64,000 nt of DNA from Sulfobacillus thermotolerans (GTDB taxonomy: Bacteria; Bacillota; Sulfobacillia; Sulfobacillales; Sulfobacillaceae), in contig CP019454.1 in assembly GCA_002951815.1 (NCBI GenBank), positions 992,001 to 1,056,000 on the forward strand, read 5' to 3'. A program made the translations under genes and the position numbers. The notes beneath the pieces are model-generated. The model had not been told where the DNA came from and did not search any database. It worked only from the letters and a program-made list of their open reading frames with translations. Shown piece after piece: positions 1 through 64,000 of this stretch (its first letter is position 1; each line of letters begins with the position of its first letter).

Positions 1-618
1 TTCCCATAAAGACCAGTGTGGCAGAGACGCTATGGTGGGTTCCTCGTGGGACCCGAAGAGGGAGAGGAAGAATCCAGCGGTTCCGATAGTCCCGAGGATG
101 AATCCCATGGCCGTCCACCCCAAATGGCCGTATAAAAGGGGAGGGGCGGCAACCCCAATCAACAGAGCAATAACTCCCACGACTTGTCGGGGGAATTGGG
201 CCCGTGTGCGCTGTTGGACAGAACGAAACATTTCCGGGAATAAACTCGTCCAATTAAGTACCACGGTCAAATAGGTCAGGTCAAAGAACATGACAATGAA
301 TAAAAAGTATGCCGGAAGCCATTGGTGGGAAACCACCGGGTGCCAGAGAAAGAAAAAGAGAATGCCAACCGGGAGGCTCAATCCGGCAATATACGGGATA
401 CGGCGTCCAAACCGGGTGCGAGTACGGTCTGACCATTGGCCAATGGCGGGATTTAACACGGCATGCCAAACACTTTGAACGGCCATTGCGGCGGTAATCG
501 CGCCTAAAGGAGCTCGAAGATGGTCAATATAGAAGAAAAGGGCAAAGGTAGCAAACGCTTGACTAAAGATATTGCTGCCTAAGTTACCAAGCGCATACCA
601 TTTAGGCCGAATAGCCAT
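1..618 (-). CDS. GPH-type (MFS) sugar:cation symporter, C-terminus cut by window edge
   Basis: Reading the minus strand from an ATG at 618 gives an open frame of 206 codons that runs off the window. The N-terminus (MAIRPKWYALGNLGSN) is followed by hydrophobic segments and the loop DRTRTRFGRRIPYI, which matches the cytoplasmic loop typical of the glycoside-pentoside-hexuronide (GPH) symporter family (MelB, XynB/YicJ, YihO/YihP types). A good ribosome site (AAGGAGATTCCCGTG) precedes the ATG. The start lies inside the last codons of the upstream glycosidase gene (17-bp overlap), so the two are translationally coupled. By context it imports the glycoside cleaved by that enzyme. The exact substrate cannot be read from the sequence. 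Confidence 0.85.
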   Translation of the reverse strand, partial: MAIRPKWYALGNLGSNIFSQAFATFALFFYIDHLRAPLGAITAAMAVQSVWHAVLNPAIGQWSDRTRTRFGRRIPYIAGLSLPVGILFFFLWHPVVSHQWLPAYFLFIVMFFDLTYLTVVLNWTSLFPEMFRSVQQRTRAQFPRQVVGVIALLIGVAAPPLLYGHLGWTAMGFILGTIGTAGFFLSLFGSHEEPTIASLPHWSLWE

Positions 619-3049
619 CACGGGAATCTCCTTTCTTATCATGCCATAAGCGAACGATACAGGTTAATGGGGTTACAGCGCCGTGCAAAGAAAGTGCGAC
701 GGCGCCCTCAAACGCCGCAAACTGGCAACGGGTACCGGGGTTTAAGCGTACCTTGACGGCGCTATGAGTGCCTTTTGGCAGGTGCGTTGCGTAAACGGGC
801 ATAGCTATAGAATCATCCATGGGACACAAACTCCCAGCGCTCGGTTGATACTGCCAGACCAACGTGCCGCCACTTGGCAATGCCCATTCTCCAGTGGTGG
901 GATCATCACCACAACTCATATAGAGGGTGAGGTATTCAAGGGCGTGTGGCAGATCGGTTCCAGGCCCTTGTCCAATGGGGATGAATGAGTCTACAATGCC
1001 TTCCATTACTTCATCTGCAATCTCAACCCCTTCCATCAGGGGGAGGGTGGCGCCAAGGCGTACGTACAAAGGCAGGCGGTCATCGGGAATGGCCGCTGAG
1101 ATCCACTGTGGGCCCGTATATATTGTATTGGTCCACCAGCAGCGCCACGATCCGGTGGGAAAATAGAGACGGTGTTGCTTAGAAGATCGTTTCGTCACTG
1201 GAATGACCAAGAGATCGGATCCGAGCATAAATTGTTGATCCAGCGTCCAACTGACGGGGTCGGTGGGAAAAACCATATACATGGGACGCACGAGGGGCAG
1301 TCCGACCTGGGTGGCTTGCACGGCTAAGTGGTGAAAATACGGATAAAGGGCAGTATGTAAGCGGGTATAACGGGTATAGACCACTAAAGTTTCCTCATCT
1401 TTGGTGAAATGCCAGTTTCTGGGGCGTGCCGTGCCATGATGGGTGCGCATAACTGGCAATAGGGCGGCCAGTTGGAGCCAGCGCCAGTATAAGAGACGTC
1501 CAGAGGGCTTGGTCAAGCCAAACGTCATATAGCCCGCGATATCAGTAGCCCAGTAGAAAAATCCTGCGACTTGGGCGGAAAGCACTTGGGGAATGACAGT
1601 GGGCAAGCCGTCAGCTTCTTCAAAGTCTGTATCGGAGTCTCCGCCCCACATGACCGGAGCCAGGCGATGCGTTCCAACCCATGCGGAACGGACAAAAAAC
1701 GTATAATCTCCTGATGGGCGGGCGTTGTCCCAAAAAGTCCGGTTAATCTGCTGCCAAAGTAAAGGATAGCGATTATGGGTATGCCAGCCTGTCGTCTTAT
1801 CGGCCATGATGGCGTTAACTGGGAGATATTCGCCAAAATCGGCCATCCACCCATCGAAGCCTAGCTGCCGCGCTGGCTCAAAGAGATGCGTCGAGATCCA
1901 ACTTTGGGCGTTGGGATGCGTCAGGTCAAGCTCGCCATGGGCAATTCCTAAAATGGGAATGCGGACAGGTAAGCCTGATGCATCTTGCACGAGCATGTGG
2001 TCCTTTGATGCCTGTTGATATAAAGGGGTGCCTTCTGTGACCTCGGGGCAAAAATATCCAAGCATCTTAAAGCCGGTCGAATGGAGCTGATGGGATAAGG
2101 CAGGAAAATTAGGATACAGACTCTGGTCCGGCTGATGCGTTAACGGGCGCATCCAAAACCGCCGGGCGTTTTGTTGAGAACCCATCCAGTCTTCAATCCA
2201 AATCGCACTGGAGGGGATGCGCTTATTCCGTAAAAATCGGCTCAGTGCCTGAGCTTCAGCCTGGCCTTGTACGCTATCATTCCAAGGAGCAAATATCCAC
2301 GCGGGAGGCTGGGGCGGGCGTTGGAGGACGGCGAATTGGCGTGTCATCACCTGTTCGGGATCCTTTCCCGCAACAACGTGCAATGTTGTCTGATGCGACC
2401 AAATTTGGGCGCGCCGCCATGTTGATTGGAGGTGCCACCGGATCATTTCAGTAGATTCAAACCATGCGCTATATCCCGCTGAACTCAGCCATAAAGGGAC
2501 CGATGCGTAAGAGGCATAAGGACCTTTGGGAAAGGGAACAAAGGGCAAAAACTTCAGCCACCGTGACCATCGTCCGAGTCCGACGGGTCCTTCTTCTACC
2601 CATGAGTCAAACCGTGCGGGGGGATGAATACTGTGCGTGTGTTCGCCAAATCCCTTCCAAGATTCTGCCGCGGGAGTTTGCCAAACGATCTCAAGCAGCG
2701 CATTGGGATATTCCGTTTGCACCTCGATAACCGTGTGCCATGGCTCAATGGTGGTGAGCGTTAGGGTCAAGGCGAGATGACGCGCACTTCGCAATGTCAC
2801 CCGCAAGACGCTGGAATTTAGCCATTGGACATGTCCGGCCACAATGGGAACGATATGGGTAGGGCGTCGCCGAATGAAATCCCACGCCATCACCCGCCTG
2901 ATTTTAGGGGGACGAGTTTCAACGATGCGCCACGACGAAAAGGGCCATCGCATTAGCGTTTGGTCGCCGTAGCCAATCTCCAAGGACAAATCGGCATCCC
3001 TGAAGGTGTAGCTTATTGGATAGGACCCTTTTACATGAGGTGATGACAT
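602..3049 (-). CDS. GH31 glycoside hydrolase, YihQ (sulfoquinovosidase)-like clade
   Basis: Retaining alpha-glycosidase of family GH31, 815 aa. The nucleophile motif is GWMADFGEYLP with Asp404, and the acid/base is Asp471 in WGGDSDTDF. The wording of these motifs, the N-terminal WVEEGPVGLGR segment and the C-terminal PVMRTHHG match the YihQ branch better than YicI-type alpha-xylosidases (KTDFGE) or plain alpha-glucosidases. From memory, YihQ uses Arg301, Trp304 and Tyr508 to bind the sulfonate. Here an RxxW (Arg296-Trp299) and Tyr507 fall in the same places, while the Gln of its QDW motif is Glu286. No signal peptide is seen, so it is cytoplasmic and acts after import by the overlapping GPH symporter. 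It is about 130 residues longer than YihQ, mainly at the C-terminus. Alpha-glucoside or alpha-xyloside specificity is not excluded. Confidence 0.85.
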   Translation of the reverse strand: MSSPHVKGSYPISYTFRDADLSLEIGYGDQTLMRWPFSSWRIVETRPPKIRRVMAWDFIRRRPTHIVPIVAGHVQWLNSSVLRVTLRSARHLALTLTLTTIEPWHTVIEVQTEYPNALLEIVWQTPAAESWKGFGEHTHSIHPPARFDSWVEEGPVGLGRWSRWLKFLPFVPFPKGPYASYASVPLWLSSAGYSAWFESTEMIRWHLQSTWRRAQIWSHQTTLHVVAGKDPEQVMTRQFAVLQRPPQPPAWIFAPWNDSVQGQAEAQALSRFLRNKRIPSSAIWIEDWMGSQQNARRFWMRPLTHQPDQSLYPNFPALSHQLHSTGFKMLGYFCPEVTEGTPLYQQASKDHMLVQDASGLPVRIPILGIAHGELDLTHPNAQSWISTHLFEPARQLGFDGWMADFGEYLPVNAIMADKTTGWHTHNRYPLLWQQINRTFWDNARPSGDYTFFVRSAWVGTHRLAPVMWGGDSDTDFEEADGLPTVIPQVLSAQVAGFFYWATDIAGYMTFGLTKPSGRLLYWRWLQLAALLPVMRTHHGTARPRNWHFTKDEETLVVYTRYTRLHTALYPYFHHLAVQATQVGLPLVRPMYMVFPTDPVSWTLDQQFMLGSDLLVIPVTKRSSKQHRLYFPTGSWRCWWTNTIYTGPQWISAAIPDDRLPLYVRLGATLPLMEGVEIADEVMEGIVDSFIPIGQGPGTDLPHALEYLTLYMSCGDDPTTGEWALPSGGTLVWQYQPSAGSLCPMDDSIAMPVYATHLPKGTHSAVKVRLNPGTRCQFAAFEGAVALSLHGAVTPLTCIVRLWHDKKGDSRDGYSA

Positions 3050-3084
3050 AGAACGGACATCGGCTCCCCTGGGAGTTTTTCTTG

Positions 3085-3093
3085 ATTATATCA
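3085..3093 (-). promoter_or_regulatory. Extended -10 promoter element of the GH31/GPH operon
   Basis: On the minus strand the sequence reads TGATATAAT, an extended -10 (TGn plus TATAAT), 36 bp upstream of the GH31 ATG. No good -35 is visible at 17 bp, which fits an extended -10 promoter. Confidence 0.45.
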
Positions 3094-3257
3094 GGATTGA
3101 TAGGGGGCATAAGCTTTTAAAGGTCTTAGATGATTGATAAACGCAAAAGTCTTTAGGAATGTTCGTGCCTCGTTCCCGACGATCGAGTATAACAAAAGAA
3201 GAAAGGAATCGAACGGGCCCCGCCTATTCGGGTTTCCCAGCAAAAGGGAGGATAACT

Positions 3258-4196
3258 GTGCCATTAGATCCGACTGTCCAAGAATATGTTACGCGCATTC
3301 AAGCGCTCCATGCTCCTGCGTTGCGAACGTTAACGCCCGAACAAGCTCGCGAAGGTTTTGTTGCGAGCCAGAAATTGTTGCAAGCCGCGGCGCCTATGAC
3401 CCCGAACATTCTCACTGAGGATTTGATGATACCGGGCCCTTATGGCGAAATTCCCGTGCGCGTATATGCTTCCGCTCATCAAGAGGCTGTTCCTTTAGTC
3501 CTGTTTTTCCACGGGGGTGGCTTTGTTTTAGGTGACATCGAGTCCTATGACCATGTAGCTCGAGCGCTACAAGCTGCATCGAGCGCTGTCGTGATATCAG
3601 TCGGCTACCATCGGCCCCCTGAGTTTAAGTTTCCCAAACCGGTGGACGAATGTTTTGCAGCCTTGCATTGGGTTATGCGTCACGCGACGGATTGGAATAC
3701 GGACCCTCATTGCCTTTTTGTGTCGGGGGACAGCGCGGGTGGTAATCTTGCCGCGGTTGTGGCGCAAAAAGCGCGACACGATGGAATCACGCTAAGGGGA
3801 CAGATTTTATTTTATCCGACAACGGATATGCTTGCAGTCACTGCCTCCAAACAAATCTTTGGTACACAATATTTGTTGCAAAATGATGATATGGCATGGT
3901 TTGGAGAGATGTATTTGCGCACCGTGGAGGATGCTCTATTGCCCGAAGCCTCGCCTGCTCGGTTGCCCAATCTAGCGGGGCTGTCACCAACGTTTATTGC
4001 CACCGCAGAATATGATCCGTTGCGGGACGAAGCCGAGGACTACGCGCATGCATTGCAGGCACAAAGCGTCGATGTATGGCTTCGCCGATATGAAGGTGTC
4101 ATCCACGGATTTGTTTCGGTGCCGTTCTTCGCCCAAGCTAGCGCGGTTATGCGAGACGCCGCGCGATTTATTCAACAACATTGCGCTCCATCTTAG
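3258..4196 (+). CDS. Alpha/beta hydrolase, hormone-sensitive-lipase family esterase
   Basis: Carboxylesterase of the HSL (family IV) type, 312 aa from the GTG at 3258. That start has AAAGGGAGGATAACT just upstream and gives the usual N-terminus (MPLDPTVQEY); an in-frame ATG at 3159 would add an unlikely Arg/Ser-rich leader. The oxyanion-hole motif HGGG sits at residues 85-88 and the nucleophile elbow GDSAGG has Ser159. Asp253 in EYDPLRDE and His283 in IHGF complete the triad. There is no signal peptide, so it acts in the cytoplasm on short-chain esters. The natural substrate is unknown. It stands alone and ends before a terminator shared with dps. Confidence 0.9.
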   Translation: MPLDPTVQEYVTRIQALHAPALRTLTPEQAREGFVASQKLLQAAAPMTPNILTEDLMIPGPYGEIPVRVYASAHQEAVPLVLFFHGGGFVLGDIESYDHVARALQAASSAVVISVGYHRPPEFKFPKPVDECFAALHWVMRHATDWNTDPHCLFVSGDSAGGNLAAVVAQKARHDGITLRGQILFYPTTDMLAVTASKQIFGTQYLLQNDDMAWFGEMYLRTVEDALLPEASPARLPNLAGLSPTFIATAEYDPLRDEAEDYAHALQAQSVDVWLRRYEGVIHGFVSVPFFAQASAVMRDAARFIQQHCAPS

Positions 4197-4273
4197 ACGG
4201 CGCTTGCTGTCTGACAGCTAGGTCTATTTAACGCCAATGCTTGCCGCATGGCATGGCGTCTGACGATAAAAGG

Positions 4274-4310
4274 AAAAAGCCACGCGTCCATGACAGGGGC
4301 GTGGCTTTTT
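4274..4310. terminator. Bidirectional intrinsic terminator between esterase and dps
   Basis: AAAAAGCCACGCG pairs with CGTGGCTTTTT. The A-run on one side and the T-run on the other let it serve both convergent genes. Confidence 0.85.
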
Positions 4311-4328
4311 AAGTACCTTGATGCCCGA

Positions 4329-4808
4329 TTAGTTCACGTGCGATTCTACAAACCATAAATCTTTATCCAATTGGCGGGAAACTTCGGTAAATAGGTCGGC
4401 GGTATCGGCATCGCCTAAAGCTGCGGCTTCGTCAATGGCCCTACGCATGGAATTGGCGACGTCACCAATGACATCGGCTAGGCGATGGATTATCACTTGG
4501 TCTCGGCGGTCTGATGCAGTCCATGGCGCAAGCGTTGTGGTATTTGAGATGGTTTGAGCACAGGTATCCACGGCTGCGCCCAGAGTCGTCGCGCGCTCGG
4601 CAATCATATCGACAGCTTCTAGCACGTGGCTTGCGATCTCATCAAATAGTTGGTGATAGGCAATAAAGTGAGGCCCCTGAACATTCCAATGGGATAATTT
4701 GGTTTGGAGGTAGAGGTCGGTCATCAACACCAGTTCCTGATTTAATAGGGCGGTCAATGCAGTACGATTTTCAGCCGAGAGATCTATCCGTGTGGAGCGT
4801 AACATCAT
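4329..4808 (-). CDS. dps: Dps-family ferritin-like DNA-protection protein
   Basis: Mini-ferritin of 159 aa, the usual Dps length. It oxidises and stores iron using peroxide and protects DNA in stressed or starved cells. The ferroxidase ligands are in place and correctly spaced: His40 (SHW), His52 (YHQ), Asp56, Asp67 and Glu71 (DMIAER). Two tandem ATGs (ATGATG) follow a GGAAAGGTG ribosome site. A near-consensus sigmaA promoter lies directly upstream. The gene is monocistronic and converges on the esterase at a shared terminator. No clear PerR box was recognised. Confidence 0.93.
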   Translation of the reverse strand: MMLRSTRIDLSAENRTALTALLNQELVLMTDLYLQTKLSHWNVQGPHFIAYHQLFDEIASHVLEAVDMIAERATTLGAAVDTCAQTISNTTTLAPWTASDRRDQVIIHRLADVIGDVANSMRRAIDEAAALGDADTADLFTEVSRQLDKDLWFVESHVN

Positions 4809-4833
4809 GTATCACCTTTCCTTTCTATATAGG

Positions 4834-4862
4834 AATATATACTATAAAAGAATTTGTGTCAA
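4834..4862 (-). promoter_or_regulatory. sigmaA-type promoter of dps
   Basis: On the minus strand TTGACA (4862-4857) is followed by exactly 17 bp and TATATT (4839-4834), an almost perfect vegetative promoter about 26 bp upstream of the start codon. Confidence 0.8.
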
Positions 4863-4971
4863 GTAATTCCTTGGGGGTTGATGAAATTATGTGATAGCTT
4901 ACCAACGGCGTCGCGTGGACAATGAAATCCTCTGTGCCACCTAATGTTTGTGATATTAGGAACAAATTTAA

Positions 4972-4987
4972 TGTGAAGCAGTTCACA
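4972..4987. promoter_or_regulatory. CRP/FNR-family operator-like palindrome
   Basis: TGTGAAGCAGTTCACA is a perfect 16-bp palindrome and matches the CRP consensus TGTGA-N6-TCACA exactly. It is followed at 5005-5015 by TGGTAGACT and TATTTT, either of which could be a -10. Depending on the choice, the site centre is at about -38 or -43, near a class II activator position for the gene at 5048. Confidence 0.6.
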
Positions 4988-5047
4988 ATCTCAGAAAATC
5001 ATGGTAGACTATTTTCAACAACGTGAGAAGTGAGAGGAGAGCATGCT

Positions 5048-5209
5048 ATGGGGCAACATGCGATGTCTGCACCAGACAGGGAAACTTCCCAGCAGACTTT
5101 AGTGGATAAATTAGCGGTTGTCGTGCTCCTTGGACTCGCAGCGGCCGGAGGATTATCGGTATTGGGTCTGGTATATGCGGGATTGGCAACTGTCGGACAC
5201 GTGTTGTAA
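5048..5209 (+). CDS. Small single-pass membrane protein (53 aa), function unknown
   Basis: The ORF starts at an ATG preceded by GAGAGGAGAGC. It encodes a polar N-terminus (MGQHAMSAPDRETSQQTLVD) and one long hydrophobic stretch rich in Gly, Ala, Val and Leu, residues 22-50, ending GHVL. It has its own terminator immediately downstream and a CRP/FNR-like palindrome upstream, so it is a self-contained transcription unit. That is the best evidence that it is a real gene. I do not recognise the family. A small subunit of a respiratory or transport complex is possible but not shown. Confidence 0.7.
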   Translation: MGQHAMSAPDRETSQQTLVDKLAVVVLLGLAAAGGLSVLGLVYAGLATVGHVL

Positions 5210-5218
5210 CAGAAGTAC

Positions 5219-5248
5219 AACGCCTCCAATAAAACGGAGGCGTTTTTT
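5219..5248 (+). terminator. Intrinsic terminator of the 53-aa membrane protein gene
   Basis: AACGCCTCC, an 8-nt loop, then GGAGGCGTT running into six T residues. Confidence 0.9.
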
Positions 5249-5296
5249 GCTGTCCCCTTCTGAAAAAAGCGTATCATCAAAGAGGGGGGGAGGTTC

Positions 5297-6463
5297 GTGC
5301 GTGTCCGGCTATGGGCAGTCAATGGGGCGGGACTGGCTTTTAACGTCTCGTTTTTGATGCTAGCGTTGTTGGTCCCGATTGATGCAACGCGTTTAGGATA
5401 CCATGCTTGGGTTGTGGGATTGTTGGCTGCAACGCCTGGCGTTATGCAGTTACCCGCCCGCATTTTAAGTGGGCCATTGACAAGTTTTTTTGGAGAACGC
5501 CGCCTGCTTTTGATCACCTTTGCCGTGGGAGCTTCGGCAGGCCTCTGTGCGGCCACAATTGATATTAGGGTCGTTGGGTTAATTCTTGCGCAATTGTTGA
5601 TTGGAGCGGCTCGGGGGGTTTTTTGGACGGCTGCCCAATCGCTGGCGTCCAAATTGGGGAGTGACCCAGCGCGTAATCTGGGTCAGTTTACCAGTGCCAC
5701 CAAAGCGGGAGCGCTATTGGGAATCGCCACCTCGGGATCAGTTGCCGGGATTTGGGGAATGCCCGTAGCATTTGGCTTGTCCGCGTTCTTATCGGTCGTT
5801 GCTGGGGCCTTGGCTTGGACATTTCCCACGTTCGCTACGGCGGCTACCGGGGCTGACTTTATGAACGCGGTGAAATCCCTAGGACCAGTGGCGAAGAAAC
5901 CGGTGGTCGTGGTAAGTGGTTTGGTTGCATTACTGACCGCACTGCCGCAAGCTCTCGCTCAATCTTTTTATCCTATAAAACTCTTGAGCTTGCACATGTC
6001 AGCACAAGACGCGACCGCTATCACGGCCTTGCAGAGTTTCGGCATGATTGCCGCGGGATTAGGCGCCACAATTCTATTGCGGCGCTGGGGATTTCGACCC
6101 GTGATACTGGGAAGCATTGCGCTGTTAGGAATGTCTGTTGCCCTATCGAGTACAGGCACTGCAACGCTGGTAGCTGTGTTCTTGTTATTGGGAGGCATTG
6201 CGGCGGGGCTTTTGAATGTCGGATTTCTCAGTGCGGTCACAATGTATGGGGATGCCTCTCAGCGAGGACTGTATTTTGGAGTGACACAAGTGTATTTTGT
6301 GTTGGCCATGATTGCAACTCCGGTAATTTCTGGTCTGCTGGTGGTAAAAACCTCATTGTCTGCCATGTTCTTAGCCGATGGGGTCTTTACCCTAATAACC
6401 GGAGCCGTGGTGTGGGGATTGTGGTCATGGGGTTTTCGCCGTGCGGAGCCCATTGCGCCGTGA
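5297..6463 (+). CDS. MFS transporter (12 TM), possible drug or metabolite exporter
   Basis: Major facilitator protein of 388 aa with about 12 hydrophobic segments. The start is a GTG just behind GGGGGGGAGG. Substrate-specific motifs are not evident, and the sequence resembles YfmO/AraJ-like proton-driven efflux carriers only in general form. It is monocistronic, with a terminator on each side, and converges on the operon at 9189-6498. Function beyond membrane transport is unassigned. Confidence 0.85.
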   Translation: MRVRLWAVNGAGLAFNVSFLMLALLVPIDATRLGYHAWVVGLLAATPGVMQLPARILSGPLTSFFGERRLLLITFAVGASAGLCAATIDIRVVGLILAQLLIGAARGVFWTAAQSLASKLGSDPARNLGQFTSATKAGALLGIATSGSVAGIWGMPVAFGLSAFLSVVAGALAWTFPTFATAATGADFMNAVKSLGPVAKKPVVVVSGLVALLTALPQALAQSFYPIKLLSLHMSAQDATAITALQSFGMIAAGLGATILLRRWGFRPVILGSIALLGMSVALSSTGTATLVAVFLLLGGIAAGLLNVGFLSAVTMYGDASQRGLYFGVTQVYFVLAMIATPVISGLLVVKTSLSAMFLADGVFTLITGAVVWGLWSWGFRRAEPIAP

Positions 6464-6464
6464 T

Positions 6465-6493
6465 AAAACGGCAGGCTTATGCCTGCCGGTTTT
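6465..6493. terminator. Bidirectional intrinsic terminator between two convergent transport genes
   Basis: AAAACGGCAGGC-TTAT-GCCTGCCGGTTTT: an 8-bp G/C stem with a tetraloop, flanked by A4 and T4. Confidence 0.85.
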
Positions 6494-6497
6494 GAGA

Positions 6498-6866
6498 TTA
6501 GGCTGGTCCATCGTGCAGAAGACGTCGCATTAATTCATTGAGTAGCGCATCGGTATCGTCTTGATTTTGTACGGGCGTTGCCACCGCGCGTGGCTTTTCG
6601 CGTAGCGGCGAAGGTTCGGGTAAGGGTGTTTGAGGAGTTGGCTGACGGCTCATATGCAGGCGCTTGGGAACAACCGACGCATAAAAGCCTGTGAGGCCTA
6701 CGACGCCTAACACGACGAATAGCCCGCCAAATATGGTGGCCAATGCGAGGCTTGCCGTCCATATATGATGGGAGTGAGGTGCCGGGAAGCCAACGATAGC
6801 AGGCGATAAGATGAGCCATAGCCCCCCTAAAATGCTGAGTCCTGTCAGCCATGAAGCGCTTTTCAT
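6498..6866 (-). CDS. Small membrane protein with two TM segments and a Pro-rich tail
   Basis: 122 aa starting at MKSASWLTGL. The ATG overlaps the stop of the upstream gene by 4 bp (ATGA), which fixes the start; a longer frame exists but would be an Arg-rich artefact. Two hydrophobic helices lie at residues 5-25 and 35-60, with the phrase LILSPAIVGF between them that recalls SPW-repeat membrane proteins. The C-terminal half is Pro/Arg-rich and cytosolic in look, ending LLNELMRRLLHDGPA. It is the third gene of the 9189-6498 operon. Function is unknown, probably accessory to the exporter encoded first. Confidence 0.7.
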   Translation of the reverse strand: MKSASWLTGLSILGGLWLILSPAIVGFPAPHSHHIWTASLALATIFGGLFVVLGVVGLTGFYASVVPKRLHMSRQPTPQTPLPEPSPLREKPRAVATPVQNQDDTDALLNELMRRLLHDGPA

Positions 6867-7294
6867 TTGAGTCCCTCCCCGCGTGCGGTCGTGTGAGGTT
6901 GATGGTCTTGGGAGATGTCGAGCAAGACGTCTTGGGCGAGTTGGCGCAATTCGCGCTCCCAACGTTCTTCTTCGCTTTCGGGGACAACCACTTTAGGCTC
7001 TCGCGCAGTGGAGACGTCTTTAATGTCCTTAGAGGAAATGGCCTGATCGGGAGCTTCACCTTGCGAGAAGGTTATCTGCTGGGGAGTCCATTGTTGGCGT
7101 AATTGACGGATCCACAACGTTAAGGCAATGCCTGAAATGAGGATCATTCCCAACCCTGTCCAGAAAAACGTCTGGGTTGTTTGGTTCCACGGTCCCGGCG
7201 CGTGACGCATGTATAGCCATGGGCTTGCCGTAAGGACAGCGGCTAAGATGAGACTCAAGGCGCTGCTGGTAATCGGCCAAAAATATCGTCTCAT
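6863..7294 (-). CDS. Membrane protein with two TM helices and charged cytosolic tail, unknown function
   Basis: 143 aa. Hydrophobic helices at about residues 8-30 and 42-62 are followed by a hydrophilic tail with an acidic/coiled stretch (EEERWERELRQLAQDVLLDI). It overlaps the MFS gene upstream and the 122-aa gene downstream by 4 bp each, so the three are translationally coupled. The architecture (two helices plus long tail) matches the following gene, and they may interact. No family is recognised. Confidence 0.7.
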   Translation of the reverse strand: MRRYFWPITSSALSLILAAVLTASPWLYMRHAPGPWNQTTQTFFWTGLGMILISGIALTLWIRQLRQQWTPQQITFSQGEAPDQAISSKDIKDVSTAREPKVVVPESEEERWERELRQLAQDVLLDISQDHQPHTTARGEGLK

Positions 7295-9189
7295 TGTGCG
7301 ATACTTCCTCCTTTAGTGCGGTGTGTTGACATGTTCTTGGCAAATCGTTTAGGGTCTGTGGCAATCATGAGGAGAGACAACGAGCGCTTGAGCAAGGCTT
7401 GGGCTTCAACGCTGTCATCTTGTTTAAGCTTTTGACGACTGGCATAAATGCCCAGCAAAGCAACGGCCAGATAACGGCGCTGTAACGGATCGGTTGGGCT
7501 TAAGGAGGTCTTGACTTCGTCTTCGCTATAGATATATTGCGGTCCGCGAAGTAAGGACGCGATGGCGGCAATGAAGGAGATTACCGCTGAAAATATAAAG
7601 ACGGTGCGTAGGGCGCTCATAAAGGGATTCGCAATCAAATGAGGAAAGAATTCACGGCTGATGAGCACTTGCGTACTGGTAGCCGGGAGACTATGCAACA
7701 CTGCCGCTGGTAAAATGGTTTGAATTGGGTTGTATCCGAGCAGGGCCGCAAATAGGGCGGCAATCGGGGGCAGATGGGAGAGTCCGGCGACTAAAGTCGC
7801 AGGCAAGTGAAAGGCCTGAAGCCCATGGCGCATGGCGTCAGGGAGTTTTTGATTCAGACCACTGATGACCATCGTGAAAAACAGGCCCATACTGAGCATC
7901 ATCCCTGCGTTCATAAAGGTGGAACGCATGCCGGATGCTGCTCCGCGGTAACGGGCAGGGACGCTGTTCATAATGGCTGCAGAGTTTGGCGAAGCAAACA
8001 ATCCCATGCCAATACCAAGTAAAAAGATTGCCCCCGCAAAAGTCCAGTAATGAAAATCGGCCGGCAGGCTTGTTAGCCAAAGAAAACCAGTGGCGGCGAC
8101 GAGCATTCCGGCTAAGCCAAACCAACGGGCTCCAAATCGGTCCGAGAGGCGTCCGCTGACAGGACCGGCAATGAGAAAGCCTACCATTTGCGGGAGCGTG
8201 TCAATTCCCGCCTGCAATGGGGTGTTGACAAAGGAGACACCGTGTAGGGGCAGCCAAATGCCTTGAAGCCAAATAATGAGCATAAACTGCAGACCGCCTC
8301 GGGCCACAGCGGCCAGAAGCCCTGCAATATTGCCGGCACTGAAGGCTTGATTGCCAAACAGCCGCATGTTGAACATGGGTTCTTTGATGTACATCTCAGT
8401 AACAACGAAAATGGCTAGCAGCACAAGCCCGCCAATCAGGCTGATCAGAACAAAAGGACTGCTCCACCCAGTGGCGTGATGGCCATAAGGCTGGATGCTA
8501 TAGGTCAGTCCCAACAATACGCCCAGAAGTCCCACCGCAAAGGTGATATTGCCGATCCAATCCAGGCGCAGCGGAGAACGCGGTCGACCGGATTCTTTCA
8601 GGGCGACATACGCCCAAATGGTGCCCAACAGACCAAAAGGGACATTGATTAAAAAGACCCAGCGCCAATTAATGGCCGCCATCAGTCCACCTAAGACGAT
8701 TCCAATGACCGCACCGCCAATCCCAGCTACTTGGTTAAGTCCCAGGGCAAAACCTCGTTCATTTGTGGGAAAGGCATCGGTCAAGATGGCTGCACTATTG
8801 GCAAACAAGAAGGCTCCGCCAATGCCTTGGACGACTCGAAAGATGATGAGTTGCCATTCGCCTGCTGTTCCGTGGCCCCAGGTAATAGACAATAGAATAG
8901 AACCCAGTGTAAACACCGCAAATCCTAAATTGTACAAACGTACGCGACCATAACTGTCTGATAAGCGGCCAAAGGAAACCAAAAGAATCGTGGTGGCCAC
9001 GTTAAATCCCATCAAAACCCAAAGGAGCAATCCGGTTTGCCCAGGCGCCAAGGGATTGACGTGAATGCCCCGAAAAATAGCCGGTAAGGCGATGATGACA
9101 CTCGTGCCATTGATAGCGGCCATTAAAATGCCCAAGGTGGTGTTAGACAAAGCGATCCATTTATAAGCCACGCCGTGCGTTTTGGCCAC
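7291..9189 (-). CDS. DHA2-family (EmrB/QacA-type) 14-TM MFS exporter with C-terminal extension
   Basis: About 632 aa from the GTG at 9189, chosen because GGGGGG sits 6 nt upstream; a TTG at 9207 in the same frame lacks a ribosome site. It carries DHA2 features: INGTSVIIALPAI in TM1, SFGRLSDSYGRVRLYNLGF as motif A, about 14 hydrophobic segments and VQGIGGAF. Family members pump drugs or toxic lipophilic compounds by proton antiport. A cytosolic extension of about 90 residues after the last helix (SEDEVKTSLSPTDP onward) is unusual. It heads a three-gene operon and is divergent to the YhgE/Pip gene. Confidence 0.88.
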   Translation of the reverse strand: MAKTHGVAYKWIALSNTTLGILMAAINGTSVIIALPAIFRGIHVNPLAPGQTGLLLWVLMGFNVATTILLVSFGRLSDSYGRVRLYNLGFAVFTLGSILLSITWGHGTAGEWQLIIFRVVQGIGGAFLFANSAAILTDAFPTNERGFALGLNQVAGIGGAVIGIVLGGLMAAINWRWVFLINVPFGLLGTIWAYVALKESGRPRSPLRLDWIGNITFAVGLLGVLLGLTYSIQPYGHHATGWSSPFVLISLIGGLVLLAIFVVTEMYIKEPMFNMRLFGNQAFSAGNIAGLLAAVARGGLQFMLIIWLQGIWLPLHGVSFVNTPLQAGIDTLPQMVGFLIAGPVSGRLSDRFGARWFGLAGMLVAATGFLWLTSLPADFHYWTFAGAIFLLGIGMGLFASPNSAAIMNSVPARYRGAASGMRSTFMNAGMMLSMGLFFTMVISGLNQKLPDAMRHGLQAFHLPATLVAGLSHLPPIAALFAALLGYNPIQTILPAAVLHSLPATSTQVLISREFFPHLIANPFMSALRTVFIFSAVISFIAAIASLLRGPQYIYSEDEVKTSLSPTDPLQRRYLAVALLGIYASRQKLKQDDSVEAQALLKRSLSLLMIATDPKRFAKNMSTHRTKGGSIAQ

Positions 9190-9212
9190 ACTGTACCCCC
9201 CAATCAATCATA

Positions 9213-9222
9213 ACGTTAACGT
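9213..9222. promoter_or_regulatory. Short palindrome in the leader of the DHA2 operon
   Basis: ACGTTAACGT is a perfect 10-bp palindrome 24-33 bp upstream of the GTG at 9189. A TATAAT on the minus strand at 9249-9244 could be the -10 of this operon, so the palindrome would lie just downstream of the transcription start, where a repressor could act. Confidence 0.3.
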
Positions 9223-9310
9223 CAATGTATATCTGTCTTGTTGATTATATCGTCTTAAGCAAAAAATAGTAAGGGACGTCGTGTTTTCCACATCCCAATG
9301 AATCCACCCA

Positions 9311-9339
9311 TTGAAAAGATTTTAAGCAGCTGTTATTAT
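9311..9339 (+). promoter_or_regulatory. sigmaA promoter of the YhgE/Pip gene
   Basis: TTGAAA (9311-9316), 17 bp, TATTAT (9334-9339). The -10 is overlapped by the palindrome at 9336-9357. Confidence 0.7.
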
Positions 9340-9357
9340 ACTGACTAGTCAGTATAA
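9336..9357. promoter_or_regulatory. 22-bp perfect palindromic operator, TetR-type in look
   Basis: A perfect inverted repeat with half-site TTATACTGACT and core TGACTAGTCA. It covers the end of the -10 and the likely transcription start of the YhgE/Pip gene, the classic place for a repressor. TetR-family regulators commonly control DHA2 and YhgE/Pip genes. No TetR gene is present in the window. Confidence 0.7.
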
Positions 9358-9370
9358 AAGAGGTGAAAAC

Positions 9371-11224
9371 ATGCGTTCACTCTTATTAGGGACCCGTAAA
9401 GGGTGGTTATCCATGGCGGCTATTGCGATTGTCCCATTGCTGTATAGCGGGGCGTATTTAAGCGCCTATTGGAACCCTTATGGGCATCTTAATCGTCTGC
9501 CTATTGATGTTGTGAATCAAGATCTTGGGGATCACGGAAAATTTCTCGGTCGCGCTGTCGTCAAAAAACTGCCACGGGGATGGGATATTCATCAAACCAC
9601 GCAAGCTATGGCACAGCACCAGTTAGAAGAGGGTACAGCGGATTTAGCCATTATTATTCCCAAAAATTATACCCGACGAATTATCCATCACCAATCGCCG
9701 ACGGTGTCGTTTGTTGTGAACCCCGGCAGCAATTATCTCAATGATTTGGTGATGCAAAAAGAGAGTATTGCGCTGACGAGCGAACTCAATAAGGCGTTGC
9801 GTAATGTCAGTCTCGCGGATATGCGACACAATCTCAGTCACGCAGCGTCTGATACACATATCCTCAGCAACAGCACTATGGCGTTGGGGCAGGCCGGGCT
9901 GCGCCTTGCGGCCGATGACCACCAGTTGGGTCAAGCGCTTATGAGCGCATCCTTAGGGGGGCAAGAGCTGTTTCATGGGGCGATGGGGATGTCCACAGGG
10001 ATGAACGATTTAGCTCAGCATCTTGGCACGCTTTCTACCACAATGCAGCAAGTGGCTCAAGGTGCCACCAAGACGGCTCAGGGGCTTAGTTCAAGCCAAC
10101 ACATGCTGTTAGATGCCGCTCAGCAAGAAGAGGCCGTGCTGTCCATTCTCTCTCGGCAGATTCAAGCGATGGCGAACCCTCAATCGACACAATCCATAAC
10201 CCAACAACAAACGCAATGGGCAGCAGTAGCGCAGCAGCTGTCTCAAGAGCAGGCAAAGCTTGCGACACTTGAGAAAGCGCTAGACAATCCGTCATCAGTC
10301 ACCTTATGGCCCCAAGAAGCAAAAGCCTTGGCGGAAGGAGTCGTGCAGGCGGATCAAGCCGCCAATACCTTAAGTCAACGTAGTAAGACATTAGCTGCGT
10401 CCCAGGAAGGTCTGGCTCAGAAGTTATCACAATCGGCTTCGGCCGCTGAAGCCATTGGAGCAGGCACTATGCGTTTGGGGTCACATTTGCATACGGTAGG
10501 ATATGATACCCAGGTTCTGGGGCAAAAGTTGCAGGACGCTGCAGGCGATCTCAGTTTTGTCGCAGAACCGGTAACGGGGAAGTTGGTGGCTCTCGGACCG
10601 CACAGCAACTACGGTAAGGGGCTCTCTCCCTATTTCTTGGCGCTGTCACTTTGGGTCGGAGCTTTGGTGGCGACAGTGATTGTACCAGGCGGTACCCGCC
10701 AGGGTCTTGCTCTGCGTCAATGGACCAGTTTAGGGCTGGGCTTAGCGCAAAGTATCATCTTATCTGCGGGGATCTTGTGGCTATTGCCTATGAACCCCGT
10801 TCACCCTTTAATTTTTTGGGAGACGATGATAGCCATTGCCGTGACCTGGTGGACGGTTATGCGTTTGTTATCGGAAAAACTAGGAGATGGAGGGCGGCTT
10901 TTAGGTATCGTGCTTTTAGTTGTCCAGTTGGCGGGCTCAGCGGGCACTTATCCCATTCAGCTCTCACCCCCCATATTCCAAGCCATTCATCCATACCTTC
11001 CCATGACATGGGCTATTCATCTCCTTCGCTACGCAATTTCCGGAGCTTTAGCTGCCAGAGTGGGGCCCAATGTTTTGTGGTTGGGGTTGGTAGCGGTGGG
11101 GGCATGGGGCATCACTCAGTTTATTCCGGGCCGCATCCCTTTTAATTCCCCACCGCTAGAAGAAGGGTTGGACGAAGCGGCTGATGTCTCGGTGAGTACT
11201 AGGGGTGCTGCTCCTCCTATGTAA
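9371..11224 (+). CDS. YhgE/Pip-domain membrane protein (ABC-2-like permease)
   Basis: 617 aa. The N-terminal helix and motif (IVPLLYSGAYLSAYWNPYG, then LPIDVVNQD) are those of the YhgE/Pip (phage infection protein) family. A long extracytoplasmic region of about residues 40-410 has heptad-like Gln/Ala/Ser-rich segments, then five or six C-terminal membrane helices. Related proteins are YhgE of Bacillus, Pip of Lactococcus and the type VII-associated EsaA. Many stand-alone members accompany drug exporters. The ATG follows AAAAGAGGTG. It is divergent to a DHA2 exporter and has its own promoter, operator and terminator. The substrate is unknown. Confidence 0.82.
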   Translation: MRSLLLGTRKGWLSMAAIAIVPLLYSGAYLSAYWNPYGHLNRLPIDVVNQDLGDHGKFLGRAVVKKLPRGWDIHQTTQAMAQHQLEEGTADLAIIIPKNYTRRIIHHQSPTVSFVVNPGSNYLNDLVMQKESIALTSELNKALRNVSLADMRHNLSHAASDTHILSNSTMALGQAGLRLAADDHQLGQALMSASLGGQELFHGAMGMSTGMNDLAQHLGTLSTTMQQVAQGATKTAQGLSSSQHMLLDAAQQEEAVLSILSRQIQAMANPQSTQSITQQQTQWAAVAQQLSQEQAKLATLEKALDNPSSVTLWPQEAKALAEGVVQADQAANTLSQRSKTLAASQEGLAQKLSQSASAAEAIGAGTMRLGSHLHTVGYDTQVLGQKLQDAAGDLSFVAEPVTGKLVALGPHSNYGKGLSPYFLALSLWVGALVATVIVPGGTRQGLALRQWTSLGLGLAQSIILSAGILWLLPMNPVHPLIFWETMIAIAVTWWTVMRLLSEKLGDGGRLLGIVLLVVQLAGSAGTYPIQLSPPIFQAIHPYLPMTWAIHLLRYAISGALAARVGPNVLWLGLVAVGAWGITQFIPGRIPFNSPPLEEGLDEAADVSVSTRGAAPPM

Positions 11225-11245
11225 TAGGGTATGCCGTATGAATTG

Positions 11246-11274
11246 AAAAAAGGCCGCTTATTCAGCGGCCTTTT
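11246..11274 (+). terminator. Intrinsic terminator after the YhgE/Pip gene
   Basis: AAAAGGCCGCT and AGCGGCCTTTT arms around a 5-nt loop. Confidence 0.85.
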
Positions 11275-11355
11275 ATAGACGAAACAACGAGAAAGCGCCC
11301 GCGGAGTAACCTGCAATGGCATATACTTAATATTTAATGAAGGAGGATGATGATG

Positions 11356-11829
11356 ATGTCCATCTACGATTTTACCGTCGAAGATTCTAAGCTCCAACCG
11401 AAGCGTCTCAAGGATTATCGCAATCATGTTGTACTGATTGTCAATACCGCCAGTCAGTGTGGTTTTACTCCCCAGTATGCAGGCTTAGAAGCCCTTTATG
11501 ACGCCTTTCATGATCAAGGTTTGGAAATTTTGGCATTTCCGTGCAATCAATTTGGTCAACAAGAACCGGGAAGCAATGCTGAAATCCAAGCCTTTTGTCA
11601 AACGCAATATCACGTTACATTTCCCGTGATGGCGAAAATTGATGTCAATGGAACTACGGCACATCCGTTATATCAATATTTGACCGCATTGGAGCCGGCA
11701 GGACCTATTGCCTGGAATTTCACCAAGTTTTTGTTTGACCGACAAGGCCATTTGATCCAGCGCTACGAACCCGCCGTAGAACCCGAAGACCTGAGGGCTG
11801 TTATACAACACGCTTTGGACGCCTTGTAA
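11356..11829 (+). CDS. Glutathione peroxidase-family thiol peroxidase
   Basis: 157 aa. Reduces peroxides, in Gram-positive relatives usually with thioredoxin rather than glutathione. The active-site motif NTASQCGFT has Cys35 where animal enzymes carry selenocysteine. FPCNQFGQQEPGS and WNFTKFLFD supply the rest of the catalytic tetrad, and Cys63 in FPCNQF is a possible second thiol. Four in-frame ATGs begin at 11347 directly after AGGAGG. The one at 11356, giving MSIYDFTV as in relatives, or the one at 11353 has suitable spacing. It is monocistronic, behind the terminator at 11274. Confidence 0.92.
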   Translation: MSIYDFTVEDSKLQPKRLKDYRNHVVLIVNTASQCGFTPQYAGLEALYDAFHDQGLEILAFPCNQFGQQEPGSNAEIQAFCQTQYHVTFPVMAKIDVNGTTAHPLYQYLTALEPAGPIAWNFTKFLFDRQGHLIQRYEPAVEPEDLRAVIQHALDAL

Positions 11830-11872
11830 GGAGGGTGACTAGGCGAGGACCAAGGGCGCGCTGGTATGATGC

Positions 11873-12940
11873 TTAGGGCTCTTCAACATAAACGCTCCAA
11901 GCTTTGGCTCCAGCGCGCAAGGCGGCAACCACGATTCCGGCGGTCGGAACAGCAAATAACGCGCCCCAAATGCCAAGCCAATTGGCACCAATTAACAGAG
12001 CTGTGACCGATAATACGGGATGCAATCCCACATTGTCGCGCATGATGCGGGGCCCGAGAACGTCGGATTCCAGGAGATGAATGCCCAGTAAAAGAATGAG
12101 CACTTCGGGAACCCGAGTAGCAGGATGTTCCAACAAGGCAAAAATAAGAGGCAGTAAAGCGCCAATAATGGGGCCCAATAGGGGGATTAATTCGCCTAAC
12201 GAGGCAATAAAGGCGATTAAAATGGCGTCAGGCAGGCCAATTAGGGCACTGCCAACGCCAAATGCTAGACCAATTAGAAGCGACAATAATAATTGACCGC
12301 GCACATAACCTCCCATGACCCGGACAACGGTGTGTTCCACGGCGGCAAATGCTGGGCGAGATTTTTTCGGGACCAAGTGTTGGAGCGTTTCGCCCATGCG
12401 GGGCGCATCTAAGAGAAGATATATCGTGATGAAAATAATTAACACGGTGTCGACGAAGCCGCGAAAAATACTGCGCACGATGGTAAAGGTATCGTGCAAG
12501 GCGGCTGTGGAGGTCGCTGTGGCGTGTTGCAACGCAGTATGTTCGATTTGACGCATATTTAAGGGGATGCCTGCTGTGTTCAGTGCATTGACAATGATAG
12601 GGACCAATCGCTTTAAATCGGCCGGCAATTGTCTGGCCAGATGTTGTGTTTGAATTACGATAATGCTGGATAAGCCGCTTAAACCGCCAAAGATGACTAA
12701 TAGGGCTCCCGCCATGACGATGAGCACGGCCCAACTTCTCTTATAGCGCTGGGCAATAGCGGTCACAAGGGGATTCAATGTAATAAAGAGGGTTCCTGCT
12801 AATAGCAAGACGATGACTACTTCATGGAGTCGACTGAGAATGCGTTCGGCGGCAAAGAGAATGATTCCTGCCATAATAATGACCATGAGCGTATCGCGAA
12901 TGGTGGTCAAGCGAGATGCTGAGTTCTGAGACGTGTTCAC
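11873..12940 (-). CDS. AI-2E family (PerM/YdiK-type) membrane transporter
   Basis: 355 aa with seven or eight hydrophobic helices and the family signatures IFITIYLLLDAPR, LGELIPLLGPIIG and ESDVLGPRIMRDNVGLHPV. The family includes the Escherichia AI-2 exporter TqsA and sodium/proton antiporters of haloalkaliphiles, so the substrate cannot be inferred. It lies alone between gpx (convergent) and the YgjP gene (divergent). Confidence 0.88.
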   Translation of the reverse strand: MNTSQNSASRLTTIRDTLMVIIMAGIILFAAERILSRLHEVVIVLLLAGTLFITLNPLVTAIAQRYKRSWAVLIVMAGALLVIFGGLSGLSSIIVIQTQHLARQLPADLKRLVPIIVNALNTAGIPLNMRQIEHTALQHATATSTAALHDTFTIVRSIFRGFVDTVLIIFITIYLLLDAPRMGETLQHLVPKKSRPAFAAVEHTVVRVMGGYVRGQLLLSLLIGLAFGVGSALIGLPDAILIAFIASLGELIPLLGPIIGALLPLIFALLEHPATRVPEVLILLLGIHLLESDVLGPRIMRDNVGLHPVLSVTALLIGANWLGIWGALFAVPTAGIVVAALRAGAKAWSVYVEEP

Positions 12941-13027
12941 AGGCAGAACCTCCGGTGTTGAATTCGGGATCAGTCAGGGTGCTCCTTAGTATTCTGCCAT
13001 ACTCGAGGCGATTTAAAGGGTTGACAT

Positions 13028-13068
13028 ATTCTCTGTATCCGAATAGCTGGGGAATGTTTACAGAGAAT
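13028..13068. promoter_or_regulatory. Perfect 10-bp inverted repeat with 21-bp spacer upstream of the YgjP gene
   Basis: ATTCTCTGTA (13028-13037) and TACAGAGAAT (13059-13068). The centres are 31 bp apart, about three helical turns, so both arms face the same side of the DNA. An extended -10, TGCTATACT, follows at 13083-13091, 92 bp after a TTGACA hexamer is not required. It could be a regulator site pair or the stem of an RNA hairpin. Confidence 0.4.
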
Positions 13069-13082
13069 CTCCGGGTTTAACC

Positions 13083-13091
13083 TGCTATACT
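13083..13091 (+). promoter_or_regulatory. Extended -10 promoter of the YgjP-type gene
   Basis: TGCTATACT: TGn followed by TATACT, about 70 bp upstream of the ATG at 13160. The hexamer at the -35 position is poor. Confidence 0.45.
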
Positions 13092-13159
13092 GGGCGTAAA
13101 AATTCCGCAGGAGTTTCCCTTTTTCGGGATTTTATTCAAAAATCAGGAGAGGATATCAC

Positions 13160-13906
13160 ATGGTTCGCCCTTATATTACGGAAGATTCACACGGAAATTT
13201 TACCGTTACAGTGCGCGGTCTATCGGTTGTATGCACCACCGAAAAGCGGCCAAAACGCCGGTCTGCGGCGATTCAGGTCTTGGCCGATGGACAGGTTAAA
13301 GTCTTAACACCGCCGGGATTTACGACGGAACAGATCCGCGCTCTCCTTTATGACAAAGCAGAATGGATTTATAAACACTATCGGCAACCTCGCAGTGAGC
13401 CGACGCTGGCGTTTGTTACGGGCGAGACCTTTACGTTGCTCGGGAGACCATTAACGTTACGCATTAAACAGATCCCAGAGTTGGAGAGTGAACGGGTTGA
13501 GCTGTTGAATGAAACGTATCTGACGGTCTTTGTGAGACCCAATGTCGTCCAGCCAGACAGGGTACGCGACTTATTAATCCAGTGGTATAAGGACCAGGCG
13601 CAACAGCTGATTCCTGAACGACTCACCCGGTGGGCCCGTTATATGGGGGTAAGGCCCTCGTCGTTGAAGATTCATGCCTATAAGAGTCGGTGGGGTTATT
13701 GCCGCGGAGATGGCCAAATTGCAATTAATTGGCAGGTTATTCAGGCTCCAGCTGATGCGGTGGATTATGTTCTCGTGCACGAATTGTCGCACTTGAAATA
13801 CCCGCATCATCGCAAGGAATTTTGGGATATGGTGGCGTTATCGTTTCCAGATTACCCTATCCACAAAGAGTGGCTCCGATATCATGGGCCTGCCTTGCAG
13901 TGGTAG
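13160..13906 (+). CDS. YgjP-type (DUF45) zinc metallopeptidase
   Basis: 248 aa. The zinc motif HELSH is at residues 207-211 in VHELSHLKYPHHRKEFW, with a third His at 216/217. The N-terminal RRSAAIQVLADGQVKVLTP and WGYCRGDGQIAINW segments are typical of YgjP/SprT-like DUF45 proteins. Related domains occur at the ends of some type I restriction and DNA-repair loci, but nothing of that kind is adjacent. No signal peptide, so a cytoplasmic protease. The ATG follows AGGAGAGG. The biological target is unknown. Confidence 0.88.
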   Translation: MVRPYITEDSHGNFTVTVRGLSVVCTTEKRPKRRSAAIQVLADGQVKVLTPPGFTTEQIRALLYDKAEWIYKHYRQPRSEPTLAFVTGETFTLLGRPLTLRIKQIPELESERVELLNETYLTVFVRPNVVQPDRVRDLLIQWYKDQAQQLIPERLTRWARYMGVRPSSLKIHAYKSRWGYCRGDGQIAINWQVIQAPADAVDYVLVHELSHLKYPHHRKEFWDMVALSFPDYPIHKEWLRYHGPALQW

Positions 13907-13921
13907 CGGTGTGAAATGGTT

Positions 13922-13965
13922 AGGCCCTGGGGTCCAGAGCATTCTTTCCGGAGCCCAGGGCTTTT
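13922..13965. terminator. Intrinsic terminator between the YgjP gene and the convergent MFS gene
   Basis: GGCCCTGGGGTCC pairs with GGAGCCCAGGGC, followed by TTTT on the plus strand. Confidence 0.75.
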
Positions 13966-13984
13966 CCTACGATTGATATGGCTA

Positions 13985-15268
13985 TTAGCCGTTAATGGAG
14001 TGAGAACGAGGCGTTACGACCTGCTCTTCGGAGGGCAGAGGCATACGACCAGCAATCACGTTGAGCACCACGCCGATGGCGGATAGGACGGTCATGATGA
14101 TAAACACCCCATTCCAACCTACGGTAGGAACTAGAGCCGAAGATACTAAGGGGCCTATGGCGCTCGTGGAATTAGAAATGAGTCCCATACCAAAAGCTCC
14201 GGCACCAATCAAAGCCAACGGGAAAATTGTGCCGGGGGTGGCCCAGTAGTTGGGGGGCAACATCATCATAAAAGCATTGACGATGACGGCAAACATTAAG
14301 AGTCCAAAAGATGCATGACCAAGCATCAGCACCAGCAAAGCCCCTAATCCCATAAGAATGTTGGCTGCTGTCATGACTTTGAGACGGGCACGGAAAACAC
14401 CGGAATGCGTGGCGTGCTTGGCGGACATGGCATCTCCCAAAAAGGCGCCCACAAAAGCCGCGACGAATCCGGCAATTCCCCAAACAAACATGAGGGTTCC
14501 CACTTGATTGGTATGATAGCCTAAATGGTAGGCATATGAGGGTAAGAAGCCGCCCACGCTAAACAAGGTCCATGTCAAAGGTATTTGCACAAAGCCCATC
14601 ATCCAGGTAATGCCCAGTTTCCATGCGCTTTGGTGTTTTGTGGATTGTTGTTTTTCTTTGAGCAGCATCTCCTGCAAGGACTGGGCGTTGCGGGCAAAGA
14701 GAAAATAAATGACCGCGCCGACTATCATAATCAGTCCCGTAATATAGTACATCTCGCGCCAGCCTAAGGATTCTAGACGACTAGACAAAAGACCGCCGAC
14801 AGCGCCCCCCAAGGTAATGGCTCCTAATGTAAAAGCGAGCGAGCGTCCTCGTTCACTAGGCCGGAACCATCCGGATAGCTGCAATGAGAATAAGGCGAGC
14901 ATCATAATCATCAACCCTTGCGCGAACCGCAAGACTGTTAATAGCCACAAACTGGTGGTAATGGGCAACAGAAATTGTGGCACAATGAGAAGAATTTGCG
15001 CGACCAGCACGCCTGTTTTCACTCGGGTATCAAATATTCCGCCATGTCCCAAAAAGAATGCGAGAAACAGTCCAATCGAGAAACTATCGACCCCGTAGGT
15101 GTTGACCGTGGCCGGATTGAGGTGAAGCGATTGAGCGATAGCGGGAGAGGCCACACCAAACGAAGTCAGAGCCACAAAACTTGTGGTCATCAATATGCCG
15201 GCAATAATGGCCATAACCCATCGATAGGAAGACTGCTGTTCTGTGGTCAATTGTGGCTTTGCGGCCAT
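13985..15268 (-). CDS. MFS transporter next to the glycolate regulon, likely organic-acid carrier
   Basis: 427 aa from the ATG at 15268, preceded by GGGAGGGAACTCTA. An in-frame start at 15292 lacks a ribosome site. About 12 hydrophobic segments, with a charged loop in the middle. The N-terminus (LTSFGVASPAIAQSLHLN) resembles oxalate/formate-antiporter-like and anion:cation symporter MFS proteins. It is divergent to the iclR-lysR-gcl operon and shares a 185-bp intergenic region containing an IclR-type site. Glycolate or glyoxylate uptake is therefore the simplest proposal, but it rests on position only. Confidence 0.82.
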   Translation of the reverse strand: MAAKPQLTTEQQSSYRWVMAIIAGILMTTSFVALTSFGVASPAIAQSLHLNPATVNTYGVDSFSIGLFLAFFLGHGGIFDTRVKTGVLVAQILLIVPQFLLPITTSLWLLTVLRFAQGLMIMMLALFSLQLSGWFRPSERGRSLAFTLGAITLGGAVGGLLSSRLESLGWREMYYITGLIMIVGAVIYFLFARNAQSLQEMLLKEKQQSTKHQSAWKLGITWMMGFVQIPLTWTLFSVGGFLPSYAYHLGYHTNQVGTLMFVWGIAGFVAAFVGAFLGDAMSAKHATHSGVFRARLKVMTAANILMGLGALLVLMLGHASFGLLMFAVIVNAFMMMLPPNYWATPGTIFPLALIGAGAFGMGLISNSTSAIGPLVSSALVPTVGWNGVFIIMTVLSAIGVVLNVIAGRMPLPSEEQVVTPRSHSING

Positions 15269-15388
15269 TAGAGTTCCCTCCCAAGAGTACATTCTGAGTA
15301 CGAAAAAAGACGGTTATTTTGCAGTGGAGAGTGAGTTGTTGATGCACGGACAGTGTAGAGGGAAATTTAATAGAAAATCAAGACAAAT

Positions 15389-15413
15389 GGAACAAAATTC
15401 TGTATGGTAGAAC
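15389..15413. promoter_or_regulatory. IclR-type operator between the MFS carrier and iclR
   Basis: The 15-bp imperfect palindrome TTCTGTATGGTAGAA (15398-15412) is flanked by a GGAAC half-site at 15389. Read on the minus strand it gives GTTCTAC-CAT-ACAGAA and then GTTCC. These half-sites recur in the gcl promoter at 17304-17337, so this is probably the autoregulatory site of the IclR protein encoded at 15454. Confidence 0.6.
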
Positions 15414-15453
15414 AATCAAAGCAATCTGTTTTTTGCGCGAAAAGGAGGCGGCT

Positions 15454-16236
15454 ATGGAAGATTACACGGTTCAGTCAGTGGATAAGGCGTTGAGTCTGTT
15501 AGAAGCTCTCAGTGAATTTCCGCACGGTGTCAGCATTACCGAACTCTCTATTCGCCTAGGGTTGTATAAGAGTACTGCCCACCGCTTACTCGGCACGATG
15601 ATGAAACGCGGTTACGTTGAGCAAGATGCTGAGACAGGAAAGTACAAGCTGGGTTTTACCGTAGCCGATTTAGGCATGCGTCTTTTGTCGTCTATCGATA
15701 TGCGCCATGAGGCGTTGCCGTTTTTACAGGAAATGGCTGAAGTTACGGGCGAAGTCGCTCATTTGGCGCTGATGGATGGGCGAGACGTGGTTTACATCGA
15801 GAAAGTAGACAGTGCTAGCACCATTCGCATGCACTCGCGAGTGGGGATGCGTGTTTATGCTCATGCGACGGGTTTGGGGAAAGCCATGTTGGCGGCCATG
15901 TCAGAAGCTGAAAGTCGAGCGTTTGTCCAGCGTTATGGCCTGCCAAAGCTCACCGAACACACGGTAACGGACGCTGAAAAGTTGTATAAGGAATTTCAAA
16001 CCATTCGTCTAACAGGCTGTGCAGTAGCCAAAGAAGAGAACGAGGTGGGGATTTGCTGCGTAGCATCGGCGATACGCAACAGCCGTGGACAAGTTGCAGC
16101 GGCGTGCAGTGTTTCGGGCCCTTGCTCGCGGATGGATGCGAATAAAATCAAACAAGTTATGCCGTTGGTTAGGGAGATGGCGGAAAAGATCTCGAGTCGT
16201 TTGGGTTTCAGAGCAGGCGTATCCGAAACCGTCTAG
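15454..16236 (+). CDS. IclR-family transcriptional regulator of glycolate/glyoxylate genes
   Basis: 260 aa. An N-terminal winged helix (residues 1-65; SVDKALSLLEALSE, GLYKSTAHRLLGTMMKRGYV) is followed by the IclR effector-binding domain (VYIEKVDSASTIRMHS; GLGKAMLAAM; GICCVASAIRN). The ATG at 15454 has AAAGGAGG at good spacing; a TTG at 15433 is in frame but has no such site. Relatives such as AllR respond to glyoxylate, and the downstream genes make and use glyoxylate, so the same ligand is likely here. It is followed 38 bp later by a LysR gene on the same strand. Confidence 0.9.
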   Translation: MEDYTVQSVDKALSLLEALSEFPHGVSITELSIRLGLYKSTAHRLLGTMMKRGYVEQDAETGKYKLGFTVADLGMRLLSSIDMRHEALPFLQEMAEVTGEVAHLALMDGRDVVYIEKVDSASTIRMHSRVGMRVYAHATGLGKAMLAAMSEAESRAFVQRYGLPKLTEHTVTDAEKLYKEFQTIRLTGCAVAKEENEVGICCVASAIRNSRGQVAAACSVSGPCSRMDANKIKQVMPLVREMAEKISSRLGFRAGVSETV

Positions 16237-16273
16237 GCGGTGGTAGGAGTTTGTCGACAACATTCTTGGAGGG

Positions 16274-17206
16274 ATGGCATTGGAGCTACGACAATTGACC
16301 TATTTCGTAGCGGTTGCGGAAGAATTGCATTTCGAACGCGCTGCACGCCGATTAAGTATGACCCAGCCACCTTTAAGTCAGTCCATAAAACAATTGGAAG
16401 AAGAATTGGGCGTGGAACTCTTTGAGCGCAGCCATCGGCGCATTCGCTTAACTCGGGCTGGGGAAGCGTTTTTGGAAGAATCGCGGCGTGTGCTGCAAGC
16501 GGCCAATCACGCAGTTGAACGTGCTAGGCGTGTCGACCGCGGCGAATGGGGACGATTGACGGTAGGGTTTGTTGGATCTGCGACTTATGATCTTTTGCCG
16601 CGCGTCATTCGCATATTTCGTCAGGAATATCCTGATGTGACAGTCGAAACCCTAGAACTCTCGACTCCAATGCAAATCGAGGCGTTGCGTCATAAGCGCA
16701 TTGACTTAGGGGTGCTAAGACCCCCAGTTGATGATCCGGCGGTTGAAACGGAAACGGTTTATTCAACTGCCTCTGTGCTCGCGATGCCGAAAGCGCAAGA
16801 CATGAAGATATCGGGGCCTTTGCATTGGAAAGATTTACGGGATATGCCATTTGTCTTGCTGTCTCCTAAAACGTGGGAGTGGTATTATTACCAAATTTTA
16901 GCCTATGCAAGGGAGGCGGGATTTGAACCCAACATTCTGCAAGAGGCCATGGAATTTCAGACGGTGATTGGGTTAGTGGCCGCAGGTATGGGGGTGGCTG
17001 TCGTGCCGAAGTCAGCCCAAAACCTGCACACGGAGGATGTGGTTTATAAAACGTTAATTGGGGGACACCCGCAAGCGGATATGGCGGTCGGATGGCGGCA
17101 CGGAGACCAATCTTCCGCGCTTACGGCATTTGTCGAGGTGGCGCGCCGGATTGGTCAAGACTTATTTGCGTGTCAGCAGCCTATTGACGCCGAAACATTC
17201 GGATAA
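16274..17206 (+). CDS. LysR-family transcriptional regulator (BenM/CatM-like)
   Basis: 310 aa. The winged helix-turn-helix (ELRQLTYFVAVAEELHFERAA, MTQPPLSQSIKQLEEELG) is followed by a periplasmic-binding-like effector domain (LTVGFVGSATYDLLPRVI). The ATG is preceded by GGAGGG. Two regulators of different families in tandem ahead of the same catabolic genes suggest dual control, perhaps IclR repression with LysR activation by a pathway intermediate. The effector is not evident. Confidence 0.9.
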   Translation: MALELRQLTYFVAVAEELHFERAARRLSMTQPPLSQSIKQLEEELGVELFERSHRRIRLTRAGEAFLEESRRVLQAANHAVERARRVDRGEWGRLTVGFVGSATYDLLPRVIRIFRQEYPDVTVETLELSTPMQIEALRHKRIDLGVLRPPVDDPAVETETVYSTASVLAMPKAQDMKISGPLHWKDLRDMPFVLLSPKTWEWYYYQILAYAREAGFEPNILQEAMEFQTVIGLVAAGMGVAVVPKSAQNLHTEDVVYKTLIGGHPQADMAVGWRHGDQSSALTAFVEVARRIGQDLFACQQPIDAETFG

Positions 17207-17303
17207 CCTTGGTGAATGAAATAAAATGCGAATTAGACACCTGTGCATTCTTGGCATAGTCTGACTTATATCATTTTTTCCGTTTCTTGAGGAATTTTTT
17301 TAT

Positions 17304-17337
17304 GTTCCCACCGGAACTAAGTTCTACATCGTAGAAC
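17304..17337. promoter_or_regulatory. Tandem IclR-type palindromes in the gcl promoter
   Basis: Two adjacent perfect palindromes, GTTCC-CACC-GGAAC (17304-17317) and GTTCTAC-ATC-GTAGAAC (17321-17337), end 22 bp before the gcl start. GTTC...GAAC dyads in tandem are typical of IclR-family sites such as those of PcaU and PobR. The second is close to the site in front of iclR. Their place next to the ribosome site suggests repression. Confidence 0.65.
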
Positions 17338-17359
17338 GGAAAGACGAAGGAGGATGTTT

Positions 17360-19102
17360 ATGCCAAGAATGACCACGATGGAGGCGGCGGTAGCCGTCAT
17401 GGCGCAAGAAGGGGTGGACGTTGTTTTCGGTATTCCTGGGGCGGCCATCTTGCCCTTATACAAAGCCTTGTCCCAAAATCCTGCAATTAAGTCGATTACT
17501 GTTCGGCACGAAGAGGGTGCTACCCATTCGGCAGATGGTTGGGCTCGGGCGACAGGTAATGTGGGGGTCGCCATTGGAACATCGGGACCTGCCGGGACAA
17601 ACATGGTGACCGGTCTTTACACAGCATGGGCTGATTCGATCCCGATGATTACCATTACGGGGCAGGCTCCTCGGGCGCAATTGCACCGGGAAGGATTTCA
17701 GGCGGTGGATATTTGTTCGATTGTGAAGCCGGTGGTTAAGAGGAGTTTTTTGGTCATGGAACCGGCTCAAGTGCCGTGGGTGTTTCGCGAGGCCTTTCGC
17801 ATTGCTCGCGAAGGGCGTCCGGGGCCCGTGCATATTGACTTGCCTCTTGATGTTCAACAGGCCATGATTGATTACAATCCAGAAACGGACCACCGTTTGC
17901 CGGTCTTTCCTATGCCTCCGTATCGCCCTGCCATAGAAAAGGCGCTCGATATGTTGTTGCAGGCGAAGCGGCCCATTATATTGGCGGGCGGGGGCGTCAT
18001 TAACGCGAACGCTTCGGATGTGTTGAGGGAGCTCGCGGAGTACTTGCAAGTTCCTGTGTCGCCGACGCTGATGGGATGGGGTACGATACCGGCTGATCAC
18101 CCCTTATATGTGGGCACGGTGGGGATTCAAACCCAAACTCGCGCCGCTAACCAGATTTTCTTAGAATCGGATTTTGTTCTTGCCGTGGGAGCTCGTTTTG
18201 CGGAGCGTCACACCGGCAATTTAGAGGTGTATACCAAGGGCAGGAAATTTGTGCACATTGATGTGGAAGCAACGCAAATTGGCCGTATTTTTCAACCGGA
18301 CCTTGGCATTGTGTCCGATGCACGCCTCGCCTTGGAAGCGCTTTTGGAAACGGCAAAGTCTCGGGTAGCTCGGCAACAACCACGAGAATGGGTAGAACGT
18401 GTCGGGCTCTTAAAAGAAGCCAAGGACCGGCGCATGGATATGGACACGGTGCCAATTAAGCCGGCGCGGGTTTTTAAGGCGCTGAATACGGTGTTTGGCA
18501 CCGACGCGATCTTTACGACGGCGATCGGATTGTATCAAATTTGGTCGGGGCAATTTCAACATGTGTATAAACCGCGCCATTACCTGGTGTGTGGCCAAGC
18601 GGGTCCATTGGGGTGGGAAATACCTGCGGCCATCGGGGTGAAATGCGCTCGCCCTGAAGAAGAAGTGGTTGCCGTGGTAGGGGATTATTCTTTCGAATTC
18701 CTCATGGAAGAAATCGCTGTAGCCGTGCAATACCATATCCCCATGGTGATTGTCATGCTAAACAACGGATATCTTGGCCTGATTCGCCAACCGTCGAAGT
18801 ATCAGTATGACATGAATTTTGGCGTGGATATCAGTTACGGGATGAATGAGGACCGGGGCATGGACAATGTGTTGGCGGTGGAAGCCATGGGAGGCTTAGG
18901 CAAGAAAGTGATGAATCCGCAAGATCTTGAATCGGCCATGCGGTGGGCGCAAGAGGCATCTCAGACGCACCAGTTGCCCGTGTTGGTGGAAGTCTTTATC
19001 GAACGGGAAGCCGATGCGGCCATGGGCCCGAGTCTCGATCAGATTCGTGAGTTTGACGAGGTGATCGATCGCGACATTGCGCTGGCTTCAGAACGCCAAT
19101 AA
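17360..19102 (+). CDS. gcl: Glyoxylate carboligase (tartronate-semialdehyde synthase)
   Basis: Joins two glyoxylates into tartronate semialdehyde and CO2 using thiamine diphosphate and FAD. 580 aa from the ATG at 17360, which sits 6 nt after AAGGAGG; an ATG at 17354 touches it. Gcl-specific wording is strong: FGIPGAAILPLY, GTSGPAGTNMVTGLYTAWADSIP, ITGQAPRAQLHREGFQAVDI, and the ThDP motif near VGDYSFEFLMEEIAVAVQYHIPMVIVMLNN. Position 51, which is Val in Escherichia Gcl and Glu in nearly all other ThDP enzymes, is Glu here (RHEEGATH). The downstream hyi and reductase genes support the Gcl assignment over acetolactate synthase. Confidence 0.9.
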   Translation: MPRMTTMEAAVAVMAQEGVDVVFGIPGAAILPLYKALSQNPAIKSITVRHEEGATHSADGWARATGNVGVAIGTSGPAGTNMVTGLYTAWADSIPMITITGQAPRAQLHREGFQAVDICSIVKPVVKRSFLVMEPAQVPWVFREAFRIAREGRPGPVHIDLPLDVQQAMIDYNPETDHRLPVFPMPPYRPAIEKALDMLLQAKRPIILAGGGVINANASDVLRELAEYLQVPVSPTLMGWGTIPADHPLYVGTVGIQTQTRAANQIFLESDFVLAVGARFAERHTGNLEVYTKGRKFVHIDVEATQIGRIFQPDLGIVSDARLALEALLETAKSRVARQQPREWVERVGLLKEAKDRRMDMDTVPIKPARVFKALNTVFGTDAIFTTAIGLYQIWSGQFQHVYKPRHYLVCGQAGPLGWEIPAAIGVKCARPEEEVVAVVGDYSFEFLMEEIAVAVQYHIPMVIVMLNNGYLGLIRQPSKYQYDMNFGVDISYGMNEDRGMDNVLAVEAMGGLGKKVMNPQDLESAMRWAQEASQTHQLPVLVEVFIEREADAAMGPSLDQIREFDEVIDRDIALASERQ

Positions 19103-19121
19103 TGAAAGGCAGGACAATGTG

Positions 19122-19901
19122 ATGATACGCTATGCTGCTAATTTATCGTTGTTGTACCCTGATCGACCGTTTTTAGAGCGTTTTGAGGCCGCTAAAGCAT
19201 CGGGTTTTTCGGCGGTAGAATTTATGTTCCCTTATGCTGCGGGTCTTGATGCGGTACAAAATGCATTGGCCCGCAATCAGCTGAAACTTGTCTTATTCAA
19301 TTTGCCGGCAGGACACTGGGAAGATGGCGAAAGAGGGATTGCCATCTTCCCTGATAGACAAGAGGAATTTCGCGCGGGCGTTGCCGAAGCCATTCGCTAT
19401 GCCAAAGCTCTGCAGTGTGTGCGCATCAATTGTCTTGCAGGTGTTCGGCCTTACGAGTTGTCGGAGGACGAAGCTTGGACAACGTTAGTGGCCAATGTGC
19501 GGTTTGCAGCCGACCAGCTCGCTGAGCACAATATTCGTCTGCTTGTTGAAGCGGTTAATTCGTTGGACATTCCTGGATTCTTTTTGAACACCCCTGCGCG
19601 CGTTGAGCGGCTGTTGGACACGGTTCAGCACCCTAATGTCTATCTTCAATACGACATCTATCATGCTCAGCGCATGCAAGGGGAATTGATTGGGACCTTT
19701 AGACGATTGGCAGCGCATATCGGCCATGTGCAGATTGCTGACAACCCGGGACGTCATGAACCTGGGACTGGCGAGATTCATTATGACCATGTCCTGAACG
19801 CGTTAGATGATGCGGGATATGGTGGCTATGTAGGGTTGGAATATATCCCGGCAGGCGATACCGATGAGGGCTTAAGGTGGCTCCCCCGCGAAAAAAGGTA
19901 A
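19122..19901 (+). CDS. hyi: Hydroxypyruvate isomerase
   Basis: Interconverts hydroxypyruvate and tartronate semialdehyde. 259 aa, the size of the Escherichia enzyme, starting at MIRYAANLSLLY. The ATG at 19122 follows AAAGGCAGG; an upstream in-frame ATG at 19077 lies inside gcl. TIM-barrel motifs match Hyi closely: VEFMFPY, LPAGHWEDGERGIA, LVEAVNSLDIPGF (catalytic Glu), QYDIYHAQRM, ADNPGRHEPGTGEI and GLEYIP. It lies 19 bp after gcl in the same operon. Confidence 0.93.
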   Translation: MIRYAANLSLLYPDRPFLERFEAAKASGFSAVEFMFPYAAGLDAVQNALARNQLKLVLFNLPAGHWEDGERGIAIFPDRQEEFRAGVAEAIRYAKALQCVRINCLAGVRPYELSEDEAWTTLVANVRFAADQLAEHNIRLLVEAVNSLDIPGFFLNTPARVERLLDTVQHPNVYLQYDIYHAQRMQGELIGTFRRLAAHIGHVQIADNPGRHEPGTGEIHYDHVLNALDDAGYGGYVGLEYIPAGDTDEGLRWLPREKR

Positions 19902-19937
19902 TTCACTCCCCAAATATTGACGAAAGGAATGAGAATC

Positions 19938-20846
19938 ATGAAAAATGAGAACGGCACTCTACCCCGAATAGGATTTATCGGTTTAGGAGTAATGGGGGAA
20001 CCGATGGCCGCCAATCTTCTAGAGGCGGGGTATTCCCTCACGGTGTTTAACCGCAGCGTGAAGGCGGCGGCGCGTTTGGAAGAGCTCGGAGCCCATGTGG
20101 TGAACACTGTGGCAAAAGTGGCCGAGTCCAGTGATGTGGTTGTAACGATGTTACCGGATACTCCCGATGTTGAAGCCGTGTACTTTACAGACGATGGGCT
20201 CTTGGCTTCATCGCGTCCGGGGATGTTGCTGATTGACACGACCACAGCTAGTCCTTCCATTGCGCGACGAATCGCCCAGACTGCTCGAGAACGCGGAATT
20301 GAAACGCTCGATGCCCCCGTATCGGGGGGTGACGTAGGCGCTAAAGCGGGGACCTTATCTATTATGGTAGGCGGCGAGGAGGCGGTCTTTGTACGAGCCC
20401 TACCGATTTTCGAGGCTATGGGTCGGAATATTGTCTATATGGGCCCGGCCGGCGCGGGTCAGGTCACGAAAGCCTGCAATCAAATTGTGGTCGCGCTGAC
20501 TATCGAAGCAGTGGGTGAGGCTTTTGCGCTGGCCGAGAAATCTGGCGTGGAATTAGATCGGGTGCGGGACGCGCTTTTAGGTGGATTTGCCCAAAGTCGA
20601 ATTCTGGACCTGCATGGCCAACGCGCCTTGGAACAACGATATAATCCGGGCTTTCGCTTGAAATTGCATCATAAGGATTTAGGGATTGCGTTATCGTCTG
20701 CCGCTGAATTAGGAGTTTCTCTTCCGCATACGGCAGGAACCAGAGAAATGATGAATGTATTGCTTGCCCACGGTCATGACAACGAGGATCATTCGTATTT
20801 AATTCAGTATCTAAGGAATTTGGCACAGGCGGATTCGGTGATTTAA
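19938..20846 (+). CDS. glxR: Tartronate semialdehyde reductase (2-hydroxy-3-oxopropionate reductase)
   Basis: NAD(P)H-dependent reduction of tartronate semialdehyde to D-glycerate. About 302 aa from the ATG at 19938 (AAAGGA upstream). Beta-hydroxyacid dehydrogenase family: Rossmann motif GFIGLGVMGEPMA, substrate motif DAPVSGGDVGAKAGTLSIM, and the catalytic Lys in GQVTKACNQIVV. GarR-type and GlxR-type enzymes cannot be told apart by eye. It lies 36 bp after hyi and consumes the gcl product. Confidence 0.92.
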   Translation: MKNENGTLPRIGFIGLGVMGEPMAANLLEAGYSLTVFNRSVKAAARLEELGAHVVNTVAKVAESSDVVVTMLPDTPDVEAVYFTDDGLLASSRPGMLLIDTTTASPSIARRIAQTARERGIETLDAPVSGGDVGAKAGTLSIMVGGEEAVFVRALPIFEAMGRNIVYMGPAGAGQVTKACNQIVVALTIEAVGEAFALAEKSGVELDRVRDALLGGFAQSRILDLHGQRALEQRYNPGFRLKLHHKDLGIALSSAAELGVSLPHTAGTREMMNVLLAHGHDNEDHSYLIQYLRNLAQADSVI

Positions 20847-20895
20847 CCACAACGCGCCCAGGTGTGCACAAGGGGAAGCGAGGAGACACAGGAGT

Positions 20896-22170
20896 ATGCA
20901 AGATGTAGCCGCGTTGTTAGCAGAGATCGTCGAACCATCGGCCGTGGACCCGTCTCCAGACGCAGAGGTCTATGGTGTCCACCCGCATAATGAGGAGCAA
21001 ATTGCTGAGATTTGTCGTTTGGCGTCACAGCATCGCTGGCGCGTCGTACCACGAGGCCGCCCGTTAGAAAGGAAGGCTCAAGATCCTACTATAGCAATCT
21101 ATACTGATCGCATGGTTGGAATGAGTGAGTATTCGCCAGGGGATATGATTGTCAGTGTCCGCAGCGGGACCTTATTTGAGTCTTTGCAGAATGCGCTGCG
21201 AACACATCAACAGATGTTAGCACTGGACGCGGTTTGTGATGCGCGCGCGACCGTGGGAGGGTTGGTATCTTGCGCAGCCTATGGGCCGTCTCGTGTTGGC
21301 TATGGGACTTTGCGAGATCTGGTGACGGGTCTTCGTGTGGTGCGGGCTGACGGATCCGTCATTCAGGTGGGGAGCAAGGTCGTGAAGAATGTGGCAGGCT
21401 ATGATTTGCCCAAGCTATTCATTGGATCTCATGGCAGTTTGGGTGTGATTACAGAATGTACCTTCAAGTTGCACCCGCTACCTCGCCACCGCGCATTGTT
21501 TGCGGTAACCGGTCCTGCCGCTGAGGTCGGTTCTGTCTATCAGATAATTATGCGGAAGGCGTTAACCGTGTCGACGTTAGAAATGGTAAGCGCCACGCAA
21601 GCTCCTAACACTATATCATCGCATGCGCCAAACGCCTGGACCCTTTTGGTGGGGAGTGATGAACCGGCTACGGCAGCGCAGGCCTTGCAAAAGCAAATTC
21701 GTGAGATAACGAAGAGTGCTAACGTGTCTTTAGAAATCCTTGAAAATGATGACGTAACGAAATATTGGGAGCATTATCGTGCGGCGCTTATCTCTGCTGA
21801 GACGACTGTGCGAGTGCAGATGGCGCCGACACAGATGGTAGAATTTGCCGATGCCTTGCAGCGCACGCTCTTGACGCAGGAGATTGAGGCATCGTGGTCA
21901 TTCACCCTCAGTGATGGGGTCGGAAAAATTTATGGATATGGTGACACCGAAGACCATGCGAAAACGTTGGTGAGAACAGTTGTGACCCATTGTCAGTCGT
22001 CAGGCGTGTCGTTTGTGATTGAACGGATGCCTTCCGACGTGATGTGGACAGAGCCTATGATGGAAAGCCGACGACTCCATGCTGGTGAATGGCGACTAAT
22101 GCAGCAAATAAAGGCAACTTATGATCCATACGGCATTTTGAATCCAGGAGTTTTTGCTAGGGGGATGTGA
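20896..22170 (+). CDS. glcE: Glycolate oxidase FAD-binding subunit GlcE
   Basis: 424 aa. PCMH-type FAD domain (ATVGGLVSCAAYGPSRVGYGT; VGSKVVKNVAGYDLPKLFIG; HGSLGVITECTFKLHPLP), then a C-terminal cap domain. With GlcD and GlcF it forms the membrane-associated complex that oxidises glycolate to glyoxylate and feeds electrons to quinone. The usual glycine-rich FAD loop near the N-terminus is atypical here (VVPRGRPLERKAQ instead of a GGG run). The ATG follows AGGAGACACAGGAGT. It overlaps or abuts glcF. Confidence 0.88.
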   Translation: MQDVAALLAEIVEPSAVDPSPDAEVYGVHPHNEEQIAEICRLASQHRWRVVPRGRPLERKAQDPTIAIYTDRMVGMSEYSPGDMIVSVRSGTLFESLQNALRTHQQMLALDAVCDARATVGGLVSCAAYGPSRVGYGTLRDLVTGLRVVRADGSVIQVGSKVVKNVAGYDLPKLFIGSHGSLGVITECTFKLHPLPRHRALFAVTGPAAEVGSVYQIIMRKALTVSTLEMVSATQAPNTISSHAPNAWTLLVGSDEPATAAQALQKQIREITKSANVSLEILENDDVTKYWEHYRAALISAETTVRVQMAPTQMVEFADALQRTLLTQEIEASWSFTLSDGVGKIYGYGDTEDHAKTLVRTVVTHCQSSGVSFVIERMPSDVMWTEPMMESRRLHAGEWRLMQQIKATYDPYGILNPGVFARGM

Positions 22171-22172
22171 CC

Positions 22173-23522
22173 ATGGTCAAGTCTGAAGCGCTGACAGATC
22201 GCAGTAGTGAGCAGACGATAAAAATGTTTGCCGGCCCAGACCCCGATGAATATTCCAAATGTGTACACTGTGGATTTTGTCTCGAGGTCTGTCCGACGTA
22301 TCAGCAATTATCCGATGAAAATCATTCGCCTCGTGGCCGCGTGTTTCTTATAAAGCAAGTGGCCGAAGGCACATTGCCGTTGGAAGCTGCTGTAGATCCG
22401 GTGTTTACCTGTTTAGATTGTCGAGCTTGTGAAACCGTGTGTCCGTCTGGGGTTCCCGTTGGCCATTTGATCGAAATGTCACGCGGACAAATCCATGCGG
22501 CCCGAACGCAAGCGCAAAAGCAATCCCGGCGGGAGCGGTGGATGCTACGAGGCCTCTTTAGTCATCCTAAGCGCTTGCGTCTTGCCGGCAATATCTTGCG
22601 CTTTTATCAAGTCTCGGGTTTACGGCAGCTTGCGCGATCGGTAGGGGCCTTAAAATTGTTGCCATCCCATTTGCAAGAAATTGAAGCAGGACTGCCTACA
22701 GTGCCACTCAAGCCAAAGGAGCGGTCGCTCCCCTTGCCGGTTCCCCATCCGGCTTCTTCGTCTGGCCGACAGCCAGTGCGTGCGGCTTTACTAACGGGGT
22801 GCGTGATGGATGTCCTGTTCGCAGATGTGAATGATGCAACAGCACGGGTAATCGCTCGTAATCACATGACGGTAGTGGTGCCCGAAGGGCAGGTATGTTG
22901 TGGGGCGCTGCATGTGCATGCAGGTGATCGCGAGGAAGCGCAGGCTCTGGCCCGGCGCAACATTGATGCGTTTTTAGGCGCAGGAAGCGACTTTGTTGTG
23001 ACGAACTCTGCTGGCTGTGGTGCGGCTATGAAAGAATATGGGGACCTCCTCCGTGATGATCCGGCGTATCGGGAGAAAGCCAAGACGTTTAGTGCAATGG
23101 TTCGAGATATTTCCGAACTCTTAATCGAACAAGGATTTGATCCCCCAACCGGATCACTCGACCAGCAAGTCACGTATCATGATGCCTGTCATTTGTGTCA
23201 TGCGCAGGGTATTCGTGAGCAACCCCGGCAATTGATTGGTGCGATCGCAGGTGTCGAATTAGTTGAAATGCCCGACTCTGATAGGTGCTGTGGTAGCGCC
23301 GGCGTGTATAACCTCACCCATCCTGATATGGCTCGTCAACTCTTGGAGAGAAAAATCACGGATATCCCAGCGGAAGCCGAAGCCGTGGTGATGGGCAATC
23401 CGGGCTGCATGATTCAGATTCGCGCGGGATTGGCAGCGCGCGAACGCTCCACACCGGTGTGGCATACGGTGCAGCTCTTAGATATGGCGTATCAAGCGGA
23501 GGACCAAAGTTCAAAGCGATAA
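22173..23522 (+). CDS. glcF: Glycolate oxidase iron-sulfur subunit GlcF
   Basis: About 449 aa. Two N-terminal [4Fe-4S] motifs (CVHCGFCLEVCP near residue 30 and CLDCRACETVCP near residue 80) are followed by two CCG-type domains (VCCGALHVHAGD; YHDACHLCHAQG and DRCCGSAGVYNL). It passes electrons from the flavin subunits to the quinone pool. The ATG at 22173 is 8 nt after AGGGGG. A GTG at 22167 overlapping the glcE stop is an alternative and would be translationally coupled. Confidence 0.92.
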   Translation: MVKSEALTDRSSEQTIKMFAGPDPDEYSKCVHCGFCLEVCPTYQQLSDENHSPRGRVFLIKQVAEGTLPLEAAVDPVFTCLDCRACETVCPSGVPVGHLIEMSRGQIHAARTQAQKQSRRERWMLRGLFSHPKRLRLAGNILRFYQVSGLRQLARSVGALKLLPSHLQEIEAGLPTVPLKPKERSLPLPVPHPASSSGRQPVRAALLTGCVMDVLFADVNDATARVIARNHMTVVVPEGQVCCGALHVHAGDREEAQALARRNIDAFLGAGSDFVVTNSAGCGAAMKEYGDLLRDDPAYREKAKTFSAMVRDISELLIEQGFDPPTGSLDQQVTYHDACHLCHAQGIREQPRQLIGAIAGVELVEMPDSDRCCGSAGVYNLTHPDMARQLLERKITDIPAEAEAVVMGNPGCMIQIRAGLAARERSTPVWHTVQLLDMAYQAEDQSSKR

Positions 23523-23558
23523 AGACTAGTTTGTGGGGAAGAAAGGACGGTGTATCCG

Positions 23559-25022
23559 ATGTTGCCTGAGCCTGTGATACACGAACTCGAGGACATCGTA
23601 GGACGGAACAACCTTATTGTGGATGAGCACCGAATCGTCGCCTACGATTGTGATGCATATGTTGCAGAAAAGTATATGCCAAGTGCCGTCGTGTTTCCGG
23701 AAACGACGGAACAGGTTGTGGCTATCGTGCGCTGTCTGGGCCGAGAAGGTATTCCTTTTCTTCCTCGTGGCGCAGGAACAGGCCTTAGCGGTGGGGCTAC
23801 GCCACTGAACCATGAAGTGGTAATTAGCTTAGCTAAGATGGATAAGCTATTGGACCTTGATTTTGAAAATCGGCGTGCGACGGTGCAACCCGGTTTTGTC
23901 AATTTACGGTTGACCAAAGAGATGGCCAATGACGGGTTTTATTATGCACCGGATCCGTCAAGCCAGTCGGTGTGTACCATTGGGGGGAATTTTGCGGAAA
24001 ATTCTGGGGGGTCGCACTGCTTAAAATATGGGGTGACCACTAATCATGTGGTAGCGGCGGAAGTGGTACTGCCTTCAGGAGAGGTCATCACGGTGGGTGA
24101 GCCTTATGGGGATCCGATTGGCTATGACCTGCTGGGAGTGCTCGTGGGTTCCGAAGGCACCTTGGGAATTACTACTGCCATTACAGTGAAAATTCTTCCC
24201 AAAGCACAAGCGGTCAAAACGTTTTTAGCATATTTTGATCGCGTTGACGACGCATCGCAGACCGTATCGGATATCATTGCGCAGGGGATAGTACCGGCGG
24301 CGTGTGAGATGATGGACCAGTTGATGATTCATGCGGTGGATAAAAGTGTCTATCACGTGGGTTATCCTGATGATATTGAAGCAGTGTTGCTCGTCGAGAT
24401 CGATGGGATGCTTGAGAGTGTGGAAGACAATGCGCAGCGAGTATTAGATGTGTGCAATCAAAACCGCGTCAGGACGGTTCGCGTGGCCCAAAATGACCGT
24501 GAACGGGCACTATGGTGGAACAGCCGGAAAATGGCGTTCCCCGCCATTGGCCGCATTTCCCCAGATTATTTAGTGCAAGACGGCGTGATTCCACGCACCA
24601 AATTATCAGCGGTTTTGCAGCGTATAAGCGCTTTAAGTGCGGAATATGGGCTGCGGGTAGCCAACGTGTTTCATGCGGGAGACGGAAATTTGCACCCGCT
24701 CATTTGCTATGATGCCCGGATCGAGGGTCAATTGCAGCAAGCACTGGCCCTAGGCCAGCGTATCTTAGAAGTGTGTGTGGATATGGGGGGAAGCATTACC
24801 GGCGAGCATGGAGTCGGGATTGAGAAAATCGGCCACATGGCTTACATGTTTTCAGAACACGATCTCAAAGCGCAACAGGACTTGCGTGACGTGTTTAATC
24901 CGCAAGGGTTGTGCAATTCCGGCAAACTCGTGCCGAGACCTGGGGCTTGTGTTGAGGATAGAAGTATGCATCACGTCGTGCCCCCTATTTTGGTGGGCGT
25001 CGGCCCAGATGGCGGGTCCTAA
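23559..25022 (+). CDS. glcD: Glycolate oxidase catalytic subunit GlcD
   Basis: FAD-linked oxidase, about 487 aa, which oxidises glycolate (or D-lactate in relatives). PP-loop and FAD motifs: PRGAGTGLSGGATPL, SVCTIGGNFAENSGGSHC, VGSEGTLGITTAITV. Active-site region: NVFHAGDGNLHPLICYD and GEHGVGIEK. The ATG at 23559 (MLPEPVIHEL) is 11 nt after AAAGGA; a GTG at 23550 is too close to that site. The order glcE-glcF-glcD differs from the Escherichia D-E-F order. Its stop shares one base with the glycerate kinase start. Confidence 0.92.
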   Translation: MLPEPVIHELEDIVGRNNLIVDEHRIVAYDCDAYVAEKYMPSAVVFPETTEQVVAIVRCLGREGIPFLPRGAGTGLSGGATPLNHEVVISLAKMDKLLDLDFENRRATVQPGFVNLRLTKEMANDGFYYAPDPSSQSVCTIGGNFAENSGGSHCLKYGVTTNHVVAAEVVLPSGEVITVGEPYGDPIGYDLLGVLVGSEGTLGITTAITVKILPKAQAVKTFLAYFDRVDDASQTVSDIIAQGIVPAACEMMDQLMIHAVDKSVYHVGYPDDIEAVLLVEIDGMLESVEDNAQRVLDVCNQNRVRTVRVAQNDRERALWWNSRKMAFPAIGRISPDYLVQDGVIPRTKLSAVLQRISALSAEYGLRVANVFHAGDGNLHPLICYDARIEGQLQQALALGQRILEVCVDMGGSITGEHGVGIEKIGHMAYMFSEHDLKAQQDLRDVFNPQGLCNSGKLVPRPGACVEDRSMHHVVPPILVGVGPDGGS

Positions 25023-26185
25023 TGAAGGTTGTGGTGGCACCGGACTCATTCAAAGGAACATTTACCGCCCAACAAGCGGCGATGGCGATGGCGGAAGGCA
25101 TTGCACAAGCAAGGCATGGGACTGACATCGCTTTGAAACCGATGGCCGATGGTGGGGAAGGAAGCTTGGACGTCGTGCTCAGCGGCACGGCTGCACAGCG
25201 GGTGTCGATGGCGACGGTCGATTCTTATGGACGGGAGATTACTGCGGAATACGGTTGGGATAACGGCACGGCGTGGATCGAACTCGCACAAGCATCTGGC
25301 TTGCATTTTTTACCCGAGTTTCTTCATCACCCGGAGCAGAGAAATCAGTGGGCGATGCGTGCCTCGACATGGGGGACGGGGCAGCAATGGCGTCATGCAT
25401 TGGCACGTGGTGCACATACCATCTTTTTTATGATTGGGGGCAGCGGCACCACGGATGGGGGCTTTGGATTGCTTTCGGCTTTAGGCGCGCTGTATCGATT
25501 TCAAAAGGAGGTGGTGCCAGGGACGGATGCGCGCCAATTAGCGTTGCCTGTACAAATTGAAGAGGTTGAGACGGTCCGTCAATTGCTTGCTCCTATAAAA
25601 ATCGTAGTGGCCACCGACGTGACCAACCCCTTATGGGGGCCTCGTGGTGCGGCGGCGGTGTATGGACCTCAAAAGGGTCTTAGTCCTGCAGGCGTCCGGC
25701 AGCGTGATGAGGAATTGAGGCGGTTTGGGGAGGCGTTAGTGCGTGCGGCCAAAACAGCCGACGCCTCGGTGATGGAAGAGGAAGGAATGGGGGCTGCCGG
25801 AGGTGCAGCCTTTCCGCTTAGGGTGTTGGGACGCGAGGTGCGCCTGGCACGCGGAGCCGACTTAATGGTGACGGCCACTGGACTGGCAGAAGAGATTGCA
25901 CAGGCGGATATCGTTTTTACGGGAGAAGGAGCTACCGATGCTCAGACGTTGTCGGGCAAGGTGCCTATGGCGGTGCTGAACTTGTGTCGTCAATATCAGA
26001 AGCCTTGCATTGTGGTGTCTGGCCATTTAGGGGAAGGCGCGGAACAACTTAAGACCTTAGGGAATGTGTGGCTAGAGCAGGCCACGCCGCGTGGTGCCAC
26101 AGCGCAGGACATTCAACAGCACGGATATCAGTGGATAGCGGAGGCGGCGGCGCGGGCTCTACTATTAGCAACGTCGGGAGCATGA
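25022..26185 (+). CDS. glxK: Glycerate kinase (GlxK/GarK family)
   Basis: 387 aa. Phosphorylates D-glycerate, the product of the reductase above, sending carbon into lower glycolysis; this family usually yields 2-phosphoglycerate. Signatures: MKVVVAPDSFKGTFTAQQAA, DGGEGSLDVV, GSGTTDGGFGLLSALG, and FTGEGATDAQTLSGKVP near the C-terminus. TAATG coupling (one shared base) with glcD fixes the start. Confidence 0.93.
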   Translation: MKVVVAPDSFKGTFTAQQAAMAMAEGIAQARHGTDIALKPMADGGEGSLDVVLSGTAAQRVSMATVDSYGREITAEYGWDNGTAWIELAQASGLHFLPEFLHHPEQRNQWAMRASTWGTGQQWRHALARGAHTIFFMIGGSGTTDGGFGLLSALGALYRFQKEVVPGTDARQLALPVQIEEVETVRQLLAPIKIVVATDVTNPLWGPRGAAAVYGPQKGLSPAGVRQRDEELRRFGEALVRAAKTADASVMEEEGMGAAGGAAFPLRVLGREVRLARGADLMVTATGLAEEIAQADIVFTGEGATDAQTLSGKVPMAVLNLCRQYQKPCIVVSGHLGEGAEQLKTLGNVWLEQATPRGATAQDIQQHGYQWIAEAAARALLLATSGA

Positions 26186-26224
26186 TGAGCAAGGGGATTG
26201 CAAAATGAGGAGGCAACAGCCATT

Positions 26225-27805
26225 ATGCGTGACACAACGAGCGTGACCATTACCGGGACGATGGGAACCGATTACGAGACAGTATTAACGGACGAGGCAT
26301 GCTATTTTCTTGGCGCCTTGCACGAAAAATTTGAAGACGAGCGGCAAGCGCTATTAGCAGAGCGTCAAGTGATTCAGCACCAAATTGATCAAGGTCTGTG
26401 GGCACCGGCTCCAAGTCCAGACCGAGGAAATTGGACGGTCGGCGCTATACCGGCGGATTTGATGGACCGGCGGGTTGAGATCACAGGACCGGTAGACCGT
26501 AAGATGGTCATCAATGCCCTCAATTCCGGGGCCAAGGTGTTTATGGCCGATTTTGAAGATGCGAATGCGCCAACATGGGCGAATATTATTGAAGGACAAA
26601 TCAATCTCACGCGAGCCATTGAGCGACGCATAGATTATACCGCTGAAAACGGGAAGACCTATCGTTTGGGCGACAAAGTGGCGACCTTAGTCGTGCGACC
26701 GCGCGGATGGCATTTGCTGGAGAAGCATCTAGAGGTGGAAGGCGTCCCTATGTCGGCCAGTCTGGTAGACTTTGGCCTGTATGTTTTTCACAATGCCCAG
26801 ACGTTGTTGCAACAAGGAACGGGGCCCTATTTCTATTTACCCAAATTGGAGAGCGCTCGTGAAGCGCGTTTGTGGAACCAGGTCTTCGACTTCACGGAAG
26901 ATCGCTTGGGATTGCAACGCGGCACCATTAAGGCGACGGTGCTCATTGAAACCATCTTAGGGGCTTTAGAAATGGAAGAGATTCTTTATGAACTGAAGGA
27001 CCATGCGGTGGGTCTCAACGCCGGACGATGGGATTACATTTTCAGCATCATTAAGAAATTCCGTCATGCACCGCAGAGCGTATTACCAGACCGTGCCGCG
27101 GTGACGATGACCGTTCCCTTTATGCGGGCCTATACACAAAGGTTGGTACAAGTTTGCCACAAACACGGAGCTCATGCGATGGGGGGGATGGCCGCATTTA
27201 TCCCCAGTCGTCGCGACCCCGCCATTAATCGCGAAGCGTTAGCGAAGGTCCGGGAGGATAAGACGCGCGAAGCGAACGATGGGTTTGATGGAACATGGGT
27301 TGCCCACCCGGATTTGGTGCCGGTGGCTATGGAAGCGTTTGACCGGGTGTTAGGAACCGCGCCGAATCAAAAACACGTAATGCCCCAAGAGAGGGTGTCC
27401 CAAGAGGCTTTGTTCACCTTCACAGTGCCTGGGGGCCGCGTTACCGAAGCGGGCATCCGCAACAACATTAGTGTGGCCATTCAATACATTGAATCGTGGT
27501 TAAAAGGGCAAGGCGCGGTGGCCATTTTTCATTTGATGGAAGATGCTGCCACGGCTGAAATTGCTCGGGCTCAGATTTGGCAATGGATTCATCAACACGC
27601 TGTGTTGGACGATGGCCGTACGGTGACGCGCGAACTGGTACAAATGCTAGAGGAAGATGAAATCGCCAAACTCCGCCAAGAACGAGGGGAATCAGCCTTT
27701 AACGCAGGCAAATTTTCCGAAGCCATCGCACTGTTTGAAGAGGTGGCATTAGGGGAAGATTTTCCAGAGTTTTTGACTATACCAGGCTATGCCCATTTGG
27801 CGTAA
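26225..27805 (+). CDS. aceB: Malate synthase (MSA type)
   Basis: Condenses glyoxylate with acetyl-CoA to malate. 526 aa from the ATG at 26225, 11 nt after AGGAGG. Signatures: MADFEDANAPTWANI, VRPRGWHLLEKH, AMGGMAAFIPSRRDP, and FHLMEDAATAEIARAQ. No isocitrate lyase lies in the cluster, so here the enzyme most likely takes glyoxylate made from glycolate rather than running the glyoxylate shunt; isocitrate lyase could still be elsewhere in the genome. It is the last gene of the operon and ends at a terminator. Confidence 0.94.
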   Translation: MRDTTSVTITGTMGTDYETVLTDEACYFLGALHEKFEDERQALLAERQVIQHQIDQGLWAPAPSPDRGNWTVGAIPADLMDRRVEITGPVDRKMVINALNSGAKVFMADFEDANAPTWANIIEGQINLTRAIERRIDYTAENGKTYRLGDKVATLVVRPRGWHLLEKHLEVEGVPMSASLVDFGLYVFHNAQTLLQQGTGPYFYLPKLESAREARLWNQVFDFTEDRLGLQRGTIKATVLIETILGALEMEEILYELKDHAVGLNAGRWDYIFSIIKKFRHAPQSVLPDRAAVTMTVPFMRAYTQRLVQVCHKHGAHAMGGMAAFIPSRRDPAINREALAKVREDKTREANDGFDGTWVAHPDLVPVAMEAFDRVLGTAPNQKHVMPQERVSQEALFTFTVPGGRVTEAGIRNNISVAIQYIESWLKGQGAVAIFHLMEDAATAEIARAQIWQWIHQHAVLDDGRTVTRELVQMLEEDEIAKLRQERGESAFNAGKFSEAIALFEEVALGEDFPEFLTIPGYAHLA

Positions 27806-27834
27806 TGATGTGTCTTAGGTGGTGATACTAAGGT

Positions 27835-27870
27835 CCCGGGCGGAATGAACTAACATCCGCTCGGGGTGTC
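27835..27870. terminator. Terminator after the glycolate operon
   Basis: CCCGGGCGGA pairs with TCCGCTCGGG (one mismatch) around an 11-nt loop, followed by TGTCTTTATTT. Confidence 0.7.
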
Positions 27871-27875
27871 TTTAT

Positions 27876-29666
27876 TTAGAAGCCTTCCGCGTTTGCGGTG
27901 AGCTGGGATTTCTGCAGCATCTCGGCATAGGCACCATGATGGGCGACCAGTTGATCGTGGGTGCCCGATTCCACGATCCGTCCCTTATCGAGCACATAAA
28001 TGCAATCGGCGGCACGTATCGTAGACAACCGGTGAGCAATAACGATTGTTGTGCGGTTTTTGGCGACTTCGATGAGCCCCTGTTGTACGGCGATTTCACT
28101 CATCGCGTCCAAATTGGCCGTGGCTTCGTCCAAGACCAAAATAGAAGGATTGAGGACGATGGTGCGGGCGAATGCCAGGAGTTGACGCTGGCCAGCAGAC
28201 AAATTCGATCCATGCGGGGTTAATGGAGTGTTATAGCCTTGAGGAAGTTGAGAAATGAAAGCATGAGCCCCTGTAAGACGAGCCGCGTGGACAACTTGCG
28301 CATCAGACACGTCTGATCGGAAGAGGCGAATATTGTCAGCCACGGAACCGGAATATAAATTCACTTCTTGTTGCACAACGGCGACCCAACGATGCAAGTC
28401 AGCCTGACGGACGTCCCGAATATCTATGTGATCAATGGAGATGGTGCCGCTTGTGACGTCGTAGAAACGGGCTAACAGACTGATGAGCGTACTCTTACCG
28501 GCTCCGGTTTCACCACAGATGCCAATAAATTGGCCGGGGAGAATGTGACACGTGATGTCATCAAGAATCGGGCGACTGCGTTCGTAGGCAAATGAGACAT
28601 GATCAAAGTCTATTCGTCCGGTAATGGCAGGCGGCGTAATCGGACGGGGCGGATCTTTTATCGCCGGAGGCGTGGCTAACACAGCGCTTATACGTTCGGC
28701 CGAGATCATAGAAGATTGTAAGGTATTCCAATTTTGGGTGAGAGAGTTAATCGGCTCAAAGAATTGTTGGATATAGGATATGAAGGCATATAAAACGCCA
28801 ATTTTAATTGTATGGTGAAAAACGGCCATGCCTCCCGCCCAAGCCATAAACGCTACCGCCAAGTTGCCGAGGAGGTCAAAGCTTCGGTTAAAAAACACAT
28901 CCCAACGAAATTCATTCACATTGGCCATCTGAAAGGGAATGTTGAGGTGGTTAAAGGCCTCGAGCTGTTTATCCTCTTGGTGAAACACCTGGATAATTCG
29001 CATGCCGGTCAAATTTTCGGCAATGAATCCAATCAGTCGGGATTGCCGGGATCGGGTGGTGTTGTAGATTTTGTGCAGGCGCGGGCGGAATATAGCGGAA
29101 ATGACGACGATAATGGGAATCACCAACGCACTTAACAAGGCGAGTTTCCAATTTAATAAGAACATCGCACCCATTACCAAAACAATCGTTAATCCATCGC
29201 GGATGACACTCAGCAAGAATTGCGTAAAAAATTGACTAATGCGGGTCGTGTCACTGGCTACGTTTGTGATCAGCCGACCGGTGTCATGAGACTCGAAAAA
29301 AGACATGGAAAGCGATTCAATGTGGCTAAATAGGTCAATGCGAAGTTGCCGGACGACTTGCTGGCCTGCCGATGCGATGACACGGGTTTGCCATAAATTG
29401 GCCAACAGGCCCACTAACGTAATCCCTAAGTACGTGGCTCCAATCGCTATGAGCGGCTCTAGGCGGCCATGGGGAATAAGGAGATAGCGATCAATGGCTA
29501 CCTTGACGAGATAGGGTTGAATCACTTGGGTCAGGTTATACACAATGACCAGGGCTACCACGCCGGCAAATAGCCGGGTATATGGGCGCGCATAAACCAG
29601 CAATTCTCGGATTGTGGCACTGCTAGGACGCGAGGCAGACGTTCCTGGCTGGGGAACATTAGCCAT
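27876..29666 (-). CDS. ABC exporter half-transporter with canonical ATPase site (BmrD-like)
   Basis: 596 aa from the ATG at 29666, which follows AAGGAAGTG; a longer in-frame start at 29747 lies within the upstream gene. Six-helix type IV exporter domain (residues about 20-330) fused to an ATPase. Walker A GETGAGKST and Walker B ILVLDEATANLD keep the catalytic Glu, but the signature is degenerate (LSAGQ). The H-loop His is present (IVIAHRLST). It overlaps the partner gene upstream by 8 bp. Together they match asymmetric heterodimeric multidrug exporters such as BmrCD, LmrCD and TM287/288. Confidence 0.9.
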   Translation of the reverse strand: MANVPQPGTSASRPSSATIRELLVYARPYTRLFAGVVALVIVYNLTQVIQPYLVKVAIDRYLLIPHGRLEPLIAIGATYLGITLVGLLANLWQTRVIASAGQQVVRQLRIDLFSHIESLSMSFFESHDTGRLITNVASDTTRISQFFTQFLLSVIRDGLTIVLVMGAMFLLNWKLALLSALVIPIIVVISAIFRPRLHKIYNTTRSRQSRLIGFIAENLTGMRIIQVFHQEDKQLEAFNHLNIPFQMANVNEFRWDVFFNRSFDLLGNLAVAFMAWAGGMAVFHHTIKIGVLYAFISYIQQFFEPINSLTQNWNTLQSSMISAERISAVLATPPAIKDPPRPITPPAITGRIDFDHVSFAYERSRPILDDITCHILPGQFIGICGETGAGKSTLISLLARFYDVTSGTISIDHIDIRDVRQADLHRWVAVVQQEVNLYSGSVADNIRLFRSDVSDAQVVHAARLTGAHAFISQLPQGYNTPLTPHGSNLSAGQRQLLAFARTIVLNPSILVLDEATANLDAMSEIAVQQGLIEVAKNRTTIVIAHRLSTIRAADCIYVLDKGRIVESGTHDQLVAHHGAYAEMLQKSQLTANAEGF

Positions 29667-31401
29667 GGGTTTCACTTCCTTGCGATTGAATGGCATAGAG
29701 CTGGGCATAAAAGCCTTGGCGCTGCAACAGTTCTTGAGGTGTTCCAAATTCCACTATTTGACCTTCTTCTAGAACCATGATGTGGTCAGCCAACCTAAGA
29801 GATGAGAGGCGGTGACTGGTAATGATGAGAGTACGGCCTTTCTGATGGAGCCGGCGTAACGCGCCTAGAATCGTTTGTTCTGTGAGGCTGTCGACGGCGC
29901 TGAGACTGTCGTCCAAAATGATGATGCGAGCATGGGTTTTTATCAGCGCGCGGGCAATAGCAACGCGTTGGCGCTGGCCACCGGATAAGGTTAATCCGTG
30001 CTCGCCGACCACCGTATCGAAGCCTTCTGGCATGGTTTGCACGGTGGCTAGAATGTTGGCTGCTTGCGCCGCCTGACGTATTTGCGCCGGATCTTCTTGG
30101 GGAGTCGGAAAGGCAATATTATGGCCAATGCTGGAGGAAAAGAGAAACCCATCTTGGGGCACGTAGGCAATGGCCTCGCGTAAGTCAGCTTTGGCGACAT
30201 TGCGGATATCGGTCCCTCCGATGGTTATGGCTTTTTCTGGTGGGTCTAGCTCCCGAACAAGCAAGCGTGTTAGCGTACTTTTCCCAGAACCCGTACGGCC
30301 GACAATACCAAGAATGCTGCCCTCTGGCACCGTAAGGGATAGGTGTCGAAGAGCGGGAGTCTTGGCATGAGGATAGGTAAACGTTAAGTCATGAAAGACG
30401 ATAGGACCATGTACGGGCAGATGCTGCGGCTCAGCAGGTTCGGTGATTTGAGGTTGGGCTTCGAGCAAGACTTGAATGCGCAACAAAGACGCGGACGAAT
30501 TTTGAAAAATATTAATGACATTGCCAAACTGCATCAGGGGGCGTACCAGCATGCTGAGGTATACGGTAAAGGCCACAAATGCCCCTAGGGTGATATGGTG
30601 AGACAAGGTGAGGGCCCCGCCATACACGAGGGCAATGGCAAAGCTGATGCCGCTGAGCAGCGGAATGAGGGCTTGGAATGTTGTATTCAGGCGAACCAAA
30701 TGCATGGAGTTATCATAGACGGAATCGGTGCGTTCCGTGAAACGCCGGACTTCCACTCCTTCATTTCCCGCAGACTTGACCAGGCGAATACTTTGCAAGC
30801 TTTCTTCGGTCATCCCGGCCATGGCTGATAGAGATTCTTGGACCACACGCGACTGCTGCCGAATTTTTGGGCCTAGTTTGACCACGACGACCGGGATAAG
30901 TAACAGCGGGATCAGGCTAATAACGGTTAATGATAAATTGATATGGCGAATGGTCATAAACAACGTGGCCACAAACAAAAATACGGCCTGAAGCGTTTGG
31001 TTGATGCCGCCTGCCAGTGCTTGACGGATGGCCGGTACATCATTGAGGACATGGGACAATAAATCGCCCGTGGTATGTTGGTTAAAATAGTCCGCGTCGA
31101 GATCTTCCCAATGGTCAAATAACAGCCTGCGCAAATCTCCCTCAAAGATCCGCGCTAACTTCCCGACTGTGAATTGGCCGAAGCCAAAAAGGATGACGTA
31201 ACCGATGGAAATCACGGCAAGGTCTTGCGCGTAGCGGTCAATACCGTGGGGCGTAATACCCCGTCGAAATTGGTCAATGAAATGACCGATAATGTCAGGA
31301 ATTTGTACTTGGAGAATCTTGGATACGCCTACCGCTAAAATGGCGAGAATATATTCCGTCCCGTGTTTGTGAAAGAACCGCCGAACCAGTCTTTGACCCA
31401 C
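29659..31401 (-). CDS. ABC exporter half-transporter with degenerate ATPase site (BmrC-like)
   Basis: 580 aa from a GTG 5 nt after GAGGTG. Exporter domain of six helices, then an ATPase with Walker A GRTGSGKST and a canonical LSGGQ signature. Walker B reads IIILDDSLSAVD, so Asp replaces the catalytic Glu, as in BmrC. In the heterodimer its Walker motifs pair with the LSAGQ of the partner (degenerate site), while its LSGGQ completes the partner's active site. The 290-bp upstream region holds large hairpins and tiny ORFs that may control expression. Confidence 0.9.
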   Translation of the reverse strand: MGQRLVRRFFHKHGTEYILAILAVGVSKILQVQIPDIIGHFIDQFRRGITPHGIDRYAQDLAVISIGYVILFGFGQFTVGKLARIFEGDLRRLLFDHWEDLDADYFNQHTTGDLLSHVLNDVPAIRQALAGGINQTLQAVFLFVATLFMTIRHINLSLTVISLIPLLLIPVVVVKLGPKIRQQSRVVQESLSAMAGMTEESLQSIRLVKSAGNEGVEVRRFTERTDSVYDNSMHLVRLNTTFQALIPLLSGISFAIALVYGGALTLSHHITLGAFVAFTVYLSMLVRPLMQFGNVINIFQNSSASLLRIQVLLEAQPQITEPAEPQHLPVHGPIVFHDLTFTYPHAKTPALRHLSLTVPEGSILGIVGRTGSGKSTLTRLLVRELDPPEKAITIGGTDIRNVAKADLREAIAYVPQDGFLFSSSIGHNIAFPTPQEDPAQIRQAAQAANILATVQTMPEGFDTVVGEHGLTLSGGQRQRVAIARALIKTHARIIILDDSLSAVDSLTEQTILGALRRLHQKGRTLIITSHRLSSLRLADHIMVLEEGQIVEFGTPQELLQRQGFYAQLYAIQSQGSETHG

Positions 31402-31480
31402 ACCCGCACCTCAAATCACTACGCCCAATTTTTTGGAACGTCAAGGGAAATAAGAAAATTGGACCTGCCCAACGGGCAGA

Positions 31481-31525
31481 TCAACCAGGATGCCTTTTCT
31501 TTGGTCGAAGGAAATGTTTGCGCAT
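31481..31525 (-). CDS. Putative second leader ORF (14 codons) of the ABC exporter operon
   Basis: The frame starts ATGCGCAAA 1 nt after the stop of the first leader ORF and reads MRKHFLRPKKRHPG, very basic. It spans the loop and the second arm of the large hairpin. No clear ribosome site; coupling to the first leader ORF would be needed. Short length makes chance possible. Confidence 0.25.
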   Translation of the reverse strand: MRKHFLRPKKRHPG

Positions 31526-31547
31526 TTCACGTCGACCAAAGAAAAGG
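31493..31547 (-). promoter_or_regulatory. Long hairpin in the leader of the ABC exporter operon
   Basis: A perfect 16-bp stem (31493-31508 with 31532-31547; CCTTTTCTTTGGTCGA and its complement) encloses a second 6-bp stem (GAAATG/CATTTC) with a 6-nt loop. It lies 92-146 nt upstream of the exporter start. On the same leader, CTGCCC-N3-GGGCAG (31465-31479) and CCAATTTT...AAAATTGG (31425-31462) form further stems. There is no T-run directly after it, so it is not a plain terminator. Confidence 0.55.
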
Positions 31548-31559
31548 ATTCATCTTCAT
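31527..31559 (-). CDS. Putative leader peptide (10 codons) overlapping the hairpin 5' arm
   Basis: ATG AAG ATG AAT CCT TTT CTT TGG TCG ACG TGA encodes MKMNPFLWST. Its coding sequence is the 5' arm of the hairpin, so a ribosome translating or stalling on it would melt the stem. In Bacillus subtilis, bmrCD is controlled by translation of a leader ORF, bmrB, by attenuation. The ribosome site here is weak (GAAGTATGG), and the call is tentative. Confidence 0.35.
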   Translation of the reverse strand: MKMNPFLWST

Positions 31560-31643
31560 GTTACCATACTTCGGCTAGGCGGACGAAGCGGAAAGGATGG
31601 TAGGATTCTTCGGGGGAAGAAGTCGTTGGCAACGTATCTTGGC

Positions 31644-31675
31644 GTCAGGCACTGCCCTCATGGACAGTGCCTGAC
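31644..31675 (-). other. 11-bp perfect hairpin downstream of the solute-binding protein gene
   Basis: GTCAGGCACTG and CAGTGCCTGAC around a 10-nt loop, 19 bp after the solute-binding protein stop. No T-run follows, so it may stabilise the mRNA 3' end or be a weak or factor-assisted terminator. Confidence 0.5.
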
Positions 31676-31693
31676 TGGTACGACTTTTAGGCC

Positions 31694-33421
31694 TTAGGGG
31701 GAGACCCACCAATAATTCGGATGGATGTTTCCGAATGTCCCCAATTCCGTGCTCACACCATGAATCGTGTCCGCATGAACGATAAATTTAGGCTCCATGG
31801 GCAGAAATATCACCCCTGGTAATTGCTGCGCGACATACATTTCATACCGGTAGAGGCGGTGTAGTGTCTGCATTGGAGTCCCTGGTTCATAGGTGGCTTG
31901 TATTAATAGGTTCATTTCGTGGTTACTGTAATCTCCACCATTTTCGCCCGCATCTGTTGCAAATAAGCTTCCTCCTGTCGGATACGGGTCATTGCCATAG
32001 GTCCATGCGGCTCCGTCAGACCAATCCACCATAGCCCATTTGCTGGCGTTCGAGGGCCCATAGCTGACCACGGTATCAAAAGTTTGGGGCACTAAGTGGA
32101 CCTCGATGCCTTCTTGGGCCCAATTGCTTTTCATCAGTTGCACCATGTCTGCAGCGCTTTGCGTCCCGGCGGCATAATCCAAGGTAAAATTGAGCGCCAT
32201 TCCCTGCTTCGTCATCACGCCGTGTACCTCACGCCATCCGTTTTTCAGCAAGAGCTGCTTGCCGCGGGCAGGATTAAAGGGATACAGAGGACGAGTGAGG
32301 GCGGGATTAAATAGGAAGGTTTTAGGAAGGGGGGCCAAGGAGGTATCGTCGATCACGCCGTATCCGTGAAAAATGTGCGCAATCATACCGGTTTGGTCGA
32401 CCCCCATCTGTAGGGCTTGGCGAACCGGAAGTTCCGAAAAAGCTTTCCCAATTTCGTGGGGAGCAGCAGGGTTTAAGTTTAAAGCCACATAATCGAAGCC
32501 CGGTCGATATAGCGCGGTAATTTTGTCATGGGGAATCTCAGAACGTGCACCGAGTAATCCTACGCCTAAATAACCGACATTAATGGCACCAGTTCTCAAT
32601 GCCGCGAATTCGGCAGCCGATGATGTTTCATATTTAAAAACGACACGACTTAGATAGGATTTATGGCCGTCATAGTGTGGATTGGGTACGAAGGTCCAAT
32701 AATTACCAGGCTGGTAGCTAGCCAAACGATAAGGGCCGTCAACCACTTGATAGACGGAATTCGTGGGCAAGTTGGCTACTGAATTTATAAAGGACATTTC
32801 TTTGGCCATATTCTTTGGGTAGCGGTCCCATATTGAACGGGGCACGGGAATTATTTCCATCAATCCATTGCGGATAAACCATTCGGGATTGCGTGGAACG
32901 GTTGTCGTGATTACGACGGTATGGGAATTGGGTGCGACAACGCTTTTCCATGTAGCAGGAATGCCGCCAGATCCTTCTCCCGAAAAAGCCCACGAATAAG
33001 GATTGTTGGGCATTGAGCCCGCTTGCATAATATCCCATGTAAAGACGACATCTTGGGCGGTGACCCTGTGCCCATTTGACCAGTGCCATTTGGGATTTAG
33101 GTGAATCGTATAGACAGTGTCACTGGCGTTCCATGTCACGGACGATGCAAGGCTATGCTGGGGCTCAAAGTGGCCTTGTTGATTAAAGTATACCAGGGGC
33201 TTATACATCATCAAATCTGTTTCAAAATTGACGACGGTATCCGCGTTTAGTGAAACGAGGGGAAAAAACCAGTTGGGTGATGTTTGCACGGGCAGTGCGT
33301 AAACAGCCGTTCCTCCAAAATGCGGAACGATGCGAGGCGCGGCATTAGAACTTGGTGTGCCGCATCCTGCCAGTCCGATAACGATTAAGCCGCTCGTTGC
33401 GACCTTTATCAGCCTATTCAA
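31694..33421 (-). CDS. Family 5 extracellular solute-binding lipoprotein (peptide/nickel/oligosaccharide type)
   Basis: 575 aa from a TTG at 33421, which has GGGAGG at good spacing and puts the lipobox (VIGLAGC) directly after a short hydrophobic leader. The mature protein is a DppA/OppA-type binding protein (FETDLMMYKPLVYFNQQGH; WHWSNGHRVTAQDVVFTWD; GPYRLASYQPG). It would be anchored outside the membrane and deliver a peptide or oligosaccharide to an ABC importer. No permease genes are next to it, so it is an orphan. It might use the importer at 35964-39830. Confidence 0.88.
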   Translation of the reverse strand: MNRLIKVATSGLIVIGLAGCGTPSSNAAPRIVPHFGGTAVYALPVQTSPNWFFPLVSLNADTVVNFETDLMMYKPLVYFNQQGHFEPQHSLASSVTWNASDTVYTIHLNPKWHWSNGHRVTAQDVVFTWDIMQAGSMPNNPYSWAFSGEGSGGIPATWKSVVAPNSHTVVITTTVPRNPEWFIRNGLMEIIPVPRSIWDRYPKNMAKEMSFINSVANLPTNSVYQVVDGPYRLASYQPGNYWTFVPNPHYDGHKSYLSRVVFKYETSSAAEFAALRTGAINVGYLGVGLLGARSEIPHDKITALYRPGFDYVALNLNPAAPHEIGKAFSELPVRQALQMGVDQTGMIAHIFHGYGVIDDTSLAPLPKTFLFNPALTRPLYPFNPARGKQLLLKNGWREVHGVMTKQGMALNFTLDYAAGTQSAADMVQLMKSNWAQEGIEVHLVPQTFDTVVSYGPSNASKWAMVDWSDGAAWTYGNDPYPTGGSLFATDAGENGGDYSNHEMNLLIQATYEPGTPMQTLHRLYRYEMYVAQQLPGVIFLPMEPKFIVHADTIHGVSTELGTFGNIHPNYWWVSP

Positions 33422-33554
33422 TGTACCGGCCTCCCTATTTAATATATGGCGGAATGGTTCCAGCATATGTTGCATAAAATTGCAAAGAATATAATATTAA
33501 ATGCAATAACCGTATTATATGGAATAAAACGGCACAAATACAAGGCGTATGTTC

Positions 33555-33568
33555 GTGATCTAAATCAC
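33555..33568. promoter_or_regulatory. CRP/FNR-like palindrome upstream of a tiny membrane protein gene
   Basis: GTGATCTAAATCAC: GTGA-N6-TCAC within a perfect GTGAT/ATCAC dyad. An extended -10 (TGATATGAT, 33596-33604) follows, which puts the dyad centre near -49. Confidence 0.5.
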
Positions 33569-33595
33569 TAAATCAACAAATATAGTGAGTTTTTG

Positions 33596-33604
33596 TGATA
33601 TGAT
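33596..33604 (+). promoter_or_regulatory. Extended -10 promoter for the 25-aa membrane protein
   Basis: TGA followed by TATGAT. The -35 region is poor, consistent with an activator-dependent or extended -10 promoter. Confidence 0.4.
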
Positions 33605-33651
33605 GGAAACAAATGGTTAAATGGCAATAGGCCAGGTCGGGAGGGACCAGA

Positions 33652-33729
33652 ATGTTTCACATTATTAATGTGCTATTCGCATGCTTAGCCATCGGGGCCT
33701 CAGTATTTTATGCTCTGACACGGTATTAA
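33652..33729 (+). CDS. Tiny single-helix membrane protein (25 aa), unknown
   Basis: ATG preceded by GGGAGGGACCAGA, a strong ribosome site. The product (MFHIINVLFACLAIGASVFY plus ALTRY) is one membrane helix with a short basic end, similar in shape to KdpF, CydX or other small respiratory or transport subunits. A promoter and CRP/FNR-like site lie upstream. The ORF is too short for statistical support, but the ribosome site and promoter make it credible. No partner gene is adjacent. Confidence 0.5.
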   Translation: MFHIINVLFACLAIGASVFYALTRY

Positions 33730-33956
33730 TCATGCTTGTCTTACCGTGTGTGCGGATTGTGAGGGTCTCCAATGCGAAAGGGCGCTTCATACTCTAAGAA
33801 ACGTAAGGTCAGTGGGCAGCGTGCTTGTGTCGAGTAATCCTATGATCCTCAAGGCGTTAGCCTTACGTGTTGGCGTGGTATGGACCACAATAATGGGTAT
33901 GCATAACTTCAGGGTAATCTGAGGATGGTTCGCATGGTTTTGTTATGAATAAAGAG
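33730..33956. other. Intergenic region with an 8-bp inverted repeat, no gene seen
   Basis: Between the 25-aa ORF and the ilvD terminator. CACGGTA...TACCGTG arms follow the small ORF, and ACGTAAGG (33801-33808) pairs with CCTTACGT (33861-33868). These could fold in a non-coding RNA or the 3' end of the small gene's transcript. I see no T-run and no ORF with a good ribosome site. Confidence 0.3.
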
Positions 33957-33979
33957 GGACGGCCCACGTGTGGCCGTCC
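33957..33979 (-). terminator. Terminator-like hairpin after ilvD
   Basis: GGACGGCC-N7-GGCCGTCC, 8-bp stem just downstream of the ilvD stop. On the minus strand it is followed by CTCTTTATT, a weak T-rich tail. Confidence 0.6.
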
Positions 33980-33984
33980 TGATA

Positions 33985-35661
33985 TTACTCTATGGTGGGG
34001 TCGTCCGACAAAACAGCTCCCGTGTCAGCCGAGGTGACAAACCAGCTATAACGCCGTAGCCATCCCGTTTTAATTTTGGGCTCAAAGGGTTTAAGTGCGG
34101 CGCGTCGACGCTCTAGCTCGTCCTCATCAACCAACAAGTCAATACTCCGATTCGGGATGTCGATGCGGATGATATCATTATCTTGCACTAAGGCGATAGG
34201 ACCGCCTGCCGCCGCCTCAGGCGAGACATGGCCGACACAGAAGCCGCGGGTACCCCCGGAGAAGCGTCCGTCGGTAATTAGTGCCACGTCTTGGCCACGG
34301 CCCATGCCCATTATGAGCGAGGTGGGCGATAGCATCTCGGGCATGCCTGGTCCCCCTTTAGGCCCTTCGTAGCGAATTACGACCACGGACCCCGGCTCGA
34401 TCCCGGCCCGAATGCCTGCTAAGGCTTCATCTTCGGAGTTGAAAACCTTGGCGGGTCCTTCGTGAACGTCTTGGCCCGTCTCAATAGCGGCAGTTTTAAT
34501 CACGGCGCCCTTCGGGGCCAAGGATCCACTTAAAATGGCAAGACCTCCATCGGTACGGTAGGCATTCGCCAACGGCCGAATCACCTCTTCGTCTAGCGAT
34601 TCATGGCCTTCGTAATACGCGCCAAAGGACGTACCTGCTACGGTCGGCCGATTGGGATGGAGCAAGCCATCAATGTGGGACAGTTCGCCCAAGATTGCGG
34701 GAATGCCTCCAGCCCGGTCGACGTCTTCCATGTGCCACGATGAGGCCGGGGAAACTTTGCAGAGATGAGGAACGCGGGTCGATATTTCGTTGATGCGTTC
34801 TAAGGGGAACGTCAGCCCGGCCTCATGGATGAGGGCTAACGTGTGCAAAACGGTATTGGTAGATCCGCCCATAGCCATGTCTAAGGCAAACGCGTCGGCA
34901 ATGGCTTCAGGCGTGACAATATCACGAATGACGACATTGTCCTTGACCAGCCGAATGATGGCTTCACCGACTGCTTGAAACAGTTCTTGACGCCGTGGGT
35001 CGGTGGCGAGTATGGAGCCGTTTCCGGGCAACGCAACGCCTAGCGCTTCTGACAAGCAGTTCATAGAGTTGGCGGTAAACATTCCCGAGCAAGAACCGCA
35101 GCTCGGACAGGCCACGGTCTCTAATTCCAACAGGTCGTTCGAGGCCATCTTCCCGGACGCAACAGCGCCTACTCCTTCAAAGACGGAAATAAGGTCGACC
35201 GATTTACCCTTCCAGCGTCCAGCGGCCATGGGGCCCCCTGAGACAAATACGGTGGGGATATTGACCCGTAGCGCTCCCATCAACATTCCCGGAACTATTT
35301 TGTCGCAGTTGGGAATGCAGATGAGACCATCAAATGCGTGAGCGCGCACCATGGTTTCGATGCTGTCTGCAATAATCTCGCGACTGGGAAGAGAATAGCG
35401 CATGCCAATGTGGCCCATGGCAATGCCGTCATCAACGCCAATGGTGTTGAATTCAAACGGGACCCCACCTGCATCACGCACAGCTTGGGCTACTGTTCGG
35501 CCAACCGCGGATAAATGAGTGTGGCCAGGAATAATTTCGACAAATGAATTGGCAATAGCAATAAATGGGCGATCCCATTCGTTCTCTTTGACGCCGGCGG
35601 CGCGTAACAAACTACGGTGAGGGGCTCTATCAAGGCCTTTTTTAATTGTATCGCTTCGCAT
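33985..35661 (-). CDS. ilvD: Dihydroxy-acid dehydratase
   Basis: 558 aa. Fe-S enzyme that dehydrates dihydroxy-acids in valine, leucine and isoleucine synthesis. Signatures: [69 protein letters not shown] (cluster cysteines) and [22 protein letters not shown] after GAAAGGAGTCAT. It stands alone, not with ilvBNC or leu genes. The leader of about 95 nt shows no T-box consensus. Confidence 0.96.
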
Positions 35662-35757
35662 ATGACTCCTTTCACGGACGTGTGGACCAAAGGCCCCTAT
35701 CCTTCCATCACTAGTCGATTAACGCCTGGCTCTCAATGACAGTCTGGCTTGCCAAGC

Positions 35758-35786
35758 AGTATAAGGGTTTATGCGCCTATTGTACA
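35758..35786 (-). promoter_or_regulatory. sigmaA promoter of ilvD
   Basis: On the minus strand TGTACA (35786-35781), 17 bp, TATACT (35763-35758). Confidence 0.6.
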
Positions 35787-35910
35787 GATTTCTGCGGGTG
35801 AAAATTGTGTCTTGCTTGGTAAGTATGAATAACCCTATGCCTTAATAAGGAATGCATTGATTGCTTCCTTATAATAATCATAATAAGCATGTTTAATTTA
35901 AAAATAAGAA
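35787..35910. other. AT-rich intergenic stretch between ilvD and the importer operon
   Basis: No ORF with a ribosome site. It contains the short palindrome CCTTAATAAGG and an A/T-rich tract next to the terminator of the ABC importer operon. No T-box or other recognisable riboswitch. Confidence 0.4.
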
Positions 35911-35946
35911 CAGCCCAAGCTGGCTTATTGCAGCCGGCTTGGGCTG
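35911..35946 (-). terminator. Terminator of the oligosaccharide importer operon
   Basis: CAGCCCAAGC and GCTTGGGCTG arms with additional inner pairs, followed on the minus strand by TTCTTATTTTT. Confidence 0.85.
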
Positions 35947-35963
35947 GAGGTCTTTTGATTCGC

Positions 35964-36917
35964 CTATGTGTTGAGGAAACAAGCGGCTTGATGGCTTGGT
36001 GACACGGCCTTCAGTTCCGGCATGACCTGTGAGCATTGGTCCATAACGGACGGACACCGCGGAGCGAACGGACAGCCGATACGATCGGCAGACAAATCTG
36101 GAGCCCCTTGCATGGTTTCAGGCAACGGTCCCTTATGTGGCGATCCGGGCGTCGCGGCTAAAAGGAGTCGTGTATAGGGATGGGCAGGAGCTTGCACCAG
36201 TTCTTCAGCGGTCGCGATTTCAACGAGTGAACCTCCATACATGACAGCGATGCGATGGGACAAGTAACGGGCCGATGCCAAGTCGTGCGTGATATAGAGA
36301 TAGCTGAGACCTCGGCGTTCTTGTAAAGACTCTAGCAAGGTCAAGATTTCGGCGCGTAATGACACGTCCAACATGGACACCGGTTCATCGGCGACGATAA
36401 AGGAAGGACCGCCTGCTAACGCGCGGGCGATGGCCACGCGCTGCCTTTGACCACCGGAGAGTTCATGGGGATACTTTTCCCGAAAGACCGCACTGGGGGT
36501 TAATCCCACCAAGGTTAAGAGTTCATCCAGCGCCTCTTGCCGTTCATGGCCCTTGAGATGACGCAGGCGGGCGAGTGGGCGAGCTAAATGATGGCCAACC
36601 GTATGAAAAGGATTGAGAGAGGCAAACGGGTCTTGAAAAATCATCTGGGCGTTGCGGTGGTAGCGCATCAGAGCGGACCCGTGAATATGCGTAACATCCT
36701 TTCCCTCAAACCATACGGTGCCCGCGCTTGGCGTCAACAGCCGAACTAATGTACGTCCCATGGTTGTTTTGCCGCTCCCTGATTCGCCCACAAGACCCAG
36801 CGTTTCTTGTGTGGCAATATGCAAGCTCACCGCCCGGGATGCCACAAGATCAGGGGCGCCTGGGCGCGGGAACCGCACGGTAACATGATCGGTGGATACG
36901 AGAATCTTAGCACTCAT
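35964..36917 (-). CDS. Opp/Dpp-type ABC importer ATPase (F subunit)
   Basis: 317 aa. Walker A GESGSGKTTMGRT, signature LSGGQRQRVAIARALAGG, Walker B FIVADEPVSMLD. The C-terminal oligopeptide-transporter domain has the Cys cluster CPFAPRCPSVMDQC, which binds an Fe-S cluster in relatives. It pairs with the D-type ATPase (4-bp overlap) to energise the DppB/C-like permease. With a beta-galactosidase and LacI gene in the same operon, the cargo is probably an oligosaccharide, as in several Thermotoga transporters of this family. Confidence 0.93.
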   Translation of the reverse strand: MSAKILVSTDHVTVRFPRPGAPDLVASRAVSLHIATQETLGLVGESGSGKTTMGRTLVRLLTPSAGTVWFEGKDVTHIHGSALMRYHRNAQMIFQDPFASLNPFHTVGHHLARPLARLRHLKGHERQEALDELLTLVGLTPSAVFREKYPHELSGGQRQRVAIARALAGGPSFIVADEPVSMLDVSLRAEILTLLESLQERRGLSYLYITHDLASARYLSHRIAVMYGGSLVEIATAEELVQAPAHPYTRLLLAATPGSPHKGPLPETMQGAPDLSADRIGCPFAPRCPSVMDQCSQVMPELKAVSPSHQAACFLNT

Positions 36918-37903
36918 GGCCTTTTCACCTTCTCAACAACGGGATCTGGCATCGCATGACAACGAATATAAACGCGTCCGCTTTTAGAGGGCAAGGGGGT
37001 TGTTCGGCACATGGGCAGGCGTTCAGGACAACGGTCAAAAAATGGGCAGCCGGGGCCCAGCTGTGTCATGTCCGGCGGTTCGCCAGGAATCCCTTCAATG
37101 CTCACCTTGGTGCCCACCAAACGGGGAGCGGCTCGCATGAGCCCTTGGGTATAGGGATGATGTTCGCGGGCGTCTTCCAAAGCCATGCCGCGGTCGGTAA
37201 TTTCCATGATTTCTCCGGCGTACATTACCGCAATTCGGTTGGCTAAACCCGAAACTAAGTTGAAATCGTGGCTGATAAACAACACCGCAAGCTGGCGCTG
37301 TTTTTGGAGCGCGGCGATTTCGTCCAAAATCGAACGCTGCACGACAACATCCAGTGCTGTGGTCGGCTCGTCCATTATCAGGACACTGGGATCGAGAGCG
37401 AGCGATAAAGCAATCACCACACGCTGGCGCATGCCCCCAGAGAGTTCATGCGCATAACTGCGGGCGACAGCGGGATCTAGCCGCACCTGTTCTAGGAGAT
37501 CGGCGGTGCGTTTAAGAATTTCGTCACGCGTGATACCGGGGATGTGGGCTTCCATCGTATCCGCAAAATGTTCCTGAATCGACAAGACAGGGTTAAGGGC
37601 GTTCATAGAACTCTGAAACACCATAGCAATTTTGCGCCACCGCGTCAGTCGCAATTCTTCGGGCGTCAGCTGATAGAGATCTTGTCCGTCAACCAGGATG
37701 CGGCCGTCGACGGTCGCGACATCGGGTTTGAGCAGCCGCATAACCGCCTGCGCCATGGTTGATTTCCCACTGCCAGACTCTCCTACGAGTCCAAGAATTT
37801 CGTTGCTGGCAATGCTAAGCGAGACATTCCGCAGGGCTGGTACCAGCCCGCTTTGGGTGATATAAGAGACGTGGAGCGAATCCACCACGAGGGCCTCAGT
37901 CAT
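36914..37903 (-). CDS. Opp/Dpp-type ABC importer ATPase (D subunit)
   Basis: 329 aa. Walker A GESGSGKSTMAQ, signature LSGGMRQRVVIALSLALD, Walker B VLIMDEPTTALDV. C-terminal CPFFDRCPERLPMC motif. It overlaps the neighbouring genes by 4 bp on both sides (ATGA), so the operon is tightly coupled. Confidence 0.93.
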   Translation of the reverse strand: MTEALVVDSLHVSYITQSGLVPALRNVSLSIASNEILGLVGESGSGKSTMAQAVMRLLKPDVATVDGRILVDGQDLYQLTPEELRLTRWRKIAMVFQSSMNALNPVLSIQEHFADTMEAHIPGITRDEILKRTADLLEQVRLDPAVARSYAHELSGGMRQRVVIALSLALDPSVLIMDEPTTALDVVVQRSILDEIAALQKQRQLAVLFISHDFNLVSGLANRIAVMYAGEIMEITDRGMALEDAREHHPYTQGLMRAAPRLVGTKVSIEGIPGEPPDMTQLGPGCPFFDRCPERLPMCRTTPLPSKSGRVYIRCHAMPDPVVEKVKRP

Positions 37904-38847
37904 GACGATGCTCCTTTGCGCGATTTAGGGACTTTGACTTTGTTGAGGCGCAAACGGGGATTTGAGACTTGGTCAACGCCGAAGTTAATTAACGAAAGGC
38001 TGAGACCAACGAGAGCAATCGCTAACCCGGGAGGCACAATCCACCACCATGCGCCATTTAGCAAGGCTTGCCCTGCATCGGCCCAATAGAGCATCGTGCC
38101 CCATGTAATGACGGTAGGGTTGCCGAGACCTAAAAACTCTAAACTGGCTTCGGCCAAAATAGCAGCGATTGTGGCAAACACGAGGTTGGCTACCACCAGG
38201 GAGAGCATATTCGGCAAGATCTCCCCAATGAGCACGCGCCATTGGGTTTCGCCCGCTAACCGTGCAGCGATGACAAAATCACGCCGCGCCAGTGATAGGG
38301 TTTGGGCTCGCAAAATACGTGCACCCCAAGCCCACCCGGTTAATCCAATGACGAGAGCAATGGTGACGGGCCCGGTTTGGTGCACGTAGGCCGTGATGAC
38401 GATGAGCAACGGTAACCCCGGAATGACCAGCATGATATTGGTGAATGTCGCCATAACAGTGTCAATCCATCCACCGAGATATGCGGGCAACATGCCAAGG
38501 ATGACAGCGAGTGCGGTGGCAATAAACCCTGCAAAAAATCCTACCGACAACGAGATACGACCACCGTAAAGGAACTGCGCCCAGACGTCTTGACCACTCG
38601 ACGTCGTTCCGAGCCAGTGATGCCAGCTTGGCGCCGCTAATGGGGTAAACTCTGTCGACGATGGACTATATGGCGTGAGCCAAGGTGCAAAAATCGCCCC
38701 AAGAATAAATATCAACAGAATGATGATCCCGACGAGAGGTCTCTTATCCCGCTTGATAATGCCACTCCATTCCTTCCAACGACTACTGCGGTGGGGCGGC
38801 GTCATGATGACGGGTGGTTGGGGATCGTTATGCGCTGCCTGGCTCAA
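37900..38847 (-). CDS. Opp/Dpp-type ABC importer permease (DppC-like)
   Basis: 315 aa with about six membrane helices and a cytosolic N-terminus. The family N-terminal segment (LVGIIILLIFILGAIFAPWLTPYSP) and the EAA-type coupling loop (ILRAQTLSLARRDFVIAARLAG) are clear, with SLEFLGLGNP near the C-terminus. Overlaps both neighbours by 4 bp. Confidence 0.93.
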   Translation of the reverse strand: MSQAAHNDPQPPVIMTPPHRSSRWKEWSGIIKRDKRPLVGIIILLIFILGAIFAPWLTPYSPSSTEFTPLAAPSWHHWLGTTSSGQDVWAQFLYGGRISLSVGFFAGFIATALAVILGMLPAYLGGWIDTVMATFTNIMLVIPGLPLLIVITAYVHQTGPVTIALVIGLTGWAWGARILRAQTLSLARRDFVIAARLAGETQWRVLIGEILPNMLSLVVANLVFATIAAILAEASLEFLGLGNPTVITWGTMLYWADAGQALLNGAWWWIVPPGLAIALVGLSLSLINFGVDQVSNPRLRLNKVKVPKSRKGASS

Positions 38848-39830
38848 TGCGATGCACCTCCCCGAGTTCTGGGATCTAACTTGCCATATAATAGCTCGAC
38901 CAAAAAGTTGGCTACCAGCACCGAAAAGGCGATGATAAGGAATAGACCTTGCATGAGAGGGTAGTCTTCGTTTTGGACCGCGGCTAACAGTTGATATCCA
39001 AGCCCGGGATACGAGAACACCACTTCGGTGAGCAAAGCGCCTCCCACTACAAACCCGATGGCCATGGCGAACCCTGTCATGCTAGGCAATATCGCATTGC
39101 GCGCCGCATATTGGAACATGAGGCGGTTCGACTTTAAACCTCTGGCTTCCCCGAAGAGAACATAATCTTCGCCTAAGGTCTGTACCATATTGTTGCGCAT
39201 ACCAAGTAACCACCCCCCAATTGAGCTGATGATGATGGTCAAGGCAGGCAATATGGCGTGATACAGCATATTGCTGATAAATGCGAATGACCATGATGGC
39301 GTCAAACTCGAGGAGTAGGCATGCGCCATCGGAAACCAATGCCAGAGGTAGCCTAGTAGATATAGGAGAATCAACGCCAGCCAAAAATAGGGCAGCGCGG
39401 CGGTAAAGGTGGATACGGTAGGAAGGATGGCATCCCATTTTCCTCCGCGATGCCATGCTGTCCAAATACCCATCATGACGCCAATGAAAACACTGAGAAC
39501 CGTAGCCACCCCGACAAGGCCCACGGTCCATGGAAGGCTCTCTGCAATAATCTTGGAAACCGGCACAGGATAATAGGTCAACGACAATCCCCACTGGCCA
39601 TGCACTAAATTGTTGAGATAGGTGAGATACTGACTCCATAAGGGGGTATGTGTAACACCAAACTGCAGCTCGAGAGCATGCAGAGCTTGGGGACTAATCT
39701 GCCCTTTAAAGCGGCCAATCATAAGAATGGCAGGATTGCCCGGCATGAGCCGGGGCAACACAAAATTGATGGTTGCCGCGGCCCATAACGAGAGCAATAA
39801 AAACCCGAGACGCCTTAAGATAAAACGCAT
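38844..39830 (-). CDS. Opp/Dpp-type ABC importer permease (DppB-like)
   Basis: 328 aa with about six membrane helices. It has the DppB N-terminus (MRFILRRLGFLLLSLWAA, NFVLPRLMPGNP) and coupling loop (GEDYVLFGEARGLKSNRLMF). It starts 18 bp after the binding-protein stop and overlaps the DppC-like gene by 4 bp. Confidence 0.93.
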   Translation of the reverse strand: MRFILRRLGFLLLSLWAAATINFVLPRLMPGNPAILMIGRFKGQISPQALHALELQFGVTHTPLWSQYLTYLNNLVHGQWGLSLTYYPVPVSKIIAESLPWTVGLVGVATVLSVFIGVMMGIWTAWHRGGKWDAILPTVSTFTAALPYFWLALILLYLLGYLWHWFPMAHAYSSSLTPSWSFAFISNMLYHAILPALTIIISSIGGWLLGMRNNMVQTLGEDYVLFGEARGLKSNRLMFQYAARNAILPSMTGFAMAIGFVVGGALLTEVVFSYPGLGYQLLAAVQNEDYPLMQGLFLIIAFSVLVANFLVELLYGKLDPRTRGGASH

Positions 39831-39848
39831 AGCAAAAGCCTCCCGTAA

Positions 39849-41498
39849 CTAAGATCGTGGCGTCAAATGCGTCAGAACAATGCCCTCCGCAGGGTAGTTG
39901 TAGGGAGCAGGCTGTGCGTATGGATTTTGTGCCGTAGGCCATCCGGTGAAGTACTTGGTGCTGTACTCAAACCAGGTGGCACCGTAAATCAAGGGAATAG
40001 CTGGGAGATTCTGAGCCACAGCTTTTTCCAAGGTGTAAATAGCTTGACGCTGTACAGCTAAATTACTGGATGTGCGGTATTGGTTCAACGCTGCGGTAGT
40101 CACCGGGTTGGACCATTGTTCGAAGTTGCCGGGATTCTTGGGTTCCAATAAGCTCTGGTACAAGTAGTAGGGAGTAGACCCTGCGCCACTCCATGACATC
40201 GCCAGCTGGTAGTTGCCCGTCGTGATGTTAGAGTAGTAAGCACCGAAGCTAAGCTCTTGCACCGTTGCATTAATTCCAATTTGTTTCAAGTCCTGTGCCA
40301 TCAACGAGCAGTCCGTATCCCAGTCTGTCCACCCGGTTGGTACGTCAATGGTGAAGGATAGCGGGGTGCCGCTTGGTGTGGTAAAGATCCCTTGTGCATT
40401 GCGTTTAAACCCGGCGGATTCCAATAATTTAATCGCCTTACTCGGGCTATAGGTAAATTGGGTGTCCTTAGCGGGCAAGTTGGGATCTTGCCAAGATTTC
40501 TCGGGCGGCAAAATCAAGGCCGTCGGGGTTGCGGGCTTTTCATAGCCGTATTCACCGACTTTCCAGAGTTGAGTCCGGTTGATGGCGTCACTAATGGCTT
40601 CGCGTACGGCCAAATTGGATAGTATGGGGTTCTTGAGGTTTGGATACAGCATGTTCGTGCCGCCTACAGAAAACCAATAGTGGTTGTACTGGGGATCTTT
40701 ACTGACATAGACACGATTAATGTGCGGGAAGAAGAGGTCAGTCCAGTCAATTTTACCGGAGGCAAGCGCCAACGTCGCACTTTCATTCCCGGAATAGTCA
40801 AGGTATTGAAGCTTTTTGACCTTGGGTTCGCCTCCCCAGTATAAGGGGTTTGCTTTATAAGTGTACGCTTGAGCGGTGAAGCTGTCCACAAGGTAGGGAC
40901 CCGTGCCAACGGGGTTCGGATTCGTAACCGTGGCGGGATTGGCGTACGTGCTCCAAATTTTTTCTGGAACAATATAAACATCGTCCAAGACGAACTGGCC
41001 AAAGGGCACGTCGGCTGAGTTGAATTGAAACACCACTTGGTTGGTGCCTTGAGCGGTTACGGAGTTTAAGTGCGTCCAAATACCGCTAGTGTCCAAGCTG
41101 GGGAATTTCTTCAAGATATCAAAACTGTAAACGACATCGTTAACGGTCACGGGTGTCCCGTTCGACCATTTGACGTCAGGACGCAAAGTCACCGTTAACG
41201 TCTTGTTGCCATTGCTCCACTGGTAGGACTTTCCTATTAACGGATAGACTTGGGGGCCTACTAAGTTGAAGTAAAACAGTGGTTGATAGATTAAGCCAAG
41301 CGTACCACTTAATGCACTAGACGAATAAGGGTTGAAGTTATCTGCAAAGGCGCCATTCAGACCGGGAATAACCACGAGGGTATGTTGCTTAACGGGAGCT
41401 GCGGTCGTAGTGGGTGTGGTTGTGCCACAGCCGGCAAGAGCTAATAGACTGGTGCCCGAAAGAAGCGCGGCAAGTGCGCCCATTTTTACACGTTTCAT
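39849..41498 (-). CDS. Family 5 solute-binding lipoprotein of the oligosaccharide importer
   Basis: 549 aa from the ATG at 41498 (AAGGAGG upstream). The frame extends further, but that part overlaps the beta-galactosidase gene. The signal peptide ends in the lipobox LLALAGC. The mature region carries SBP family 5 motifs (VKWSNGTPVTVNDVVYSFD; GTGPYLVDSFTAQAY). It is followed directly by its permease and ATPase genes, so the five form one importer. A sugar ligand is inferred from the operon. Confidence 0.92.
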   Translation of the reverse strand: MKRVKMGALAALLSGTSLLALAGCGTTTPTTTAAPVKQHTLVVIPGLNGAFADNFNPYSSSALSGTLGLIYQPLFYFNLVGPQVYPLIGKSYQWSNGNKTLTVTLRPDVKWSNGTPVTVNDVVYSFDILKKFPSLDTSGIWTHLNSVTAQGTNQVVFQFNSADVPFGQFVLDDVYIVPEKIWSTYANPATVTNPNPVGTGPYLVDSFTAQAYTYKANPLYWGGEPKVKKLQYLDYSGNESATLALASGKIDWTDLFFPHINRVYVSKDPQYNHYWFSVGGTNMLYPNLKNPILSNLAVREAISDAINRTQLWKVGEYGYEKPATPTALILPPEKSWQDPNLPAKDTQFTYSPSKAIKLLESAGFKRNAQGIFTTPSGTPLSFTIDVPTGWTDWDTDCSLMAQDLKQIGINATVQELSFGAYYSNITTGNYQLAMSWSGAGSTPYYLYQSLLEPKNPGNFEQWSNPVTTAALNQYRTSSNLAVQRQAIYTLEKAVAQNLPAIPLIYGATWFEYSTKYFTGWPTAQNPYAQPAPYNYPAEGIVLTHLTPRS

Positions 41499-41542
41499 GG
41501 TTAGGAATGCCTCCTTAATATTCTCTCGAAATGGTGACCTGG

Positions 41543-43915
41543 TTATCGACTGCCCTCTGCCAAGATGTCGGCGACGACGGAGGAATCTTGGACCGTCGAA
41601 TCGTTTCGGCCGAATTGCAAAATAATAGGCTGGGCATGGCCATCTTCCTGCCACTGGATCGTGACGTGGCGATTTGCGTATTCAATCGTGGCTTGCCCGG
41701 AGGCTAGTGCGATCTGACTCGCAAGCTGGGTGTACAGCTTGGAATGGCCCGCGTGAACCCCGCGGTGAATGACAAGACTCTGGGCGTCTAGGGTAATTTC
41801 TGCGTCAGTCTGCATGACATGGATGGACGTATGGCCTAGCGCCACTCGGTTATAAGGCAACATGAGACCAGACCTTGGCGGAACGGTGACGTCCCATTCC
41901 AATGCATCATGCCAGGCGTTGCCAGCAAGGGAAACCGTGGTAGACTGTTCGGTTTCGACTAGATTGTGAAGGAATAGAAATCCTCCTGATGGCCCTTCGC
42001 GTCGCGTAGCGTGTAACGACGCATTGGAGAGCGTGAGACCAAGACGGCATCCGATTGCTTGGGCCAATTGACGGACTACGTCATGATAGTACTGATATAA
42101 ATCCGGCAGTGCGCACCCCATAACAACCACTTGGCCTGCGTCCACCGATTGGCGGGTAATGATGGCGCCTTGGGATTCTCCGCGGGTAATGCGGCCTAAT
42201 ACTTCCGTTGTGGCACTTTCCGCCAGCGTTCCGTAATTGGCACAGAACACCGAAGAAACATCAAGAATCGTTGCCAGTCCGCGTTGCGCCCACGCGGTGG
42301 TTTTGGGAAGACTCAAGGTGTCGGCGAGAATCCGGCACGGTCGCCCGGCCAAGTCCCATTCAGGAACGCGCGGACCTATGATTAACGTACCGCCGTCTTG
42401 AACGTAGGCGGAAAGGCGCTCTTGTGTCCGTGCATCCATGTACCGACATGTGGCCATCCATAGTACAGGAATGCGCTCGGGATCGAGGACGCTCTCTTTT
42501 TTGTCCACCGCTACAGCCTCTGCGGTCAAGTTCGCTGCGATGAGAATGCGGTAAATGCCGTCAAAATGCCAATTGTCTCGTTCGGATACGATTTCTTGCA
42601 AGATAGCAGCTTGCTCGGAATTTCCGGGATTTTCTGTCAAGTAATAGGCAGAATAGAACCCAATATGGATGTCTGTCACTGGCTTCGTTTGGGCTAGGGT
42701 TGAGCCATAGGTGCCAAACAATGCACCTAAATGAGCCACTACCTGAGATGAAGGACGCAAGGTGCCATCACTGGCTATCGGCGCTTGCCATTCATGACGT
42801 GGGCCAAACAAGCCGATATCTCCAGGATTATCGCCGCCCGCAAGCATATACCAGTTCAACCCATTTAATCCGTACGACACGCTGACACGCGCGGCCAAAT
42901 CGAGGTCGGAGGGGTCGATGTGGGGACGGTCTTGAAATCGTCCCGACTGGAATTCTGGAGAGAATAGCGGAGCATCGGGTGCATTGGTTGCTGCGGTATA
43001 AGTGACGGCCAGAGCCAAATCATGAAAGTTATCGTACCCCACCCGACCGGGGTAAAAATCTCCGCCTAAAAAGGCACCGGGGACATGACGTGCCTCAAAC
43101 AGCTGAGACAGGCCGATCGGATAGTCGTTGCCGCGACTATAAATAGAATAGTCACGAAATCCATGCACGTTGATGATATAGGGCGAGGGCCAACCGTGAC
43201 GCTGGCTTTGTCCACTCAGATGGGCCAAATACTGGGCACGATACTCTCGCCAAAAGACCCCTCGCTGTAGGTAGTCACTGTGGCCATACGGAGCGCTACC
43301 GGCCGTGTTTGCCAGAAACTCTTGGTACTGCTTTTGAATATCGGGACGTTGATCGGGCATCATCGTCACCCAATGCAGCATGCCTACTTCGTTGTCGAGT
43401 TGGCTCAGAATAATCGGGCCGCCATTGTGGGAGAAATAGGGAGCAAGCACTTCACTCACAGCCGCATACCAACGATCGACAAAGCTTAAAAAAGTAGGAT
43501 GCAGATATGTGACCATGCGGGTAGGATGTGGACGTCCTTGGCTGTCTTGTGCAATGATTTCGGGATGGAGGTCTAACAGCCAGTCCGGCAACCCTTCTTG
43601 CCGCAATTCTGACATAACATAGGGACCCGGACGGACGAACACCATCAGGCCTAATTGACCCGCTAGTGCAATAAAGTCTACCACGTTGCGCCGCGGGTCG
43701 GTATGACCGGTGAAGTCAAAAAGCCCTGGTTCAGGTTCATGCCACAGCCACGGGATGTAGGTGCTGACCACATTGATTCCTAAACCCTTCACCGTGGCGA
43801 GACGATCTCGCCATTGGGACGGATCCATCCGAAAATAATGAACTTCGCCGCCATAGAAAAAAAGGGGGTGATTATCTAATTCGAATGCCTGATCATTGAT
43901 GTCAAGGCGCGGCAT
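41543..43915 (-). CDS. GH35-type beta-galactosidase
   Basis: 790 aa from the ATG at 43915 (MPRLDINDQ). The N-terminal barrel has family wording (GGEVHYFRMDPSQWRDRL; VSTYIPWLWHEPEPGLFDF; VRPGPYVMSELRQEGLPDW). The proposed acid/base is Glu176 in SQLDNEVG and the nucleophile Glu321 in SPEFQSGRF; the spacing is longer than in common GH35 enzymes and recalls GH42, so the family call is provisional. No signal peptide: it acts on imported beta-galactosides. The start overlaps the lacI end by 14 bp, and it lies 44 bp upstream of the importer genes. Confidence 0.82.
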   Translation of the reverse strand: MPRLDINDQAFELDNHPLFFYGGEVHYFRMDPSQWRDRLATVKGLGINVVSTYIPWLWHEPEPGLFDFTGHTDPRRNVVDFIALAGQLGLMVFVRPGPYVMSELRQEGLPDWLLDLHPEIIAQDSQGRPHPTRMVTYLHPTFLSFVDRWYAAVSEVLAPYFSHNGGPIILSQLDNEVGMLHWVTMMPDQRPDIQKQYQEFLANTAGSAPYGHSDYLQRGVFWREYRAQYLAHLSGQSQRHGWPSPYIINVHGFRDYSIYSRGNDYPIGLSQLFEARHVPGAFLGGDFYPGRVGYDNFHDLALAVTYTAATNAPDAPLFSPEFQSGRFQDRPHIDPSDLDLAARVSVSYGLNGLNWYMLAGGDNPGDIGLFGPRHEWQAPIASDGTLRPSSQVVAHLGALFGTYGSTLAQTKPVTDIHIGFYSAYYLTENPGNSEQAAILQEIVSERDNWHFDGIYRILIAANLTAEAVAVDKKESVLDPERIPVLWMATCRYMDARTQERLSAYVQDGGTLIIGPRVPEWDLAGRPCRILADTLSLPKTTAWAQRGLATILDVSSVFCANYGTLAESATTEVLGRITRGESQGAIITRQSVDAGQVVVMGCALPDLYQYYHDVVRQLAQAIGCRLGLTLSNASLHATRREGPSGGFLFLHNLVETEQSTTVSLAGNAWHDALEWDVTVPPRSGLMLPYNRVALGHTSIHVMQTDAEITLDAQSLVIHRGVHAGHSKLYTQLASQIALASGQATIEYANRHVTIQWQEDGHAQPIILQFGRNDSTVQDSSVVADILAEGSR

Positions 43916-44939
43916 AATAATTTTCGCCTGCTTTCTTTTCCTGAGGTACGGTGGACCCTCGAACGACCAGTGTAGTCGGCAAAATGATTGGCGGGATACG
44001 TGTTTCGCCATTTAACGCCCGATCTAATTGCATCATAGCCGCTCGACCTAATTCATACATGGGCTGATGAATGGTTGACAGCCCGGGCGTGACGTAACGC
44101 GCCAAGCGGATATCATCAAAACCCATTACGGCTATGTCCTGGGGAACGCGGAGATTTTTTTGGGCTAGGGTTTGCATAACGCCTAACGCCATTTCGTCAT
44201 TGGCGGCAAAGACCGCGTCAGGGATCAGGCCATTATTCAACAAAGCGGCCATGGCTTGCGCTCCCCCTTGTTCCTTAAAGTCTCCGTGCACAACAGGCAC
44301 CGTCATTGTGTCCACCCCGGCTTCTTGTAAGGCTCTGAAGAACCCTCGGTGGCGCAGCCGGCTATCCTCCGAGTCAATAGGCCCTGCAATAAACGTGAAA
44401 CGAGAGTATCCCATCTCCAAAAGATGTCGGCCAGCAAGATATCCACCTTCCTGATGGTCCGCAGCCACCGCTGTCACAAAATCTGATTGGAGATTGGCCG
44501 ATAGGGATCTATCCAGCACAACCACAGGCAGACTCGCGCTCGCATATTTGCGCAGGTCTTTGGATTCGATGGCCGGGTCTAACACGATAGCCCCGTCTAC
44601 GCGACCCTCTCGTAACAGTCTTAAAGATCCTTGCAGGTGGTTTTTGGAGAGACCGGATACAATAGTTGTGAGTCCTAAGGTATCCGTAACCTCTTCCACT
44701 CCTGCAATAAGCTCAGAATAAAAAGGGCCACTTAAATTGTGTAGAAACACTCCAATCGTGTTCGTCTTCCGAGTCCGCAAGTCACGCGCGCTACCATTAG
44801 GCCGGTAATGCAATTTTTCGACCGCTATGGACACGCGCTCACGAGTGGCCTCCGAAACACGATGAGGTTGGCTTAAGAATAACGATACCGTCGACACGGA
44901 GACATTTGCGGCCCGCGCAACATCACGGATAGTAGCCAC
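43902..44939 (-). CDS. LacI-family regulator of the beta-galactoside operon
   Basis: 345 aa from a GTG behind AAGGAGGTGTCTT. The DNA-binding domain is clear (ATIRDVARAANVSVSTVSLFLS; NGSARDLRTRKTNTIGVF is the hinge region), followed by the sugar-binding core (GRVDGAIVLDPA; VMGFDDIRLARYVTPGLSTI). It is the first gene of the operon, so it is autoregulated if it represses. Candidate operators lie at 44951-44965 and 45211-45229. The effector is probably a beta-galactoside or its product. Confidence 0.93.
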   Translation of the reverse strand: MATIRDVARAANVSVSTVSLFLSQPHRVSEATRERVSIAVEKLHYRPNGSARDLRTRKTNTIGVFLHNLSGPFYSELIAGVEEVTDTLGLTTIVSGLSKNHLQGSLRLLREGRVDGAIVLDPAIESKDLRKYASASLPVVVLDRSLSANLQSDFVTAVAADHQEGGYLAGRHLLEMGYSRFTFIAGPIDSEDSRLRHRGFFRALQEAGVDTMTVPVVHGDFKEQGGAQAMAALLNNGLIPDAVFAANDEMALGVMQTLAQKNLRVPQDIAVMGFDDIRLARYVTPGLSTIHQPMYELGRAAMMQLDRALNGETRIPPIILPTTLVVRGSTVPQEKKAGENYYAAP

Positions 44940-44950
44940 AAGACACCTCC

Positions 44951-44965
44951 TTCGAAACGATTCAA
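44951..44965. promoter_or_regulatory. LacI-type operator candidate upstream of lacI
   Basis: TTCGAAACGATTCAA: imperfect dyad with a central CG and GAAA/ATTC flanks, as in many LacI-family sites. It sits directly before the lacI ribosome site. The CGATTC half recurs in the site at 45211-45229. Confidence 0.4.
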
Positions 44966-45174
44966 TCAGTATCTTGGTGCAAAGCGATTATGATGTCAAT
45001 AGGTTAGGAATTAAAAGAAGGATCACATCAATTCAGATAATAGGAGTTTTTGGGGTTGAAACCCGTGATTATCAGCGCGTTTTCTAAGGATCTACGCGAA
45101 AACTCAAAAATTCCCGCCAAAAACCCTAGGCAAATCGACAAGATGTTCGTGAGAAAATTTTCAACGTTTGGTAC

Positions 45175-45204
45175 TTGACAGTAATAAAACAGTATTCGAA
45201 TAAT
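45175..45204 (+). promoter_or_regulatory. sigmaA-type promoter of the secreted glucoamylase-like gene
   Basis: TTGACA (45175-45180), 18 bp, AATAAT (45199-45204). The palindrome TATTCGAATA (45193-45202) overlaps the -10. Confidence 0.6.
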
Positions 45205-45210
45205 AACTAG

Positions 45211-45229
45211 CGAATCGAAATGATTCGAT
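45211..45229. promoter_or_regulatory. LacI-type operator candidate near the glucoamylase-like promoter
   Basis: CGAATC-N5-GATTCG and, overlapping, ATCGAA-N4-TTCGAT, both perfect. It lies just downstream of the promoter, in a repressor position, and shares GAATCG/CGATTC with the site at 44951. Confidence 0.45.
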
Positions 45230-45276
45230 GGGAAAAAGTATCATCAATCCGGAACACTACATAAGGGGGAACTGTC

Positions 45277-46857
45277 ATGCCTCATAGGCCTCGCAAAGGT
45301 ACCACGATCACCCTCGCCGGAGCAGGAGCCGCGGTCCTCGGTCTATCCAGTTTGTTGGTCTGGTCTCCGATTTCTGCGGCCGCTAGCCCGCCATCAACGA
45401 ATCTTGCAGTTACAGCGCCGATGTCGGAATCCTTGGCCCCGGCCCCACCTTTAAAGATGCTCTACGCTGGACAACCATTGACGGCTCAGCAGCGACACTC
45501 CCTTAAGGGGATAGCAAAGAGAACATGGAAGTTTTTCTCGATTGATGTGAACCTCCAAACCGATTTGCCCATGGATAATGTGGGTTTTCAAGGAGCGCCA
45601 GCTCAGGGTGCGTATACGTCGCCCACCGACATTGCGATGTATTTGTGGAGCATTACAGCAGCTGCACAGATGCATATTATTCCCGCGCACCAAGGATACG
45701 CGTTGGCTAGTCGAGAACTGCAAGCGATTCAAAAACTGCAAAAATGGAACGGTTTTCTGTTGAGTTGGTATGACACCAATACTGGCGCGGCTATTAATGG
45801 GCCGGGGCAAGGCCCCATTACGTCAACGACAGGGCAATTTATCTCTACCGTAGATAATGGTTGGTACGCATCGTCTTTAATTGTTGTCCGCAACGCTTTT
45901 CCCGGTTTAGCACCGCAAGCTTCGAAATTGTTGAAGGCCATGAATTTCGGGGTTTTCTATGATAATGGCGATCAAGCCACCAATATAACGGCCGGACAAA
46001 TGTACGGCGGCTATTATGCCGGGGAGGGACCGGCATCATTCGAATATGGCAACCTTAACACAGATCCTCGAATTGCTGCGTATGTCGGCATGGGGACGGG
46101 AACTTTGCCCGGAGACGTGTGGTGGCGCACGTGGCGTACCCTTCCGGCTGACTTTACTTGGCAGACCCAGGTACCAAACGGGCCGACAGTGACTTATACC
46201 GACCCGTATTCTGGAAAATCTTTTTCGGTCGTAGAAGGGCACTACACCTATGACGGGATTACCTATGTACCAAGCTGGGGTGGGAGTGAATTTGAAGCGT
46301 TAATGGCTCCGCTTGTCGTTCCCGAGTCTACGTGGGGGCAAAAGAGCTTTGGTCTCAATGACATCAATTATGCGCAGGCTTCTATCGACTATGCGACCCA
46401 AGCGTTGAAATACCCGGTATGGGGTCTGTCGCCGGCCAGCGTTCCCGGTACGACTGGCAACTACGCAGCCTACGGTGCTTATCCAATGGGGTCAGGGGGA
46501 ACGGGCAATGCCTATGCGAATACGGCGGTGACTCCATACGCGTCCTTTTTAGCGCTGCCATTCGTGCCTCAAGAAGCGTTCCAAAACATTCAAAAGCTGC
46601 AAAGCCTTTACAACGTCTACGGGAGGTACGGGTTCTATGATGCCGTCAATCCTGTCACCGGCACAGTGGCGCCCCGTTACTTGGTTCTTGATCAAGGGAT
46701 GATTATGGCGGGGATCGACGATGCATTGATGCAAGGCGGTCTGCAACGCTACTTTGCCGAAGATCCTGTGGGTCAACATGACAAAGCCTATTTGGAAATG
46801 GAGCGATTTTCCATTACACCTGCGCCAGGATTAGTGCTTCATAACGGAGATCAATAG
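45277..46857 (+). CDS. Secreted glucoamylase-like (PF10091/GH144-type) protein
   Basis: 526 aa. It has an N-terminal basic segment and a hydrophobic signal (TITLAGAGAAVLGLSSLLVWSP) with cleavage near ISAAAS. The mature part has motifs I associate with glucoamylase-like/GH144 proteins: WKFFSIDVNLQTDLPMDNVG, SPTDIAMYLWSITAAAQMHII, NGFLLSWYDTNTG, STVDNGWYASSLIVV, SWGGSEFEALMAPLVVPE and LDQGMIMAGIDDALM. GH144 enzymes cut beta-1,2-glucans, but specificity here is not shown. ATG after GGGGGAACTGTC. Extracellular cleavage could feed sugars to the divergent importer operon. No terminator is seen after it. Confidence 0.8.
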   Translation: MPHRPRKGTTITLAGAGAAVLGLSSLLVWSPISAAASPPSTNLAVTAPMSESLAPAPPLKMLYAGQPLTAQQRHSLKGIAKRTWKFFSIDVNLQTDLPMDNVGFQGAPAQGAYTSPTDIAMYLWSITAAAQMHIIPAHQGYALASRELQAIQKLQKWNGFLLSWYDTNTGAAINGPGQGPITSTTGQFISTVDNGWYASSLIVVRNAFPGLAPQASKLLKAMNFGVFYDNGDQATNITAGQMYGGYYAGEGPASFEYGNLNTDPRIAAYVGMGTGTLPGDVWWRTWRTLPADFTWQTQVPNGPTVTYTDPYSGKSFSVVEGHYTYDGITYVPSWGGSEFEALMAPLVVPESTWGQKSFGLNDINYAQASIDYATQALKYPVWGLSPASVPGTTGNYAAYGAYPMGSGGTGNAYANTAVTPYASFLALPFVPQEAFQNIQKLQSLYNVYGRYGFYDAVNPVTGTVAPRYLVLDQGMIMAGIDDALMQGGLQRYFAEDPVGQHDKAYLEMERFSITPAPGLVLHNGDQ

Positions 46858-47025
46858 CGCACAAGTCTGGTGATGGATCGAATCGTTTGAAATCCGGGTA
46901 TGGAGGGATCTGCGTTGGCGATGACCCGTAGACTCCTAATAACGTGATCTGTTAGCGGCCCGCTTGCCGAGTGGCGTAGGGCCGCCCCTTCTATGCTCTT
47001 GGATCCACCAAGAGGTTCTTTAATG

Positions 47026-47583
47026 TCACCCGCGGCGAGGAGATGTTGCGGCGGCCCGTGGCGGCGGGGCAGAAGGATATCCCGTGACATGGGGCCTTTT
47101 TAGAGGTTGGCTCGCCATTGCCGACGCGGCAATGGGAGCGTGAGGGATGGGGAGCGCGGCGGGCGTGGATGCAACTGGCTCGACCGAGCGCTTCAGGTAC
47201 AAGGGCGTTAGGGTCGGGTTTTGTGGGTCGTTTGCCGCTGCCCATAAGAAAAGTCCCCAAGCCACACGAGATAGCGTATCGGTTGATACGGTCGTAGGGT
47301 CGAGCTGCAAGTATAGGGTGTGGCTATTCCACCTCGGGCTAAGTTGTCTTGGCCAATGAGTCAAAATCCCTAATATCCGCGCCGCTTGGCGAGTATACCG
47401 GGTAGCAACAGCACTGGATAAAATGGCAAAGGGGCCCATAACAAGCTGGAGATTTAGGGCGGCGCTGTTGGAGGGTTGTAAGATGTGCCACGACGTGAGG
47501 GATTGACGCAGGTTTTCTGCACTATTGGTAAGGTCTGGTGATACGGGATCAACTGAGATACCCCAAGATTTCATTTTTTTCAC
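47026..47583 (-). CDS. Hypothetical protein (185 aa), weakly supported
   Basis: Open frame from a GTG at 47583 (an ATG lies three codons later). The product has a moderately hydrophobic middle (LQLVMGPFAILSSAVATRY) and a Pro/Ala/Arg-rich tail (SAPPPRAAATSPRRG). No domain recognised. The ribosome site is poor. Its place after the CAP-domain gene on the same strand, with a 193-bp gap, makes it possible that it is real. Two shorter frames overlap it and look less protein-like. Confidence 0.35.
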   Translation of the reverse strand: MKKMKSWGISVDPVSPDLTNSAENLRQSLTSWHILQPSNSAALNLQLVMGPFAILSSAVATRYTRQAARILGILTHWPRQLSPRWNSHTLYLQLDPTTVSTDTLSRVAWGLFLWAAANDPQNPTLTPLYLKRSVEPVASTPAALPIPHAPIAASAMASQPLKRPHVTGYPSAPPPRAAATSPRRG

Positions 47584-47776
47584 CCGGGATTACTCTATTC
47601 GCTGTTATGGCTAACGGTGACCAAATTGATACAGCAAAACCATAAATTTCCGGATAATTTTTGCAGGCAGTTGGCTTCCTGCCCTTAATTCGTAACAAAA
47701 TTCCATCGGCTGCAAACGTCAAGAACGGGTCCAAAGGACAGATAGACAGATAAAGGAAAAATTTGAGGTCCACCTG

Positions 47777-48439
47777 TCAATATTCAGTGCTAAGGTTTGG
47801 CCCCATGAAAAGTTCAGAAATGGCCACGCCAGACCCCCACGGAACAACGCCGACCCCGATCTGGGTTTCATACGGATTTAAGATATTGGCTCGGTGGGGT
47901 GCGGATGCCATTAATAGCGAAAAGGCTTGGGTTACCGTGCTGGCCTCGGCAATATTTTCTGCGCCCATGCCTTGCGCTTGAAGGCCAGCGGCTTCTTCCA
48001 TTTGGATAGGCCAGCCGTAAGGGACCATGTCGCTCGTAAAGGGACCGTTGCTAAGTGCTTGCGCCCGTTCTTGTGCTAATGCCATCAAGGTAGTGTTGAC
48101 AGTGTAAGGTAAAAGGCCGGCTTGTTGCCGAGCGTGATTAATCAGGTCAATCATTTGTTGGGCTTGCGATGATAAGCCGACGGCAGGCGCGGATGCTGGG
48201 GCGACTTCGGTCGTTTTGATGGGAAGGGTGCTGGTTATGGCATATTGCGCTTGTCCCATGGTTTTGTATGCGCTTTGGACGCTAGCGACCGGAAAAGGCG
48301 TAGCAATGCCAGCTTGAATGCTTGTTGTTGTGACTGGGGGCGTAGCGGGTTTGGCGATTTGTACTGTTGTCATCGCTGAAGGAATAGTTAAAGGGGTTGA
48401 AAGCCCAGCGGCGAGAAGTAAAGCGGCAAAATAGTTCAT
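47777..48439 (-). CDS. Secreted CAP-domain (SCP/YkwD-like) protein
   Basis: 220 aa. It has a signal-like N-terminus (MNYFAALLLAAGLSTPLTIP), a Pro/Thr/Ala-rich linker to residue 80, and then the CAP domain: MIDLINHARQQAGLLPY, NTTLMALAQERAQAL, GAENIAEASTV, SAPHRANILNPYETQIGVGV. The middle Glu/His pair of the CAP cavity appears as ENI and HRANIL. Such proteins occur outside Gram-positive cells and in spore coats; the activity is usually unknown. ATG after GGAGGTTAACATTC. Confidence 0.9.
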   Translation of the reverse strand: MNYFAALLLAAGLSTPLTIPSAMTTVQIAKPATPPVTTTSIQAGIATPFPVASVQSAYKTMGQAQYAITSTLPIKTTEVAPASAPAVGLSSQAQQMIDLINHARQQAGLLPYTVNTTLMALAQERAQALSNGPFTSDMVPYGWPIQMEEAAGLQAQGMGAENIAEASTVTQAFSLLMASAPHRANILNPYETQIGVGVVPWGSGVAISELFMGPNLSTEY

Positions 48440-48557
48440 GAATGTTAACCTCCGTCTCCATAGTTAGGGCACATCAAATCTCTTGTACAGTAGGGGAATG
48501 AGGGGACCTTGGGCAAATGGCAAATGGGTGTTTGCGCTTGCACAATGTGGAACAAAA

Positions 48558-48600
48558 AGGGAAATTTGCCAGATATCGTTCTGTCATAGCAAATTTCCCT
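48558..48600 (-). terminator. Intrinsic terminator of the Cys-rich protein gene
   Basis: AGGGAAATTTGC and GCAAATTTCCCT, a perfect 12-bp stem. On the minus strand it is followed by TTTTTG. Confidence 0.85.
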
Positions 48601-48639
48601 GTCGTTCCATTATTTAGGTAAATTAAGCGTCCGCATGTA

Positions 48640-49200
48640 TTAACTTGCCTGGGGCGGAAATAAGGGACTGGGCGGGCAAGCTAGTACGGGACCGACTTGC
48701 GGACACACGGGCGGGACACAGAAGCCGTAAGTCGGAATCAATAATTGAACCGTAGCGGTGGTCTGAAAGAGCATGCACAAGGTTAATGTGCAGCTGATGT
48801 CACCGTTTGGCAGGTTGACACACGTGCAGGCTCCTGAGAGTATCGTGCACGATGGCGTTGTGCCACTGGGGTTATACAACGTCACGTTTTGCGTAATGAC
48901 GGCGGTTTCCGGCAGGGTTACTCCAGAGGTGCAGGTGACAGAATAGTCAACGGAAATGATGAATGTGATATTGTTGTAATCAGTAGCGCTGGTTGGTGTG
49001 ACGGCACCCACTGTGCACGATGAGGTCGACAGATCTATCGCGCAGGAAGAAATGGGGCAAACGGCAGATGGCAGAAATGTTTGTGTAGTCGTGATGGTCT
49101 GTGAACAGGAGTCATACACCTTATCTACGACAATGCAATCAATTTCCGTTGTTGGAGGGCATCCGGTATCTGGGCAAGGACCGGGGCTAACACTGGCCAT
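48640..49200 (-). CDS. Cys-rich, Thr/Ser-rich protein (186 aa), possible spore or envelope protein
   Basis: Start at ATG 49200 (MASVSPGPC), 8 nt after AAAGGAAGG; an earlier in-frame start at 49308 would lie in the operator region. The protein has 16 Cys in 186 residues, many in CP, SC and TC pairs, with beta-rich segments (TFIISVDYSVTC; VITQNVTLYNPSG). IDCIVVDKVYDSCSQ resembles the opening of Cys-rich coat proteins in some spore-forming Firmicutes, but this is a loose impression. There is no signal peptide, which fits a coat protein made in the mother cell. It has its own terminator and no operon partner. Confidence 0.7.
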   Translation of the reverse strand: MASVSPGPCPDTGCPPTTEIDCIVVDKVYDSCSQTITTTQTFLPSAVCPISSCAIDLSTSSCTVGAVTPTSATDYNNITFIISVDYSVTCTSGVTLPETAVITQNVTLYNPSGTTPSCTILSGACTCVNLPNGDISCTLTLCMLFQTTATVQLLIPTYGFCVPPVCPQVGPVLACPPSPLFPPQAS

Positions 49201-49239
49201 GAGAACGACCTTCCTTTCACTGTTCATCTCTTTGCTAAG

Positions 49240-49259
49240 GAATGGGAGCTCTCCCATTC
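49240..49259. promoter_or_regulatory. Palindrome between divergent Cys-rich and dehydrogenase genes
   Basis: GAATGGGAG-CT-CTCCCATTC: two perfect 9-bp arms with a 2-bp centre, 40 bp upstream of the Cys-rich gene start. It is either an operator or a hairpin in its leader. Confidence 0.4.
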
Positions 49260-49345
49260 GCTGGATAATATATGGCATCCATTGGCAATTGGTTCCTGAA
49301 ACAAGCAATGTGCCTTTACGGTCTTGATAGGGGTAGAGAACCGAT

Positions 49346-50287
49346 ATGAGTGGTCCGTTGATATTGGTATATAATCAGAATCCTGAAACCATTGCGGGAT
49401 ATCTAAGAGGGCACGATTGTCCGGGTCGTGTGGTGACGGCTTCTCACGCGGATGAAGCGCAAAAATGGATAACGGAAGCCGAAATTGTCTTTGCGTGGCG
49501 ATTGCCGTCACCGATTTATGCTGCTGCACGCCATTTGCGCTGGATTCAAAGTATGGGAGCGGGCGTCGAGGATATTGTCGCGAATCCTCATGTTGGGCCA
49601 GACGTGGTCATGACCCGTATTGTGGATCAGTTTGGGGTACCCATCGCGGAGTATGTTTTTGCTGAACTTTTGTACCACGTAAGAAATTTAGCAGAAGCAC
49701 GCCGCTTGCAGCGCGCACGGCAATGGCAGGGTTTTTCTGTGGATTCTTTAAAAGGACGCACCATAGGCGTTGCGGGACTCGGGTCGATTGGGAAAGAAAT
49801 TGTTCGCAAAGCCCGCGTTTTTGACATGCGGGTGGTAGGACTCAGTCGTCATCAACCTGTTGCAGGGCTTGTTGACCGTGCCTTTAATGATCGGCAGTGG
49901 ATAGAGTTTGTACAAGATTTGGACTATTTGGTACTGGCCTTGCCGTTGAGTGCTCAGACTGCAAGGGTTGTCGATGACACGATATTAGGGTATATGAAGC
50001 CCCATGCCATAATTGTTAATGTGGGCCGTGGGCGAGTAATTCATCAATCCGCCCTCATTCAAGCGCTTTACAGGGGAGATATTGGGGGTGCCATCTTAGA
50101 TGTTTTTGAAGACGAACCATTGCCGCTGGATAATCCGTTGTGGGGGTTACCCAATGTTGTGGTGACGCCCCATATTTCCGGCCCCAGTGTTGATGAGGAG
50201 GTAGCCGCGTTCTTCTTACGCAATCTAAAGCGTTTCTTGGGAGGAGAACCCTTAGAGGGTGTTGTAGATCGGGAGCGAGGTTATTAG
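49346..50287 (+). CDS. D-isomer-specific 2-hydroxyacid dehydrogenase
   Basis: 313 aa. NAD-binding motif GVAGLGSIGKEIV (about residue 140). Catalytic Arg in NVGRGRVIHQ, Glu in DVFEDEPLPLDNPLW, and His in TPHISGPS. It reduces a 2-keto acid or oxidises the D-hydroxyacid; relatives include glyoxylate/hydroxypyruvate reductases, and a link to the glycolate cluster is conceivable but not shown. The ATG is 11 nt after AGGGG. The IS607 element begins soon after its stop. Confidence 0.9.
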   Translation: MSGPLILVYNQNPETIAGYLRGHDCPGRVVTASHADEAQKWITEAEIVFAWRLPSPIYAAARHLRWIQSMGAGVEDIVANPHVGPDVVMTRIVDQFGVPIAEYVFAELLYHVRNLAEARRLQRARQWQGFSVDSLKGRTIGVAGLGSIGKEIVRKARVFDMRVVGLSRHQPVAGLVDRAFNDRQWIEFVQDLDYLVLALPLSAQTARVVDDTILGYMKPHAIIVNVGRGRVIHQSALIQALYRGDIGGAILDVFEDEPLPLDNPLWGLPNVVVTPHISGPSVDEEVAAFFLRNLKRFLGGEPLEGVVDRERGY

Positions 50288-50362
50288 GTGGTGAAAGCCA
50301 AGGGGGTTTTAACAGTTTGCTAAAAGTTTACCTATGGTTACCCATTATTGTATAATTTAGGT

Positions 50363-50992
50363 ATGCATAGAAAACTTGTCGGCATTCGTGAAGCGGCGGA
50401 ATTTTTAGGTGTGACCCCATCGACGTTACGTCGATGGGACCACGAAGGAACGTTGTTGCCCGATGAACGCACAGCGGGTGGGTATCGGCGTTACGACTTG
50501 GCCCGGTTGCGACCTGACCAGTTTCACCGACGCAGCCCGCGTCGCAAAACCGTCGCCTATGCCCGCGTATCGAGCCACGACCAGAAAGACGATCTGGAGC
50601 GGCAAAAGCACGTGCTGGAGATCTATTGTGCCCGTCAAGGGTGGACCTTTGAGGTCGTGGCGGATCTCGGATCCGGGATGAATTATCACAAAAAGGGTCT
50701 CAAGCGCCTCTTAAATGACATCCTCGCCGACCGGGTCGGTCGGCTGGTTGTGACCCATAAGGACCGTCTCGTGCGCTTTGGGGCGGAGCTCGTCTTTGCG
50801 ATCTGCGAAGCCAAGCAGGTGGAGGTGGTGATTCTCAATCAAGGCGAGGACACGACCTTTGAGGAAGAGCTGGCTCAAGACGTCCTCGAAATAATCACCG
50901 TGTTTTCGGCTCGGCTCTACGGCAGCCGCTCCCGCAAGAACCAAAAATTGCTCGACGGCGTGAAACACGCCGTGGAGGAGGCGTCATCATGA
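50363..50992 (+). CDS. tnpA: IS607 serine recombinase TnpA
   Basis: 209 aa from the ATG at 50363. An N-terminal MerR-like helix-turn-helix (KLVGIREAAEFLGVTPSTLRRW, ending near GGYRRYD) is fused to a serine recombinase catalytic domain (VAYARVSSHDQ with Ser70; ERQKHVLEIYC; DRVGRLVVTHKDRLVRFG). This order of DNA-binding domain first is diagnostic for IS607 transposases. An in-frame start at 50348 is possible but has no ribosome site. It overlaps tnpB by 4 bp. Confidence 0.93.
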   Translation: MHRKLVGIREAAEFLGVTPSTLRRWDHEGTLLPDERTAGGYRRYDLARLRPDQFHRRSPRRKTVAYARVSSHDQKDDLERQKHVLEIYCARQGWTFEVVADLGSGMNYHKKGLKRLLNDILADRVGRLVVTHKDRLVRFGAELVFAICEAKQVEVVILNQGEDTTFEEELAQDVLEIITVFSARLYGSRSRKNQKLLDGVKHAVEEASS

Positions 50993-52176
50993 TTCTGGCC
51001 CATAAGATTGCGCTCGACCCGAATAACGTTCAAGAGACGTATTTCCGCAAGGCCGCCGGGACGGCCCGTTTCGCGTACAATGGGGCCTTGGATCAGTGGC
51101 AACAACAGTTCGACGCATGGAAAGCCGATCCTACGTTGCCCAAGCCGACCGAAGCCGCTCTGCGGCGTCAACTCAATGCACTCAAGCGCGCCGCCTTCCC
51201 CTGGATGCTGGAGGTTACCAAGAACGCCCCCCAGATGGCGATTATGCACTTGGGTCAAGCGTTCAAGAATTTCTTTGCGGGGATCGCCGAGTATCCCACG
51301 TTTAAGAAAAAGGGCCGACACGACAGCTTTACGCTCACCAACGACCCATTCACGGTCAAAGGGCAAAAAGTGCATATGCCCAAATTAGGCTGGGTGCGCA
51401 TGCACGAACCGTTGCGATTTCTCGGCACAGTGGTAGCAGGCACCGTGTCGCGGACCGCTGATCGCTGGTTTTTGAGCGTCACCGTCGAACTTCCCGATCC
51501 CCCCAGTGTCCGCCGCGAAAGCCAAGCGGTAGTCGGCGTGGATTTGGGCGTGTCGGCGTTGGCGACGCTCTCGACCGGAGAGAAGATCGTGGGACCGAAA
51601 GCCTATGCGGACGCCTTGGCACAGCTTCGGCGGTTATCGAAACAATTCAGTCGCCAGATGGAAGTCGCCAAAGTCCGCGCCGGGCTTCAGCCCGGCCAGC
51701 CCACCCCGAAAGGGATGCCCATGCCCTTGTCCCAGAATATGCGAAAGACGCAGCGGCGCATGGCCCGACTCCATGCGCGGATTGCGAATATCCGGGCGGA
51801 TGCGTTACACCAACTGACCACCGATCTTGTGCAGCGCTTCGATGTCATGGCCATCGAGGACCTGAACGTCGCCGGGATGCTCAAAAATCATCCTCTCGCC
51901 CGGGCGATGGCTGATATGGGCTTTGGGGAATTCCGTCGGCAACTCGCATACAAAGCGGCCCAATGCGGGAAAACGGTGGTCATCGTGAGCCGTTGGTATC
52001 CGAGCAGCAAAACGTGTTCCGCGTGTGGATACAAAATGCCGAAAATGCCGCTCGCTATGCGGGAGTGGACGTGCCCAGAATGTCACACACACCACGACCG
52101 CGACATCAATGCGGCGATCAATTTGCGAAACGTGGCCGAGAGTTCGGTGAGGAGCTCCTCACCCGTGTCTGCCTGA
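50989..52176 (+). CDS. tnpB: TnpB, RNA-guided RuvC nuclease of the IS607 element
   Basis: 395 aa. All RuvC catalytic motifs appear intact: VGVDLGVSAL (Asp185), MAIEDLNVAGM (Glu290) and HHDRDINAAINL (Asp370/372). The four-Cys zinc finger lies just before the last motif (CSACGYKM and CPECHTHHD). The N-terminal wedge/REC region is complete, so it is likely active. TnpB proteins use an RNA from the element's 3' end to cut the empty donor site and keep the element in place. The stop codon falls within a structured segment expected for that RNA. Confidence 0.93.
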   Translation: MILAHKIALDPNNVQETYFRKAAGTARFAYNGALDQWQQQFDAWKADPTLPKPTEAALRRQLNALKRAAFPWMLEVTKNAPQMAIMHLGQAFKNFFAGIAEYPTFKKKGRHDSFTLTNDPFTVKGQKVHMPKLGWVRMHEPLRFLGTVVAGTVSRTADRWFLSVTVELPDPPSVRRESQAVVGVDLGVSALATLSTGEKIVGPKAYADALAQLRRLSKQFSRQMEVAKVRAGLQPGQPTPKGMPMPLSQNMRKTQRRMARLHARIANIRADALHQLTTDLVQRFDVMAIEDLNVAGMLKNHPLARAMADMGFGEFRRQLAYKAAQCGKTVVIVSRWYPSSKTCSACGYKMPKMPLAMREWTCPECHTHHDRDINAAINLRNVAESSVRSSSPVSA

Positions 52177-52184
52177 CGGCAGAC
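52146..52184 (+). ncRNA. Candidate omegaRNA hairpins at the tnpB 3' end
   Basis: A perfect 18-bp palindrome GGTGAGGAGCTCCTCACC (52146-52163) is followed by GTCTGCC-TGAC-GGCAGAC (52167-52184), whose loop contains the tnpB stop codon. OmegaRNAs of TnpB elements overlap the tnpB 3' end and extend to the element's right end, so the full RNA would run from about 52100 to the still undefined right end. Confidence 0.5.
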
Positions 52185-52336
52185 CTGCTCGGTGACAGCC
52201 TGTGGAGTGCCCGCCCGTGGACGACCGGCCAATGGCCCTAAGAAGCGGTGGCATGATGACACAGGAAGGTGGCTCCGTTTGATCAATTGATTAACGATGA
52301 TCAGACTTGGATAAGTCCATCAGAACGGTTATATAA

Positions 52337-52801
52337 ATAATTGAAGTAGACGAGGTACATAGCGCGAGACAGTGGCAATTATTTCGCGAACTGGTTGAAG
52401 AGTATGGCAATACTCGAGGCTTTTCTCTAGAATTTCAAAACTTTTCAGCAGAACTCGAAAAACTGGCGGATATTTATGCACGTCCTTCCGGCTCGGCTTT
52501 GCTTGCTTTCCACAAGGAACACGCATGTGGGTGCGTTGCCCTAAAACGGTTGGAACAAGGCATTTGTGAAATGAAGCGCCTATATGTCCGTCCTTCTTGT
52601 CGCGGTTACGGTCTAGGACGCCAGTTGGTCGAAAGAATTATGGAATTGGGGCAAACGCTTGGCTATGAGCGGATGCGTCTTGATACATTAGAATCGTTGA
52701 CGGCAGCGCTTCATCTCTACCGGACGTTAGGCTTCTATGAGATTCCACGCTATAATGATAATCCGCGTCCTGATGTCCGCTACTTGGAATGCCGGTTATA
52801 G
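52337..52801 (+). pseudogene. GNAT-family N-acetyltransferase lacking a start (5'-truncated)
   Basis: The frame is open from 52337 (after an in-frame TAA at 52334) and reads IIEVDEVHSARQWQLFREL at its beginning. It continues into a full GNAT core with acetyl-CoA motif A (MKRLYVRPSCRGYGLGRQLV) and motif B (LHLYRTLGFYEIP), 154 codons in all. No ATG, GTG or TTG occurs before the TTG at 52499, which would remove the first third of the fold. The first residues of the gene are therefore missing, next to the right end of the IS607 element. Use of ATT or ATA as start is a less likely option. Confidence 0.7.
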
Positions 52802-52940
52802 GAAGAGCTTTGCAGAGGAGCTAACTATTGACGGAAGCCATGGGGATATGTTCTTCTGAAAGGGTGAGGCAGCGAGGCTTTTCTTTGCTCGTATCTAGAA
52901 GGCGCTCAATACATAGTGTCAAGCATAGGGGGGAATGAAC

Positions 52941-53549
52941 ATGCCGCTAATACCCATGGTGGTCGAACAGACCAACCGGGGAGAACGCTCTTATGACATC
53001 TATTCACGGTTGCTTAAAGAGCGCATTATCTTTTTAGCCGGGGTCGTCGATGACGATATGGCAAACCTCGTGGTGGCTCAACTCTTATTCTTGGAGAGTG
53101 ACGATCCCGATAAGGATATTCACCTTTATATTAATTCGCCTGGCGGTTCCACCACGGCTGGGATGGGCATATACGATACGATGCAATATATTAAGCCTGA
53201 TGTCTCTACCCTTTGTGTGGGCATGGCCGCTAGTATGGGAGCGGTGCTGTTAGCGGGAGGCGCGGCTGGGAAACGTTATGCGTTGCCGCATGCCGAGATT
53301 ATGGTACATGAGCCGTCGGTTCAACGCATGGGGGGAAAAGTGACAGACGTTGAAATTTCCATGCGAGAATTGCTGAAGACCCGTGAACAATTGTCGGCCG
53401 TGTTGGCGAAGCACACCGGCCAACCGCTTGAGAAGATAATGCGGGAGTTGGAACGCGATTATTGGATGACTGCTGAGGAAGCCAAGGCCTACGGCATTAT
53501 TGATGGGGTCACTGTGCCGCGCGCCAAGAACTCGGATGCCAAGGAGTAA
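52941..53549 (+). CDS. clpP: ATP-dependent Clp protease proteolytic subunit
   Basis: 202 aa from the ATG at 52941 (7 nt after AGGGGGG); an ATG at 52935 is too close. Serine protease chamber subunit with the complete triad: Ser98 (MAASMGA), His123 (EIMVHEP) and Asp173 (ERDYWM). Works with ClpX or ClpC ATPases, neither of which is adjacent. A strong terminator follows directly, so it is monocistronic. Confidence 0.96.
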
Positions 53550-53570
53550 GTCTAGTTTTAGGTTAGAAAA

Positions 53571-53610
53571 TCATAAAACAGCAGCCCTTAGAAAGGCTGC
53601 TGTTTTATGA
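53571..53610 (+). terminator. Intrinsic terminator of clpP
   Basis: A perfect 16-bp stem (TCATAAAACAGCAGCC and complement) with an 8-nt loop and a T4 run inside the second arm. Confidence 0.85.
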
Positions 53611-53641
53611 TTGTGCGAGAATATCCGGTGATGGCAGGCGG

Positions 53642-53647
53642 TATAAT
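53642..53647 (+). promoter_or_regulatory. -10 element of the CCA-adding enzyme gene
   Basis: TATAAT about 50 bp before the TTG start, right after the clpP terminator. No convincing -35. Confidence 0.4.
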
Positions 53648-53696
53648 GAACGTCTAGGTGTTTAAGAAGACCATGATTAGTGAGGAGGTGAGGAAA

Positions 53697-55058
53697 TTGC
53701 TCACTAAGATTCCTCAACCTATCCGTGTGATCTGGCAAACGTTGACCCAAGAAAGCCAGACATTTCTAGTGGGGGGAGCCGTACGGGATTTGTTATTGGG
53801 GGAGATTCCTCATGACTACGATTTTGCTTCGGCTCGCCCGCCCGCTGAGGTAATCCGTTGGGCCCATTTGCAGGGATGGCAGGCCATCTTGACAGGCGCG
53901 GCTTTTGGCACCGTGACACTGCGACATCCTGCTTATCCCAATTGGCCGGTAGAACTGACCACCTTCCGCCTTGATGGCGCGTATAAAGATAGTCGTCATC
54001 CAGACGACGTCCAATTTAGCAATAACATTGTAGACGATCTGTCTCGTCGCGATTTTACGATGAATGCCTTGGCGATGAGTATTGATGGCCAAGTGGTCGA
54101 CCCCTTTGAAGGGCAGGCGGACCTCAGAAATGGTGTGATTAAGACGGTGGGTGATGCCGCAGTCCGATTGCGTGAAGATCCTTTGAGAATCTGGCGCGCC
54201 GTAAGGTTTGTCGGGAAAGACCATGGAGGTCAGCCCTTTACATTGGCCCCAGAGACGCAAAATCAGATTCAGCAGAATGGTCTTTGGGTGTTGCGGATAA
54301 GCCCAGAGCGGCAGCGCGATGAATTGTGGAAGTTATTGGGCACCCCGCACTTTGATCATGCGCTGCGCACCGCTGATATGCTGGGGCTCTTAAGTTTGGT
54401 ATGGCCGGAATGGGCCGCAACCCGGGGATTTGCACAACATAATCGTCATCACGCGTATCCAGTCCATGTACATTTGCTTGCGACGGCGGCTCACGGCTCG
54501 TCTGAAGTATTACGACTTGCGGGTCTACTCCATGACATTGGCAAGCCTGAATGTCTTACCTTAGACGCATCGGGACAAGGACACTTTTATGGGCACGAAG
54601 TCATCGGGGCCGTCTACGCCGAAAGGATGTTGCGGCGTTTACATTTCGATGGCCACACCATTCAACAGGTTAGGAACTTAGTTGCTCATCATATGTATCC
54701 ATGGGAATCGGTGGGGGAGAAGGGGTTAAGGCGGGTGGCTAGGGAATGGGGCCAGGATCATGTCGAACAACTGTGGGAACTGCGGAAGATGGACGTGGTT
54801 GGCAGTGGTACGGCCGAGAATTGGATGGGGGAGTCTATTGTCCGGGAACGTTGGCAAAGCGCCATGGTCAAGGCGGGTGAGCATGGGTTAAAGCCTGCGG
54901 TGGGGGGGCGAGAGATTATGCTGTGGACTCATCTCCAACCTGGTCCCGAAGTAGGACAGTGGGTGCGTCAAATCCAAGACTGGATTGACGAAAATCCTTC
55001 GCGCAATACGCCTGAGCAAATTAAGCAATTTGTGGAAGCGCATCTGGGGTTATCCTAA
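53697..55058 (+). CDS. cca: CCA-adding enzyme / tRNA nucleotidyltransferase
   Basis: About 453 aa from the TTG at 53697, which follows GAGGAGGTGAGGAAA; a GTG at 53658 is in frame without a site. Class II nucleotidyltransferase head: VGGAVRDLLLGEIPHDYDFA (DxD metal site), RRDFTMNALAM, EDPLRIWRAVRF. A C-terminal HD domain (LLHDIGKPE; MYPWESVG) suggests phosphohydrolase activity as in Escherichia Cca. Poly(A) polymerase activity cannot be excluded by eye. Confidence 0.92.
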   Translation: MLTKIPQPIRVIWQTLTQESQTFLVGGAVRDLLLGEIPHDYDFASARPPAEVIRWAHLQGWQAILTGAAFGTVTLRHPAYPNWPVELTTFRLDGAYKDSRHPDDVQFSNNIVDDLSRRDFTMNALAMSIDGQVVDPFEGQADLRNGVIKTVGDAAVRLREDPLRIWRAVRFVGKDHGGQPFTLAPETQNQIQQNGLWVLRISPERQRDELWKLLGTPHFDHALRTADMLGLLSLVWPEWAATRGFAQHNRHHAYPVHVHLLATAAHGSSEVLRLAGLLHDIGKPECLTLDASGQGHFYGHEVIGAVYAERMLRRLHFDGHTIQQVRNLVAHHMYPWESVGEKGLRRVAREWGQDHVEQLWELRKMDVVGSGTAENWMGESIVRERWQSAMVKAGEHGLKPAVGGREIMLWTHLQPGPEVGQWVRQIQDWIDENPSRNTPEQIKQFVEAHLGLS

Positions 55059-55100
55059 GAAAGTCAAGAAGTCATTAAGCATGACAAGGAGGAGATTCAT

Positions 55101-55844
55101 GTGAAAGGAAAAGTAGCATTGGTCACGGGAGCAAGTCGCGGTATTGGGCGGGCGACGGCCCTCTTGCTTGCAGAGCGGGGAGCTGAAGTAATTGTGAACT
55201 TCGTGAATAATGCTAACGCCGCAGAAGACACGGTCCGTGCCATTCACGAACACGGAGGCCGTGCGGTGGCGTGGCCTGCGGATGTGCGCCAGGTTGATGA
55301 CGTTGAACGCATGGTACGACATATTGATGAGCAATGGGGACGCCTCGATATTCTTGTGAGTAATGCGGCCATGCCTTTTACGATGAAATCATTGGATGAT
55401 ATGACATGGCAGGAATTTCAGCAAAAGCTTAATGATGAATTACAAGCAGCCTTTCTCATGACCAAAGCCGTCATCCCGCTCATGGCGCGCCATCATGCAG
55501 GCCGTATTGTTTATGTTGGGAGCGGCCTATCCAAACACACGGCGCCCCGAATGGCAGCCCATGGGACGGCCAAAGCAGCATTGACGCAATTTGCGCGTTA
55601 CGTCGCTACGGAATATGGTCCTTTAGGGATTACAGCGAATGTTGTCTCGCCTGGATTAGTTCGCACCGAAGCCACAGCCTTTCAATCGCCAACCTTCTTG
55701 GAGCATGTTGCCCAAACTACGCCATTAGGGCGCGTTGCGGAACCTATCGATGTCGCCCGCGTTATAGCGATGTATGTATCCGACGATAGCGGATTTGTGA
55801 CCGGCACTTATATTCCGGTTAATGGTGGAGCAGCCATGGAGTGA
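55101..55844 (+). CDS. SDR-family oxidoreductase with His in place of the catalytic Tyr
   Basis: 247 aa from a GTG after AAGGAGGAG. Classical short-chain dehydrogenase with the cofactor motif TGASRGIG (residues 9-16) and SNAA at 87-90. The Ser of the active site is Ser141 and the Lys is Lys158, at the normal spacing, but the residue at the Tyr position is His154 (AAHGTAK instead of YxxxK). The rest (NVVSPGLVRT, TPLGRVAEPIDVA, VNGG) is typical of FabG-like enzymes. Activity may be altered or lost. It lies 42 bp after cca on the same strand. Confidence 0.88.
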   Translation: MKGKVALVTGASRGIGRATALLLAERGAEVIVNFVNNANAAEDTVRAIHEHGGRAVAWPADVRQVDDVERMVRHIDEQWGRLDILVSNAAMPFTMKSLDDMTWQEFQQKLNDELQAAFLMTKAVIPLMARHHAGRIVYVGSGLSKHTAPRMAAHGTAKAALTQFARYVATEYGPLGITANVVSPGLVRTEATAFQSPTFLEHVAQTTPLGRVAEPIDVARVIAMYVSDDSGFVTGTYIPVNGGAAME

Positions 55845-55889
55845 GCCCGTTCGCGAACGGTGTTATTGACTAACCCAAACATAGAAGGT

Positions 55890-55922
55890 GTGCGTCTGAA
55901 CATTAAGCGACGCACGCTTTTG
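55890..55922 (+). terminator. Intrinsic terminator after the SDR gene
   Basis: GTGCGTC and GACGCAC around a 12-nt loop, followed by GCTTTTGC. Weak but correctly placed. Confidence 0.6.
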
Positions 55923-56286
55923 CATTGATTGCTTAAGCTTTGGGGCAATTTTTTTCTGAAGACCTTGTTCACTCATTGTGCCCATATCGATAGTTCTGGA
56001 TGCATGTATTCCCGCGGACGCAAGTCGTTGCAATCTAAAATCAGATAGCCTACCTTATCCAAAGAGCTCGATTTATTTCCGTGAGATACCGAGAAAATAT
56101 GCTCAATACATGAGAAGAGTTCGGATCAGAGATTGCGAAACGAGGTCAAAAAAACAGCGGAATCTCTACCGCGCTTTTATACTATGAGTATAAACGACCG
56201 TAAACTATAAGTCTATTCTTTCCACGACATTTTCCTTATGATGTTCGCATCCGGCCGGAAAACCGTGAATGAGAGGAAATGAAAAC
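55923..56286 (+). other. Intergenic region with a 19-bp palindrome, no gene recognised
   Basis: No credible ORF with a ribosome site. At 56176-56194 the perfect palindrome TTTATACT-ATG-AGTATAAA lies about 90 bp before the MFS gene. Its TTATACT/AGTATAA half-sites match those of the operator at 9336-9357, though with a different spacing (3 against 8 bp). Confidence 0.4.
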
Positions 56287-57499
56287 GTGTGGACATTGGC
56301 TAAAGGGCCATTATCCCGGGATCCTTTTCGTTGGTTCTTTATGGGCCGGATGCTTTCTCTGTTTGGTAGTGCGATGACGCCTATTGCCTTGGCGTTTGCG
56401 GTGTTGCAGTCCCGCCAAGGCCCACAGCTGCTGGGATATATCTTAGCCGCGCAGTTGCTTCCCCATACTCTTTTCTTACTTGTGGGTGGCAGTGTTGCCG
56501 ATCGGTACCGGCGTGATCGTTTAATCATGCTAGGTAATATGGGAGCCGGCTTGTCCCAAGCCGCCATTGCCGCGGTGGTATTGACCGATTCCGATCCCGC
56601 GTGGATTATCCTTTTGGCTATTGTAAATGGGGTGCTTGAGGCATTTACAGGCCCGGCTATGCGCGGCATTGTCCCGGAGTTAGTCGACGTTCCAGAGATC
56701 AAAAATGCCAATGCCCTTCTTAATGCGGTGCGTGGCGTGGCCCGCATGGTAGGGCCAATAGCGGGAGGGATGTTTGTGTCAACCATCGGGGGAGGCTGGG
56801 CTATTGTCATAGATGCGAGTAGTTTTTTTTTTGAGTGCGGTGTTTATGTCGCGTGTGCATCTGCCGTCTCACGTTGTCAGCCATCATGATCCTCTCGCAA
56901 TCGTGGTTCGGCAGGGCTGGGATACATTCCGTCACAGTGAGTGGATATGGCCCCTGACCGGGGCATGGTCCATCATGAATGCGTTGCAGATGGGAGCTTG
57001 GCAAGTCTTAGGGCCCCTTTACGCTAAAGATACCTTTGGCGCTACCGGCTGGGGTGTTGCATTGAGCATGCGAGCTCTCGGAGTGTTTTTGGGGAGTCTT
57101 TTCATGTGGCGCCTTAGAATTTCTTATCCATTGCGGACGGCTATGATGGCGGCAGCCATCATGGGGCTTCCCATGATTGTGCTTGGACAAGGACTTTCGC
57201 TGTCCTATTTGCTGGGATCTGTTTTGATGGCTGGCTTTGGGGCGTCGGTGTCGGACGTCTTATGGAATACGACACTGCAGCAAAGGATGCCATCTGAAGT
57301 CTTGTCGCGGATTATGGCTTTTGACGATTTAGGGGCATATATGTTGATTCCGGTGGGAGAAATTGTCGCGATTCCTTGTGCAAACCGTTGGGGCCTTCAC
57401 CCCGTGGAAATGGTGGCCGGGGTGGCCTTTATGATGACCGCATTGACGCCGTTATGTTTGCGGCAAATCCGCCGCATGACGGTATCTGCTGAGAGCTGA
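56287..57499 (+). pseudogene. MFS transporter interrupted by a +1 frameshift at a T10 tract
   Basis: Two overlapping frames make one MFS protein of about 400 aa. The first starts at GTG 56287 (AGAGGA upstream), covers roughly TM1-6 (RMLSLFGSAMTPIALAFAVL; DRYRRDRLIMLGNMGAG), reaches IDASSFFF and then goes out of frame and stops at 56889. The second frame resumes LSAVFMSRVHLPSH and runs to 57499 (TM7-12). The switch falls in ten T residues (56823-56832); nine would give one open frame. It resembles macrolide-efflux-type MFS (MefA-like) proteins. A disabled gene, slippage or a sequencing error are all possible. Confidence 0.8.
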
Positions 57500-57541
57500 T
57501 ATATTCCGCGAACGCGAGAGACAGAGAATCCTTGGAGTAAA

Positions 57542-57571
57542 AGGGACATAGGGCATCTGCCCTATGTCCCT
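57542..57571 (-). terminator. Intrinsic terminator of the S9 peptidase gene
   Basis: AGGGACATAGGG and CCCTATGTCCCT, a perfect 12-bp stem with a 6-nt loop, followed by TTTTA on the minus strand. Confidence 0.85.
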
Positions 57572-57577
57572 AAAATT

Positions 57578-59383
57578 TTACGCATTGTGCATAAGGTGTT
57601 TTTCTAGAAAAGACGCGATGCGCGGATACAGCGTGAGGCGGTTTTTCAATTTGACGACACCGTGACCTTCGTCTTCAAACAGCATGTATTCAACGGGAAG
57701 GTTTTTGGCCCGCAAGTGCTTTACGATCTGTTCGGCTTCGCTGACCGGGACGCGGGGATCGTTTTGGCCATGCACGACCATCAGCGGGGCTTGAATGTTG
57801 TTTACATGGTAAACAGGAGAAATCGTTCGAAAAAACGCGCGGTCATGGTCTAATGAACCGTACTCCGCTTCGCGAAGTTTACGCCGGTATGGACTGGTGT
57901 TTTCCAAAAATGTTTCTAAATTGGCGATGCCGACAATATCGACTCCGGCCGCAAAAAGATCAGGGTAGGTGGTTAATCCGGCTAAGACCATAAAGCCGCC
58001 ATAAGATCCGCCCATGAGCGCTATGCGGTGGCCGTTGATTCCTGGTTGATCGCGCAGCCATGTGACCAAGGCCGCAAGATCCTTGACCGAGTCCATACGC
58101 TTTTCCACATCATCCAAATGGACATACGTTTTGCCATACCCTGCGCTGCCTCGCACGTTTGGTGCGGCAATCGCAAAACCGCGGCTAAGTAAATACTGAT
58201 AAACGGGATTAAATCCCGGCCGCTCTTGCGATTCCGGGCCACCGTGCACAGAAATAACTACGGGGACGCGTTCGCTATGAGGCTGTTGGGGACGATATAG
58301 CCATACGGGGACCATAAGACCATCGAAGGAAGGAAATGCGTGAAGGGTCGGTTCCACAAATTGATGAAAATCTAGGCCAGATCGAGATGCCCAGGTGATC
58401 GGGGTTGTTTCCCAAGGATTCAAGTGGAGGCGATAAACATTGGGGTTATGGGTGGCATCGTGATAAGTTAAGGCTAAGTCCGATCCATTTGGATGCCAGT
58501 CGATTTGGGCAATCACGCCCTTTGATAACGACTGAATGGGCTCAGTCATTCCGTTTGCAGACACATAGAGCTGCGAATAGCCTTGGCGATTGAGAACATA
58601 TGCATAGTGTCCAGACGGACGGTGCACTGCAAGATACTCGACATCGTATGGGTCTTGAGTTAGCCATTCCAGACGGCGAGTTTGTCGACGCCATAATGCG
58701 AGGTGGGTAAACTCAGCATTTTCATCGCTTGCCATCAGCACATCCTCTTGGGGGCCCCAGTACTGCGCAAAATTGTATTGGGCATTTCCCTGATGCGGCG
58801 TCAAATGCGTCATTTCACCCGTGTCGATTATCAGTTCGTACAATTCATGGTTGAGGTTCGATAAATGCGATACGGCTAAAAGGCGCCGATTATCGCTGGA
58901 AAAATCTAAGACGCGCCACCATCCTTGGTTTTTCTTAATCAACTGACTCTGGTCAAAGGTGTCTCCAGTTTTTAAGAGGTAAATATCATAGTCTTGACCA
59001 TTACGGGCATTGCTTGTGATGGCTAGCCATTGGCCATCTAAGCTGATGGCTCCGAGATTGTACATCGCAGCCGGGTTATTGGTTAAGGCGAGTATGTCGG
59101 TCCCATCTTCATTAGTGAGGTAGAGCTGGGAATTTTCGTTACCGCCTTGGTCCATGGCAAACAACAATTGGGCTCGCTCGGGAAGGGGCCACACGTCCAT
59201 GACACGATTGTCAAAATCTGTGACTAAGTGAGGCCATCCACCTGATTCATTCATCACGTAAACTTGAGCCGTGCCCGTGAGGTTCATCAAAAACACGACG
59301 TGATGGCCACTGCCCGTAAAGCGAGCACCAAAAGCTTGCCGAATTCGCAGAAACTGCTCAATGGTGGGGTTATTTGTTGGCAA
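57578..59383 (-). CDS. S9-family prolyl oligopeptidase-like serine peptidase
   Basis: 601 aa from a TTG with CGAAGGAGG upstream. The N-terminal half (residues 1-330) has beta-propeller repeats of the WD40-like/TolB type (DGTDILALTNNPAAM; GAISLDGQWLAITSN). The C-terminal alpha/beta hydrolase carries the triad Ser460 (GGSYGGF), Asp542 (HGQNDPRVP) and His574 (DEGHG). No signal peptide, so it is a cytoplasmic oligopeptidase or acylaminoacyl-peptidase. Monocistronic, with its own terminator. Confidence 0.93.
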   Translation of the reverse strand: MPTNNPTIEQFLRIRQAFGARFTGSGHHVVFLMNLTGTAQVYVMNESGGWPHLVTDFDNRVMDVWPLPERAQLLFAMDQGGNENSQLYLTNEDGTDILALTNNPAAMYNLGAISLDGQWLAITSNARNGQDYDIYLLKTGDTFDQSQLIKKNQGWWRVLDFSSDNRRLLAVSHLSNLNHELYELIIDTGEMTHLTPHQGNAQYNFAQYWGPQEDVLMASDENAEFTHLALWRRQTRRLEWLTQDPYDVEYLAVHRPSGHYAYVLNRQGYSQLYVSANGMTEPIQSLSKGVIAQIDWHPNGSDLALTYHDATHNPNVYRLHLNPWETTPITWASRSGLDFHQFVEPTLHAFPSFDGLMVPVWLYRPQQPHSERVPVVISVHGGPESQERPGFNPVYQYLLSRGFAIAAPNVRGSAGYGKTYVHLDDVEKRMDSVKDLAALVTWLRDQPGINGHRIALMGGSYGGFMVLAGLTTYPDLFAAGVDIVGIANLETFLENTSPYRRKLREAEYGSLDHDRAFFRTISPVYHVNNIQAPLMVVHGQNDPRVPVSEAEQIVKHLRAKNLPVEYMLFEDEGHGVVKLKNRLTLYPRIASFLEKHLMHNA

Positions 59384-59552
59384 GATATTCCTCCTTCGTG
59401 GGATAGACTATTCTTAGTGTTTCCGATCAAACACGGGTGTGTCAATTTATGTATTAAGAATGGTGAGGTACTACAAGAATGCCATGGGAAGGTGAGTAGA
59501 GAATTTAAGAATGACCGAGAGACTTACTCATGAATTGAAGGAATGAAAAAAT

Positions 59553-59583
59553 AAAAAAAGCTCGAATTCGAATAAATTCAGCT
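59553..59583 (-). terminator. Terminator of the tRNA-Leu pair
   Basis: On the minus strand AGCTGAATT and AATTCGAGCT arms form a hairpin followed by seven T residues, 18 bp after the CCA end of tRNA-Leu(GAG). Confidence 0.7.
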
Positions 59584-59600
59584 TTGCCTGTGTCATTTTA

Positions 59601-59685
59601 TGGTGCCGGGAGGGGGACTCGAACCCCCACGGATCGCTCCATACGCCCCTCAAACGTACGCGTCTGCCAGTTCCGCCATCCCGAC
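59601..59685 (-). tRNA. tRNA-Leu (anticodon GAG)
   Basis: 85 nt with encoded CCA. Acceptor GTCGGGA pairs with TCCCGGC (one T-G pair). Typical leucine D-arm (GCGGAACTGGCAGACGC), anticodon loop TTGAGGG, a long variable arm and the T-arm GGGGGTTCGAGTCCCCC. Confidence 0.93.
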
Positions 59686-59762
59686 AAAAATTAAATTAAC
59701 ATGAAAAGGAGTACGTTATCGCAAACCTCTTCACACTATTTTCGGCTTGTTTAAACAAACAA

Positions 59763-59849
59763 TGGTGCCGAAGGTGGGACTTGAACCCACACGAGCTTTC
59801 GCTCACGGCGCCCTGAACACCGCGTGTCTGCCAATTCCACCACTTCGAC
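59763..59849 (-). tRNA. tRNA-Leu (anticodon CAG)
   Basis: 87 nt with encoded CCA. Acceptor GTCGAAG pairs with CTTCGGC. D-arm GGTGGAATTGGCAGACACG, anticodon loop TTCAGGG, a long variable arm with a GAGCGAAAGCTC stem-loop, and T-arm GTGGGTTCAAGTCCCAC. 77 bp upstream of tRNA-Leu(GAG) on the same strand, so probably co-transcribed. Confidence 0.94.
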
Positions 59850-59965
59850 ACTCTCTAAAGCCTTTGAGGTGCAGAAATGAGTGTATCATGTTTGACCCAC
59901 TTGCGCAAGATGAGAGGGAGCCGCATTAAAAATACCAAATCTGGTAGCAAAGTTGAGGGTGGCAC

Positions 59966-60373
59966 ATGACTAAGAAGCTCAGGATGCAGATTGGGACGTT
60001 TGTCATACTGGGAGCATTAGCGTATTTGGGCTTTCAGGGGGCACACAATTTTTCTAATTACTTTGTTACGGTGAGCCAATATCGGCACCAACTGAGACGG
60101 TTGGCTGGTATGGACGTACGGGTGCAAGGCACGCTGTCTGCTCAAAGCGTCCATTACAATGCGGCGACGAGTACCTTACGGTTTTCTCTGGTATCAAATG
60201 GAGAAAGTCTACCCATTCTATATCACGGTGCAATGCCTAATGAACACTTCAAAAACGCTAGTGCAATTGTCAAGGGAGAAATGGATTCTCATGGGGTTTT
60301 TGTGGCGCAGAAACTAGAAATTCAGTGCCCCGACCATTACGCGCCTGCGCCTAATGCCACAACCGAACAGTGA
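59966..60373 (+). CDS. ccmE: Cytochrome c maturation heme chaperone CcmE, CxxxY type
   Basis: 135 aa. One N-terminal membrane anchor (residues 9-26), then the OB-fold heme-carrier domain on the outer face (VRVQGTLSAQSVHY; ILYHGAMPNEHFKNASAIVKG). Most CcmE proteins bind heme through the His of HxxxY. Here the site reads CPDHY, so Cys takes the place of His. CxxxY CcmE proteins are known from archaea and sulfate reducers and belong to the reduced System I without CcmH. It leads the ccm gene set, 11 bp ahead of ccmF. Confidence 0.88.
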   Translation: MTKKLRMQIGTFVILGALAYLGFQGAHNFSNYFVTVSQYRHQLRRLAGMDVRVQGTLSAQSVHYNAATSTLRFSLVSNGESLPILYHGAMPNEHFKNASAIVKGEMDSHGVFVAQKLEIQCPDHYAPAPNATTEQ

Positions 60374-60384
60374 GGTGAAAAGCT

Positions 60385-62427
60385 GTGGATATGCCGGATT
60401 TAGGGCGTTTAGCCTTGCTCCTTGCCGGAAGTAGTGCGCTGTATACCGCATGTGCCGGGTTTTGGAGTTACCATGTGAAAGGCCCACGATTGCGCGAAAG
60501 TGTGCGAGGTGCTGCCTTAGCCATCGCCGTGGCACTGACAGCCTCTGTCCTTGTTTTAGAATACTTGTTAATCACCAGTGATTTCAACGTACAAGCGGTT
60601 TATAACCATACGGATAGGGCGTTGCCGCTGTTATTTAAAATGGGAGCATTGTGGGGTGGAGACGCGGGTTCAGTGTTGTTTTGGGCATGGCTTCTCTCGT
60701 TGTATACCGCCTATGCTGCTTGGCAAGGATGGCCGCGCGAGCGTCGGCTCACACCCGTGGCGGTGCCGCTTTTAGCCGCCCTCTTGGTATTTTTTACAGG
60801 CTTATCAAATTTGGTGGTCAATCCCTTTCGCCTCACGGGGGGACACCCGCTCGACGGCGTGGGTCTTGACCCGTTATTGCAAAACTTCGTCATGACGATT
60901 CATCCGCCGGCGATGTATATCGGGCTCATCGGTTTGGCCGTGCCCGCTGCCTATTTACTGGCGGCTCTATGGACACGAACGCCTTCGCGGGATTGGCTTC
61001 CTGTGGTTCGGCGCTGGACGTTATTTGCTTGGTTATTTCTGTCAGCCGCCATTGTGTTGGGCGGTATGTGGGCTTATATGGAATTAGGATGGGGTGGTTA
61101 CTGGGCATGGGACCCGGTCGAAAACGCCTCCCTCATGCCGTGGCTAACCGCAACCGCTTTTCTGCATGCATTGCAAATAGAAGAACGTCGGGGCATGTTT
61201 CGGTGGTGGACCGCCTTGCTTGGCCTATCCAGCTTCTTATTGACGTTAGTGGGGACATACATTACCCGCAGTGGGGTGTTGAAGAACTCGGTTCATTCCT
61301 TCACCGGCACAGGGGTGGGACCATATTTTGTAGGATTGTTTTGGGCATCCGTTTTGGTCTCGAGTGTCGTGTTGATTTTACGCCGTGATCAGTTGTCCGA
61401 CAAAATAGTATTGAGCCATATCATTTCGAAAGAAGCCCTCTATTTGTTATTGGAAATGGTTTTGGCGTCATTGACCGTTATTGTTTTAGTTGGAACATTT
61501 TATCCCGTGATATCGAAAGCCCTCCATGGGTCCACAGTCGTTTTGACGGTCCACTTTTTTAATACCTTAAGTACGCCCTTGTTTGTTGTATTGATCGGAT
61601 TAATGGGCATAGCTCCTGTCGTTGGGTGGCATCATGCGCGTTTGCAACAGCTTTGGCAGCGCCTATGGATACCTTGGGTGGTGGGGATTGTCTCCTGTAT
61701 CGCCGTGTACCAACTAGGATTTCAGACATTAAGGTCCTGGGGGAGCGTTGGAGTCGTCGTCTTTGCCATGACATCGATGCTTCTCGACTTTGCGCGCGCT
61801 ACTCGCGCTAGGCAAAAGGCGGGGATTAGGAGCGCGGGTCGGGCGATATACCACACTATTGTCCACAATCGCCGCCGTTATGGCGGCTATGTGGCGCATC
61901 TTGCCTTTTTGACGATAGCTTTGGGTGTGATCGGATCGCATGCTCGTCATGTGGCTGTTACACGCACCCTGCAGCCAGGCCAAGCGGTCGTTTTACGCGG
62001 ATATTATCTGCGCTATGAAGGATTGGGCGTCCAGGAACAACATGGTGACCAGTTGCTCACGGCGCATGTCGCCGTGAGCATTGGACGCCATCATGACGTC
62101 CTTATGCCTGGCCTGGAATTTTTCCCAGGGGATGCACAACCTGTGGCCCGCGTTGCCATTCACAGCGGGGTTATGAAGGATTTGTATCTCGTGTTAGAAG
62201 GCACACCAGGAGGAAATGCGGCAACCATTCAGATTTTTATAAACCCGATGGTGAGCTGGATCTGGATGGGCATGTATGGCTTAGTCGCGGGCACATTGCT
62301 TGCGTTGTCGGCTCCGGCCTTTGGCGATGCAGTTAAGGTGCGTCGTTGGGAGTGGCTTCAAGAAGAGCGGCGCCGCTTGACTGACGCGGCTTTGACGACC
62401 GCGGATGGGAGGCCCAGCCATGATTAA
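60385..62427 (+). CDS. ccmF: Cytochrome c heme lyase subunit CcmF
   Basis: 680 aa, with about 14-15 membrane helices. It carries the WWD heme-handling motif (WGGYWAWDPVENASLMPWL), the His-containing IHPPAMYIGL and YITRSGVLKNSVHSF, and a C-terminal extracytoplasmic domain. It joins heme from CcmE to apocytochrome c. GTG start after GAGGTG. The gene order E-F-(unknown)-(unknown)-A suggests a complete but minimal Ccm system continuing past the window. Confidence 0.95.
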   Translation: MDMPDLGRLALLLAGSSALYTACAGFWSYHVKGPRLRESVRGAALAIAVALTASVLVLEYLLITSDFNVQAVYNHTDRALPLLFKMGALWGGDAGSVLFWAWLLSLYTAYAAWQGWPRERRLTPVAVPLLAALLVFFTGLSNLVVNPFRLTGGHPLDGVGLDPLLQNFVMTIHPPAMYIGLIGLAVPAAYLLAALWTRTPSRDWLPVVRRWTLFAWLFLSAAIVLGGMWAYMELGWGGYWAWDPVENASLMPWLTATAFLHALQIEERRGMFRWWTALLGLSSFLLTLVGTYITRSGVLKNSVHSFTGTGVGPYFVGLFWASVLVSSVVLILRRDQLSDKIVLSHIISKEALYLLLEMVLASLTVIVLVGTFYPVISKALHGSTVVLTVHFFNTLSTPLFVVLIGLMGIAPVVGWHHARLQQLWQRLWIPWVVGIVSCIAVYQLGFQTLRSWGSVGVVVFAMTSMLLDFARATRARQKAGIRSAGRAIYHTIVHNRRRYGGYVAHLAFLTIALGVIGSHARHVAVTRTLQPGQAVVLRGYYLRYEGLGVQEQHGDQLLTAHVAVSIGRHHDVLMPGLEFFPGDAQPVARVAIHSGVMKDLYLVLEGTPGGNAATIQIFINPMVSWIWMGMYGLVAGTLLALSAPAFGDAVKVRRWEWLQEERRRLTDAALTTADGRPSHD

Positions 62428-62647
62428 TGAGTGGGCGATATTGCTATCGGGTGCTGTCATTGGACTCGTCTATGGTCCTACGTGGAAAGTCGATGAATCG
62501 GGAATGAGCTCCTCTACCAAGGATAACGAGGGGTTGGACGAAGCCATTGATGAAGCCTTGCAATCTTTTTGTGGGGCTTGTGGGGCCCTTAAGGAACGAG
62601 ATCTAGGACGGGTCTGTCCCCATTGCGGAGCGATACAGGAGGATTGA
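62420..62647 (+). CDS. Small membrane-anchored zinc-ribbon protein (75 aa), unknown
   Basis: ATG at 62420 (MINEWAILL), overlapping the ccmF end by 8 bp, with GGGAGG upstream. One N-terminal hydrophobic segment (residues 4-20), an acidic linker (DNEGLDEAIDEALQS), then CGAC-N9-CPHC, a zinc-ribbon layout. The CxxC pairs could instead be redox-active, but a cytosolic position is more likely for a ribbon with an N-out anchor. Its tight coupling to ccmF suggests a role in cytochrome c maturation. No known Ccm subunit looks like this to me. Confidence 0.75.
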   Translation: MINEWAILLSGAVIGLVYGPTWKVDESGMSSSTKDNEGLDEAIDEALQSFCGACGALKERDLGRVCPHCGAIQED

Positions 62648-62649
62648 GC

Positions 62650-63468
62650 ATGTACAAGCGCTGGGTACTGGTGATTATAGGACTGTTGGGGGTGGCTCTG
62701 CCGGTGAGAAATGCGTGGGCTCAATCTTCCCCGTCTATACGCATGGAAATGCTCGTGCTGCTCCCGGAACGGGGACGTCTCGCTGTCTATGAACAAATAA
62801 CGTGGGCGACAAGGGTCCGTGATCCAGTTATAGGGATTTTGCCCCAAGCGCAGGCTATTCACACCTCCACAAGAGCGTCGGTGGAGCCCGGTGGAATCCT
62901 TGCGATGCAAGGCCATTCTTTGCAGGCTTCAGCCCGTTATGATGTGCCGTGGAACGGACGCTCAGGGCAATACCGGCTTCCCGCCATGTCGAGCATTGGC
63001 ACCGTCGCGTTACTTATCCCTCAAGGACTTCGTGCGCCCGCGGTTCTTAATCCCACATGGGTATTAAAAGAGCGAGGAAAAATTCCCGGGGTGGCTAATG
63101 GCCCGGTATTTAAAGAATACATCACCACTATGGTCTCGGCGGGAGAATCTGTGCCCATTGTGTTGGAAGGCAAGGGCGAGGTGGGACCTACGATGTCCTT
63201 TCAGCCCCAAGGTCCTAGGTGGGCTATGCCAACATTGAGCGGCCTCATGATGGGATTAATGGTCGGCGTTGTCCTAATTGTGAAACGCTGGCGACCAGTC
63301 CCTAGTGGTCAGGAGAGTGGTCTTGCTGACTGGGATCGGTTGTTAAGGGAGCTGGCGGTGTTGGAGGCTGCCCATAGTCGACGTGAAGTGCCCCGGGACT
63401 TCTATGAAGCGGAGCGGAAGGAGCTGCGCCACGCTTTAGCTCAATCAAGGGGGAATCTTGATGGCTAA
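62650..63468 (+). CDS. Exported membrane protein in the ccm operon, unknown function
   Basis: 272 aa from the ATG at 62650, which has AGGAGG upstream, 2 bp after the previous stop. A cleavable signal (VLVIIGLLGVALPVRNAWA) is followed by about 165 residues of extracytoplasmic, beta-rich sequence. A membrane helix follows at about residues 205-222, then a cytosolic tail (LLRELAVLEAAHSRREVPRDFYEAERKELRHAL). That tail resembles helical hairpins at the ends of CcmI/CcmH-like proteins. No cytochrome- or thioredoxin-type CxxC is present. Position between ccmF and ccmA implies a part in heme delivery or apocytochrome handling; this is inference. Confidence 0.75.
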   Translation: MYKRWVLVIIGLLGVALPVRNAWAQSSPSIRMEMLVLLPERGRLAVYEQITWATRVRDPVIGILPQAQAIHTSTRASVEPGGILAMQGHSLQASARYDVPWNGRSGQYRLPAMSSIGTVALLIPQGLRAPAVLNPTWVLKERGKIPGVANGPVFKEYITTMVSAGESVPIVLEGKGEVGPTMSFQPQGPRWAMPTLSGLMMGLMVGVVLIVKRWRPVPSGQESGLADWDRLLRELAVLEAAHSRREVPRDFYEAERKELRHALAQSRGNLDG

Positions 63469-64000
63469 GGAAATCACAGGGCCTATTTTACGCGCCCTGA
63501 CGCTGTGCAAAACGATTGGCGCCCATGCGGTCTTGAGAGAGGTGTCCTTTAGCATGGAGCGTGGCTCCGGCCTTGCGATTATGGGGCCAAATGGAGCGGG
63601 CAAGAGCACGTTGTTGAAGGTGCTGAGTGGCTTGTGGGCACCTTCTGGGGGAGAACTTTGGCGTTTTGGGAGGCGTATCGGTGATGAAACAAGCAGCGAC
63701 CAGCGTGTAGTGTTGCTCGGCCATCACTCCTTTTTATATCCATCCTTAACGGCTTTTGAAAATCTCCTGTTTTATGCTCATTTGTGGGGATTGCGAAAAG
63801 CCAGGCAGCGGGTTGTGGAGGTGCTGAGGCAAGTCGACTTGTTATGGGCCCAGAATGACCTTCTTCAGACATTTTCACGGGGCATGGTCCAGCGGGCGGC
63901 TCTGGCGCGGGTTTTGCTAGCCGATGCCCAGCTGCTATTGCTTGACGAACCCTATACCGGTCTTGATGGGGCCGGGCGACAGCTGTTGGACAGGATTTTG
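63461..64000 (+). CDS. ccmA: Heme exporter ATPase CcmA, 3' end beyond the window
   Basis: Open frame of 180 codons from the ATG at 63461, overlapping the previous stop by 8 bp, and running off the end. Walker A GPNGAGKSTLLKVLSG, signature region TFSRGMVQRAALARVLL (degenerate like other CcmA proteins), Walker B LLLLDEPYTGLD. CcmA with CcmB and CcmC loads heme onto CcmE. ccmB would be expected next, outside the window. A general ABC-2 exporter ATPase is the alternative. Confidence 0.85.
   Translation, partial: MAKEITGPILRALTLCKTIGAHAVLREVSFSMERGSGLAIMGPNGAGKSTLLKVLSGLWAPSGGELWRFGRRIGDETSSDQRVVLLGHHSFLYPSLTAFENLLFYAHLWGLRKARQRVVEVLRQVDLLWAQNDLLQTFSRGMVQRAALARVLLADAQLLLLDEPYTGLDGAGRQLLDRIL

Follow-up and report, generated by a model that had tools for sequence, protein, structure and literature searches.

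A conserved, covarying hairpin upstream of an ABC exporter in several Sulfobacillus species

The genome of Sulfobacillus thermotolerans, a single contig of 3,317,203 bases, encodes two adjacent half-transporter genes which, judged by sequence, form a heterodimeric ABC exporter of the multidrug type; the protein chains they match include BmrC/BmrD and TM287/288. We analyzed the leader of this exporter within a 64-kb stretch of the genome (hereafter, the window). All leader features are on the minus strand and, together with the exporter genes, are the following.

31558-31568, minus strand: predicted extended -10 box TATGGTAACAT (TRTGNTAACAT), invariant in all six species that carry the hairpin and occurring once in the window
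31493-31547, minus strand: hairpin 1, a 16-bp perfect stem with an upper stem, its base 10 nt from the -10 box and hence predicted ~3-4 nt from the mRNA 5' end
31462-31482, minus strand: hairpin 2, GATCTGCCC-GTT-GGGCAGGTC, the sole terminator-like site in 31000-32000
31447-31461, minus strand: U-rich tail CAATTTTCTTATTTC, 3' of hairpin 2
31425-31461, minus strand: weak, unconserved stem 3 formed by CAATTTT and AAAATTG, which the minimum-energy structure of the whole leader lacks
31407-31412, minus strand: exporter Shine-Dalgarno sequence GAGGTG, -6.9 kcal/mol with the anti-Shine-Dalgarno sequence; three of the five relatives likewise carry GAGGTG
29659-31401, minus strand: ABC exporter subunit 1, 580 amino acids, matching the BmrC/YheI chains of BmrCD structures
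27876-29747, minus strand: ABC exporter subunit 2, matching TM288, BmrD/YheH and other half-transporter chains

From 5' to 3', the leader reads TATGGTAACAT, hairpin 1, hairpin 2, the U-rich tail, weak stem 3, GAGGTG and the GTG start codon of subunit 1 at 31401. The TTG start of subunit 2 is a mechanical call, and the true start is probably located further in. The available part of the S. thermotolerans proteome paper lists stress proteins, and no mention of the exporter was seen there. Two other structures in the window are worth recording. A strong hairpin at 31645-31683 (GTCAGGCACTG / CAGTGCCTGAC) lies 3' of the upstream substrate-binding-protein gene and is not followed by a U-run on the minus strand, and an inverted repeat of 21 nt at 53569-53612, flanked by A and T residues, is likely a bidirectional terminator.

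The arms of hairpin 1, CCTTTTCTTTGGTCGA (31547-31532) and TCGACCAAAGAAAAGG (31508-31493), are 100% complementary over 16 bp. Only two inverted repeats of at least 15 nt with arms within 60 nt of each other are present in the 64-kb window, hairpin 1 among them, and the folding of the leader stands at z = -6.4 relative to shuffled sequences, none of 200 shuffles being as good; hairpin 1 is far above chance. A sequence-only reading of this DNA had described such a 16-bp perfect hairpin upstream of the exporter, followed by two further stems before the exporter start. All three are there, the two stems at 31482-31462 and ~31461-31425, and the hairpin is conserved in six species. Hairpin 2 is confined to S. 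thermotolerans; nothing corresponding to it is present in the five relatives.

We compared 34 genomes of the family using a pattern search for the hairpin and a six-sequence covariance model. The exporter is strongly matched in 27 of these genomes, and the hairpin is present in six Sulfobacillus species, namely that of the window, Sulfobacillus sp. clean5091 (L031), S. benefaciens AMDSBA1 (L032), a Bacillota MAG (L034), and the species G018 and G019. Each of these genomes contains a single site, always upstream of the exporter and nowhere else. Neither the pattern search nor the covariance model found the hairpin in the other 28 family genomes, and a DNA search of the 34 genomes with the whole leader gave only its own locus as significant. 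Weak covariance-model matches in two genomes of genus g11 (E ~0.1, these E-values being rough) occur in other contexts, one of them directly 5' of a transposase-like ORF, and were rejected as unrelated. In the same genus, long hairpins starting with GCCTCTTTC are located beside promoter-like boxes at ~1500-1570 in L094 and ~1510-1580 in L095; that of L094 precedes a transposase-like ORF, so these hairpins are probably ends of insertion sequences. Within Sulfobacillus, L040/L077 (G014) show no hairpin 5' of the exporter; TTGTGGTA is retained there, whereas the region of the hairpin is apparently missing, in a contig the title of which gives coverage below 1x.

The genes located 5' of the leader vary between species, and several are divergent. 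Because the neighbors vary and several point away, the element apparently travels with the exporter, and a terminator of the upstream gene was discarded as the identity of the hairpin on the same grounds. In sister genera, the same exporter occurs without the hairpin, in several cases with short leaders behind TATAAT promoters. This absence suggests that the hairpin was gained at the level of the genus, and the hairpin-free exporters of the sister genera make the gain of the element testable.

Covariation was measured on the six-sequence alignment, with 500 shuffles and pairing partners slid by 1-3 columns as controls. The 22 base pairs hold in 93.2% of the cells across the six species, and 11 pairs are changed on both sides; none of the 500 shuffles reaches any of five covariation measures, and sliding the partners drops the pairing to 45-52%. 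Between species (G013, G015), most of the upper stem has been exchanged for other sequence, with pairing retained. Since pairing is kept despite the changes of letters, base-pairing itself is under selection and would act most simply in the RNA of the exporter strand. A palindrome acting as double-stranded DNA, that is, as the operator of a regulator, could be suspected given that the inverted repeat lies immediately 3' of the promoter and that its half-sites AGAANAGG are conserved. However, the wholesale replacement of the upper arms with retention of pairing, the variation in total hairpin length (52-55 nt across the six species), and the greater stability of the sense-strand hairpin compared with the antisense one in five of the six species all speak against it, and we consider this explanation highly unlikely. 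Searched with the covariance models of Rfam 15, the leader gave nothing at gathering score, matches below that level being those expected by chance. The leader is thus a cis-acting RNA that is uncatalogued in Rfam and supported by covariation. No other such element came up in our searches for this acidophile lineage.

The box TRTGNTAACAT is located 8-10 nt 5' of the hairpin base in all six species. The extended -10 element of Gram-positive bacteria is TRTGN-TATAAT, and related boxes of the TRTGNTAAGAT/TAAAAT form (for example, TATGATAAGAT, TGTGGTAGGAT, and TATGATAAAAT) occur at a comparable place before the same exporter in a sister genus. No recognizable -35 element is present at the predicted promoter. 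The fit of the box to the Gram-positive extended -10 element places the mRNA start probably ~1-4 nt 5' of the hairpin, so that, with the start positioned from the conserved box, the hairpin probably forms the 5' end of the mRNA. Two kinds of palindrome were also observed in the relatives. Just 5' of the exporter -10 box in sister genus g10 (L069, L071, L072, L073, and L074), there are palindromes of the TTAAG-N2-4-CTTAA type, for example, TTAAGTTTCTTAA; these are probably operators of a transcription factor and are absent in Sulfobacillus. In L055 (G019) and L056 (G018), and in these two species only, the palindrome CCATAATTATCGAAGATTATGG, a candidate operator, lies just 5' of TGTGGTAACAT.

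The position of the promoter bears directly on two small ORFs that the sequence-only reading had noticed on the arms of the hairpin and interpreted as leader peptides, with a stalled ribosome changing the folding.

31527-31559, minus strand: ORF1, MKMNPFLWST, judged not to be a gene
31481-31525, minus strand: ORF2, MRKHFLRPKKRHPG, one base past the ORF1 stop, judged not to be a gene

The ORFs are present as placed. Their interpretation as genes is not supported, given the lack of conservation and of a good Shine-Dalgarno sequence, and the overlap with the promoter. The invariant -10 box ends with the A and T of the ORF1 ATG, so ORF1 as written would begin before the transcript. Two of the six species (G013, G015) have ATA in place of this start codon, and in the four species with ATG, frames of the ORF1 type comprise 10, 55, 11, and 11 codons and encode different peptides; neither the frame nor the peptide of ORF2 is conserved among the six species. 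The stem is conserved across the six species, and the ORFs are not. The anti-Shine-Dalgarno energies of the two ORFs are -3.4 and -2.2 kcal/mol, compared with -6.9 for the exporter. An ATG ORF of 8-40 codons is found in 70% of dinucleotide shuffles of the leader, and in 8.7% of the shuffles two such ORFs adjoin, the end of one and the start of the next being no more than 10 nt apart; the ORF pair is no more than chance. The sole variant that might be transcribed starts at the in-frame ATG at 31553 (MNPFLWST), would be at most nearly leaderless, and has no counterpart in the relatives.

Ribosome-mediated attenuation via ORF1 and ORF2 could be envisaged because the ORFs lie on the hairpin arms in S. 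thermotolerans and because the exporter is related to BmrCD, the genes of which are controlled in this manner (PMC4191407). Apart from the overlap, loss, and variability of ORF1, the poor ribosome sites, the lack of ORF2 conservation, and the frequency of such ORFs by chance, the folding itself argues against this mechanism. When 24-48 nt of the 5' end are forced to be single-stranded, hairpin 1 is gone and hairpin 2 still forms, so the proposed effect of a stalled ribosome is not borne out; nor did the constrained folds reveal an exclusive antiterminator partner, so there is no support for a bmrB-like switch. We regard this explanation as very improbable. The case illustrates that what looks like a leader peptide when only the sequence is consulted may prove to be a promoter box plus a hairpin.

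A different translational scheme would involve the 3' arm. The motif AGAAGAGG (AGAAAAGG in the window), with UUG 7-8 nt later, is present on this arm in six of six species, and AGAAGAGG followed by RMUUUUAUUG resembles a ribosome site with a UUG start. Instead of serving as a terminator, the hairpin might mask this site, and its opening would allow translation of an ORF of 13-23 codons, the exporter being controlled either through this translation or through a factor that binds. The peptide encoded by this third ORF shows no conservation across the six species, and this scheme appears quite improbable.

Sequence is constrained at the foot of the stem and in the segment adjoining it. Five species retain the foot CCTGTTCT / AGAAGAGG and its G-G mismatch, one of them (G017) with an extra change, and RMUUUUAUUG directly follows the hairpin in five of the six (L031, L032, L034, L055, and L056). 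In these five species, UUUUAUUG is identical, and the sequence further downstream diverges. The species of the window has lost both the mismatch and UUUUAUUG; its stem foot is CCTTTTCT / AGAAAAGG, where a U-A pair replaces the G-G mismatch. A stem foot and single-stranded UUUUAUUG that are constrained while the upper stem changes freely could be the target of a trans-acting factor, either a protein that binds RNA or a nuclease that processes it; the RNase J and Y sites listed in PMC3997798 are AU-rich and near structure, for example, G^UUUAUUC. Such a factor would explain both the identity of UUUUAUUG and the G-G mismatch, which termination and protection cover poorly. However, the window species lacks both features and no candidate factor emerged, LoaP being absent (0 of 34 family genomes over the curated cut-off, with only NusG-level matches below it). 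A factor of this kind thus seems rather unlikely.

Two more conventional explanations are left. As a 5'-terminal protective structure, the hairpin would keep RppH and RNase J away from the start of the mRNA and yield a long-lived transcript, with no termination involved. The predicted gap between start and hairpin is only ~1-4 nt in all six species, and B. subtilis RppH requires at least two unpaired 5' nucleotides (PMC3997798). In Bacillus, long downstream regions are stabilized by a hairpin placed at the 5' end or close to it (PMC3997798), and expression of B. subtilis bmrA was raised by an upstream mutation that increases mRNA stability, as cited in PMC4319486. Protection leaves the conservation of RMUUUUAUUG and of the G-G mismatch unexplained and would make hairpin 2 of the window superfluous, and the transcription start on which it depends is a predicted one; it is nevertheless a realistic possibility.

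Alternatively, the hairpin might promote premature termination. Transcription would begin at the extended -10 promoter, and the first ~55 nt would fold at once into a hairpin of ~20-24 bp. The hairpin together with the U-rich sequence that follows, which is RMUUUUAUUG in five species and is replaced in the window by hairpin 2 and its U-run, would cause some polymerases to stop before the exporter genes, so that the pump would be kept low, as at S. pneumoniae patAB; a signal, if there is one, would relieve termination. This mechanism is consistent with the U-rich block right 3' of the hairpin in five of the six species and with hairpin 2 followed by CAATTTTCTTATTT in the species of the window. 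Against it stand the AU-rich stem foot, the two-base non-U spacer, and the conservation of the G-G mismatch in five species, as well as the identity of UUUUAUUG in the same five, which exceeds what a U-run needs. Moreover, hairpin 1 of S. thermotolerans has no U-run of its own and is kept perfectly paired all the same, which favors protection for this hairpin. By a formula used for comparison only, terminator scores lie between -27 and +6; the nine gene-end hairpins of the window that score best reach +4 to +42, and 90% of random 140-nt stretches score under +0.7.

The hairpin probably controls expression of the pump. We slightly favor premature termination over 5'-end protection, and the two may act together. 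Our preferred overall interpretation, which we put forward tentatively, is that of a genus-specific, peptide-independent 5'-terminal stem-loop that would work as a leader attenuator in a patAB-like manner.

Among the known systems, bmrB-bmrCD of B. subtilis is similar in being the leader of a related ABC exporter pair (PMC4191407). There, bmrB is a translated leader gene of 162 nt with a terminator inside the coding region and a predicted antiterminator (PMC4191407). The Sulfobacillus leader is distinct from bmrB, as the earlier reading had surmised from size and sequence, and has no Rfam match; it shows neither a conserved ORF nor mutually exclusive folds. With the two tested defining features of bmrB failing (a conserved translated ORF and exclusive folds), this is not an element of the bmrB type. 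LoaP-dependent leaders carry a promoter-proximal RNA hairpin before a terminator; the present leader shares such a hairpin, but no LoaP is found in the 34 family genomes at the curated cut-off.

In S. pneumoniae patAB, the start is predicted 67 bp upstream of patA, and a stem-loop lies between the start and the first gene (PMC4319486). The arrangement described here is similar, with a heterodimeric ABC exporter behind a stem-loop located between the (here predicted) start and the first gene, and that account, as far as available, likewise invokes no leader peptide (PMC4319486). The likeness is one of organization. A clear Rho-independent terminator, together with an antiterminator that is predicted, is described for patAB (PMC4319486), whereas here the hairpin is at the predicted 5' end, its foot is AU-rich, and a spacer separates it from the U-rich block. 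A strong hairpin at or near the mRNA 5' end is also a feature of the B. subtilis aprE leader and of E. coli ompA (cited in PMC3997798); unlike these stabilizers, the Sulfobacillus hairpin is followed by a conserved U-rich block. By analogy, the leader would act most like patAB or a 5' stabilizer, and, as a cis-acting RNA supported by covariation, it enlarges the small set of leaders known for multidrug-type ABC exporters in bacteria.
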